Shown: piece by piece, positions 1 to 42,483 of the stretch
Layout: each line of letters starts with the position of its first letter
How positions within the stretch are numbered: position 1 is the first letter of the stretch
Origin: ANME-2 cluster archaeon
Lineage (GTDB): Archaea; Halobacteriota; Methanosarcinia; Methanosarcinales; Methanocomedenaceae
DNA: 42,483 nt
Direction: 5' to 3'
Assembly: GCA_014237145.1 (NCBI GenBank)
Contig: JAAXOC010000073.1
Location: forward strand, 1 to 42,483
Program-made: the position numbers and the translations under genes
Notes under the pieces: model-generated
The model's database searches: none
What the model saw: the letters and a program-made list of their open reading frames with translations, nothing else
Told to the model about the DNA's origin: nothing

Positions 1-1078
1 CAATAACACTAAAACCCGATTTAGTAGCCGCATCGATGAGTTCAACTGTCCCAAGAGTGAAAAGCTCCCTTTCGAACACTCCAGCCGGGCCGTTCATAAT
101 TACTGTTCCCGCGTTCCTGATCTCTTTTGAGAATTTCACAATAGTCTCCAGCCCGATATCCAGGATAGGCAGATCAGGATGATGCTTCTTATTCAGGATA
201 TCGATCGACTCTTCCACCCTCACCCCATTCTTATCCAGTGCAACATCAACAGGAAGACCGATCCTATCACTGTACTTTTCAAGCAGCTTCCTGCCAAACT
301 CTATCTGGTCGCCATATCCCTGTGACTGAATGAATTCCACATTAGGTTTGCCAATATTAACACCCTTAGCTGCCAGGAGGATATTTGCCACTACACCAGT
401 TAGCAGTACCCTGTCAGCCTTTTCATTTTCCAGCACATATTCAGTGACCTTCAATGAATCATCCACCTTAGCACCACCCAGCACATAAACACATTTTCCA
501 CGACCGAGATCACAACTGCGGCTTAACGATGTTATCTCCTTTTCCATCAACCTGCCCGCTATACCGGGAAGTACATTAGTAAATCCCATTATGGACAGGT
601 GTGAGCGATGGGAGACCGCAAAGGCATCGTTTAAGTAAAAATCTGCCAGAGGATACAGGCGCTGCACCATATGGGACCGGGCATGTTCCTCTGTAGTACG
701 TTTCAGGCTTTCCTCTGAAAAGAACCTGACATTCTCCAGCATCAGGATATCACCGCTCTTAAGTTTCCTGATCATTTTGACAGCTTTGGAACCGAAAATA
801 TCATCCACATAGGTAATATCCTTGCCAATCAGATCTGACAGGCACCGGGCATGGGGCTCCATTGTAGTAAAATCGCTTTTTCCGGGCCGGCTCTGGTGGC
901 TCATAAGCACCAATTTCGAATCATCCAGTTCTTTAAGTGTAGACAGCGAACCCTTGAACCTTTTATCATCCAGGATCTCATTTCCAGGGCTCATGGGTGA
1001 ATTCAGGTCCAGCCTGCAAAGAATCGTTTTTCCTGAAAGGTCAAAATTATCAATAGTAAGGTAATCCTTTTCTGGCAA
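1..1078 (-). CDS. pgk: Phosphoglycerate kinase, partial (C-terminus beyond left edge)
   Basis: ATP-dependent interconversion of 3-phosphoglycerate and 1,3-bisphosphoglycerate in cytoplasmic glycolysis/gluconeogenesis. About 359 codons are visible; archaeal PGKs have about 400-415, so the C-terminal part lies outside the window. Seen in the translation: an N-terminal CRLDLNSP (the RxDxNxP substrate-binding motif), an SHQSRP segment, a LENVRFF segment, NDAFAVSHR (family NDAFGTAHR), a VLGGAKVDDS stretch, and MNGPAGVFE near the edge (nucleotide-binding region). The start is read as TTG at 1078 because GAGGT lies 7 nt upstream and the RxDxNxP motif then falls about 20 residues in. It diverges from argB. 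A TATA-like stretch lies around 1112-1122. Confidence 0.93.
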   Translation of the reverse strand, partial: MPEKDYLTIDNFDLSGKTILCRLDLNSPMSPGNEILDDKRFKGSLSTLKELDDSKLVLMSHQSRPGKSDFTTMEPHARCLSDLIGKDITYVDDIFGSKAVKMIRKLKSGDILMLENVRFFSEESLKRTTEEHARSHMVQRLYPLADFYLNDAFAVSHRSHLSIMGFTNVLPGIAGRLMEKEITSLSRSCDLGRGKCVYVLGGAKVDDSLKVTEYVLENEKADRVLLTGVVANILLAAKGVNIGKPNVEFIQSQGYGDQIEFGRKLLEKYSDRIGLPVDVALDKNGVRVEESIDILNKKHHPDLPILDIGLETIVKFSKEIRNAGTVIMNGPAGVFERELFTLGTVELIDAATKSGFSVI

Positions 1079-1221
1079 ATACTATACCTCGATTGTTGAT
1101 ACCATATATCGAATTATAAATTATAAAGGATAGTAGTTTAAACTTTCGATGCCATGGAAAAAAGTTATATATTGAATATGTACAATCCACCCGCAATCCA
1201 AGAAAATGTAATATAATGGTA

Positions 1222-1284
1222 TGTTGAGCGGAGTAAGGGGAGAGGGGGTGGGAGTTAGGGGAAAATAACCTTAACCGCTCAACA
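1222..1284. promoter_or_regulatory. Inverted repeat enclosing a G-quadruplex motif in the pgk/argB divergent promoter region
   Basis: TGTTGAGCGG (1222-1231) and CCGCTCAACA (1275-1284) are perfect 10-bp arms, continued inward by TAAGG (1234-1238) and CCTTA (1269-1273). The loop carries four G runs on the plus strand (1237-1240, 1244-1248, 1250-1252, 1257-1260) with short linkers, which fits the G3+N1-7 quadruplex rule. A TATA-like TTTATATATC follows at about 1289-1298. The rest of the 346-bp gap (1079-1424) holds TATA-like stretches near 1115, 1164 and 1370 and no ORF I believe. The role could be regulatory or a small structured RNA; this is inference. Confidence 0.55.
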
Positions 1285-1424
1285 ATAATTTATATATCTT
1301 ACATAGTATAAAAATGTTGTGATTAATATACTTCGATAAAATCGAACAGTATATGTTTTACTATTAAAACCTTTATATGTCACCACCACATATAAAACCT
1401 GGAAGACCAGGAGTGTCCACAACT

Positions 1425-2306
1425 ATGAACATAAACCGTGAGCAGGTATTGATAGAAGCCCTTCCGTATATTAGAGAGTTCCATGACTCCATCATGATAA
1501 TAAAAGTAGGTGGACACGCCATGGTCGACCCAACCATCATGGCAGATATAGTCCAGGATGTGGTACTCCTGCGTTATGTAGGCATCCATCCCGTGCTCGT
1601 ACACGGGGGCGGTCCCGAGATTACCCAAAAAATGGAAATGATGGGGAAAAAAAGCGAGTTTGTGGCAGGACTGCGCATCACAGATGATGAGACACTGGAG
1701 ATTGCACGCATGGTGTTAGTTGGCAATATCAATACCAGGATCGTATCCCTGATAGGCACCTATGGTGGTAAAGGGCTGGGACTCTCAGGTAAGGACGGCC
1801 AGCTTATCATGGCAAAGAAAAAAGGCATCCAGCGCGTCACCTTTGAAGGCAGGGAGCATGAGGTAGACCTGGGGTGGGTTGGAGATGTAGAGGTCATCAA
1901 TCCCGAGATACTCATGATAGCAGCCGGAAAGGACTACATACCGGTTGTGGCACCCATAGCAGTGGATGATAAGGGTAACAGCCTGAATATCAATGCCGAT
2001 ACTGTTGCCGGAGACATTGCTGCAGCCTTGAAGGCTAAAAAACTCTTACTCATGACCGACGTACCCGGAGTATTGGGCAACCCGGATGATGCCGCCAGTC
2101 GCATATCCCGCATCCGGCTGGACCGGATTGAGGACATGATCGAGGAAGGCACTATTGCCGGTGGTATGATACCAAAGATACGCTCGGCAGCAGTTGCGGT
2201 AGAACAGGGTGTTGAAAAAGTTCATATCATTGACGGTAGCAAGTCCCACAGCATCCTGCTGGAACTGTTTACCGATTCTGGTATCGGGACCATGATATAT
2301 AGTTAG
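1425..2306 (+). CDS. argB: Acetylglutamate kinase
   Basis: Phosphorylates N-acetyl-L-glutamate, the second step of the acetylated arginine route, in the cytoplasm. The amino-acid kinase fold is clear: IIKVGGHAM near the N-terminus (phosphate-binding Lys and Gly-rich loop), LVHGGGPEI (acetylglutamate site), NINADTVAG and TDVPGV in the middle, and GGMIPKI towards the C-terminus (nucleotide site). From the ATG at 1425 the protein has 293 residues, the usual length. An in-frame ATG at 1377 would add 16 residues that do not look like the family; a GTG at 1413 is a third option. AGGAG at 1409-1413 fits the 1425 start with a rather long spacer. It is transcribed away from pgk and is not visibly in an operon. 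Confidence 0.93.
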   Translation: MNINREQVLIEALPYIREFHDSIMIIKVGGHAMVDPTIMADIVQDVVLLRYVGIHPVLVHGGGPEITQKMEMMGKKSEFVAGLRITDDETLEIARMVLVGNINTRIVSLIGTYGGKGLGLSGKDGQLIMAKKKGIQRVTFEGREHEVDLGWVGDVEVINPEILMIAAGKDYIPVVAPIAVDDKGNSLNINADTVAGDIAAALKAKKLLLMTDVPGVLGNPDDAASRISRIRLDRIEDMIEEGTIAGGMIPKIRSAAVAVEQGVEKVHIIDGSKSHSILLELFTDSGIGTMIYS

Positions 2307-2359
2307 TATTGATGCCTTTTCCAGGATACCAGCACTTCCGAACAGCCCTATTATCTATT

Positions 2360-2379
2360 TAGTATCTTGTAAGATACTA
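2360..2379. promoter_or_regulatory. 20-bp palindrome, possible operator of the downstream MarR-type regulator
   Basis: TAGTATCTT-GT-AAGATACTA has two perfect 9-bp arms. It sits upstream of a TATA-like ATATATTTA (about 2389-2397) and 118 bp before the MarR gene. MarR proteins bind AT-rich palindromes of about this size, often in their own promoter. A second TATA-like site (TTTTTATAC, about 2457-2465) lies nearer the gene. It could instead be a weak argB terminator, but it is not GC-rich and has no T-tract directly after it. Confidence 0.4.
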
Positions 2380-2497
2380 ATTGAAGGAATATATTTAATG
2401 TTACTTTTTATTTTATTTGACTAATATTTCATTTTATGTACAATCCATAATGTGAATCTTTTTATACTTGAAATACCACTAAGTTGTCATATAATTT

Positions 2498-2932
2498 ATG
2501 GTGAATAGAATGACCACAGAAGAGAATACAACACGCATTATAGAGGTATTTAATAAAATTAGCAAGGTTTTTGCGTCTATGGAATGCTTTACTGGAGAAA
2601 TAAGTTTAAGTAAACCTGAACTTCTGACATTGGAATCTGTTTCTAAACAAAAAGAGCTTACAATGAGCAAACTGGCCAAGAATTTAGACATTGGGTTTAG
2701 CACAGCAACAAGCATAATTGACCGTTTGATTGAAAAAAAGCTGGTTGTTCGGGAAAGAAATCATGGCGATCGAAGAGTTGTAAAAGTATTATTATCAAAG
2801 GAGGGGACGAAAATTATATCATCATATCAAGAACAGAAAATAATATTTTTCAAGAAGATGATTGAATTCCTCACTGAAGACGAACAGGAAAGCTTTATTT
2901 TAGTTTTGGAAAAAATCGCAAATAAAATGTAA
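2498..2932 (+). CDS. MarR-family winged-helix transcriptional regulator
   Basis: 144 residues, the usual MarR length. The middle shows the winged-helix layout: LTMSKLAKNLDIGFSTATSII (helix-turn-helix and recognition helix, about residues 52-72), then DRLIEKKLVVRERN and DRRVVKVLLSKEG (the wing with the family's DRR-type turn). Predicted helices at both ends would form the dimer interface. The start at 2498 has no clear Shine-Dalgarno; an internal ATG at 2510 is possible. The TATA-like stretch around 2460 would give a nearly leaderless mRNA. The epimerase gene follows after 20 bp, so the two are likely co-transcribed. The gene is visibly more AT-rich than argB. Its ligand cannot be told from the sequence. 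Confidence 0.85.
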   Translation: MVNRMTTEENTTRIIEVFNKISKVFASMECFTGEISLSKPELLTLESVSKQKELTMSKLAKNLDIGFSTATSIIDRLIEKKLVVRERNHGDRRVVKVLLSKEGTKIISSYQEQKIIFFKKMIEFLTEDEQESFILVLEKIANKM

Positions 2933-2952
2933 AAAGAAGATGAAAACCAAAT

Positions 2953-3978
2953 ATGAAACAAAAAACAGTATTGATAACGGGAGCTACTGGATTTATCGGA
3001 AGTCATTTAGCTAAAAAACTTGTTGAAAAAGGAGAAAAAATAAGATGCCTTGTTAGAACTTCAAGTCCCAAAATTGCCGTAGATTATCTGAACAAGTTGG
3101 ATGTTGAATTAGTCTATGGAGATTTGCTGGACTATGAATCTCTCAGAAAGGCTGTAGATGGTGTTGATACCATATTTCATTTAGGTGGTGGTGGAAGAGT
3201 AGGAATGAGTAAAGCGATATGCAACAAAATAAATGTTAATGGCACAGGAAATATACTTGAGGCCTGCATTGAAAGCGGAAAAGTCAAAAGATTTGTACAT
3301 TTAAGCAGTTGTGCGGTTATGGGACATGTATCCGGTGGTGCTGTAGATGAGACATATCCTTACAATCCAAACAATATTGAATATTCCCGTGCAAAAACAA
3401 AATCTGAGAAGCTTGTATTGTCTTATTCAAACAAAATAGATATTGTTGTTGTAAGGTTTCCCGGTGTTTATGGAATTCCACTTATTAAAGGTGATGCTGA
3501 TTACATACAGGGTGTGACTCCTGCGCTTATGATATTTTCTGCAGTAAAAAAAGGAGAGTGGATGTATGTAGGCAACGGGAAAAATCAGGTGCATATGTTT
3601 TATGTGGATGATGCCGTCAAAGGCCTGATTCTCGCTACTGATAAAGGAAAGTCTGGAGACATATATATCATTGGCGATAACACTTCAGTTAAAATGACAG
3701 AATTGGTGGATACTGTCGCAGATATACTCAAAGTCCCGGCTCCCAAAAAACATATACCTGTTTTTGTTGCCCGTTTCTTTGCAGCATTATTTGAACTTAA
3801 AGCCTCTGTTTTTGGAGGAACTCCAAAAATGTCAGGAGAAATGGTAACAGGCTTTATTTCAAATATGTCATTTAGCATTGCAAAAGCTAAGCGTGATTTA
3901 GAATATGAACCAAAAGTCGGTCTGGAAGAAGGAATGAGAAAAACTATTGAATGGTACGAAAAGAATGAATATGTATAG
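2953..3978 (+). CDS. NAD(P)-dependent epimerase/dehydratase (extended SDR family)
   Basis: 341 residues. TGATGFIGSHL at residues 9-19 is the TGxxGxxG nucleotide-binding motif of extended short-chain dehydrogenases. GDLLD, HLSSCAVMG (catalytic Ser region) and YSRAK (catalytic YxxxK, about residue 145) follow in the expected order. The overall pattern, including the RFPGVYG segment, recalls dihydroflavonol reductase/3-beta-hydroxysteroid dehydrogenase-like SDRs that act on steroid, terpenoid or sugar-nucleotide substrates; the actual substrate is unknown. It lies 20 bp downstream of the MarR gene and is as AT-rich, so the pair probably forms a regulated operon. The MITE begins 22 bp past its stop codon. 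Confidence 0.85.
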   Translation: MKQKTVLITGATGFIGSHLAKKLVEKGEKIRCLVRTSSPKIAVDYLNKLDVELVYGDLLDYESLRKAVDGVDTIFHLGGGGRVGMSKAICNKINVNGTGNILEACIESGKVKRFVHLSSCAVMGHVSGGAVDETYPYNPNNIEYSRAKTKSEKLVLSYSNKIDIVVVRFPGVYGIPLIKGDADYIQGVTPALMIFSAVKKGEWMYVGNGKNQVHMFYVDDAVKGLILATDKGKSGDIYIIGDNTSVKMTELVDTVADILKVPAPKKHIPVFVARFFAALFELKASVFGGTPKMSGEMVTGFISNMSFSIAKAKRDLEYEPKVGLEEGMRKTIEWYEKNEYV

Positions 3979-4000
3979 ATATGCAAATCAATATGTAAAA

Positions 4001-4141
4001 GAGATTGTCGGAAAAGCCTTGTTTTTCAATATTTCAGCTTTACGGTCTAAACTCGACATGGCGCTGCATGATGATTTAGTTGGAATAATAATTTTGAAAG
4101 TTTCAATTTAAGCGCTTTTTAGGTACTTTTCCGACAGTCTC
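4001..4141 (+). mobile_element. MITE copy 1 (141 bp)
   Basis: Non-coding element with 16-bp terminal inverted repeats: GAGATTGTCGGAAAAG on the left and, on the opposite strand at the right end, GAGACTGTCGGAAAAG (one mismatch). It is flanked by a direct 5-bp target duplication TAAAA (3996-4000 and 4142-4146). By my base-by-base reading it is identical to the reverse complement of 25432-25572. It contains no ORF of transposase size, so it must be moved by an enzyme encoded elsewhere. It sits between the epimerase and the hydrolase gene and interrupts neither. Confidence 0.9.
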
Positions 4142-4182
4142 TAAAAAAGTAATATGAACACACAAGATAAAATTTTAAAATT

Positions 4183-4926
4183 ATGAAAAATAATAAGGTG
4201 GTGGAAAAACTTATAAATATCACAAACATTGGACATTCAACATTTTTAATAGAATATGGTGAATTTAATATACTTACAGATCCCTTTTTCTCATCAAGCT
4301 TTTCAGGTTTGAAAAGAAAAATACTGCCAGCAATATCTGTTGAAAAACTACCTCGAATTGATTTGATATTAATTTCACATACGCATCTGGATCATTGCGA
4401 TTATGATGCCTTAAATAAAATTGATAAATCCAGTATAGTTATAATGCCTAAAAAGACTTCTTCAAAAGTCAGAAAAATGGGATTTAATATTGTTGAACTT
4501 GATTGCTGGGAATCTAATAATATCCAACAACATAAAATAACTGCTGTTCCCGCCAAACATCAAGGCAAATGTGTTGGATTTATTATAGAAGGAAGTAAGA
4601 CTATCTATTTTGCTGGTGATACTTTTTTTATTCCTTCCATGACTGAAATCGGTAATAAATATAAACTTGATGTAGCATTTTTACCTATTGGGGGAAACAG
4701 ATTTTTTGGCTTTAAAATGGTAATGGACCCAAAAGATGCAGCACTCGCAACAGAAGAAGTTAAATCAAAGATTGTAATACCTATTCATTTTGGAACATTT
4801 GGGAAAATTCCGATGATGTTTAGCATGAATGGAACTACCCATAATTTTTTAAAATATGTGGGAAATAATAAAATCCAAACGTCTATAAAAATACCAAATA
4901 TTGGAGAAACTTATGGTTTAGTTTGA
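4183..4926 (+). CDS. Metallo-beta-lactamase-fold hydrolase (UlaG-like)
   Basis: 247 residues. The N-terminus has GHSTFLIEYG followed by LTDPFF, as in UlaG/YtnP-type members, then SHTHLDHCD (the HxHxDH metal motif, about residues 65-73), a later FAGDTFF (metal-bridging Asp) and PIHFGTF near the C-terminus (last metal His). A cytoplasmic two-metal hydrolase is therefore likely; the substrate (lactone, phosphodiester or N-acyl phospholipid have all been seen in relatives) cannot be decided. No signal peptide and no clear Shine-Dalgarno. AT content matches the MarR and epimerase genes upstream. Two tiny overlapping reading frames follow (4927-4998 and 4995-5057) that I regard as remnants or leader sequence. 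Confidence 0.83.
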   Translation: MKNNKVVEKLINITNIGHSTFLIEYGEFNILTDPFFSSSFSGLKRKILPAISVEKLPRIDLILISHTHLDHCDYDALNKIDKSSIVIMPKKTSSKVRKMGFNIVELDCWESNNIQQHKITAVPAKHQGKCVGFIIEGSKTIYFAGDTFFIPSMTEIGNKYKLDVAFLPIGGNRFFGFKMVMDPKDAALATEEVKSKIVIPIHFGTFGKIPMMFSMNGTTHNFLKYVGNNKIQTSIKIPNIGETYGLV

Positions 4927-5053
4927 ATGGATATGAAAAATAAAAATATTAAATTGACATGCCTTGATAATACTTTGGATATAGGGGTAGTAATATGAAA
5001 AGCAAAATTTTAGAACATAAAATACTGATAATTCAACCGAAGGTGAACCAACC

Positions 5054-7429
5054 ATAAAGGACACATTTCGAAAATTAGGCATTTTCATCGAAGACAACAC
5101 CTTACCAATTGTCCTGTTAGCAATACTGCTCATAGTGATTTCAATACACGGCGCACAGAACATCGAAATGGAATCGGGTACAGAAACCTTTGTAGAAAAA
5201 ACTTCAAAACTGTACCAGGACTATGACCACCTCTACCTGAGAATTTTTGCAACCGAATCAATAGCCGTACTTGTCGAGGGCGGGGACGTAACAAGACCTG
5301 AGTTGCTAAAAGCTATTGACAGGCTTCAACAGCAAGTAAAGAACATACCAGGGGTGGTGGGGACTGCCAGTGCGGCATCTGTTATCAAGGATACTAACTA
5401 CCAGATGACAGGACAGCACATAATACCGGACAACCAGGGTGAGATACAATCCATCATAGCAAACCGGTCATCTGACATCGGCATGCTCCTCCCTGACGAT
5501 ACCCATACCATAGTATGGGTGGAGATGGCAGGTGACTCCACCGATAACGAAAGGATCGAGATACTGCGCGAGACCGAAATAGCAGCTGGACAATCGGGTT
5601 TTCCGCCTGCATATGGTGTCATTGTGACAGGAGACCCGGCGTTCTCGATTGCAATGAATAATGAGATGACAACAAGCATGGTTCCTTTGCTGATGATATC
5701 GGCATTGCTCATGCTAGTAGTGCTGTACCTGGCATTCAGGCATGTCCGCTGGAAACTCCTGCCCCTCCCCATTGTACTTCTTGGTATCATCTACACCTTT
5801 GGAGCCATGGGATATCTGAAAATCCCCCTTAGCATGGTCTCCATGTCAGCATTTCCGATTTTGATAGGCCTTGGCATAGATTACGCCATCCAGTTCCATA
5901 ACCGGATAGAAGAAGAACTGGAACGGGGCGAGGATGAAGCACAGGCTGTTATCGAGACTATCAAACACACCGGTCCGGCAGTGCTTATCGCGGTTACGAT
6001 TACAGGACTTGGCTTCTTTTCACTTTTCACCTCATCAGTCCCCATGATCCAGGATTTCGGGAAACTGCTGCTGATCGGTATAATCATGTGCTTTTTATCC
6101 TCACTGTTCCTGGGTGTGACTGTAATATACGGACTTGATACCCACATAAAAAAGAAAAATAACAAAAAAGGCGTCAATAATCACAATAGTAACTCCCCAA
6201 AATTAAAAAAACCATCACCAATTACAAGCTATGGTCCAAAGGAAAGCAAGATCGAACAATTCCTGAAAAAGACAACTGCCATTTCAATAAAACATCCCAT
6301 CCTTGTCCTTGGAATTGCAGGGCTGATGTGTTTTTCCGGCCTGTATGTAGACTCATTCGTCCCCATACAGACAGATGTGAAAACCTTTGTGCCCCAGGAT
6401 ATGCCCGCACTTATCGATTTAGCTCATCTGGGCGACATTATCGGTGGGACAGATGCCTTGAATATCATAATAAAGGTGGATGATTCTGCCGACCCCGAAG
6501 TACTCAGGTGGATGGATGAATTCAGTGAACATGAGGTTGAAAGAAGGGCGCATATATACGATGCATCAAGCATTGTACCCATTATTAAATCAATGAACGG
6601 GGGTACCATACCTGATAACAGCGCTGATATAGAACGATTGTACCAGCAGGTACCGCCTATGCAAAAGGACCGCTATGTTCACGGCAAGAATATGCTGCTG
6701 CTGAACTTTGGCATAGGAAATGCCGTCACTGATATAGGCCTAAAAGGTGTCAGGGAATTAACAGGTATAGTACGGGAGGATATTGCATGGATGTCCCCTC
6801 CGCCTGGAGTGGAAGTGACAATAACCGGGAATTCAGTGGTATTTACCACTGTGATATGGTCACTCACTTCAGGCCGGGTGGCAATGACCCTTACCGGGCT
6901 TATATTGGTGTTTGCAGGTTTACTTGTGATATACCGGGACTGGCTTAAGGCCATTACCCCTGTTGTCACCATGTTCATGGTAATCGGATGGGCGGGCGGT
7001 ATTATGTATTTCACTGGCCTGGAATATACACCCATGACCGCAACCCTGGGAGCACTGATCCTGGGAGTGGGTTCGGAATATGCCATACTGATGATGGAGA
7101 GGTACTATGAAGAAAAGGATAAAGGTGCAAACCCGGCTGAAGCAATGTGTGCTGCAAGTACCAAGATCGGAAAGGCCATATTCGCATCAGGCCTGACCAC
7201 CCTTGTTGGCTTTTCTGCACTTATAGCTTCGCCGTTTTCCATGAACAGCAACTTTGGTCTTGTGACAGTGATGGATGTGGCACTGGCACTACTTGCGACC
7301 TTTATGGTATTTCCTGCCGTTATCGTGAAGCTGGATGAGTGGAGGGAGAGGAAAAAAGTAATCCATACTAATAATACCAGGCAGAGGGATAGATTTATGT
7401 TCAATTCAACGGATGTGGATGGTCAATGA
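5054..7429 (+). CDS. RND superfamily exporter (MMPL / HAE3 type)
   Basis: Proton-driven exporter of the hydrophobe/amphiphile family in the cytoplasmic membrane. The protein is an internal duplication: an N-terminal helix (LPIVLLAILLIVIS), an extracytoplasmic domain, a bundle of about five helices with GLGIDYAIQFHNR (the TM4-like segment with the proton-relay Asp), a Lys/Asn-rich loop of about 40 residues, and then the second half with GVGSEYAILMMERY at the equivalent site. The frame opens well upstream of the first normal start codon (GTG at 5135, which would cut into the first helix). GGTGA at 5042-5046 is correctly spaced for an ATA at 5054, so I place the start there with caution. The stop overlaps the next gene as ATGA. 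Cargo is unknown; lipids or hopanoid-like molecules are exported by relatives. Confidence 0.85.
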   Translation: MKDTFRKLGIFIEDNTLPIVLLAILLIVISIHGAQNIEMESGTETFVEKTSKLYQDYDHLYLRIFATESIAVLVEGGDVTRPELLKAIDRLQQQVKNIPGVVGTASAASVIKDTNYQMTGQHIIPDNQGEIQSIIANRSSDIGMLLPDDTHTIVWVEMAGDSTDNERIEILRETEIAAGQSGFPPAYGVIVTGDPAFSIAMNNEMTTSMVPLLMISALLMLVVLYLAFRHVRWKLLPLPIVLLGIIYTFGAMGYLKIPLSMVSMSAFPILIGLGIDYAIQFHNRIEEELERGEDEAQAVIETIKHTGPAVLIAVTITGLGFFSLFTSSVPMIQDFGKLLLIGIIMCFLSSLFLGVTVIYGLDTHIKKKNNKKGVNNHNSNSPKLKKPSPITSYGPKESKIEQFLKKTTAISIKHPILVLGIAGLMCFSGLYVDSFVPIQTDVKTFVPQDMPALIDLAHLGDIIGGTDALNIIIKVDDSADPEVLRWMDEFSEHEVERRAHIYDASSIVPIIKSMNGGTIPDNSADIERLYQQVPPMQKDRYVHGKNMLLLNFGIGNAVTDIGLKGVRELTGIVREDIAWMSPPPGVEVTITGNSVVFTTVIWSLTSGRVAMTLTGLILVFAGLLVIYRDWLKAITPVVTMFMVIGWAGGIMYFTGLEYTPMTATLGALILGVGSEYAILMMERYYEEKDKGANPAEAMCAASTKIGKAIFASGLTTLVGFSALIASPFSMNSNFGLVTVMDVALALLATFMVFPAVIVKLDEWRERKKVIHTNNTRQRDRFMFNSTDVDGQ

Positions 7430-7485
7430 GTAGAGTACATGATCGTGCATGTATAATGAGTAAAGTACGTAATCGTGCATGTATA
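7426..7485 (+). repeat. Two tandem 30-bp units, each starting with ATG
   Basis: Units 7426-7455 and 7456-7485 are near-identical (three differences) and each begins ATGAGTA. They keep the reading frame of the following gene and would encode MSRVHDRACI and MSKVRNRACI just ahead of a third ATG at 7486, where a good signal peptide begins. The result is three in-frame start codons spaced 30 nt apart. Confidence 0.85.
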
Positions 7486-8586
7486 ATGAGAATATTATCA
7501 TTTTCAATATTTACGGCAGTACTTGTGCTGTCTGCGCTTGCCGGCTGCATGCTACCAGCCGCTGCAGATGAAGATAATGATGATGATGATATTTTAGACC
7601 TGTTGCTTCCCAATTATGTCTTTTCTACGAACTATTATGACAGCTTTGGCACTCCTGACATATATGCCTCGTTACTGGGCGACCCTGAATTTGAACGGGG
7701 TGAGACTGTGCAGCTTAAAGTAAATCTTGTAAACAAAGGCGCCATATACGGCTTTAAATATGACACCAGTGTAGGAACAGACAAAGATGACTATTTGCTT
7801 TCAATGAAAGAACTGGAATATGAAATGCGCCGCACCACAGCAGTGGGAATTAAAGCAGAAATGATATCCGGGACACCATATATTGAAGTAAAACCGGATA
7901 CCAGTATCCAGATAATGGAATCCCTTTTCCCAGGGAAAATGCCGAAACATCCGCTGACATTTACTATCACCATATCAAATAAGGCACCAGCAGGTGTTTA
8001 TTACCTTCAGCTTCCCTTATCATACGAGTACCAGAGACAGGTACGTATAACCACAAACAACGTGGTGCGTCTTGGTCTTACTGGTATGGACCACATTACC
8101 CATTACGCCAGTGCAAACAAGACCTTGCTCATCCCCGTCCATGTAAAGGCATCTCCGGGATTCGAAGTGACAGGAATTTCAGGCAACCTTGTGACTGGTG
8201 AAAAACAGACCATTGATGTTACATACAAGAATACAGGCGAGCTCACAGCCGAAGATGCCACTGTCAGGATGGTTGTGATGCGCCCGCTAAGTATTGAGCA
8301 GTCGGTTGTGCGGTTGGGTACCATAGGGCCTGGCGAGAGCCAGACTGCAAGATTTAACATTCTTGCTGATTCCGATGCCGTAATTAAAACCTACGGTATT
8401 GATAGCGAAGTAAAGTATTATGATGAACAGGGAGAAATTACAATATCCGACAACCTTGAAGTAAGTGTACCCCTTGAAGAAGCAGAAAGAAAGATCGGGG
8501 CTTTCGAGCTGGCTTTGGCAGGAATGATAATCTTACTGATCTTCATTATCGTAAATGTTTTACGAAATCTTAAGAAATATGAATAA
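7426..8586 (+). CDS. Membrane-anchored S-layer/COG1361-type accessory protein of the exporter (first paralogue)
   Basis: 386 residues from the ATG overlapping the exporter's stop codon (ATGA), which suggests coupled translation. The real secretory signal starts at the third in-frame ATG (7486): MRILSFSIF, a hydrophobic core, then SALAGC, which resembles a lipobox. After an acidic stretch come beta-rich domains: a family-specific N-terminal part (PDIYASLLGD, VNLVNKGAIYGFK) and a C-terminal CARDB/NEW3-like Ig domain (VTYKNTGELTAEDATVRM, LGTIGPGESQTARF). One C-terminal membrane helix ends the protein (LALAGMIILLIFIIVNV). Such proteins sit beside RND exporters in methanogens and probably form an outer adaptor; that role is inference. 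The next gene is a paralogue 23 bp downstream. Confidence 0.75.
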   Translation: MSRVHDRACIMSKVRNRACIMRILSFSIFTAVLVLSALAGCMLPAAADEDNDDDDILDLLLPNYVFSTNYYDSFGTPDIYASLLGDPEFERGETVQLKVNLVNKGAIYGFKYDTSVGTDKDDYLLSMKELEYEMRRTTAVGIKAEMISGTPYIEVKPDTSIQIMESLFPGKMPKHPLTFTITISNKAPAGVYYLQLPLSYEYQRQVRITTNNVVRLGLTGMDHITHYASANKTLLIPVHVKASPGFEVTGISGNLVTGEKQTIDVTYKNTGELTAEDATVRMVVMRPLSIEQSVVRLGTIGPGESQTARFNILADSDAVIKTYGIDSEVKYYDEQGEITISDNLEVSVPLEEAERKIGAFELALAGMIILLIFIIVNVLRNLKKYE

Positions 8587-8609
8587 ATATAGTAATTAGA
8601 GGAACAGGC

Positions 8610-9680
8610 ATGAATTACAAAAAAGATGTTCAGATGATCTTACTCGCCGCTATATCACTACTGATCGTAACTGTGCCTGCACAGGCGGCCTTCCCGGAAT
8701 ATTTCGATGTAGGCGAAAACTACTATACAGTATACGGTGGACCTAATATCAGTGCATCCCTGCTTGGGGACGGAGAATTTTACAAAGGGGACACTGTAAC
8801 TGTTAATATCAATCTTATGAACCGGGGACTGATCACAGGCTTCAAGTCTGAAAACAGTGTAGATGTTGATGATAACCTTGAAGTAAAACTGCAGAAGACC
8901 GAGATGAACTACGAAGCACAAAAGACCACAGCCATAGGAATTATAGCCACTCTCGTATCCCTTGACCCTGCAGTTAAAGTAAAGACCGGATACCAGGAGG
9001 CAGGTTCACTGATATCAGGCCAGCAAACCGAAGATCCGGTCCAATTCACCATAGAGATTGCCAAGAATGCCCGGGCAGGTGTGCATCCGCTATTGTTGAA
9101 CCTGTTATACGGATACCAGGAAAATGTCCAGATCAGCGGGGAGGATGAGACCGAGAAGGGTGATGTGACGGATCTTGAAGTGGGGCTGTGGTACGAAATC
9201 AAGAGCCAGAATTTGACCATACCGGTAATCGTTAAGGATGAAGCCGATTTCGAAGTAGTGGAAATCAGCGGTAACATGGTGGCAGATGAGGAAAATATGT
9301 TGTATGTCACGTACAAAAATGTGGGTGAGCTGCCTGTTACTGATGCAACGGTGAGGATCAGTGTATCTGACCCTTTCAGCACGACAGATGACCAGGCATT
9401 TATCGGCTCACTTGCGCCGGGTGAGAGTGCTCTTGCCAGATTCAACCTGAAAGTGGATGATACGGCCACAACCAAGATGTATGGCATAAACAGTGAGATC
9501 AAGTATGAGGATGTGGACGGCCACGACAGGATCTCTGATAATATTAAGATACAGGTGGATACCTTGCCGGCAGTGTCCACTGTCGAAAAATTCAAGGACA
9601 TACTCTGGATAGGGTTTGTGTTGGTGCTTTTGATAGTGGTTGTTCTGGGTGTGCGCTCATATAAGAATAAGCAAGAATAG
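8610..9680 (+). CDS. Membrane-anchored S-layer/COG1361-type accessory protein of the exporter (second paralogue)
   Basis: 356 residues with the same architecture as its neighbour. N-terminal signal peptide (ILLAAISLLIVTVPAQA then AFP, a type I-like cleavage site without lipobox Cys), the shared N-terminal segment (GGPNISASLLGDGEF, INLMNRGLITGFK), the CARDB/NEW3-like C-terminal domain (VTYKNVGELPVTDATVRI, IGSLAPGESALARF) and a final membrane helix (LWIGFVLVLLIVVVLGV) with a short charged tail. AGAGGAACAGGC before the ATG supplies the Shine-Dalgarno. It is the last gene of the exporter operon, closed by the hairpin at 9709-9725. The duplication of this protein suggests a heteromeric extracytoplasmic partner for the transporter; not proven. 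Confidence 0.78.
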   Translation: MNYKKDVQMILLAAISLLIVTVPAQAAFPEYFDVGENYYTVYGGPNISASLLGDGEFYKGDTVTVNINLMNRGLITGFKSENSVDVDDNLEVKLQKTEMNYEAQKTTAIGIIATLVSLDPAVKVKTGYQEAGSLISGQQTEDPVQFTIEIAKNARAGVHPLLLNLLYGYQENVQISGEDETEKGDVTDLEVGLWYEIKSQNLTIPVIVKDEADFEVVEISGNMVADEENMLYVTYKNVGELPVTDATVRISVSDPFSTTDDQAFIGSLAPGESALARFNLKVDDTATTKMYGINSEIKYEDVDGHDRISDNIKIQVDTLPAVSTVEKFKDILWIGFVLVLLIVVVLGVRSYKNKQE

Positions 9681-9708
9681 ACAAGAAGAAGATAAAAAAT
9701 ATAACAAC

Positions 9709-9738
9709 TGGACCGACCAGGTCCAAGTGTTCATTTTT
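9709..9738. terminator. Bidirectional intrinsic terminator between the exporter operon and thiC
   Basis: TGGACC-GACCA-GGTCCA (9709-9725) forms a compact hairpin. On the plus strand it is followed by a T-rich tract (about 9730-9737) and on the minus strand by TTATATTTTTTATC. It lies between two convergent genes, exactly where both need an end; on the plus strand the T-tract already overlaps the last codons of thiC. Confidence 0.65.
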
Positions 9739-11032
9739 TATCCAGCACATCCCGCATGATCTTTATGGAGCACAGTTCGCCGCACATACTGCAGGTTTCT
9801 ACGTCCTTGCACCGTGCGTGTATACTGATTGCCCGCTCAGAGTCGATCGCCTGGTTTAGCTGCTTCCCCCAGTCCAGTTCATGCCTGGCATTTGCCATTT
9901 TTTCATCCATTTCCCTTGCACGCTGCCGCTGTCCCGCTTTTACCAGATCTATGGCATGGGCAGCGATCCTGGTGACTACGGCACCTTCCCTGATATCTTC
10001 CGCATTCGGCAGTGCCAGGTGCTCGGAGGGTGTGGTCATACACAGGAAGTCGGCTCCCGCCATTCCTGCCACAGCACCGCCTATGGCGGCCGTAAAATGG
10101 TCATAACCCGGAGCAATGTCGGTGACCAGCGGTCCAAGCAGGTACAACGGTGCGCCATCGCAGATGTGCTTGATCGACCTTACGCCCGAAATGATCTCAT
10201 CCAAAGGTACGTGCCCGGGTCCTTCCACCATGCTCTGTACTCCTGCAGCCCTTGACCTTCTCACAAGTTCGCCCAGGGTGATGACCTCCTGGAACATGGC
10301 ACCATCCGAAGCATCTGCTATACATCCCGGCCTCATGCCATCGCCCAGGCTCAGGGTGACATCATATTCCTTTACAATATCGAGCAGGTAGTCGAACTCT
10401 GCATAATAGGGATTTTCACGATCGTTATGCAGCATCCACGATGCCAGGAACGACCCACCCCGGCTGACAATATCAAGTATCCTCCCGTGCGATCTTAACT
10501 GGTCCAGTGCATTGAGCGTAACTCCTGCATGGACGGTAATAAAGTCCACTCCATCCTCAACGTGCCGCCGGATGGCATTGAACATGTCGTCAGTGGTCAT
10601 ATCAGGAACTGATGTGCAATTGCTGGCTGCCTGGTATACAGGTACTGTACCTATGGGCACATCTATCTCCTTAATAAGCCTGCGCCTTACCTCATCGATA
10701 TCATCACCTGTTGAGAGGTCCATAACCGCATCGACACCGTACTTAACTGCAGTCCTGGCTTTTTGCATCTCTTCATCCACATCAGTATGCGCCCTGGATG
10801 TGCCGATATTTGCATTCACCTTTGTAGAAACACATTCTCCCACTGCCACCGCCCGGACGTGTTCATGCAATATGTTTTTCGGGATAACGATTTTGCCTTG
10901 TGACACCAGGGTGGTAAGCCTGGCGGGTTTGATCCCCTCTTTTTGTGCGGCATTGCTTATTTCGGGAGTTGTATTCCCTTTCCTTGCCTGTTCTATTAAT
11001 GTATCATGCATAATAATTGGACGATATACCAT
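9731..11032 (-). CDS. thiC: Phosphomethylpyrimidine synthase ThiC
   Basis: Radical-SAM rearrangement of 5-aminoimidazole ribotide to the HMP-phosphate pyrimidine of thiamine, in the cytoplasm. 433 residues, the normal archaeal length without the plant/bacterial N-terminal extension. Clear family segments: [65 protein letters not shown], and near the C-terminus [11 protein letters not shown], the CX2CX4C motif that binds the non-canonical radical-SAM 4Fe-4S cluster. An in-frame ATG at 11011 (MHDTLIEQ) is an equally credible start; neither has a strong Shine-Dalgarno. I see no TPP riboswitch upstream. Divergent from the TrkA-N/DHH gene. Confidence 0.96.
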
Positions 11033-11124
11033 TCTGAATCGAGATAAAAGTTTGGTCTGCTAAATGGTTAAGTTAATCTTTAAGAACTTATAAACTAAGG
11101 CCTAAGATTATTGGAGGTCTTTTT

Positions 11125-12606
11125 ATCGAAGACGAATCTACACCGGACACTTCCCAAAAAGAGGAAACCATCAAAGAAGTAAAAACAAAACCCTTCTACG
11201 CAATCCTTGGCAGTGGAGGAATGGGTATTGCGGTAGCCAAAGAACTGGACGATCAAGATATAAGCCTGATATTTATTGAAAAAGATGCCAGTAAAGCCGA
11301 AACCCTGAAAGAACAGGGATATGATGTGGAAATAGGCGATATCAGTGAGTTCGAAACAATAAAAGCACTGGATATGCCCAGCCTTGAAGTAGCCTTTATT
11401 TTAAGTTCAGACGGCAAGGCAAACCTGAAAGCTCTTGCACATATCAAGAAAATCAAACCGGATGTATATACGGTTTCCAGGGCCATTGACCAGAATAACA
11501 AAGATAAACTTGAGGCAGCCGGTGTGGATTCGGCCATACTGCCTACACGTGCTGCTGCCAATGTTATAGCCCAGTCAGCAAAAAGAGCAGCCAGCCTGAA
11601 GAAAGCACGCGAACTCAAGAGATGTATTGAAAAAATGGATGGCAAGAAACTTGCCATTGTAATGCATAACAACCCTGACCCTGATGCTATATCAGGTGCC
11701 ATGGCATTAAGTGAGATCGCCAAGAATGTAGGCGTTGAATCCGAGATACTCTATCACGGTAAAATCGGGCACCAGGAAAACAAAGCCTTTGTTAACCTCC
11801 TGGATATAGACATTGAGCGGATGGAAAAATACGACCTCTCAAAGTTCTCCAATATTGCCCTTTTTGAATGCGCCATACCAGGCATGAACAATCTGGTACC
11901 GCCCGATACCAGGATCAATATAGTGATCGACCATCATCCATTTAACATATCTGAAGTGAAGGCTGATTTCATTGATATCCAACCCGATTTAGGTGCCAGT
12001 GCAACCATAATGGCCATGTATTTGAAGGAACTTCAGATCAATTTCAGTAGTGAACTGGCAACAGCACTCCTTTATGGTATCAGGGTGGATACTCATGAAT
12101 TCAAGAAAAATGCCACCCAATCTGATCTTGAAGCCGCTGCATTCCTGTACCCCCTTGTTGACCATGATATATTAAGCCAGATCGAGACCCCGTCAATGTC
12201 AACAGAAACCTTTGACATTATGGGCTATGCCATCCAGAACAGGCAGGTCGTTGGCAGTTACCTTATATCCAATGTGGGGCCGATCAGGGACCGGGATGCC
12301 CTGCCCCAGGCAGCAGATTACCTGCTGAACCTTGAAGGCGTTACCACAACAATTATTTTCGGACTTACTGAAGAATCCATCCACATCTCAGGAAGGAGTA
12401 AGGATGTCAGGGTCAATATAGGTGAGATCATGCGTGAAGCCTTTGGTGAAGAGCATGGAGGTGGACACTCTACGTCTGCAGGAGCACAGATACCTCTTGG
12501 TGTGTTCAGCGGTACAAAGGATAAACAAACCTTAATGAAACTGGCAGAAGAGGCAATTATCAAAATGCTGTTTGATGTTATGGGCATGGAAGAAAAGGAA
12601 GAATAA
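11125..12606 (+). CDS. TrkA-N domain/DHH phosphoesterase fusion protein
   Basis: N-terminal Rossmann (RCK/TrkA-N) domain with ILGSGGMGIAVAKEL and FIEKDASKAE, then a DHH phosphoesterase domain with MHNNPDPDAISGAMAL (metal DxDxxSGA), VIDHHPF (the DHH motif) and a DHHA1 domain with GGGHSTSAGAQIP (substrate Gly-rich loop). The DHH part is related to NrnA/RecJ-like nucleases and cyclic-dinucleotide phosphodiesterases; the nucleotide-binding domain may gate it. The first ATG (11221) lies inside the Rossmann Gly-rich loop and cannot be the true start. A perfect GGAGGT (11113-11118) points to ATC at 11125, six bases on, so I use this non-standard start with caution. Cytoplasmic, no membrane segments. 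Confidence 0.85.
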   Translation: MEDESTPDTSQKEETIKEVKTKPFYAILGSGGMGIAVAKELDDQDISLIFIEKDASKAETLKEQGYDVEIGDISEFETIKALDMPSLEVAFILSSDGKANLKALAHIKKIKPDVYTVSRAIDQNNKDKLEAAGVDSAILPTRAAANVIAQSAKRAASLKKARELKRCIEKMDGKKLAIVMHNNPDPDAISGAMALSEIAKNVGVESEILYHGKIGHQENKAFVNLLDIDIERMEKYDLSKFSNIALFECAIPGMNNLVPPDTRINIVIDHHPFNISEVKADFIDIQPDLGASATIMAMYLKELQINFSSELATALLYGIRVDTHEFKKNATQSDLEAAAFLYPLVDHDILSQIETPSMSTETFDIMGYAIQNRQVVGSYLISNVGPIRDRDALPQAADYLLNLEGVTTTIIFGLTEESIHISGRSKDVRVNIGEIMREAFGEEHGGGHSTSAGAQIPLGVFSGTKDKQTLMKLAEEAIIKMLFDVMGMEEKEE

Positions 12607-12622
12607 AACGTTCTTCCCTTTC

Positions 12623-12669
12623 AATTTTCTTGTAGTATATCAAGTATAACTTGATGTACTCAAGAAAAT
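12623..12669. terminator. Long stem-loop after the TrkA-N/DHH gene
   Basis: GTATATCAAGT-ATA-ACTTGATGTAC (12635-12659) has 11-bp arms, lengthened outward by TTTTCTTG and CAAGAAAA with a one- to two-base bulge. It starts 17 bp after the stop codon between two convergent genes. Its right arm overlaps the first bases of the 60-bp dispersed repeat (12661-12720), so the two structures exclude each other. Confidence 0.5.
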
Positions 12670-12720
12670 CCGACCGAAGTGAGGATTTTGTTCCCGTATA
12701 TAATCAATAAGATTATGTAC
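12661..12720 (+). repeat. Dispersed hairpin repeat, copy A
   Basis: One of three copies of a ~60-bp element (others 23562-23620, 32562-32621). Left part CAAGAAAATCC and hairpin AAAATCC/GGATTTT, right part a 25-bp palindrome (GTATATAATC...GATTATGTAC) that is inverted here relative to the other two. It abuts the stop codon of the S-layer gene directly and may end its transcript. Confidence 0.7.
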
Positions 12721-15700
12721 TTATTTCTCTATCAGGCGCATTAATGACTCTTTAAAAGCCTGGGCCTTGCCTATTATAATGTCAAATGACAGTGTCCCCT
12801 GGGCAAAGCTATAGATAACAGCTGTGATGGAAAGTATGGCAATGATTGCCAGTACTACTATGGCTGTGGAACTAATCTGACTACCCATAACCTTGAAAGT
12901 ATCACTACGCCCATCAACCTCAACCAGGTATGTGCCGGGCTTGGACCTGTTCATTGTAAATTCGATTGTCATGATCTCGCCAGGACCAAGGACCAGGTCT
13001 TCTGTTACTATTTCTTTACCATTTACTTTCAGAGTCATTGTATCTGCCTCACGGAGCGTACCGAAATTGGCTACTTCTACCGTGATGTTAACGTTCTCTC
13101 CCGGCTGCACACTTTTGGGCTCGATTGTCAGGTTCGAATATACAAGTCGTGCACTCGGGTCTGTGATATCAATATCCTTTGAAGCGTCCTGGTAACCTGA
13201 TTTGGAAGCAGTGATCGTATGGGTACCGATCTGGTCAGGTGTGTGGGTGATATTTCCACTTGCGGGGGTTGTCCCCAAGTCATTGCTGCCGAACATAACT
13301 GTAACACCACTAACGCTTTTGCCTTCGGAAGTTACTGATATGACAATGGTCTCGTCTCTGTCCGCTAGCAATGGAGCACTTATTTCCAGCAATTTTGGCT
13401 GGTACAGGATTTCTATGTCCTCGCTGTCGCTCTCATACCCGGATTTGGAGGCAGTGACTTTGAACTCACCGGTTTCAACGGGTGTATAGATAAGCTCACC
13501 ATTGGAATCGGTAGTACCGACCTCGGAATCATCAAAAAAGATAGAAACATCTTCCACTTCATCGCCGTCAGAAGTGACCGATATGGTGAACTCTTCATGT
13601 TCATATACACTGTCCGGGATGTCCAGGTCAAGATACAGGGGTTCTTTTACTATGATCTCCTGGAATGGGTAGAACCGGACATCACTATGATCAGCTACCT
13701 TGAACTTGATCTCCCCCATTATGTTTATGGTATCGTCTCTGTCGAGACTGAAACTATCTTCGTTTTTCAATACAATTGAAGATGAAGAAAATGATGTTAC
13801 TTCCATGATACCGTAGGAATCCCCTTTTTCTACTGTGGTAAAACTATCAGATATCTGGAATAGACCGTCTATGAACACGGAATTCGTTTCCATGCCCCTG
13901 AATACACTGTCAATATGAGCTACGATTATAGGTATATCGGTCCCATCCACATCTACCTCATAGAGGTAGGTATCCCCTTCACTGGCGATATCAGTGGTAA
14001 TTTCTTCCCCGTCCTTTAGGAGGGCAAGCATTAACGCACCACCGTCGCGGCTGATCTCGTCTATGCGGAGGCTGTATCCTTCCTCTAAGGTTAGCGAGTT
14101 ACCGATATGCAGGGTGTGTTTTTTATCTTCGTCGATAAGTATCTTGGATAGCTTGCCTTCCTTGATGAGGCTCCTATCGCTGGAGACAAATGAATTGGAC
14201 TCGTAGCCTGCAAAATATGTATACCCCATGAACCCGATGGACTGGAACGTATCCCATTCGTCGCCACTGTGTTCGAAGTTCTTTGAGATGGGGTTAGTGG
14301 TGTAGGTTAACTCACCGTCATCAACTGATCTCCCGCTACGTTCTATATGCAAGGTCTCATCGCCTTCTCCGGTGTCGATATCATAGAGCAGACCTTCAAA
14401 GTTGAAGGGCGTCCACTCGAAGGTGTTTTCCTCTGTCACCGTACCCCTTAGTTCGTAGGTACCGGGTTCTGACATATCAACATAGGGTGCGAACCGCAGT
14501 GTACTATCATCAGCCACTATGATATTGATCTTACCCATGAGGTTGAAGTCATCTCCTTTCCCCAGACTTACGGTATTGTCATTTTCCATTTCAATGCCGG
14601 TTGAGTCTGCGCTCGTAATCTCCATCAAGCCGAACTCATCCCCAGTACTGACATCAATATAATTATCAGATATCTGGAAGATACCCTCGATCACAATGGT
14701 GCTGGTTTCTGTTCCCACAAATACTTTATCAAAGTAGATAGCAATGATGGGAATATCCCTGGCACCCCCCATGTCTTTTTCATAGACAAAGGTGTCATCT
14801 TCTTCGACTATATCTTCAACCACCTTTTCGCCGTTCTTGAACATTGCCACCATCACAGCATCGCCACCTGAACCGAATTCAGCGATCCTTAATTCATACC
14901 CTTCTTCCAGTTCCAGGGATGTACCCGACCTTAGATTGTATTTCTTATCCGTATCCAGCAGTACCTTGCTTAGTTGTCTCTCGTCCAGCAGGCTGTCACT
15001 GTCTGAAGCAAAAGTGGTCTTGTCAGTGTAGCCTGCAAAGTAGCGGTCTGCCATGAAGCCGATGACTTCGTAGGTCTTCCAGATGTCCTGCTCGAAATCG
15101 ATAGATATAGGGGAAGTCTCGTATATGATGTCGCCCTTGCCCAGTGACTTGCAAATATCCTCAATGGTCAAGGTCTCTTTACCTATGTCATTGTCAAGGT
15201 CATAGTAGAAGCCGCTAAAACTCTGGGGGTTCCAGGTGTAGGTGTCCTCTGACATGCCAGCGTCTTTATCCCAGATGCGGTTGCCTGATTCATATGTGGC
15301 AGGATTTACTTCAACAGACTTCTCTGTCGTAGCGGAGGCATCCGAGCCATTCACGTCCTGCGCAATGAAATGGTATTTGTATGTGGTAGATGAGGTGGTA
15401 GTGGTCAGTGTTTTGGAATAATTGTAAACAATCCCATCCTTTGGGTCGTTAGAGTCAATAGGTGACATATCATATGTGTCAACCTCGTCTATGACCAACC
15501 TAACATAGGTGGCAGATTCATTATCACTATCAGTATAGGTTACCTTGAACTCAAACTCCCGGGGTGTTATGCCACTGTCTGGCGTTGCTCCGTCCTCGGA
15601 AAGTTCAGGCAGGTTCTTATTATAAATGGAAAAGATACCGGTAGTATTGGTCTTAGTTCCGCTCATGTTATCGGTTGCAGTAGCCCTTATCTGGTAATTG

Positions 15701-16608
15701 ACCCCATTATCTCGCAGAACGGTATTCCAATCACGTAAATAATTATCTCCACTTTTTGATGTATTTGATCCAAGTGAAATCCATTCAGAACCATCGTAGT
15801 ATTCGAATGTAACGTCTGTGATAATGCCGTCTGCATTGGTAGCGGTTGCATTTAACTGGACCGTCCCGTTATAGGTTTGACCACCCTCAGGGACATTTAT
15901 CGTTACCACTGGAGGTACATTTGGTGGATTATCCACTATTATACCTGATGTTGTGGTGGAATTTGTTGCACTGTCATCATCTGTTGCTTCAACCTTGATG
16001 TCATATGTCCCATTGGGAACACCTAAAGTATCCCAGTTTTTCAAGTAAAAATCGCCATTATTAACGTCGTATGAATTAAGTTCAGTCCATGAACTATCGG
16101 TGGAAAGTTTATATTCAAATGTAACATCCGATATTGAACCATCAGAATCAATAGCCGTTGCATTGAGGATAACAAGCTTATCGACTGTTTCCCCGCTACT
16201 TGGCGAAACAAGCGAAACTATGGGCTTCTGGTTATTGTCGATGGTAACTGCGGCATCGGAGGTGTCGTTGGCAGTATCTGTATTGTTATCAGTGGCTTCA
16301 GCTTTAAAGGAATAATTGTTTCCATTAGGAACACCTGTAGTATCCCAGTTCTCAAAATAATAACTGTCACCTGAACTGGATTTATTGAAACCAATGGATA
16401 CCCAGCCATATCCGTTGTTGTTATGGAAGAACTCCACCTGGGTAATATTTCCGTCTGTATCTGTGGCAGTAGCCTCAAGTTTTATTGTTCCTGAAATTGA
16501 GCCACTGTTTGGAGTAACAACATTAACAGTAGGCGGTTCTGCCTGCACAGTACTTATTATTAAACCGATAAACAACAATCCAATTATTAGACTTCCTATC
16601 CTATTCAT
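12721..16608 (-). CDS. Large S-layer/surface protein with Ig-like repeats and duplicated S-layer domain
   Basis: 1295 residues, exported and anchored outside the membrane. Signal peptide of about 23 residues (IIGLLFIGLIISTVQA). Residues about 25-335 hold three Ig-like repeats of about 100 residues, each with a variant of LNATATDSDG and W(D/N)T; a fourth beta domain follows to about 440. Two copies of the Methanosarcinales S-layer duplication domain (PF07752 type) follow, roughly 445-700 and 715-975, recognisable from paired segments such as GFMADRYFAGY and GFMGYTYFAGY. Then two carboxypeptidase-regulatory/Ig-like repeats (KVTASKSGYESDS and TITASKSGYQDAS), a CARDB-like domain, one membrane helix (about 1243-1263) and a short tail. 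Many N-x-S/T sequons suggest glycosylation. It could be the main S-layer protein or an auxiliary one. It lies 27 bp after the permease gene. Confidence 0.88.
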   Translation of the reverse strand: MNRIGSLIIGLLFIGLIISTVQAEPPTVNVVTPNSGSISGTIKLEATATDTDGNITQVEFFHNNNGYGWVSIGFNKSSSGDSYYFENWDTTGVPNGNNYSFKAEATDNNTDTANDTSDAAVTIDNNQKPIVSLVSPSSGETVDKLVILNATAIDSDGSISDVTFEYKLSTDSSWTELNSYDVNNGDFYLKNWDTLGVPNGTYDIKVEATDDDSATNSTTTSGIIVDNPPNVPPVVTINVPEGGQTYNGTVQLNATATNADGIITDVTFEYYDGSEWISLGSNTSKSGDNYLRDWNTVLRDNGVNYQIRATATDNMSGTKTNTTGIFSIYNKNLPELSEDGATPDSGITPREFEFKVTYTDSDNESATYVRLVIDEVDTYDMSPIDSNDPKDGIVYNYSKTLTTTTSSTTYKYHFIAQDVNGSDASATTEKSVEVNPATYESGNRIWDKDAGMSEDTYTWNPQSFSGFYYDLDNDIGKETLTIEDICKSLGKGDIIYETSPISIDFEQDIWKTYEVIGFMADRYFAGYTDKTTFASDSDSLLDERQLSKVLLDTDKKYNLRSGTSLELEEGYELRIAEFGSGGDAVMVAMFKNGEKVVEDIVEEDDTFVYEKDMGGARDIPIIAIYFDKVFVGTETSTIVIEGIFQISDNYIDVSTGDEFGLMEITSADSTGIEMENDNTVSLGKGDDFNLMGKINIIVADDSTLRFAPYVDMSEPGTYELRGTVTEENTFEWTPFNFEGLLYDIDTGEGDETLHIERSGRSVDDGELTYTTNPISKNFEHSGDEWDTFQSIGFMGYTYFAGYESNSFVSSDRSLIKEGKLSKILIDEDKKHTLHIGNSLTLEEGYSLRIDEISRDGGALMLALLKDGEEITTDIASEGDTYLYEVDVDGTDIPIIVAHIDSVFRGMETNSVFIDGLFQISDSFTTVEKGDSYGIMEVTSFSSSSIVLKNEDSFSLDRDDTINIMGEIKFKVADHSDVRFYPFQEIIVKEPLYLDLDIPDSVYEHEEFTISVTSDGDEVEDVSIFFDDSEVGTTDSNGELIYTPVETGEFKVTASKSGYESDSEDIEILYQPKLLEISAPLLADRDETIVISVTSEGKSVSGVTVMFGSNDLGTTPASGNITHTPDQIGTHTITASKSGYQDASKDIDITDPSARLVYSNLTIEPKSVQPGENVNITVEVANFGTLREADTMTLKVNGKEIVTEDLVLGPGEIMTIEFTMNRSKPGTYLVEVDGRSDTFKVMGSQISSTAIVVLAIIAILSITAVIYSFAQGTLSFDIIIGKAQAFKESLMRLIEK

Positions 16609-16635
16609 AATATCATAACCTTTTAATTATTCTAA

Positions 16636-17703
16636 CTAATCATTTACTGACATAAATATATCATCATTCTTTTTGCCCACATCCATATATGCCCTATAAG
16701 CCGCAATCAGCGTACCCAAAAATATTGGTGCCATGAAGAACCCACCTATTCCACCCACAAGACCCCCGCCGATGAACGCCAGCATAACCAGAAGCGGATG
16801 GATACGGGATGCCCTGCCAATGATATAGGGTTTGAATATCAATTCAGTTGGTGCATACAGGATGAGGGCCGATACTATTACAAACACACTCGCATTCCCG
16901 GCCCCGAACTCCAAATACCTGAATATCGCAATAGGCAGCAGCACCATCCAGCCTGCGAATATGGGTATTAAGCCTGCGATCAGTATCAGTGCAGACATTG
17001 CAGGGATATGTGGCACCTTGAAATAATAGAACACCCCGACTGAAAGAATGCTGGTGATCATGGCGGCATAAATGTTACCAAGGAAGATGCCTGCCAGGAT
17101 ATAATCAAGGTGCTCCTTGAATGATTCAGCAATTACGAGCTTATCCTTAGGGACCGTATGCATTATGGCGCTTACGAACCTGGAGCCATCCATTAGCAAA
17201 AAAAAGCATACAAATACTGAAATGATAACATTGAGCACGAATAAGGCAATCTTCAAGCCCATCGAAAAGGGAATCTGTCCCAACATGGGCAGAATAGTAG
17301 AAGATAAGTTTAACACTGCATCCTGTATCAGCTGATATATAGGGTCAGGGATATCCAGTTCATTTATGAAAGTAATTGTCGAATTGACCAACTGCTGTTG
17401 GTTCTTGGCCATTATGATCAACTGGTTCACTATCTCGATCATACCCAGTCCCAGGATTCCCATAAGTGGTGTGATTATGGCAACAGTAGCAATCAATGCA
17501 GATATCTGCTCACCTACACCTCTTTTTATTAACTCTCTTCTTATGGGTCTGGCAATATAGGCAAACACCAATCCCAGGATGATACCATCCAGTAGCGGGA
17601 GGATGATATACCCAAAGGTGGCCAGTATCAATAACAGGACAATAGCTGCAATAATTATCCACCTGTTCTCAATAAGAACAGAAATACCATCCTTTTCTGG
17701 CAT
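16636..17703 (-). CDS. AI-2E family transporter (PerM/TqsA type membrane protein)
   Basis: 355 residues with about eight hydrophobic segments, as is standard for PF01594. N-terminal pair of helices starting at IIIAAIVLLLILATFGYI, the central amphipathic stretch with conserved helices (residues about 60-210), then the C-terminal pack with IPAMSALILIAGLIPIFAGW and a Gly-rich GGGLVGGIGGFFMAP. Members export small molecules (autoinducer-2 in E. coli) or act as Na+(Li+)/H+ antiporters, so the substrate here is open. It is upstream of the S-layer gene on the same strand with only 27 bp between. No strong Shine-Dalgarno is apparent, though GGAGGAG occurs just before the ATG. Confidence 0.85.
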   Translation of the reverse strand: MPEKDGISVLIENRWIIIAAIVLLLILATFGYIILPLLDGIILGLVFAYIARPIRRELIKRGVGEQISALIATVAIITPLMGILGLGMIEIVNQLIIMAKNQQQLVNSTITFINELDIPDPIYQLIQDAVLNLSSTILPMLGQIPFSMGLKIALFVLNVIISVFVCFFLLMDGSRFVSAIMHTVPKDKLVIAESFKEHLDYILAGIFLGNIYAAMITSILSVGVFYYFKVPHIPAMSALILIAGLIPIFAGWMVLLPIAIFRYLEFGAGNASVFVIVSALILYAPTELIFKPYIIGRASRIHPLLVMLAFIGGGLVGGIGGFFMAPIFLGTLIAAYRAYMDVGKKNDDIFMSVND

Positions 17704-17836
17704 CCATCTCCTCCTCTTAAATTGTTTAATACTCTTTGCGCTAATAACTGTTAGTAAAGTAACAGCAGGTAATAATATTTATACTTGTCGATTTTTAGAA
17801 AAACATTTTAATAAATGTGTGGAGACTGTCTGTCAA

Positions 17837-18550
17837 TCATTCCAGTTTCTTTAACCGATATTGAACCCGCCTGATAAGGCCACGGATAGTCTGTACTTCT
17901 CTTGATGTTAATCTTGCACGGCCCAGGATCCTATGTATCATCAATATAGTCTTATCCTTCTTATGCACAGGATAATCAATATCTCCCAGCAGTTGTGTGA
18001 TATGAGCATACATCAGGTCCAGGTCCGGATGTTGGGCAAGTTTGATACTGCCTGCCTCCAGGTCGCTTAGTTCATAAAGTACTACAGCCACCGCGTGGGA
18101 CAGGTTCATACTGGAATAATCAGGACTGGTAGGAATACTCATAATTATATCGCATAGCTTTAGTTCATCATTGTTCAAACCCTTATCCTCACGTCCGAAC
18201 AGGATGGAAACAGAAGCGCTTTTTCCTGTAAGCAACTGCTTGACAGACTCAGGGGAATAAGACGGCATCCTTATATGCTTTTCAACCCTCACACCCGGGT
18301 TTCCTGTTGCAGCTATCACCAGGTTGGAACCGGCCACAGCATCCTGGATAGTTGAATGAACAGAAGCATTTTCCATTATCTCCCTGGCATGCATTGCAAA
18401 GGCCCTGGCTTCACCTCCCATCTCACAAGGATTGACCAGCGCCAGGTCTGAAAAACCGAAATTCTTCATAACACGGGCCGTGGAACCCACATTGCCCCCG
18501 TAAAGCGGTTCTACCAGTACCACACGTATATCCAGACAATCATTGACCAT
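17837..18550 (-). CDS. trmJ: tRNA (cytidine-2'-O-)-methyltransferase TrmJ, SpoU superfamily
   Basis: SAM-dependent 2'-O-ribose methylation of tRNA position 32, cytoplasmic. The three SPOUT motifs are present: GNVGSTARVMKNFG (motif 1, about residues 17-30), SILFGREDKGLNN (motif 2) and MNLSHAVAVVLYEL (motif 3), with the deep trefoil-knot region between the last two. The start is taken at 18550 (MVNDCLDIRV), which gives 237 residues; the open frame runs 30 codons further upstream into the end of mptE but that part is not family-like. It lies 40 bp after mptE in an ileS-mptE-trmJ run. Archaeal TrmJ modifies C32 and sometimes U32; specificity cannot be read here. Confidence 0.88.
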   Translation of the reverse strand: MVNDCLDIRVVLVEPLYGGNVGSTARVMKNFGFSDLALVNPCEMGGEARAFAMHAREIMENASVHSTIQDAVAGSNLVIAATGNPGVRVEKHIRMPSYSPESVKQLLTGKSASVSILFGREDKGLNNDELKLCDIIMSIPTSPDYSSMNLSHAVAVVLYELSDLEAGSIKLAQHPDLDLMYAHITQLLGDIDYPVHKKDKTILMIHRILGRARLTSREVQTIRGLIRRVQYRLKKLE

Positions 18551-18590
18551 GGTATTTCGTTTGTGCTGTATGCATAAATCGGTTGTGATT

Positions 18591-19259
18591 TCAGCCCAAA
18601 TCTCCTGCTGCTCCTGCTTCCCCCTCCAGGACGACATCAATTAATTTACGTGCCCATTCCAGCTTTTTCTTTTTAATGGCGTTTACATGAGGGTCGGAAA
18701 AATCAAACCCGATAAGTACTATAGCAGATGCCCCCATTTCCCGTGCAAGGAAAACACAACGATCCCCATCAGTAAACCCGCCAAAGTTGTGAACATTAGC
18801 CAGTGGTACAGTCTGGGTGGACCCCACCACATTGTAAAGTTTGGGGACTATTGACACTATAATCGGTATATTATCCCCGTGACCATGGACCACCATCAAT
18901 GCTCCCATCCGGCTGGCCTTGATCTCGGCTTCCACATCCCCGTCCAGATCAGTCACAATAATGTGGGGCACGATACCCATATCCATAAGTACGGCAGCGG
19001 CACCATCGGCAGCAATGATGCAACAATCGTTAGGTTGGACCTCTTGTAGTTCACCTTTCAAAGTAGGTGCATTGCCGCATACAAGCACATCCCTGTCCCT
19101 GACCAGTTCTTCGAGCCTCCGGATAGATGCTATTTCAGAAGATGGCATACCTGAAATTATTCCGGACAACACCCTGGCAGATTCTTCATCCCGGACACGG
19201 TCATAACCCATATCCCTGATTATTTCCAGGTATAGCGGCTCCCAGTCTTCAAATCTCAT
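18591..19259 (-). CDS. mptE: 6-hydroxymethyl-7,8-dihydropterin pyrophosphokinase MptE
   Basis: Activates 6-hydroxymethyldihydropterin with ATP for tetrahydromethanopterin (and folate-like) synthesis. 222 residues, the usual size of this archaeal family (DUF115), which is unrelated to bacterial FolK. Seen: [10 protein letters not shown] (nucleotide-binding), [23 protein letters not shown] (metal-binding Asp pair) and VVHGHGDN, then [11 protein letters not shown] and LIGFDFSDP near the C-terminus. Its ATG overlaps the ileS stop (ATGA), so translation is probably coupled. Its presence agrees with a C1 pathway on tetrahydromethanopterin, as do mtr and fwd in this window. Confidence 0.9.
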
Positions 19260-22200
19260 GATATCTTTGAAATGCTCATCTTCATGCCTGTGCCTTCAAC
19301 GTCCCATTCCTTAACCAGGTCACCTTCGGGCTCAATATCCATACTAATGACAAGCAGTTTTGTCCTGACCTCATCGGCAATATGCGCTTCCCAGTCCAGG
19401 ACAAGATCCAGTATCCGCTCATCTTTTATCAGCACGACAGCCTTGATCCTTTCTTCTACATCCAGGTCAAGTTCCTTTCGCATATCCTGCAGACGCCTGA
19501 TAACCTCACGGGCATATCCTTCAGATTCGATCTCCCTTGTCAGCATGGCATCCACGTACACAAGGCCGCCAGAGAACTCAGCAGATGCAATATGTTCAGG
19601 TATGGTCTCATTGAACCGGACCATCTCAGATGTTATAGTAACAGTTTCCCCTGCGATTTTAAGCCCATACTCTCCAATATCCTCGAGTGCATCCCGCATT
19701 GAAATTACATCAGCCGAACCAATGGCTGCAATGACTTTACCTGCATCGCCTTTGAATGCCGGACCAATAGCTTTTGGCTGTGGCACAGCTTCCAGTCCCA
19801 GTTCATCCCAGGTCTCATCAGTACCAAGGATCATTATTTCCTTACTGTTGGTTTGCTCAAGCAGTACTGACATCAAGGTTTCCACAGCCTGTGCTACCTG
19901 CTCATTTTCGGGGGCTACCACAATCTTGCGCACCGGCCACCTGAGTTTGCGTTTAACCTTTTGCCTGGCATTTGATGCTGCCTCTACCATATTACGGACA
20001 GTATCCATCTGCTTCTCAAGTTCAGTATCCACCAGGGCTTCCTCCACTTCGGGCCAGTCAGACATATGTATTGACTCCAGGCTGCCCGGGTCAAGATTGC
20101 GCACCAGGTTCTGGTAGATAGATTCTGACAGGTGGGGCATAAACGGAGCCATAACCTTGGCAATCTTAACCAGTACTTCGTACATCACCCAGTAGGCGGC
20201 CAGCTTGTCAGGGTCATCTCCTTCAGTCCATGTCCTGGGCCTGATCAGCTGGACATACCACCTGGACAGGTCCTCAAGTATAAAATCCGATATAGGCCGG
20301 GTGGCCCTGTGAAGGTTGTACTGGTCCATTGCCTCGTTCACATTAATTATAAGTGAATTCAACCGGCTCAGTATCCAGCGGTCCTCGGGTCTTAGGTGAG
20401 ACTTTACCGAATCATAGGTTACGACCGAGGGGTCGAAGTTGTCCAGTGCCATATAGGGCAGTGGGAACCGGTACACGTTCCAGAAGATGTTGACCTTCCT
20501 GTTAATCGTGCTGACCTCGTCCCAGTTGAATTTAAGGTCATCCCAAGGCGCATTTGATGAGAGTACATAGAACCGTAGGGTATCGGCACCGAATTTTTCC
20601 ATCACTACCTCAGGTGAAACTACGTTGCCCTGGCTCTTGCTCATCTTCTTGCCTGCATCGTCCAGCGTGAATCCGTGCATTAGTACGCTCTTGTATGGGG
20701 CCCTGCCAAAAGCCAGCATACTTGCACCCAGCTGCGAGTAGAACCAACCCCTAGTCTGGTCGTGCCCTTCAGTGATAAAATCAGCAGGCCAGAGTTTGTC
20801 AAAGGCCTCATGCTCCCGTGGGTAGTTCAATGTAGCCCAGGATGCCACTGCAGAATCGAACCAGACATCAAAGACATCAGGCACCCTTTTCATGTTCCCG
20901 CCGCATTTGCAGGTAATAGTGATATTATCAACACTTGGCCTGTGCAGGTCCAGGTCACCTTTCTGGTCTGAACGCTCCTGCAATTCTTTCATTGTACCTA
21001 TAACCTCTTCTGCGGTGCACTCATCACAAATCCAGATAGGCAAAGGTATTCCCCAGTATCGCTGCCGGCTGATGCACCAGTCACGTGCGCCTGATACCCA
21101 GTCAGCAAACCTGGCAGAACCGGCCCAGTCCGGGTACCATGCCACTTTATCGATCTCGATTAACATCTCATCCTTGATATCCGAGATCTTCAGGAACCAC
21201 TGCTTGGTTGCAAGATAAATAATAGGGGTCTTGCACCGCCAGCAGTGACCATACCTGTGACTGACCATGCCTTTTTTAAGCAGGTTCCCCCTTTCTTCCA
21301 AGTCACTAATGATAAGCTCGTCAACTTCCTTGACATATTTTCCTTCATATTCCCCTGCATCGGATGTGTACCTGCCGTCAGGACCAACTGGGCAGAAAAT
21401 GGGCAGTTCATGCTCCACACCCAGCATAAAATCATCCATGCCGTGCCCTGGTGCTATATGAACGATCCCGGTATTCTCTGCTGTGACGAAATCCGCCATG
21501 TAAACATTATGATCAAATCCGGCCTGGGCCGGGACCTTGTCAGATAAGGGGTTGTCATATGAAAGTTCAAGCAGGTCTTCTCCGAGCATCTGGTCCAGTA
21601 TCTCAAAGTCTGTATAACGTCCCTGTTTCAGTACATGCTCGACCAGGCTTGTTGCTACATAGAGTACTTCGCTGCCATCTTTGTTATCCTTCCATGCCCT
21701 GATCTTGCTGTATTCAAAACCAGGTTGGACAGCTACTGCAATATTTGCAGGTATGGTCCACGGTGTGGTGGTCCAGATAACGATATATGTATTCTCTTCA
21801 CCCTTCACTTTAAACTTGATATAGACCGAAGGGTCCTCTTCATCCCAGTATTCCACTTCACTGTCTGCAATGGCAGTCTCGCACCTGGGGCACCAGTTGA
21901 CCACTCGTTTGCCCCGTTCCAGCAGGCCCTTATCATGGCCCTGTTTCAGGGTCCACCAGGCTGCCTCAATGTATTCATCCTTCAGGGTCATGTAGGGGTC
22001 TTCCCAATCCAGCCACACTCCCAGGTCCTTGAACTGCTGGGTCATATCATCCTTATGCCTGATAGCGAACTCCTTGCATTTGGCAATAAATTGGTCTACT
22101 CCGTACTCCTCAATATCCTTCTTGGACTTGAAACCAAGCATTTCTTCAACTTTTACTTCTATAGGAAGGCCGTGCATGTCCCAACCTGCCCGGTCCCTGA

Positions 22201-22435
22201 CATGGAAGTTATTCATGGATTTGTACCGCAGGATCGAATCTTTTATGATCTTGTTCCATGCCGTGCCAAGGTGGATGTGCCCGGTGGTATAGGGCGGTCC
22301 GTCTACAAAATAGAAGTCTGTACTGCCGGATCTATGCTGTCTGGACCTGGGATACGCATTGATGGAATCCCAGAAATTGTGGATGTCTTCCTCCAGGGTT
22401 TTTGGTTCATATTTATTGGTGATTTCCCGTATCAT
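19256..22435 (-). CDS. ileS: Isoleucyl-tRNA synthetase
   Basis: Class Ia aminoacyl-tRNA synthetase charging tRNA-Ile. 1059 residues from the preferred start, typical of the archaeal/eukaryotic-type enzyme. The HIGH motif reads GHIHLG after VDGPPYTT, the KMSKS loop is KKMSKSQGN, and the editing domain carries [11 protein letters not shown]. Zinc sites are suggested by CPRC, CRWCKTP-like and ICDECT pairs. The C-terminal part (from about residue 650) is the anticodon-binding and extension domain (DRWILSRLN). An upstream in-frame ATG at 22465 adds ten residues, but GGAG eight bases before 22435 and family alignment favour [11 protein letters not shown]. First gene of ileS-mptE-trmJ. Confidence 0.97.
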
Positions 22436-22577
22436 TCCCGATTCTCCGGATAAGATGGATAACAATAATTAACTGGAGTAGATAGTACTTATTATTTGAG
22501 TTAAAGATTTCTATCATGGGCAATGGATTCCCATGGTTGCCTGGAAGGCAAATGTGGATAAAGAAATATCAGGGATT

Positions 22578-22622
22578 AAAAAAAGGAAATTAACCAGGTA
22601 TCATAATTAATTCTATGATACC
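22578..22622 (-). terminator. Intrinsic terminator after the multihaem cytochrome
   Basis: On the minus strand GGTATCAT-(10 nt)-ATGATACC (22597-22622) is followed by GG, TTAATTTCC and a run of seven T. It starts 15 bp after the cytochrome stop codon and separates it from ileS. Confidence 0.65.
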
Positions 22623-22636
22623 CGGTCTATCGTGGA

Positions 22637-23482
22637 TCAATACTTTGAAGGTGAATGGGCTTCACCATGGCATCCCTTACATTCACTTACATCTAATCCT
22701 GTTAACTGCGCATGGACTCCCTCATGGCAGTCTGCGCATGGACTTACTTGAAGGTGAACCGGGTGACATTCTACACAATTAATGTCTGAATGCTTGGATG
22801 GGTAATCCTGGAATTCCTGTGCAACATTAGGATGGCATTCAATACACAGTTCATTTGCCGTGTCAGAACCGAAATTGACACCTTTAGGCATATGCCCATT
22901 GTGACATTGTGTGCAGTCTTTATTTGCGATATTCCCACTATGGTCAATCCCTTCATGGCAGTCAAGACAATCCGGGATGCCCTTATGTTCTACATGACAG
23001 TCATAGCAACTACCAGAAAGTTCCAAATGGCTACCACCCTCGGTTTTCACATCATTGTATGCTTCACTATGGCATTTGTCACATGCATCGTCAGTCAGGA
23101 GGGAATGGCTTTCATGGCAGTCTTCACAAGGTTTCCCCTCGATATTTATTCTACCCTCTAATTGATGATAACTCCCGTGACATAGATCGCAATCCGAATA
23201 CATAGGTTCTCCACCGAACTCGTGACACCTATCGCATTCACTTGGTATCATTTCTTTATGAACACTGAACCCGGCCATGGCTTCAGGATGGCATCCTATA
23301 TCCACACATCCCGTTTCCATAGGATCTACAGATCCATGCATACTTAAGATGGAATCCTCAGTATGGCATCCACCGCAGTATTCCATCTCAATATCCTGAT
23401 GCAAATGGGTCGGTTTCGCAATACTATATATCAAAAATATAAGTGCCATAATAGCTAACACTGTAACAATCTCTTTTCTCAT
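22637..23482 (-). CDS. Multihaem c-type cytochrome (13 predicted haems)
   Basis: 281 residues from ATG 23482, chosen over an in-frame GTG at 23494 because AAGGTGG lies eight bases before it. An N-terminal hydrophobic segment (IVTVLAIMALIFLIYSIA) acts as signal peptide or anchor; the rest is extracytoplasmic. I count twelve CXXCH motifs and one CX4CH (CVDIGCH) as second haem site, i.e. 13 haems in about 250 residues, plus many extra His for bis-His ligation (for example HESH, HVEH, HNGH, HPVH). The dense packing resembles NrfH/NapC-like and doxX-type electron carriers rather than an enzyme, since I see no substrate site. In ANME-2 and related archaea such proteins carry electrons from membrane methanophenazine pools to the outside; that function is inference. 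It is a single-gene unit. Confidence 0.92.
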   Translation of the reverse strand: MRKEIVTVLAIMALIFLIYSIAKPTHLHQDIEMEYCGGCHTEDSILSMHGSVDPMETGCVDIGCHPEAMAGFSVHKEMIPSECDRCHEFGGEPMYSDCDLCHGSYHQLEGRINIEGKPCEDCHESHSLLTDDACDKCHSEAYNDVKTEGGSHLELSGSCYDCHVEHKGIPDCLDCHEGIDHSGNIANKDCTQCHNGHMPKGVNFGSDTANELCIECHPNVAQEFQDYPSKHSDINCVECHPVHLQVSPCADCHEGVHAQLTGLDVSECKGCHGEAHSPSKY

Positions 23483-23561
23483 ACAATAATCCACCTTAAA
23501 TCCATGCTAATCATTAGTTTAAATCAATAAAGTATAATTCCGTATACCTGCAATACACTTC

Positions 23562-23620
23562 CAAGAAAATCCTCCATTTGGTTGGATTAACTTGAGTACA
23601 TAATCTTATAGATTATATAC
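23562..23620 (+). repeat. Dispersed hairpin repeat, copy B
   Basis: Second copy of the ~60-bp element. CAAGAAAATCC, hairpin AATCC/GGATT with a different loop from copy A, then ACTTGAGTAC and the palindrome GTACATAATC-TTATA-GATTATATAC. It lies in the 256-bp gap between the cytochrome start and tRNA-Tyr; apart from it, this gap shows only AT-rich DNA and a possible cytochrome promoter. Confidence 0.75.
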
Positions 23621-23750
23621 CTACTAAAAAACAATTAATGTATTTCAATATAAATATATCGATATGGTCTGCGGCTGTATAGTCACATAATTATTTCACA
23701 TTGAACTCTTTTCGGGACTATACAATATAGTCTGTAGGTGAAAAATAAAG

Positions 23751-23862
23751 TCCCGCCTCCCAGATTCGAACCGGGGGCATCGCGGTTACTGCGCGTGTGC
23801 ACATTTAGGTGTGCATGATCGAACTACAGCCGCGCACTCTAACCAGGCTGAGTTAAGGCGGG
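23751..23862 (-). tRNA. tRNA-Tyr (GTA) with a 37-nt intron
   Basis: Acceptor CCCGCCT pairs with AGGCGGG, discriminator A, no encoded CCA. D-stem ACTC/GAGT, anticodon stem CGCGG/CCGCG, T-stem CCCGG/CTGGG with TTCGAAT. Anticodon GTA follows CT. Between position 37 (G) and 38 (A) lies an intron at 23787-23823; exons are 23824-23862 and 23751-23786 (75 nt mature). CTGT can pair with GCAG at the intron end, leaving 3-nt bulges AGT and TAA on opposite strands, the bulge-helix-bulge cut by the archaeal endonuclease. C1-G72 is the archaeal tRNA-Tyr identity pair. Confidence 0.95.
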
Positions 23863-23991
23863 ATTATGAAATATAAGCAAGTCTCAGCCATCCGGCGGCA
23901 TTCAGGATATGCACGATAATACTTATCCTTTTCGTTGATATCTGCCGGATATCACCATTGCCCTATATCTTGGGTAAAGTAATAAGGGTAA

Positions 23992-24135
23992 TTAGCGCAG
24001 TTGTGTGAAATCAGTGCTGAGGTTCTTTACTTTGTATCTCAAACAATCCTTGAAATCATCACCGTCAAAATCACATGGCTTCAAGTCATTTGCAGCACAT
24101 TTCTGATGGGAATACATCGTACAATCTTCTTTCAT
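23992..24135 (-). CDS. Small cysteine-containing protein, 47 residues
   Basis: An open frame from ATG 24135 to TAA. I do not recognise it. It has four Cys (positions 5, 13, 21, 31) spaced by 7, 7 and 9 residues, a His at 10, many acidic residues (DFDGDDFKD) and an RYKVKNL tail. The spacing suggests metal or Fe-S binding. No TM segment or signal. There is no clear Shine-Dalgarno. It lies alone between tRNA-Tyr and broken genes, so it could also be a remnant; the amino-acid pattern looks protein-like rather than random. Confidence 0.45.
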   Translation of the reverse strand: MKEDCTMYSHQKCAANDLKPCDFDGDDFKDCLRYKVKNLSTDFTQLR

Positions 24136-24188
24136 ATGATCAAAACCCAGGGTTTTATTGATACCTTGATTTAATACTATTATTAAGT

Positions 24189-24228
24189 ATTATGGTTTAT
24201 GGTTTGTGGTTTGCGAATTGTGGTTTAT
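24189..24228 (+). repeat. Short GT-rich degenerate tandem repeat
   Basis: TATGGTT-TATGGTT-TGTGGTT-TGCGAAT-TGTGGTT units of about seven bases, ending just before the histidine-kinase remnant. No function suggested. Confidence 0.5.
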
Positions 24229-24238
24229 GATATCTATC

Positions 24239-24325
24239 TTAATCATATTTTGGCAGGATAATGTTAAAAGTACTGCCATTTTTATCACTTTCCGCCCAGA
24301 TTATGCCATTATGCATTTCTATTAT
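24239..24325 (-). pseudogene. C-terminal remnant of a sensor histidine kinase
   Basis: The 28 codons before TAA read IIEMHNGIIWAES and then NGSTFNIILP, which is the end of the HATPase_c domain (G2-type GSTF box and the closing LP). The frame meets a stop just upstream and nothing of the kinase core (H, N, G1 boxes) is left. Directly adjoins the oxidoreductase fragment. Confidence 0.7.
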
Positions 24326-24678
24326 TTAGCATGAAAGTACCCTTGGGTTCTTTCATTTTTTGAGCATGTCATTCGAAGAATTTCATGTACGTTTTCTGCA
24401 ATAATCCTGTCGGCATATTCAAGTGTCCTGATATTTCCAACACAGATAACCGGTACATCCACCACACTGCGTATCCCTTCTGTAAGGTTCACATGTACTC
24501 CTTCACCCATATCCTCTAATGGAGCCATATGGTTCATGCTTGCATATGTCCCGGCAGCCACACTGATCACATCGGCACCTGCTTTTACAAGTTTGGGAGC
24601 AATTTCCCTGGTCTCATTTAGTGTGACCCCGCCCTCAACAAATTCATCAGCACTGATACGGCAGGAAACGGGTGGGAC
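24322..24678 (-). pseudogene. Fragment of an old-yellow-enzyme-type NADH:flavin oxidoreductase
   Basis: A 118-codon open stretch begins right after a stop and reads PVSCRISADEFVEGG, LVKAGADVISVAAG, then VDVPVICVGNIRT and YADRIIAEN. These are consecutive strands of the FMN-binding TIM barrel found in OYE/2,4-dienoyl-CoA reductase enzymes (the GGxT segment, the AGAD strand and the pVi.vGnirt phosphate-binding strand). Such enzymes have 340-660 residues, so both ends are missing. After RIIAEN the family pattern stops and the frame runs out into the kinase remnant, which marks a deletion junction near 24370. Not expected to be functional. Confidence 0.75.
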
Positions 24679-24745
24679 TTAGACATATTTAAGAAAAAAT
24701 AACTTGTACTGCCAGTATACAGACGTATTGTGGAAAACTTTAAAA

Positions 24746-25202
24746 TCATATTCCTTTGACTGTATCAATTCCATCAATACAACAAACATCGTTAATGAAC
24801 TCTTTAGATGACATAAATTTCACATGCTCTTTTATTTTCATTTCCGTCAATCTTCTATTTGCTGTAACAAAATATTCTGCTTCACCAGCAAAGTAACTGC
24901 AAATATGGGGTAGGTCATCAATGTCTGCTATAAAATACTTCCAATCATCAATAAAAACGTTCCACTCGAAATCATTGACCATTTCGGATGATGGTATGGA
25001 CATCATGTAAAGTCTAACAAGAGAGGTAAAGTCTTTGCCCTTGGTGTATTTTAAACCATGATAGTACTTCATCGATCGGATAATCGCTCAGAACCACCTT
25101 GAGCTTCCCCTTTTTGATTTCCTGCAATATCAACTGGCTGTTGCTATTGGGCTGAAGGATGCCAGTGATAAAAATATTTGTATCAAAATACGCGGTGAGC
25201 AT
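24746..25202 (-). pseudogene. PIN-domain toxin (VapC-like), frameshifted
   Basis: Two overlapping frames make one protein. 25202-25014 starts MLTAYFDTNIFITG (first catalytic Asp) and continues to DYPIDEVLSWF (conserved acidic residue); the family pattern then moves into the other frame at KGKDFTSLVRLYM and runs to DIDDLPHICSYF and YFVTANRRL (second Asp cluster and TxN/D site), ending at 24746. The switch falls near 25035-25050 and needs one missing base or two extra. PIN proteins are Mg-dependent RNases acting on tRNA or rRNA. The start overlaps the antitoxin remnant by 20 nt, the usual vapBC order. Intact members have about 135-150 residues, as the joined frames here. Confidence 0.78.
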
Positions 25203-25431
25203 ATCCTTCCCATAGCTTTTTTCTTATATCCTTTATTTCAGTCAAAAGTTTATCAACATCTTTATTGGTCGATGGCAAAGCTGCGCTACCTTTTTTTTCA
25301 AAATCATTTAAAATAACTTCATTAACGGCTTTCTTTACAGCATACGTTATAAATTCACTTTTGCTTTTGAACTCGCCTGCCTTTATAAAACGATTTATTA
25401 AGGCAGATTCCTTCGCCGGGAGCCTGACAAC
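25183..25431 (-). pseudogene. Ribbon-helix-helix antitoxin (VapB-like), 5' end cut by MITE copy 2
   Basis: 82 codons remain: VVRLPAKESALINRF (ribbon strand) and KSKSEFITYAVKKAV (helices of the RHH fold), followed by a C-terminal toxin-binding tail ending in WEGYAHRVF. The MITE sits immediately before the ribbon strand. Joining the DNA across the MITE and one target copy gives TNVDVVVRLP, a normal RHH start, but no ATG, GTG or TTG precedes it in frame before a TAA. Within the MITE the frame reaches a stop without a start codon. So the antitoxin has lost its start, and its PIN partner is frameshifted. Confidence 0.72.
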
Positions 25432-25572
25432 GAGACTGTCGGAAAAGTACCTAAAAAGCGCTTAAATTGAAACTTTCAAAATTATTATTCCAACTAAATC
25501 ATCATGCAGCGCCATGTCGAGTTTAGACCGTAAAGCTGAAATATTGAAAAACAAGGCTTTTCCGACAATCTC
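25432..25572 (-). mobile_element. MITE copy 2 (141 bp), inserted in the antitoxin gene
   Basis: Identical to copy 1 over all 141 bases as I read it, in the opposite orientation. Terminal inverted repeats GAGAYTGTCGGAAAAG and a direct 5-bp target duplication ACAAC (25427-25431 and 25573-25577). Insertion separates the antitoxin from its 5' end. Identity of the two copies suggests recent movement. Confidence 0.92.
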
Positions 25573-25634
25573 ACAACATCAACATTTGTGTTTATAATAT
25601 AATGTAATTATGATTCATAGTATTTTAGTATTGT

Positions 25635-25778
25635 TTATTGGAGCACCTGCACCAGTTCCAGGACCAGCTGCTCTATATCAGCCATGGCCCGCCTGTATGA
25701 TGACAGTCCCGGATACGGATGATGGGGGCATGGTGCTGCACTGTGTGCCCCGACAACAGTACCGCAGACAGCAAACAC
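25635..25778 (-). pseudogene. Possible remnant of an unidentified gene
   Basis: A 47-codon open stretch starting at GTG directly after a stop. It reads VFAVCGTVVGAHSAA and ends with ADIEQLVLELVQVLQ before TAA. It is clearly richer in G+C than the DNA on either side, as expected of a piece of a former gene, probably its C-terminus. I do not recognise the family. The plus strand also has a 70-codon frame here, with a less protein-like composition. Confidence 0.3.
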
Positions 25779-25818
25779 TTAATACCTATAATTTACAATT
25801 TTCTTTAGGGGAATTACA

Positions 25819-27288
25819 ATGAAAGAGTATAAATTATTCATCAACGGAGAGTGGACAGACTCATCAACCAGCGAAACTTTTGATGATATCAATCCTGCAA
25901 CCCTTGAGAAACTGGCAAAGCTGCAGATAGCATCTGAAGACGACGTGGACCGGGCAGTGAAAGCCGCATGGAACGCATTTGGAACATGGAGCGAAACCCC
26001 TCCGCCCAGCCGTGCACTCTTGCTATTCAGGGCCGCTCGTATGCTGGAAGAGAGAAAGGAAGACCTTGCGGCCCTTATGACAAAGGAGATGGGCAAGGTC
26101 CTGGCAGAGACACGGGGGGACGTTCAGGAAGCTATCGATATCACCCTGTACGCTGCCGGGGAAGGGCGGCGGATGTTCGGTGAGACCACCACCTCGGAGT
26201 TGAAGGACAAGTTCTGCATGACTGTGCTGCGTCCAATCGGAGTGATTGGTATGATCACTCCCTGGAACTTCCCAATGGCCATTCCTGCCTGGAAGATAAT
26301 GCCTGCACTGGTGGCAGGGAACACCATTGTAATGAAACCCGCAAGCGATACACCGCTATTAACAATCAAGCTGGTGGAGATACTTATGGAAGCCGGACTG
26401 CCGCCCGGTGTGATAAACCTGGTGTTCGGGCCCGGGGGCACGGTAGGCCATGCGGTAGTCCATCATTCCGATATCAGGGCCATCTCATTTACAGGTAGCC
26501 TGGAAACAGGAAAATGGATAATGGGTGAATGTGCCAGGGACATGAAACGGGTATCACTGGAACTGGGCGGCAAGAACCCTATCATCATCATGGATGATGC
26601 AGATATCGACCTTGCCGTGGACGGTGTGGTCTGGGGTGCTTTTGGTACGACAGGACAGCGCTGCACTGCTGCCAGCAGGGTCATTGTACATGAAAAGGTG
26701 AAGGACGAGTTCACACAAAAACTCCTTGCCAAGACCAGATCCCTAAAACTGGGTGACGGGCTAAAACCTGATACCGATATCGGTCCGGTCATCAACCGAT
26801 CCCAATTGGAAAAGATAGAAAAATATACTGTTATCGGGAAGAACGAAGGGGCAAAACTGTTAACTGGCGGCAACCTGGCAGATCCGGAACTTCCCGGACA
26901 TTTCTTTGAACCCACAATATTCACTGAAGTGGACCAGGACATGTGTATAGCGCAGGAAGAAATATTCGGTCCGGTCGTGGCCTTGATTTCGGTATCCGGA
27001 CTTAGTGAAGCCATTGAGGTAACAAATAACACTATTTATGGCCTGTCTTCATCTATATATACCAGGGATATTTCAAATGCATTCAAGGCAATCGAAAAGA
27101 TCGAGGCAGGGATAACTTACATTAACTCATCAACCATCGGTGCAGAGGTACACCTGCCGTTTGGTGGAGTTAAGGGCACAGGCAACGGATTCAGGGAAGC
27201 AGGAACTGATGCTGTAAGGGAATTTACTGAAGTTAAGGCCGTGTATTTTGATTACAGCGGCAGGCTCCAGAAGGCACAGATCGAATAA
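25819..27288 (+). CDS. NAD(P)-dependent aldehyde dehydrogenase
   Basis: Oxidises an aldehyde to its acid (or acts on a semialdehyde) in the cytoplasm. 489 residues, normal for the family. In order: ITPWNFPM (Asn oxyanion residue), NTIVMKPAS (cofactor ribose Lys), SFTGSLETG (Rossmann-like Gly loop), LELGGKNP (general base Glu), GQRCTAASR (catalytic Cys, about residue 284), EEIFGPVV (cofactor Glu) and [11 protein letters not shown] near the end. The pattern resembles lactaldehyde/succinate-semialdehyde/glyceraldehyde-3-phosphate (GapN-like) members, which cannot be separated by eye. AGGGG precedes the ATG by seven bases and a TATA-like TATAATTTA lies about 30 bp upstream of the gene. Single-gene unit. 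The following 227 bp (27289-27515) hold no gene I can name; a short frame on the minus strand there ends in SKLLEMLDM. Confidence 0.93.
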
Positions 27289-27515
27289 GATATACAATCA
27301 GTACTGCATAATAAATTATAATCGGTGTATTTACTCAAAAATACATCAAAATAAACGACATATTCACATATCCAGCATCTCAAGCAGCTTGCTTACATTG
27401 TGGTTTGGTTCCCCATATCTCATACTCCTTAAGTTTCCACTATTTGCGGATGGACTTACATATACTTACTGCTATCGCCAAAATCTTCGAAACTACACAC
27501 TGAACTCTTCACACA

Positions 27516-27938
27516 TCAAAAACATCCATGCCGGAATAAAAGAAGTTCCAGAATACCGGTCATTCTATCTTTCGATATTGTGATCTTTGCCTCAATATCC
27601 TTAAATGCCGGTATTCCGTCGGGCGTTTCATCTGAAACCAATGCATTTACCCACGGCCCATTAACCATAAACCCCAGACCTTTTTGTTCTTCCCTGGGTG
27701 ATGCCATGGCCCTGACAACCACACTGCCCCATTTTGATGTGAGCCTGACGTTTGCCCCGTCCAGGATACCCATATGCTTCATTTCGGCAGTGTCCAGCAC
27801 TATCAAGGCAGACAGCTCCAGGCATTCATCACTAAAGCGGTCCTCTTCATATATACTGGCCTGGAACACATCCCTGCGGGTTATGATCTTGACATCATAT
27901 TCCGGGGCCTTGATGAACTTACTAACATCCAGCGCCAT
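27516..27938 (-). CDS. fwdD: Formylmethanofuran dehydrogenase subunit D, duplicate copy
   Basis: 140 residues of the molybdopterin-dinucleotide-binding beta-barrel domain (FwdD/FmdD). It is a close paralogue of the product of 30079-30486: both begin MALDVSKFIKAPEYD and share KWGSVVVRAMAS and GPWVNALVSDETP, but differ at scattered positions and diverge after KITISKD at the C-terminus, where this copy runs five residues longer. The frame is intact. Just upstream is only the last third of a fwdB, overlapping the start as in the complete locus. Without a full B subunit beside it, it may be expressed with a B from elsewhere, or be on its way to a pseudogene. Confidence 0.8.
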   Translation of the reverse strand: MALDVSKFIKAPEYDVKIITRRDVFQASIYEEDRFSDECLELSALIVLDTAEMKHMGILDGANVRLTSKWGSVVVRAMASPREEQKGLGFMVNGPWVNALVSDETPDGIPAFKDIEAKITISKDRMTGILELLLFRHGCF

Positions 27939-28278
27939 CAGCTCACCTCATCTATGATACGTCTTATTATCATTTCATCAGATAATCCATCTCCCTGGAT
28001 AAGGGGGGAAATGTCCATTTTCTTGCCGTCTAACCTGGTGGCAGTTCCACCCACTTCTATACCAGAGACCCCACATGGAATTGTCACATCCGCTACCCTG
28101 GTGGTCAGGTTTGAACATGGGTCCACCAGTATTAACGGAATATCCTTCAACCGCCTGGAAATGGATAAGGGTAAGCTTGCCAGTGGGTCAGAACCAACAA
28201 CCATTACGGCATCGGCGCCGTGCTTCAACTGCTCTAATACGGAATATTCAACACCGGATACCGGACCATTTTTTGTGA
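27938..28278 (-). pseudogene. fwdB: 3' fragment of fwdB (formylmethanofuran dehydrogenase subunit B)
   Basis: The 113 codons down to the stop match the end of the fwdB at 30486-31736 almost base for base (a few per cent differences), from the sequence before EYSVLEQLKHGAD to EVS and the stop. Upstream of about 28278 the similarity ends abruptly at a junction with an unrelated secreted-protein start. An ATG at 28228 would give a 96-residue product, but this lacks the Fe-S and active-site regions and cannot be a working subunit. Confidence 0.85.
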
Positions 28279-28365
28279 ACCATATAATTCAGGCTTTGCA
28301 GATACAAGCATAACCAACGTCATCACAAGAAAAAGCACAAAAATTGATATTGTTAATGTTTTCAT
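28234..28365 (-). pseudogene. Orphan signal-peptide start truncated at the fwdB duplication junction
   Basis: From ATG 28365 the frame reads MKTLTISIFVLFLVM and a further hydrophobic stretch to LVSA, then KPELYGS: a good secretory signal. At about 28278 it enters the fwdB copy in the wrong frame and stops at 28234. The rest of the original secreted protein is gone. Confidence 0.6.
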
Positions 28366-28383
28366 ATTCGCATTCGCATCAGC

Positions 28384-28410
28384 AAAAAAAAAGGCATCCG
28401 TAGGGATGCC
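28384..28410 (-). terminator. Intrinsic terminator of the cohesin-dockerin gene
   Basis: On the minus strand GGCATCC-CTAC-GGATGCC followed by nine T (28384-28392). The hairpin starts at the base right after the stop codon of the gene ending at 28411. Confidence 0.85.
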
Positions 28411-29811
28411 TTACGGTGCCGCCTCTTTTCCCACCAGATATTTTGCTAGATAGAGCGCATCTGCAGAAGTTATCCTTCCATCACCTTCGGCAGGTGACAT
28501 ATCACTTACAAGCAATGAGGGGCTGGGTTCTTTACCTACCAGGTACTTTGCTATGTATAGTGCATCTGCAGAATTCAGGTCTTTGTCCCGGACAACATCG
28601 CCTCGCAAAAGTACAGTCAGTTCGATCACCGAAGTGTTTGTATTATTGGCCCCATCTGTTGCAGTAACAACCAGTTCATGAGTCAGGTTAATACCATTTT
28701 TAGCAGTTGTCGCTACTGTCCAGACATCTGTGCCAGTTATTCTCTCCATGACCTGGTCATCTGAACCTCCGATTCCAGAGAGATCAATAGTGACCTTAAC
28801 CACACCAGAAGTGCCATTGAGTACAGTTGCATTCAATACTGTGACATTCGTGCCTGGTGTTCTGGGTCTGCCGTTGTCATTCAGGATTACATCCGGGGTG
28901 GCAATTGCATCTGTTATCACCGGTGGTTCATTGTAAATTATACTGAATGTTCCATTGGTTACACTGTGCCCGATACTACTATAGCTGGTATAATCGTACA
29001 ATCTAGATATGATAGATAGTGGTGTTGAATCCGGGTATTTTCCTACGGCTTGGAAGGTAACAATAGCCAAAACCACATCACCATTGTGAGATTCAGATAC
29101 ATCCCATGCTGTTATTTCCACTAAGCCTGCTGTGTTATCTATATTCGAAGTCTGCATAGTAAGAGCATTTCCATCTCCTGAGGTTACATCAATTGCATGA
29201 ACTACTGATGAGTTGTATGTAACAATGATATCACCTGAACCCAGTCCAGTTACATTATTAACCGTTATTGATGTAAAGGCATAGCTGTTTGGCACTGCTA
29301 TGGCATCATCAATTAGTATGGTGGGGGCGGGGACTGAGTAGTGTTCATCATGAACCATGATGTTGGCTACTGTAAATTTTATTGGATATCCTTCATTCTC
29401 ATCTCGATCATAGAAAGTAAATGCAATATTTAAAGGAATAGTCCATCCTGCGGCTATATCTGTTGGCCGAACAATCCATTCGAAAGTGACTGTTTCACCT
29501 GCGGTATGGCCAAATTCCCTGGCAGTCTCAGTAAATTCACTTGATCCTTCAATTACTTCAAATGGTTGGTCTACATTTTCAAAGCTAAAACCTGAAGCTG
29601 AAAGGGCTGTTGAAACATCAAAATTTTTTTTTAATTGTATTACTGCTTTAATTGTGGCTGGCTCGCCCACTTTTAATTCGGCATCAAGTACTGTGGTGAC
29701 TTCTCCATTTTGATATACTTCATATTCAACCAGATTATTTTCTCCAGCACTAACATTACAAGTTAAATAACTCATCACAGATAATAACATTATTATTCTA
29801 ACGAATTTCAT
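28411..29811 (-). CDS. Secreted sarcinarray/MAST-domain protein with cohesin and dockerin modules
   Basis: 466 residues from ATG 29811, chosen because a signal peptide (MKFVRIIMLLSVMSY...VSA) starts there and GGAAGGA precedes it; the frame runs 26 codons further upstream. Order (numbers from 29811): sarcinarray-type MAST domain, about 25-165 (TVLDAELKVGEPATIKAVI, FEVIEGSSEF); a cohesin-like beta-sandwich, about 165-295 (GSGDIIVTYNSSVVHAIDV, GLVEITAWDVSESHNGDVVL); an Ig-like domain, about 300-405; and at the C-terminus a type I dockerin with two Ca-binding repeats, each containing SADALY(I/L)AKYLVGKE. No C-terminal anchor. Cohesin and dockerin normally bind each other between proteins. The gene lies between the two fwd copies, on the same strand, with its own terminator. 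Confidence 0.82.
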   Translation of the reverse strand: MKFVRIIMLLSVMSYLTCNVSAGENNLVEYEVYQNGEVTTVLDAELKVGEPATIKAVIQLKKNFDVSTALSASGFSFENVDQPFEVIEGSSEFTETAREFGHTAGETVTFEWIVRPTDIAAGWTIPLNIAFTFYDRDENEGYPIKFTVANIMVHDEHYSVPAPTILIDDAIAVPNSYAFTSITVNNVTGLGSGDIIVTYNSSVVHAIDVTSGDGNALTMQTSNIDNTAGLVEITAWDVSESHNGDVVLAIVTFQAVGKYPDSTPLSIISRLYDYTSYSSIGHSVTNGTFSIIYNEPPVITDAIATPDVILNDNGRPRTPGTNVTVLNATVLNGTSGVVKVTIDLSGIGGSDDQVMERITGTDVWTVATTAKNGINLTHELVVTATDGANNTNTSVIELTVLLRGDVVRDKDLNSADALYIAKYLVGKEPSPSLLVSDMSPAEGDGRITSADALYLAKYLVGKEAAP

Positions 29812-30078
29812 ATTTTCAATCCTTCCTTTATTGTTTCGATGAGATTGTCGTTTCAGTCCATCATTTTTACGTACTAAAGCTTGATTCACTACATATGTCC
29901 GTATTTACAAAAACATTTTACTGATTTTTGCACTATTCAATCAATTTCAGAGAATATTTCATTATTTATTGGCAGAAACTTAAGTATTTCGCTAACTACA
30001 TAAATAAGCATTACATATTCAGAATTTATTAAAAAGTCTGGAGTAAGTGGGAATTTATCTTGTATCCATAATTGCGTA

Positions 30079-30486
30079 TCATAATAAAAGAAGCTCCTGA
30101 ATACAGGTTATTCCATCTTTAGATATTGTGATCTTTACCTCAATATCCTTAAATGCCGGTATCCCACCAGGCGTTTCATCTGAAACCAATGCATTTACCC
30201 ACGGCCCATTAACCATAAATCCCAGACCTTTTTGTTCTTCCCTGGCTGATGCCATGGCCCTGACAACTACACTGCCCCATTTTGATGTGAGCCTGGCGTT
30301 TGCCCCGTCTTTGATACCCATACGCTTCATTTCGTCAGCGTCCAGCACTATCAAAGCAGACAGTTCCATGCATTCATCACTAAAGCGGTCCTCTTCACAT
30401 ACACTGGCCTGGAACACGTCCCTGCGGGTTATAATCTTGATATCGTATTCCGGGGCTTTGATAAACTTACTAACATCCAGCGCCAT
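30079..30486 (-). CDS. fwdD: Formylmethanofuran dehydrogenase subunit D
   Basis: 135 residues, the molybdopterin-dinucleotide-binding domain that in other prokaryotic enzymes is the C-terminal part of the catalytic subunit and here is separate. It helps hold the W/Mo-pterin in the B subunit for CO2 reduction to formylmethanofuran or the reverse. Motifs as in the family: RDVFQAS, LSALIVLD, KWGSVVVRAM, GLGFMVNGPWVN. The ATG overlaps the fwdB stop (TGATG) behind GGAGGTGA, so translation is coupled. The operon ends here without fwdA or fwdC, which must be elsewhere. 267 bp without a gene follow up to the cohesin-dockerin start (29812-30078); they are AT-rich and hold that gene's promoter. Confidence 0.9.
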   Translation of the reverse strand: MALDVSKFIKAPEYDIKIITRRDVFQASVCEEDRFSDECMELSALIVLDADEMKRMGIKDGANARLTSKWGSVVVRAMASAREEQKGLGFMVNGPWVNALVSDETPGGIPAFKDIEVKITISKDGITCIQELLLL

Positions 30487-31736
30487 CAGCTCACCTCCTC
30501 CATGATACGTCTTATTATCATTTCATCAGACAATCCATCTCCCTGGATAAGGGGGGAAATGTCCATTTTTTTGCCGTCCAACCTGGTGGCAGTTCCACCC
30601 ACTTCTATACCAGAGAACCCACATGGAATTGTCACATCCGCTACCCTGGTGGTCAGGTTTGAACATGGGTCCACCAGTATTAACGGAATATCCTTCAACC
30701 GCCTGGAAATGGATAAGGGTAAGCTTACCAGTGGGTCAGAACCAACAACCATTACGGCATCGGCGCCGTGCTTCAACTGCTCTAATACGGAATATTCAAC
30801 ACTGGATACCGGACCATTTTTTGTGAATCCGACCCTGTGAATATATCCTGTTTCCTCATGCAGATTGTGATTAAAACCCCGCATATTAAAATGACCTGCC
30901 ATCGGGATAAGGAAAAAGTTTGAGAACCGGTTCAATGTGCTCATAAATTCTGAAATGAGGTCAAATTCTTCTTTAATGGAATAAACCAGCCCCAATCCAG
31001 CAAAAATTACCCCGAATTCTGCTTTTTTTAATACAGCTGCCAGTTCCAGGATGCGTTTAACATCAAAATCAAAGGATAACTTAGGTACACGACCGGCCAA
31101 CCCATCCATCAATGCCCGCATGAACTCAGCATCACCACCGGGCGGAATGCTGAAGAACATACCTTTACATATCTTTGCGGTCCTGGACTGCGTAACATCA
31201 ATGCAGATGGCTGTCCTGTCTTCTTCATATCCCCGCTGCCTCAACTCGCCTCTTGGAAAATATGAATACCTGGAAAGGTGACGGGGATGAGAACTCATGG
31301 GGTCAGCACCCCAGTAGATTACAACATCTGCCTTTTCCCTAACATCTTCCAGGGTGCAGGAAGGGACGCTGCCGTTTATTATCTCGTTAATAGTGATACC
31401 CTGGCAGAAGGATGAAGTGGAATCTATGCAGGCACCCAGGGTCTGTGCCAGTTCTATACCTGCAACCTGGGCCTCTGAAGTGGAATTACTCCAGCCGTAA
31501 AGCAACGGATTCTTGGCCTTTTCAAGTATCTCCACCGCCTGGCTAATAGCATTATTTACATCAACTTCCTCTTGATCCACTGTGGACGTGGCAGCATGTT
31601 TACACCCATATACCCTGGCTTTGCCCTTAAGGCAGGCATGTTCCACCTTCTCTACCCTGTTATCTTCGATATATACCAGAATATCTTCACATAACAAGGC
31701 GCATCCGGTGCAGGTCCATGTAATTGGTTCAGTCAT
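30486..31736 (-). CDS. fwdB: Formylmethanofuran dehydrogenase subunit B
   Basis: W/Mo-pterin and 4Fe-4S subunit that interconverts CO2 and formate inside the formylmethanofuran dehydrogenase complex. 416 residues. N-terminal CTGCALLCEDI with a later Cys gives the 4Fe-4S site; LYGWSNST and SSFCQG hold the metal-ligand Cys (not selenocysteine); YWGADPMSSHPRH, a long pterin-binding region, GHFNMRGFN, and the C-terminal ATRLDG. In the Methanothermobacter enzyme, as I recall it, the active-site stretches read CHG and MRGHYN, so the His after the Cys is Gln here and the Arg before Gly-His is Ala. The start at 31736 is preferred over 31742 because GAGGT lies eight bases before it. Second gene of FeS protein-fwdB-fwdD. 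Confidence 0.9.
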   Translation of the reverse strand: MTEPITWTCTGCALLCEDILVYIEDNRVEKVEHACLKGKARVYGCKHAATSTVDQEEVDVNNAISQAVEILEKAKNPLLYGWSNSTSEAQVAGIELAQTLGACIDSTSSFCQGITINEIINGSVPSCTLEDVREKADVVIYWGADPMSSHPRHLSRYSYFPRGELRQRGYEEDRTAICIDVTQSRTAKICKGMFFSIPPGGDAEFMRALMDGLAGRVPKLSFDFDVKRILELAAVLKKAEFGVIFAGLGLVYSIKEEFDLISEFMSTLNRFSNFFLIPMAGHFNMRGFNHNLHEETGYIHRVGFTKNGPVSSVEYSVLEQLKHGADAVMVVGSDPLVSLPLSISRRLKDIPLILVDPCSNLTTRVADVTIPCGFSGIEVGGTATRLDGKKMDISPLIQGDGLSDEMIIRRIMEEVS

Positions 31737-31747
31737 TCCCATCTACC

Positions 31748-32212
31748 TCATACGAACTCAATAGCCTCGGTTGGGCATGGGTCTATGCATGCCCTGCATA
31801 GTATCCTGTCCTTACCAAAACGCCTGCATTCCTCTATATTGGCAGCTTTTACCTTTCCGTTTTCGACTCTGAAAATGACCTTTCCATTTGTCGGACCAAA
31901 GCCCTTGCCGGAACCGTACGGGTCATTGGCAACATTTACAGGGCAAGCGACTACACAGTTACCGCAGCCTGAGCAGAGTTCTTCATGTATAATGAGCCCG
32001 GTCTCCTCCGCACCTTCCATAGGTTTTAATATATTTTCCAGTTTCTGCCTTGAATCGATGTATTTTTCCTCTTCCATTAGCGGCGGGCATTCGGTGTACT
32101 GTTTGGTGCGTGAAAGTAATGCTACGGCAAATGCCATACAGGTGGATTCATTACATTTCTTGCAGTTGGTTTTTGGCAGTAATTGATATATTTCCATTGC
32201 GCTTGTCATATT
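31748..32212 (-). CDS. Fe-S protein of the formylmethanofuran dehydrogenase operon (FwdG-like, with CdhE-type 4Fe-4S domain)
   Basis: 154 residues from ATG 32212 (MTSAMEIYQLL). The N-terminal 45 residues form the PF04060-type cluster domain of acetyl-CoA decarbonylase/synthase and related proteins: LLPKTNCKKCNESTCMAF and a later Cys (ECPPL). The second half is a two-cluster ferredoxin: CSGCGNCVVACP and, after an unusually long insert, CRACIDPCP. It likely feeds ferredoxin electrons to the FwdB active site. The reading frame is open for 89 codons further upstream but that part lies in the hairpin-rich DNA and does not look like protein. The fwdB start follows its stop after 11 bp. Confidence 0.85.
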   Translation of the reverse strand, partial: NMTSAMEIYQLLPKTNCKKCNESTCMAFAVALLSRTKQYTECPPLMEEEKYIDSRQKLENILKPMEGAEETGLIIHEELCSGCGNCVVACPVNVANDPYGSGKGFGPTNGKVIFRVENGKVKAANIEECRRFGKDRILCRACIDPCPTEAIEFV

Positions 32213-32271
32213 ATAACCACGTAGTAGGGAAGTAACGAACCTTGCATAGCTGTCAATTGAATACAATTGTA

Positions 32272-32406
32272 GTATCCACTTCAAAAAGCATTGTATTTTG
32301 ACAGGATTTACAGGATTTACAGGATGTTGACGTTGCGATATATCCTGTCGATCCTGTTGATCCTGTCTGATAATTTTTAAATTACCCTTAAATTTGAAGT
32401 GGATAC
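32272..32406. repeat. 135-bp composite hairpin upstream of the fwd genes
   Basis: Outer perfect 14-bp inverted repeats GTATCCACTTCAAA (32272-32285) and TTTGAAGTGGATAC (32393-32406). Inside, three ACAGGAT units with 9-bp spacing (32301, 32310, 32319) face three ATCCTGT units with 9-bp spacing (32342, 32351, 32360), giving a second stem with regular mismatches. No coding potential. ACAGGAT/ATCCTGT repeats of this kind are scattered in many prokaryotic genomes. Confidence 0.75.
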
Positions 32407-32504
32407 CAATTATAGATAGTTCGGAACATAAATAAAAACTTCCTGTGACCTGGAAAGTTGATGTTAAGAAAATGCTCACTTGGTTCGTATTTTCTATAGC
32501 TTGC

Positions 32505-32524
32505 AGGAAAGTATATACTTTCCT
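32505..32524. promoter_or_regulatory. 20-bp perfect palindrome, candidate operator
   Basis: AGGAAAGTAT-ATACTTTCCT, symmetric throughout. It lies in the 434-bp non-coding stretch between the fwd operon and mtrH, about 290 bp upstream of the Fe-S protein gene. AT-rich core with GGAAAG flanks is compatible with a dimeric regulator's site. No regulator gene is adjacent. Confidence 0.4.
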
Positions 32525-32561
32525 ATACGTTAAAAAAGCAGCAGAAGTAAAAAAATAAAAA

Positions 32562-32621
32562 CAAGAAACTGTTCACTTACGCTCGCAGTTACTTGAGTAC
32601 ACAATCTTATAGATTATACAC
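32562..32621 (+). repeat. Dispersed hairpin repeat, copy C
   Basis: Third copy of the ~60-bp element: CAAGAAACTG, hairpin AACTG/CAGTT in place of AATCC/GGATT, ACTTGAGTAC, then the palindrome (GTACACAATC...GATTATACAC). It adjoins the T-tract of the mtr terminator. Confidence 0.75.
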
Positions 32622-32658
32622 AAAAAGAAAAAACAAACTGATGTTTTCACACCAGTTT
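32622..32658 (-). terminator. Intrinsic terminator of the mtr operon
   Basis: On the minus strand AAACTGGTG-(6 nt)-CATCAGTTT (one G.T pair) overlaps the mtrH stop codon and is followed by GTTTTTTCTTTTTG. Confidence 0.75.
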
Positions 32659-33585
32659 ATTGATCGGATGGTTCGGATCCATTATTTCCATGCCAAGATC
32701 TTTTGCAGTCTCAGCCAGCATTATGTCTACTAATGCGACAGCCGGGAACACTGCATTGACATTCTCAATAGGACCATACAACAGACAATCCGCACCCAGG
32801 ACCTGGTTAACCAGGTTTGTTCCGATATCTGTGGGCATATAGGCTTCCTTATGTTCTTTCTTGAATTTTTTAAGCCAGTCCCATGCAGATGCCATGTTGT
32901 GGAAACCGCCGCCAGTAGGCAGACCAAGATGTCCTTTCACTGCCATAACAGATCGTACGGTAGCACCGGCACCCGAACCAGGTGGCATAGCAGCCACATC
33001 AATGATCGGACGCGTGATACCGCATTCCTTTGCTATTTCCAGCATACCTTTAGCCTGGCCTGAACCGCCAATTTCAAGGATATCCATCTTACCTTTTACT
33101 GTTGGGTCAGTAGCATTGAATGCCAGTACAATAGCAGCATCCAGATCGCTTTCTGTCACAGCCGCGATCTCTTGTTCCTCAACACTGGCATTGATAGAGT
33201 TATGTATAGCTCTATCTGCAACACCAATCTCAGTACAATACTTAGCTGCTGCTGCTCTCACATCACCTGCTGATGAATCTATTAAAAATGCAGTTTTATC
33301 ATCGATCTCTATGAACCAGTCAATGAACTTTACAATAGCTTCAGGAGTCTCACCTACGATCTGGTTGATATAGGGAACACCTGTCTGGTCTCCCATTTCC
33401 TGCTGCGTATGCCATAGGTTATCTGCTGCATTCTTATCAAAGATACCCTTATCTTCATCACTTACGATCTTATGCTTGCCATAGAACATGGTACTGATGA
33501 GAACAGTCGGATACTGTCCGGGCTGTCCGCCCATTTTGACACCGCCAAACTCAAAGACCTGCTGTTCTTTATCATATCTAAACAT
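32647..33585 (-). CDS. mtrH: Tetrahydromethanopterin S-methyltransferase subunit H
   Basis: Transfers methyl between methyl-tetrahydromethanopterin and the cobamide on MtrA; cytoplasmic face of the Mtr complex. 312 residues with a TIM-barrel pterin-binding pattern: GGQPGQYPTVLISTMFY near the N-terminus, VPYINQIVGETPEA, FLIDSSAGDVR, LAFNATDPTVKGK, DVAAMPPGSGAG and LPTGGGFHN. GAGGTGAT precedes the ATG by seven bases. Last gene of mtrEDCBAFGH, 11 bp after mtrG, closed by a terminator overlapping its stop. Confidence 0.95.
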   Translation of the reverse strand: MFRYDKEQQVFEFGGVKMGGQPGQYPTVLISTMFYGKHKIVSDEDKGIFDKNAADNLWHTQQEMGDQTGVPYINQIVGETPEAIVKFIDWFIEIDDKTAFLIDSSAGDVRAAAAKYCTEIGVADRAIHNSINASVEEQEIAAVTESDLDAAIVLAFNATDPTVKGKMDILEIGGSGQAKGMLEIAKECGITRPIIDVAAMPPGSGAGATVRSVMAVKGHLGLPTGGGFHNMASAWDWLKKFKKEHKEAYMPTDIGTNLVNQVLGADCLLYGPIENVNAVFPAVALVDIMLAETAKDLGMEIMDPNHPINKLV

Positions 33586-33596
33586 CTATTATCACC

Positions 33597-33857
33597 TCAA
33601 ATTTGAAAAATACTCTTCATTATTATTAATAAATCTGTTTCATTCATGTTGATAGCTAATAGCAGATATATCACGACGATCATTAGTCCGATACAAAGGC
33701 CATATAGTGTACCAATATCCCTGCCCATCTTCGTTCCGATCTTTTGCTGCATCTCACTGTGAGTGAATTCAACTTTCTCCTCAACAAGATCCAGTTTCTT
33801 AAGAACTTCCTGGTAGTCAGACGGGTCTACAATAACTTCCGGAACTTTTTCAGTCAT
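33597..33857 (-). CDS. mtrG: Tetrahydromethanopterin S-methyltransferase subunit G
   Basis: Small single-helix subunit of the Mtr complex. 86 residues from ATG 33857 (MTEKVPEVIVDPSDY), preferred over the in-frame start eight codons upstream because GGAGGG lies just before it. Charged coiled-coil-like N-terminal half (KLDLVEEKVEFTHSEMQQK), then the conserved KMGRDIGTLYG turn and one membrane helix (LCIGLMIVVIYLLLAI). Its start overlaps the mtrF stop. Thought to help join the soluble and membrane parts. Confidence 0.92.
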   Translation of the reverse strand: MTEKVPEVIVDPSDYQEVLKKLDLVEEKVEFTHSEMQQKIGTKMGRDIGTLYGLCIGLMIVVIYLLLAINMNETDLLIIMKSIFQI

Positions 33858-33858
33858 A

Positions 33859-34206
33859 TTAGATCCCTCCTGCAAGAACAATAGGCAGTCCTATCATAAT
33901 GACCGCAAATAGAAATCCGAGTATAACACCCTTAAAGCCACTTACGGTTACTCCAGAATCCAGTTTCTGGTTTCTGGCAATAAGCTGGCCTCTGTATTTC
34001 ATATCTTCAAGAAGTTTTTCGAATATAGTTATCGCAGGCGGATTGACCACCATAGGTACACCCTGGTCATATACATAATCATCTACATGCACCTCTTCTT
34101 CCGTGGTTTCTTCAACTTTTTCTTCAGTTGCTGCTTCTGTGGTTTCTTCAACCTTTTCTTCAGCTACTGCTTCCGTAGTTTCTTCAACCTTTTCTTTATC
34201 AGCCAT
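33859..34206 (-). CDS. mtrF: Tetrahydromethanopterin S-methyltransferase subunit F with acidic repeat extension
   Basis: 115 residues, against about 70 in most MtrF. The C-terminal 70 residues are normal: PMVVNPPAITIFEKLL, then YRGQLIARNQKLDSGV as in the end of MtrA, and one membrane helix (GVILGFLFAVIMIGLPIVLA). The first 40 or so residues are three nearly identical 12-residue units built on EKVEETTEA, very acidic and low in complexity. They are cytoplasmic if the usual topology holds. Separated by 2 bp from mtrA, and overlapping the mtrG start. Confidence 0.9.
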   Translation of the reverse strand: MADKEKVEETTEAVAEEKVEETTEAATEEKVEETTEEEVHVDDYVYDQGVPMVVNPPAITIFEKLLEDMKYRGQLIARNQKLDSGVTVSGFKGVILGFLFAVIMIGLPIVLAGGI

Positions 34207-34208
34207 AT

Positions 34209-34937
34209 CTATACACCTCCTCCGAGAATCAGCAGTCCCAATAATCCAAGAGATAGTACTATTCCGATCATGGCACCTTCGATCTTGCCTGAATACACAC
34301 CGGATGCGAACTTATTCAGATTACCCATATCAGCGATCTGGGTCTGGATCAGTCGTGTCCTTGCCTGTATCATGGCAACTTCGGCAGCCATTGGTCTAAT
34401 ACCCTCGAATTCTTCGCCTTCTTCGTCTCCTTCGGTTAGCTCAACAACCATTGGCTCTACATCAAGAGCACCCGGGTCTTTACCTGCCAGTTCCTTGATC
34501 TTGGAAGTGATCTGGGCCTCATCTTCCGTACCTACCATATCAACAGCTTCTACCTGTTCCTGGAACCTGGCAATATTTTCCTCACTCAGGTTTTCTATAT
34601 AAGGAATAGCTCCTACAGCACCAACGATCCTGTTCTCTTCAGTTCCGTTGGCATGTATTTTCATTATAGCATCACCGGTAAGGTGACCTTTGACCTCGGA
34701 ACCTGTAACAAGTAAAAACCTGATATTAGGATTTGAAATGATATTGGCAACAAGCTTCTCGATCCCAATGTTCTCTGTCTTACACGGACCTGTAATACAA
34801 GCTCCTGCTGCAAGATGAGGTTCACCTGAAAGATGTGATCCGAGAGTGGCCACAGCAACCGGACTATTAGGGTCTCCAATTTCATATTCACCTTTTAGGA
34901 CAGGCCATCCTTCAGCCGGTTCTTTTTTATCAGCCAT
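34209..34937 (-). CDS. mtrA: Tetrahydromethanopterin S-methyltransferase subunit A
   Basis: Carries the corrinoid (5-hydroxybenzimidazolyl cobamide) that shuttles the methyl group from MtrH to coenzyme M. 242 residues. The N-terminal corrinoid domain has GWPVLKGEYEIGD, VAVATLGSHL, AGPCKTENIGIEK-like CITGPCKTENI, and VTGSEVKGHLTGDA with the His that ligates cobalt in this family. A linker with an acidic stretch (EGDEEGEEFEG) leads to the C-terminal helix (MIGIVLSLGLLGLLIL) that anchors it. Good Shine-Dalgarno (GGAGGGATC). Next to mtrB, 1 bp gap. Confidence 0.96.
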   Translation of the reverse strand: MADKKEPAEGWPVLKGEYEIGDPNSPVAVATLGSHLSGEPHLAAGACITGPCKTENIGIEKLVANIISNPNIRFLLVTGSEVKGHLTGDAIMKIHANGTEENRIVGAVGAIPYIENLSEENIARFQEQVEAVDMVGTEDEAQITSKIKELAGKDPGALDVEPMVVELTEGDEEGEEFEGIRPMAAEVAMIQARTRLIQTQIADMGNLNKFASGVYSGKIEGAMIGIVLSLGLLGLLILGGGV

Positions 34938-34938
34938 T

Positions 34939-35253
34939 TCAGATCCCTCCTTGTAACTGCATCATTATTGTTACCATGAACATAAGGATACATCCTCCGA
35001 TAAAACCGTAGAAAATATTTGTCCATACACCTGCTGTCCTGGCAGCGTTCTTACGACCAGGGAAACTGGTTAAAAATTCTTCATCAGGTCCAAGAGAATT
35101 CATCATATCATCTGCTATTTTATCCAGTTCATCCACCAGTGTATTGATCTCATCAAGAGAATATTCCAGTACATCATCGCGTTCTTCTGCCATGATACCT
35201 GACATTGGTTCTAAGACCAGGTGAATCTCAGGTGCAACTCTTATATGACTCAT
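34939..35253 (-). CDS. mtrB: Tetrahydromethanopterin S-methyltransferase subunit B
   Basis: 104 residues: a hydrophilic N-terminal part with helical, charged segments (DVLEYSLDEINTLVDELDKI) and one C-terminal membrane helix (IFYGFIGGCILMFMVTIMM), as in other MtrB. The RVAPEIHLVLEP opening is typical. Its start overlaps the mtrC stop by four bases. Single-helix subunit linking the membrane pump (CDE) with MtrA. Confidence 0.93.
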   Translation of the reverse strand: MSHIRVAPEIHLVLEPMSGIMAEERDDVLEYSLDEINTLVDELDKIADDMMNSLGPDEEFLTSFPGRKNAARTAGVWTNIFYGFIGGCILMFMVTIMMQLQGGI

Positions 35254-36104
35254 TGCAATTCCTCCTCTGTCGGAAGCAGACCTGTTCCAATGACCTTATG
35301 TGCATCTCTTTTCGTTAGATTAATAAACTTCGTAAAGTAAACAATCCATATGAGAAGACCAATTAAAATGGTCAACGCCGCCGGAATTACACCTATCACC
35401 ATAAGTGAAGCAACTCCCGAGAGTGCCATAATTATTCCTCCTTTTTCAACACCGACATATAGCGTCCTGTCCTGTGATTCATCAGGACCAAGACAGGCAT
35501 TGAAAGGATGCAGTATTATCATTGCACCGCCAATAAAGATCAGTGCGATAAAACCAGTCTGGACAACACTTGAAAGGATAGTAACATCAGTTCCTATATC
35601 ACTTGTGAATATTAAGGTTCCTGAAATGGTTACGCATAGAGCTATCATCACAAGGCAGCCTGCACCTGCAATTTCAACCATGCATCTTTCCATGATCGGT
35701 ATGTTCATATTCAATATCTTGTTTGCCATAGTACCCATGATCAGGCCAATAATAGCTGCTACAATAAATGCAATTATAGGTCCTAATACTACTGGTATAT
35801 TGATTACATAACAAAGTGCTAATCCGAATATGGCAGCTACAATACCCATACCCAGAGCAACCATGCCAATGGACGGTACACCTGTACCAAGACCATAACT
35901 GCATACTCTGCGTACTGCATCAGCTCCCCATACTCCTGCTAATATTGCACCTATCCCGCCAAAGAACGAGAAATATGTAGTAGTAGTTATATCGTTCAAT
36001 ATACTGGCAAGATATATTCCGGCCAGTCCGCCTACTATTCCTAAAATAGCTACATTAGTTGCAGAGATACCTCCGCCTGCCGGTCCTCCTTCTACTGCTG
36101 ACAT
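35250..36104 (-). CDS. mtrC: Tetrahydromethanopterin S-methyltransferase subunit C
   Basis: Polytopic subunit of the Na+-translocating core (with D and E). 284 residues from ATG 36104 (MSAVEGGPAGG), which follows GGGAGGT at proper spacing and shares an A with the mtrD stop codon. The open frame extends 22 codons upstream but those lie in mtrD. About seven to eight hydrophobic segments, for example VAILGIVGGLAGIYLASIL, MVALGMGIVAAIFGLAL and the C-terminal VIPAALTILIGLLIWIVYF. Conserved CLGPDESQDRT loop. Confidence 0.94.
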   Translation of the reverse strand: MSAVEGGPAGGGISATNVAILGIVGGLAGIYLASILNDITTTTYFSFFGGIGAILAGVWGADAVRRVCSYGLGTGVPSIGMVALGMGIVAAIFGLALCYVINIPVVLGPIIAFIVAAIIGLIMGTMANKILNMNIPIMERCMVEIAGAGCLVMIALCVTISGTLIFTSDIGTDVTILSSVVQTGFIALIFIGGAMIILHPFNACLGPDESQDRTLYVGVEKGGIIMALSGVASLMVIGVIPAALTILIGLLIWIVYFTKFINLTKRDAHKVIGTGLLPTEEELQ

Positions 36105-36862
36105 TATATAAGACCTCCCATGATTGGAACAGCTATCGCAGCACACAATAGTGAAGCGATCAAACAACATATTATAGCTTTAGGTACTCTTTTAAATTTA
36201 GGGTCGTGGAACCCTTCGATAGTACCACCGATGTTATATGAGGCTACCACTGCATTCACATAGAATACACCTGCAGAAAATATACCAGCAAGAGCAACGA
36301 TCTCAGGGTTAGGACCTAAACTAGTTTGAATTTGTTCAGGATATCCTGCATTCATCAATATGGCATAGATGAGCGATCCGCCCATTCCACCAAGTAGTCC
36401 GCCTATGACTCCGCTCACAAAGCTCACTGTAGGAATTCCATGACCTTCCGTACCTTTTGATACGTAGATATCCTGGATATCCCCGGTTATAGGGTCCTTA
36501 TCAACCTTTGCAGATACAGGTGGAACGCCTACACAGTAGACATATACTAACTGACCTATAAACATAGTAACTGCGATCATGATCATAGCACCAACGGCAC
36601 CGGAAACCATTACCTGAATAAGTTCAATGTTTGTAAGTCCATCATTACCTAAGAAACTGTACATGAATCCGGCACTGATAAGACCGGTTAGACCGGCACC
36701 TGCAGCTAACTGCACTGTACCTGTTCCGACACCTGTTGCCTGGGCCATAGCTGCCGGAGCGCCGCCCACAGGTATGAAATGAACACCCATTCCTATTAAT
36801 ATGCCTCCGATCGTAATAAGTACGATTGATATCGGATCAAAAAGGCCTATTAGATCGGTCAT
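36104..36862 (-). CDS. mtrD: Tetrahydromethanopterin S-methyltransferase subunit D
   Basis: Polytopic subunit of the Na+ pump, 252 residues. N-terminal helix ISIVLITIGGILIGMGV followed by HFIPVGGAPAAMAQATGVG, then about five more hydrophobic segments (MVSGAVGAMIMIAVTMFIG, FVSGVIGGLLGGMGGSLIY, AIICCLIASLLCAAIAVPI) and the soluble loop with SAKVDKDPITGD. Its start overlaps the end of mtrE and its stop shares a base with the mtrC start, so the three pump genes are translationally linked. Confidence 0.94.
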   Translation of the reverse strand: MTDLIGLFDPISIVLITIGGILIGMGVHFIPVGGAPAAMAQATGVGTGTVQLAAGAGLTGLISAGFMYSFLGNDGLTNIELIQVMVSGAVGAMIMIAVTMFIGQLVYVYCVGVPPVSAKVDKDPITGDIQDIYVSKGTEGHGIPTVSFVSGVIGGLLGGMGGSLIYAILMNAGYPEQIQTSLGPNPEIVALAGIFSAGVFYVNAVVASYNIGGTIEGFHDPKFKRVPKAIICCLIASLLCAAIAVPIMGGLI

Positions 36863-37764
36863 GCTGTTGCGCCTCCTTCTTCTTCGTCCTTGTATGGACC
36901 GTATGCATTTCTTCCGTCTACTTCAACAATCCTGTTTAAGAGTATTAATACCACAACGATTATTAATCCTGCAACGATCGCAAACCACTCGGCATTAGCG
37001 CCTGTGAATATTGTCGATCTCCAGTTATCGAGAAATACTGTAAGACCAAGTGCGAGTCCTGTAACAGGTCCTCCGAATTTTGCACATGCCCATACATTAT
37101 CCATACCATTACGCAGACCTACTTCTCCTTTTCGAACAATGTTCCCTGAAAAAGAAGCATTTAAACCACAGCCAAATGGCTGGTTCTGGAATTCCCGCTC
37201 AGCACCGTAGTGAACATCACCTGTTGATGAGCCTATAGCACCGGCAGTCACACCCCAGAATAATGCCAAAAGCGGCAATGGGAAGGGGTGTCCCATAATA
37301 GTGTTCATAATATATGAAAAAGATATTATGCAGAATACTGCGACATATCCATGTGCCATGATGGCAGGAGTATGTCCTATTACCATGTCCATATAGACCG
37401 GTTGTTTAAACCGGCTCTGACTGGCTGTACGTCCCAAATGAGCTGTTACCGAGAACATACCAAGTAGTATTGCACCAACTAAGGAGCCGATTGCAAGAGC
37501 AAAAAAAACTGACATGCTTTCAAGCAATACAGCGGCTACTACAGCAGATGATGCACACCACAGACCATATGCAGGGGGCTCGCCTGAGATAGCTTTATTA
37601 AATATTCGATGAGGAAAGTCCATTTGAGCAGCTAACTGCACCTGGGAGTTCGGATTACTCTGTGAACCGACATCTGATTCCAGATCCTCGGCCGCACCAC
37701 CAATGGTAGCAAGAGCTCCTGTCAACGCAACAATTCCCATATCGATAATTATTGGATCAGTCAT
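36859..37764 (-). CDS. mtrE: Tetrahydromethanopterin S-methyltransferase subunit E
   Basis: First gene of the mtr operon; Na+-pump core subunit thought to take part in methyl transfer to coenzyme M. 301 residues from ATG 37764 (MTDPIIIDMGIV). The upstream ATG at 37776 directly abuts GGAGG and is too close; 37764 is spaced better and fits the family. Conserved IGGAAEDLESDVGSQSNPNS opening loop, then six or so helices; WGVTAGAIGSSTGDVHYGAE and RKGEVGLRN are the typical cytoplasmic loops. A TATA-like element sits about 140 bp upstream. Confidence 0.95.
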   Translation of the reverse strand: MTDPIIIDMGIVALTGALATIGGAAEDLESDVGSQSNPNSQVQLAAQMDFPHRIFNKAISGEPPAYGLWCASSAVVAAVLLESMSVFFALAIGSLVGAILLGMFSVTAHLGRTASQSRFKQPVYMDMVIGHTPAIMAHGYVAVFCIISFSYIMNTIMGHPFPLPLLALFWGVTAGAIGSSTGDVHYGAEREFQNQPFGCGLNASFSGNIVRKGEVGLRNGMDNVWACAKFGGPVTGLALGLTVFLDNWRSTIFTGANAEWFAIVAGLIIVVVLILLNRIVEVDGRNAYGPYKDEEEGGATA

Positions 37765-37896
37765 CCTATTATTCATCCTCCTATACTTTTTATAATGATT
37801 ACTGATGAAATTAAATTATTCATAACAAATAACTTAATTACACTAACAGTCATATCCTAAATCTAGCATTTTGACTAGTTTATAATGGATTACCAA

Positions 37897-37916
37897 AACC
37901 CCATATAAATGTTTCT
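37897..37916 (-). promoter_or_regulatory. Probable mtr operon promoter (BRE/TATA)
   Basis: On the minus strand GAAACATTTATATGG gives a purine-rich BRE followed by TTTATATG, close to the methanogen consensus. Transcription would start near 37878, leaving a leader of about 110 nt before mtrE. Other AT-rich TATA-like sites exist nearby (for example around 37881 and 37791). Confidence 0.45.
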
Positions 37917-37999
37917 AAATTTATATGTAGTGAATTAGTTAAGGGTATAGGATAGCATAAATTTAATCAATTTGCTTAAAAAGTAAAACGGATCTAATA

Positions 38000-38041
38000 G
38001 CAGATGTCATGTGGAATTGGAAAATACCACATGACATCTGC
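38000..38041. terminator. 15-bp perfect hairpin after ahcY
   Basis: GCAGATGTCATGTGG (38000-38014) and CCACATGACATCTGC (38027-38041) with a 12-nt loop. It begins 16 bp past the ahcY stop on the minus strand and is followed there by CTATTAGATCC and then TTTTACTTTTT. It may end the deaminase-ahcY transcript or shield its 3' end; it also lies just upstream of the mtr promoter. Confidence 0.55.
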
Positions 38042-38057
38042 CAGGTTAATGGGTCGG

Positions 38058-39290
38058 TTATGTGCCGGTTTCCCACCCTTCCATATATTCGAACTGGTGT
38101 GGTTTTATCTTGTCGATACTTATCCCCAGAGCCTCAAGTTTCAAACCAGCCACCTTCATGTCAATATGTTGTGGCACAGGATGAACCCCGGGTGTAAGCT
38201 TGTGAGAAGCTATATGTTCCACGCACAGGGCCTGGTTGGCAAAGCTCATATCCATGACCTCGGCAGGGTGCCCGTCCCCGGCTGCAAGATTAACCAGCCT
38301 GCCGTCTGCCAGTACATTGATGCGACGCCCGTCTATGTTGTATTCCATGATGTTGTTACGTACTTTTTTAGTTGATGTTGCCATGGCCTTTAACTCATCG
38401 AGGTTGATCTCCACATTGAAATGACCTGCATTGGCAAGTATTGCCCCGTCTTTCATCACCTCGAAGTGTTCCCTGGTAAGTATATCCACATTACCTGTAG
38501 TGGTGACAAATATCTCACCGATTGCTGCTGCTTCGATCATTGGCATTACCCTGTAACCATCCATCCTGGCCTCCAGTGCGCGTATCGGATCGATCTCGGT
38601 CACAATGACATTAGCTCCCAGACCCACTGCCCGCATTGCCGTCCCCCGGCCACACCATCCATATCCTGCTATGACCACGTTCTTACCAGCGACCAGCAGG
38701 TTGGTGGTACGTATTATACCATCCCAGCTTGACTGGCCGGTACCATAGCGGTTATCGAACAGGAACTTGGTCAAGGCATCGTTTACGGCTATCACCGGTA
38801 TCTTCAGTGCCCCATCCCGTTCCATGGACTTGAGCCTGTGCACACCAGTAGTGGTCTCTTCACATGCACCAAGGATATCCGGCATCATATCCTGTCTTTG
38901 TGTGTGAAGCTTAAAGATCAAGTCCCCGCCGTCATCTATGGTAATGTCGGGCTTGTGATCAAGTACCGCATCAATAGCAGTATAATATTCGTCATTGGAA
39001 CAGGCATGGATAGCATAGCACTTGATATTATTCCTGGTATCCAGGGCCTGTGCCACATCATCCTGTGTGCTTAAAGGATTACAGCCGCAAATTGCCACTT
39101 GTGCACCCCCGGCTGCCAGGGTTTCCACCAGCACCGCGGTCTTTGCCTCAACGTGCAGCGCCATTCCCACAGTGTGGCCGGCAAGAGGCTGTCCTGTTCT
39201 GAATTCTTCCCTGACATGAGCCAAAACCGGCATATGGTTCCTTGCCCATTCAATCTTCATGTTACCTGATTCGATCATATCTTCTGTCAT
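38058..39290 (-). CDS. ahcY: Adenosylhomocysteinase (S-adenosylhomocysteine hydrolase)
   Basis: Reversible hydrolysis of S-adenosylhomocysteine to adenosine and homocysteine with bound NAD, in the cytoplasm. 410 residues. N-terminal substrate part: RNHMPVLAHVREEF, GMALHVEAKTA, CGCNPLSTQDDVA and DDGGDL; then the Rossmann NAD domain VVIAGYGWCGRG and VTEIDPIRALEA; GHFNVEINL and DGRLVNLAAGDGHP close the family pattern. It lacks the C-terminal KxxxYRY tail of bacterial/eukaryotic enzymes, as archaeal ones do. It follows the deaminase gene after 25 bp and likely shares its transcript. An internal ATG at 39278 is an alternative start. Confidence 0.95.
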   Translation of the reverse strand: MTEDMIESGNMKIEWARNHMPVLAHVREEFRTGQPLAGHTVGMALHVEAKTAVLVETLAAGGAQVAICGCNPLSTQDDVAQALDTRNNIKCYAIHACSNDEYYTAIDAVLDHKPDITIDDGGDLIFKLHTQRQDMMPDILGACEETTTGVHRLKSMERDGALKIPVIAVNDALTKFLFDNRYGTGQSSWDGIIRTTNLLVAGKNVVIAGYGWCGRGTAMRAVGLGANVIVTEIDPIRALEARMDGYRVMPMIEAAAIGEIFVTTTGNVDILTREHFEVMKDGAILANAGHFNVEINLDELKAMATSTKKVRNNIMEYNIDGRRINVLADGRLVNLAAGDGHPAEVMDMSFANQALCVEHIASHKLTPGVHPVPQHIDMKVAGLKLEALGISIDKIKPHQFEYMEGWETGT

Positions 39291-39315
39291 TCAATTAACT
39301 CCATAAATAGAAATA

Positions 39316-40608
39316 TCAATTAGCCTTGGCTTTATCAGCAAGTCTCCTTGCCGCAATGGAAGCTTGCTCTATTACCTTTTCCTGGTCTATTGACAGGACT
39401 ATACCATCTTCCATCAACACCTGTCCGTTTACGATGGTGGTCTTCACATCCGAACCCCTTGCAGCATATATTAGATGCGATATTGGTTCATGGACCGGGG
39501 TTAAGCCTGGTGTGTGCATATCTACCAATATAATATCTGCTGCCATACCCTGCCTTAATATCCCGGCAGGAATGCCCAGTGCCTTTGCACCATTGGACGT
39601 ACCCATCTTCAATACCTCTCCTGCCGGCAAAGCAGACGGGTCCATTGCATTTACCTTATGCAGCAGGGCTGCAGTCTTCATCTCGCCGAACATGTCCAGG
39701 CTGTTATTGGAGGCACACCCGTCCGTACCCAGTGCAACATTTACGCCCCTGCTTAACAGTTCAGGTACCGGCGCGATCCCTGATGCCAGCTTCATATTGC
39801 TGATAGGGCAATGCACCGCATTGACATTCTTTTCTGCCATGATATCCATATCTCCTGCAGATAGCCATATACAATGGGCAGCAAGCACATCAGGTCCCAG
39901 GAACCCGATCTCATCCAGCATGTTCACGCTGCACATTCCATATTGGTCTTTCATCTGGTTCAGTTCGGCCTCGGTCTCCAGCACATGGATATGGATTCGG
40001 GCATAATCTTCAACTGCCTGCTCTTTGACCTTTGACAGGAACTCACGACTGCATGTATTGGGTGCGTGGGGGCCGTACATAGTAGTAATTCTACCATCGG
40101 CGGCATTGTTCCATTGTCTCACAAACCTGCTACCTTCCTGTAATTCGGTCCTGGCCTTAGCTTCATCAAACAGTTCTATCATACCATAGGATAAGGATGC
40201 ACGTATGCCTGATTCTTCTACTGCCCTGGCCGCATGGTCCATGTGGAAATACATATCAGCAAATGCTGTGGTACCTGAGCGTATCATTTCCAGGCATGCC
40301 AGCATTGTTCCGGTATACACATCATCATCTGTAAGATGTGACTCTACCGGCCAGATATGTTTTTCCAGCCACTGTTGCAGAGGCATATCATCTGCATAGC
40401 CCCTGAATAGTGTCATTGCAGCATGGGTGTGGGCATTTACCAACCCCGGCATAACAGCACAGCCCTTTGCACTTATAATATGGTCCGCTTTTTGCGCTTC
40501 ACGGCCCACATAGGCTATCCTGTCATCCTCCAGTAGGACATACCCCCCTTCAATCGGCGGGCCGTCCATAGTAATTACATAACCATCCTTGATGAGTATT
40601 CGAGACAT
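39316..40608 (-). CDS. dadD: 5'-deoxyadenosine / S-adenosylhomocysteine / methylthioadenosine deaminase (MtaD/DadD)
   Basis: Amidohydrolase that deaminates adenosine-type by-products of SAM enzymes. 430 residues. PGLVNAHTHAAM holds the first metal HxH, then HIHVLETEAE, LAAHCIWLS (metal His), ALGTDGCASNN (metal Asp) in order; SRILIKDGYV and the C-terminal KTTIVNGQVLMEDG belong to the composite beta domain. In methanogens the enzyme (DadD) prefers 5'-deoxyadenosine and also takes SAH and MTA; which is favoured here is not visible. Upstream of ahcY on the same strand. tRNA-Gly lies 69 bp before its start. Confidence 0.88.
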   Translation of the reverse strand: MSRILIKDGYVITMDGPPIEGGYVLLEDDRIAYVGREAQKADHIISAKGCAVMPGLVNAHTHAAMTLFRGYADDMPLQQWLEKHIWPVESHLTDDDVYTGTMLACLEMIRSGTTAFADMYFHMDHAARAVEESGIRASLSYGMIELFDEAKARTELQEGSRFVRQWNNAADGRITTMYGPHAPNTCSREFLSKVKEQAVEDYARIHIHVLETEAELNQMKDQYGMCSVNMLDEIGFLGPDVLAAHCIWLSAGDMDIMAEKNVNAVHCPISNMKLASGIAPVPELLSRGVNVALGTDGCASNNSLDMFGEMKTAALLHKVNAMDPSALPAGEVLKMGTSNGAKALGIPAGILRQGMAADIILVDMHTPGLTPVHEPISHLIYAARGSDVKTTIVNGQVLMEDGIVLSIDQEKVIEQASIAARRLADKAKAN

Positions 40609-40677
40609 ATAATCCGTGTTACTGTTTCAATATTCTATAAGGTTTACCATAGATGATTTCAATAAAAAAAACACGTA

Positions 40678-40749
40678 TGCGCCGATCGGGATTCGAACCC
40701 GAGTTCATGGCTTGGCAAGCCACGGTGATAACCACTACACTATCGGCGC
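40678..40749 (-). tRNA. tRNA-Gly (GCC)
   Basis: 72 nt without intron. Acceptor GCGCCGA/TCGGCGC, discriminator A, no encoded CCA; anticodon stem GTGGC/GCCAT with loop TTGCCAA; T-stem TCGGG/CCCGA with TTCGAAT. D-arm GTGTAGTGGTTATCAC. Confidence 0.96.
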
Positions 40750-40832
40750 ACAGTGGAATCAGAGGAATCCACATACGAGAATATAGTATATAGGTTTTTG
40801 GTTTGCAAAATCACACAATTATATCTGCAAGG

Positions 40833-40865
40833 CAGGACAACTGATCGCAATACAGGACAACTGAT
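40833..40865 (+). repeat. Two direct copies of a 13-bp motif upstream of the MFS gene
   Basis: CAGGACAACTGAT at 40833-40845 and 40853-40865, period 20 bp, i.e. about two helical turns. It could be a tandem regulator site for the transporter. Confidence 0.45.
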
Positions 40866-40882
40866 GCACTTGGCTGCATATC

Positions 40883-41992
40883 TTGAAATATATCCCCTCC
40901 TATTTACACCCTGATATGAGGCTCAACTCAATCCAGTTTTTTACCAGTGCATCCATGATGATGTCCATAATGTTCATCCCCCTCCTGGCTGAGGAGATGG
41001 GTGCAACTTACACCCAGGTGGGCATTATAATGAGTGTGTACGGTGCATGCCTGTTCTTTTCATCCTACATCTTTAGCAAAGCAGCAGATGTATGGAACAT
41101 TAAAAAACTACTGCTTTTTGGACTTGCATGCTCGGCCATAGCTTATTTCCTGCAGATATTCGCATACGATCCATTGGGCCTTGCACTGGTGCGTGGATTT
41201 CTGGGCATATGTGTGGGTATGTATCCGGCTGCCTTTATCATGCATGTCTACGGGCTAAAACGCAGCATTGGGAAATTCAGCTCATTTGGTGCCCTGGGCT
41301 GGGCGTTCGGGTTCTTCGGAGCAGGGTTGATAGGGGACTTTGACCTGATATTCCTTGTCAGTTCATTTATGGTGATATTGTCCCTCATCATCGCAATCCG
41401 TATGCCTGAGGTACAGTTAGATAAGATAAAAGTGAATTATTTTTCATTTTCCACAATTAAAAATAACTGGAGTATTTATCTTGCGTTCTTCATCAGGCAT
41501 ACAGGTGCAGTTGGATGCTGGACCATATTCCCGCTGTACATGGTCAGCCTGGGAGCAGATATGTTCTGGATAGGACTGCTATTTGCTGTAAATCCGTTAG
41601 TCCAGTTCTTAACAATGCGGCGGTTGGACGGCTGGAACATGGAACTTGTAGTAAAAGCTGGATACCTGTTGTCCATACTGGCATTTATCAGCCTGGTTCC
41701 TGCCACTATCTATTACCACATCATACCCAGTATGTTCCTGGTGGCCTTATCCTGGTCGTTCCTGTTTGTGGGTTCCACTGAGCTGCTTCTCATGCGCAAT
41801 AAGGATAAGGCTACTTCGGCTGGATATATTAATTCGGTGATCGCCATGTCTATGATAACAGGGCCTTTGTTGGGGGGCATTCTCTCAGGCATGTTCGGGT
41901 TTACTGCAATGTTTATTGTCGCGGCAGGACTAAGCCTTGTCAGCCTGCTGATATCCCTTACCAGTCTAACTCACCGGCCTGTTCAGGATTGA
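40883..41992 (+). CDS. Major facilitator superfamily transporter
   Basis: 369 residues from a TTG at 40883; an ATG at 40916 (MRLNSIQFFT) is at least as likely and gives 358. Neither has a good Shine-Dalgarno. About eleven to twelve hydrophobic segments in two six-helix halves. The first half shows the MFS signature loop between helices 2 and 3 as FSKAADVWNIKKLL, then LVRGFLGICVGMYPAAF and GALGWAFGFFGAGLIG. The second half starts at YLAFFIRHTGAVGCWTIF and ends with GPLLGGILSGMFG. Cytoplasmic membrane; substrate unknown. Relatives in methanogens are annotated only as MFS permeases. Confidence 0.85.
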   Translation: MKYIPSYLHPDMRLNSIQFFTSASMMMSIMFIPLLAEEMGATYTQVGIIMSVYGACLFFSSYIFSKAADVWNIKKLLLFGLACSAIAYFLQIFAYDPLGLALVRGFLGICVGMYPAAFIMHVYGLKRSIGKFSSFGALGWAFGFFGAGLIGDFDLIFLVSSFMVILSLIIAIRMPEVQLDKIKVNYFSFSTIKNNWSIYLAFFIRHTGAVGCWTIFPLYMVSLGADMFWIGLLFAVNPLVQFLTMRRLDGWNMELVVKAGYLLSILAFISLVPATIYYHIIPSMFLVALSWSFLFVGSTELLLMRNKDKATSAGYINSVIAMSMITGPLLGGILSGMFGFTAMFIVAAGLSLVSLLISLTSLTHRPVQD

Positions 41993-42340
41993 AATGGGAA
42001 TAAGATATATTATCATGCAGCATCGGATTTGTATTTGATTAGCTCATGCACAATTCTTGCCAGAGTAGTTGCTCCGGTTCTTCTAAATCATTTTTGCCCT
42101 GTAACCTCCAGTCAGCCAATAAAGATGCAATATGCTGATAATTCTTAACCTCATTCTCTTAAGGGAAAAAACCAATGATCCTTCCTAGTGTCGAGTCAAC
42201 CTTTAACAATACCTTCGCCATATTCGTTGTGATACAATATATTTTTTGTTACATAGTCATTCCAACACTACCCAAAATCCAGTGATTCTTTTCCATTTAA
42301 TAACCAAACTTATTTAATATATGTGTGCATACAGTATCTT
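41993..42340. other. Intergenic stretch without a recognisable gene
   Basis: 348 bp. On the minus strand 42039-42158 is open for 39 codons (contains HIASLLADWRLQGKND) but has no start and begins right after a stop; it may be the tail of a lost gene. Before the transposase lies a TATA-like TTTAATATAT at 42312-42321. Confidence 0.4.
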
Positions 42341-42483
42341 ATGGGCCGGAATAGGGCATATTATGTCGCCAAAAAAATAAGTTATGGTGATTTAGAAAAA
42401 ACAATCAAAGGAAAAGAAAAGGAACTTCGAGTACTGAACAGGCTTTACTTCATACGTTTTCTTTATCAAGGATACGTCATAGA
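42341..42483 (+). CDS. IS630-like transposase, N-terminal part (runs off right edge)
   Basis: 47 codons from ATG to the end of the window. The stretch ELRVLNRLYFIRFLYQGY resembles the first helices of the helix-turn-helix that opens IS630-family transposases (usually followed by a GVSRRTGYNW-like segment, which would lie outside). The preceding 25 residues are basic and poorly conserved, as usual. A TATA-like element ends 20 bp before the ATG, which suggests a leaderless mRNA. The left end of the element cannot be fixed. The family call rests on a short piece; another HTH protein is possible. Confidence 0.5.
   Translation, partial: MGRNRAYYVAKKISYGDLEKTIKGKEKELRVLNRLYFIRFLYQGYVI

Follow-up and report, generated by a model that had tools for sequence, protein, structure and literature searches.

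The short repeat that recurs in the 42,483-nt stretch of DNA analysed here (the window), from an ANME-2 cluster archaeon, is probably a mobile DNA element of the non-autonomous kind, which multiplies by copying in the genomes of ANME-2 archaea and of some Methanothrix. The repeat is dispersed and has no coding capacity, and its unit of approximately 60-66 nt consists of a hairpin, H1, followed by a second hairpin, P2. H1 has the layout CAAG-aa-AATCC-tcccttcggtc-GGATT-na-CTTG and P2 the layout GTACATAATC-ttata-GATTATATAC, with variants; together they fill the whole unit, so that the palindromes lie close to its ends. Three types were distinguished: type I (CAAGAAAATCCTCCCTTCGGTCGGATTAACTTGAG followed by GTACATAATCttataGATTATATACAA, 61 nt); type II, which starts with GAAC and has an AAAATCC/GGATTTT stem and a CAAG/CTTG P2; and type III, with an AAAATGC/GCATTTT stem, the spacer TCTAAGCC, an AGGAAAG/CTTTCC P2 and the end CTATACGT.

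Copies in the window and extent of the family

An earlier note, made from the letters of the window, had described three copies of approximately 60 bp. Two of them, copy B at 23562-23620 and copy C at 32562-32621, stand as described. Both are type I units on the plus strand: copy B extends over 23562-23622 (H1 23562-23594, P2 23596-23620; R1 match, E 3.2e-8), and copy C, with AACTG/CAGTT arms, over 32562-32623 (P2 32597-32621; R1 match, E 2.3e-7). Copy A, by contrast, had to be moved to 12633-12693 on the minus strand, where it forms a type II unit (GAACAAAATCCTCACTTCGGTCGGATTTTCTTGAG followed by GTACATCAAGttataCTTGATATAC) with H1 at 12659-12693 (GAAC AAAATCC..GGATTTT CTTGAG; R1 match, E 3.9e-9) and P2 at 12635-12659. 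The palindrome of this copy had been read as inverted, but nothing is inverted: the palindrome-pattern match at 12696-12720 (minus strand, GTACATAATCttattGATTATATAC) is an extra P2 upstream of the minus-strand copy A, and the inversion was apparent because the near-symmetric hairpin looks forward on the plus strand and the extra palindrome then looks inverted. From its sequence, the extra P2 can be taken for a partial tandem unit, and comparable tandem arrangements were observed in a relative (G010, loci L127/L135); type II units like copy A are also carried by relatives.

A fourth copy was missed in the first reading, as were approximately 60 copies elsewhere in the genome. This fourth copy is a diverged type III unit at 32465-32530 on the plus strand (TAAGAAAATGC..GTATTTTCTA followed by AGGAAAGTATATACTTTCCTATACGT; R1 match, E 7.1e-6), which belongs to a repeat of approximately 72 nt with many copies in relatives. 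The apparent start of a Fe-S-domain ORF (31748-32479) lies inside this type III repeat, and the ORF probably has its real start at a more downstream position. The palindrome pattern, with at most 3 mismatches, matched only the three noted places in the window and none in 100 shuffles, which confirms that the copies are not due to chance. The window copies had DNA-fold z-scores from -2.4 to -4.9 (copy A, -10.2 kcal/mol, z -4.2).

A covariance model and a genome-wide search, which had been proposed as the check, were carried out. The model, built from 25 copies, was used on the own genome and on relatives, and found 61 places in the own genome (E < 0.07), compared to approximately 30 copies with DNA searches alone. 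Among 60 relatives, almost all of those in the same family as the own genome carried 8-116 copies each, one member of this family gave a single weak match, and some members of one other family held up to 11 copies. The apparently Methanosarcinaceae-like complete genomes of the order had essentially no copies with this model. Only five of 295 genomes of the phylum reached 1e-5, the repeat family being almost absent there. Named matches include the ANME-2 cluster archaea HR1, SMBSF02, B4-03, B4-08 and S7142MS1, other Methanosarcinales MAGs and Methanothrix/Methanosaeta MAGs, some Methanothrix MAGs being rich in copies. Type I units also form head-to-tail arrays with a period of 61 nt, both in G009 and in Methanothrix. 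With the curated covariance models of Rfam, only a tRNA was detected in the window at the gathering threshold and the repeat was unmatched; a partial literature search found no earlier account of it in ANME-2 or Methanothrix/Methanosaeta.

Insertion sites and position relative to genes

Seventeen copies with their flanks were sought in five genomes of the same genus. At nine sites, an aligned relative had a clean empty site, with an insert of 60-68 nt that starts at CAAG or GAAC (or the type III variant of it) and a best-fit target-site duplication of 0, that is, no target duplication. At some of these loci the copy was present in other relatives, which shows insertion polymorphism at the same site. 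Insertion is a simpler reading than repeated precise loss, because identical H1 and P2 units occupy unrelated flanks (G008, G009 and G010); a relic of excision may be present at one site (C110 in G001, L411). The element has no terminal inverted repeats, its ends (CAAGAAAATCC... and ...TATATACAA) not being complementary.

In the orientation of the element, the insertion point lies directly 5' of an A-run, and the longest A-run was 4.6 in the right flank versus 2.5 in the left flank and 2.1 in the background. This run belongs to the target and not to the element, since an A-rich run is already present in those empty sites that were aligned. The same arrangement is found beside copy C, which lies approximately 26 nt downstream of the mtrH stop and borders an A-run at 32622-32634 (unstranded) that corresponds, on the minus strand, to the U-rich tract just past this stop. 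Copy C is present in G001-G005 and missing from the matching intergenic region of G006, a genome of another genus; copy B, whose site is also occupied in G002, G003, G004 and G005, and copy C are otherwise common to the genus. G006 lacks the type III copy as well and retains the A/T tract downstream of mtrH; as this tract is conserved there without copy C, the A-run predates the copy.

The earlier note had placed two copies exactly at 3' ends and had linked the repeat to transcript ends. The positions themselves were largely found again: copy A is flanked by the TrkA/DHH and S-layer genes, which are convergent, the palindrome end at 12720 abutting the stop codon of the S-layer ORF (ORF end 12721), and copy C follows mtrH. 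They do not form a rule, however, as copy B lies on the 5' side of a gene for a multiheme cytochrome (22637-23494, minus strand). Across the own genome, 55 of 65 copies were intergenic, even though approximately 80% of the surveyed DNA is ORF (simple ORF caller). The 53 classifiable intergenic copies comprised 11 convergent, 9 divergent and 33 tandem positions, for a length-weighted intergenic background of 17, 30 and 53%, respectively. Gene 3' and 5' ends border the own-genome copies about equally, the strand of the element is balanced and independent of that of the gene, and placement as an intrinsic terminator, at 3' ends in the sense of the gene, was not found for these copies. With no 3'-end bias genome-wide, polymorphic sites and an mtrH tract that exists without the repeat, the link to transcript ends is not upheld, in the further copies found by the covariance model as in the window. 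The gene-end appearance is best explained by insertion into A/T tracts between genes, a part of these tracts being U-tract terminators.

Hairpin pairing and rival explanations

The claim that differing arms still pair (AATCC/GGATT, AACTG/CAGTT and AAAATCC/GGATTTT) was confirmed, also in further copies, and hundreds of copies support a structure that is maintained through compensating changes. In 178 distinct H1 hairpins, pair 9-23 (C-G to G-C) ranked first of all column pairs by corrected mutual information and pair 13-19, which exposes an inner pair, ranked second. A pair test on 25 copies gave 85.8% of positions paired, a value reached by 2 of 500 shuffles. The P2 arms vary more than H1, with matching changes (AAAG/CTTT, CAAG/CTTG, AATC/GATT, ATTC/GAAT and AATG/CATT). 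The structural claim of the first reading holds; the functional claim does not.

The non-Watson-Crick pairs of P2 are unevenly distributed on the top strand, with 113 A/C versus 49 G/T among 130 distinct P2s and 46 versus 21 when averaged by arm family; these counts are not phylogenetically independent, as the copies are related. The H1 core had no such bias (29 versus 34). Since A/C on the top strand is G.U or G.T on the other, these counts suggest that the bottom strand, in the order P2 then H1, is the one on which the pairing of P2 is preferentially maintained, which is partly shown, and that the structure is read on one strand. The bottom strand also gave better RNA folds than the top strand for copies B (-20.5 versus -15.2 kcal/mol), C (-15.9 versus -10.1) and A (-19.4 versus -13.6). 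Between occupied orthologues, differences amounted to 3.7% in the H1 stem, 13.3% in the loop, 6.1% in P2 and 5-10% (5.4-9.6%) in the flanks, given here with no p-value as the genome pairs share history. The low stem divergence after insertion hints at some selection on resident copies; it may reflect selection, gene conversion or faster loop mutation, and loop hypermutation would look alike.

These observations bear on explanations other than mobile DNA. A selected RNA element, acting as a (bidirectional) transcription terminator or as a 3'-end stabiliser, would account for the 3'-end positions of copies A and C, the four T that follow type II and III hairpins on both strands, the stems changing less than the loops and the better RNA fold of the bottom strand. 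It is nevertheless unlikely, given the absence of 3'-end enrichment and strand bias, the U-tract of mtrH where the repeat is absent and a presence that is polymorphic at the same site. Mobilisation through an RNA intermediate, by retroposition beside T/A tracts, we consider quite improbable: the wobble asymmetry fits an RNA, but it concerns the bottom strand, the opposite of a SINE-like sense strand, and we observed neither a 5' truncation trend nor target duplication to go with the A-run at the top-strand 3' end of the sites examined and the lack of coding capacity. As for P2 (and H1) being an operator or a nucleoid-protein site in duplex DNA, the near-perfect 25-bp dyad of P2 speaks for it; a regulator that reads sequence would not, however, tolerate arms that change freely with complementarity kept, and the excess of A/C over G/T is strand-specific, which makes such a protein-binding dyad highly improbable.

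Mobilisation in trans and relation to known systems

The mobile DNA element is most likely moved in trans by a hairpin-reading single-strand transposase. In a scheme modelled on the IS200/IS605, REPIN-RAYT and PATE systems, the two hairpins would be the recognition marks for a trans-acting transposase on single-stranded DNA, and A-runs would serve as target. The element's own first bases (CAAGAAAA) resemble this target, and new copies would then land directly upstream of old ones; this mimicry would explain the head-to-tail 61-nt tandem arrays. Tentatively, the repeat may even be an archaeal counterpart of REPIN-RAYT, in which an unlinked putative enzyme would read two hairpins on one strand and insert 3' of T-runs without duplication, the 5' end imitating the target and the tandem arrays being self-built.

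Searches for Y1, Y2 and TnpB identified no mobilising enzyme. The resident Y1 genes are IS200-like, several of them broken and interrupted by repeats, and their loci end in a different hairpin (CCCTGGACttaaGTCCGGGG), so Y1/IS200 was rejected as mobiliser by end similarity. Y1 matches in eight genomes included no RAYT gene flanked by the repeat, and none was a REPtron bounded by H1; where H1 occurs close to Y1 remnants, as for some in G008 and G010, it does so only as separate repeats. Degraded Y1 genes that have several short hairpin repeats with a TTCG loop inside or beside them were observed in G010 (L347, L357 and L361) and G008 (L354). IS91/Helitron-like targeting, suggested by the CAAG/GAAC start, was also rejected: these tetranucleotides are not at the insertion points of empty sites, with the exception of C110 in G001, and a Y2/IS91 transposase is absent from most carriers, the own genome included. 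No TnpB signature was detected in the 1.75 Mb of loci examined, including next to copies. A longer autonomous element sharing ends was not found either, as 3'-only matches of a repeat of approximately 150 nt, R2, lead to no gene. R2 has a start (CAAGAAAATG) and an end (CTATACGTT) as in type III and a different interior; in the own genome it has 12 copies of nearly full length, at 11992-12137 of contig C4 and in 11 other places (L438-L449), and at two sites relatives hold R2 where the own genome holds type III. The shared ends of R2 and type III hint at one machinery acting on common ends.

In its features, the closest published kind is that of the PATEs (palindrome-associated transposable elements) of Haloquadratum walsbyi, which are archaeal, transposase-less and of insufficient length for coding, some measuring only 52 bp and being insertion-polymorphic between strains, and which have near-terminal palindromes, no terminal inverted repeats and no target duplication (PMC3119063). 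The present repeat resembles them in having palindromes near its ends, no terminal inverted repeats, no target duplication and insertion polymorphism. The palindromes of PATEs are similar to those of the IS605-type transposons that share their genome (PMC3119063), whereas the palindrome of our repeat differs from the resident Y1 hairpin. With REPINs and GTAG REPs (PMC3116915, PMC3733652) the repeat shares short length, intergenic position, many copies, compensatory hairpin changes and tandem clusters. Unlike REPINs, it has no GTAG tag and no RAYT, and H1 and P2 differ, so that it is no inverted doublet of one hairpin; a tag test for unpaired GTAG/CGTC at the foot of the hairpin failed, as the 5' tag is either CAAG, which pairs with CTTG (type I), or GAAC (type II). 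In a 2018 survey, Archaea had the IS200 type only, and none of the RAYT-type subclasses was observed in them (PMC6006769). CGTC REPs are likewise short palindromic repeats with no dedicated transposase, but they have a CGTC tag, which the repeat lacks, and one hairpin only, and are described in bacterial phyla (PMC3733652). Like prokaryotic MITEs (PMC10969869), the repeat is AT-rich, intergenic, non-autonomous and structured; unlike them, it has no terminal inverted repeats and no flanking direct repeats or target duplication. It is comparable to PATEs and REPINs, but for either kind at least one of the defining tests fails. Overall, the repeat is of an ordinary kind, while its family and its host are new; what is unusual is that two covarying hairpins are combined with targeting of A-runs and with tandems that would be self-targeted.

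Other repeats were observed in the window. A perfect 141-nt inverted pair (4001-4141 and 25432-25572) with end-inverted repeats (GACTGTCGGAAAAG) and many same-genus copies looks like a classic MITE. A 135-nt repeat with inverted ends (GTATCCACTTCAAA) at 32273-32407 has dozens of copies in relatives and is missing at this site in G001, G002 and G005. A repeat of approximately 83 nt (24316-24398), unrelated in sequence to the studied element, has more than 15 copies in G004, and its sequence suggests that it may also have two hairpins. Finally, a 300-nt direct repeat (27535-27834 and 30083-30382, 92% identical) overlaps two small minus-strand ORFs that resemble each other (140 and 135 aa).

Much of the methane in sediments is consumed by ANME-2 archaea, which cannot be grown in pure culture and whose genomes assemble poorly; copies of the repeat were found at contig ends in several MAGs. 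For these archaea the family provides a clean marker of recent changes in the genome, and it is a test case for the spread of REP-like elements in hosts for which no RAYT transposase has been observed. It is also a warning that a hairpin next to an archaeal gene is not necessarily a terminator.
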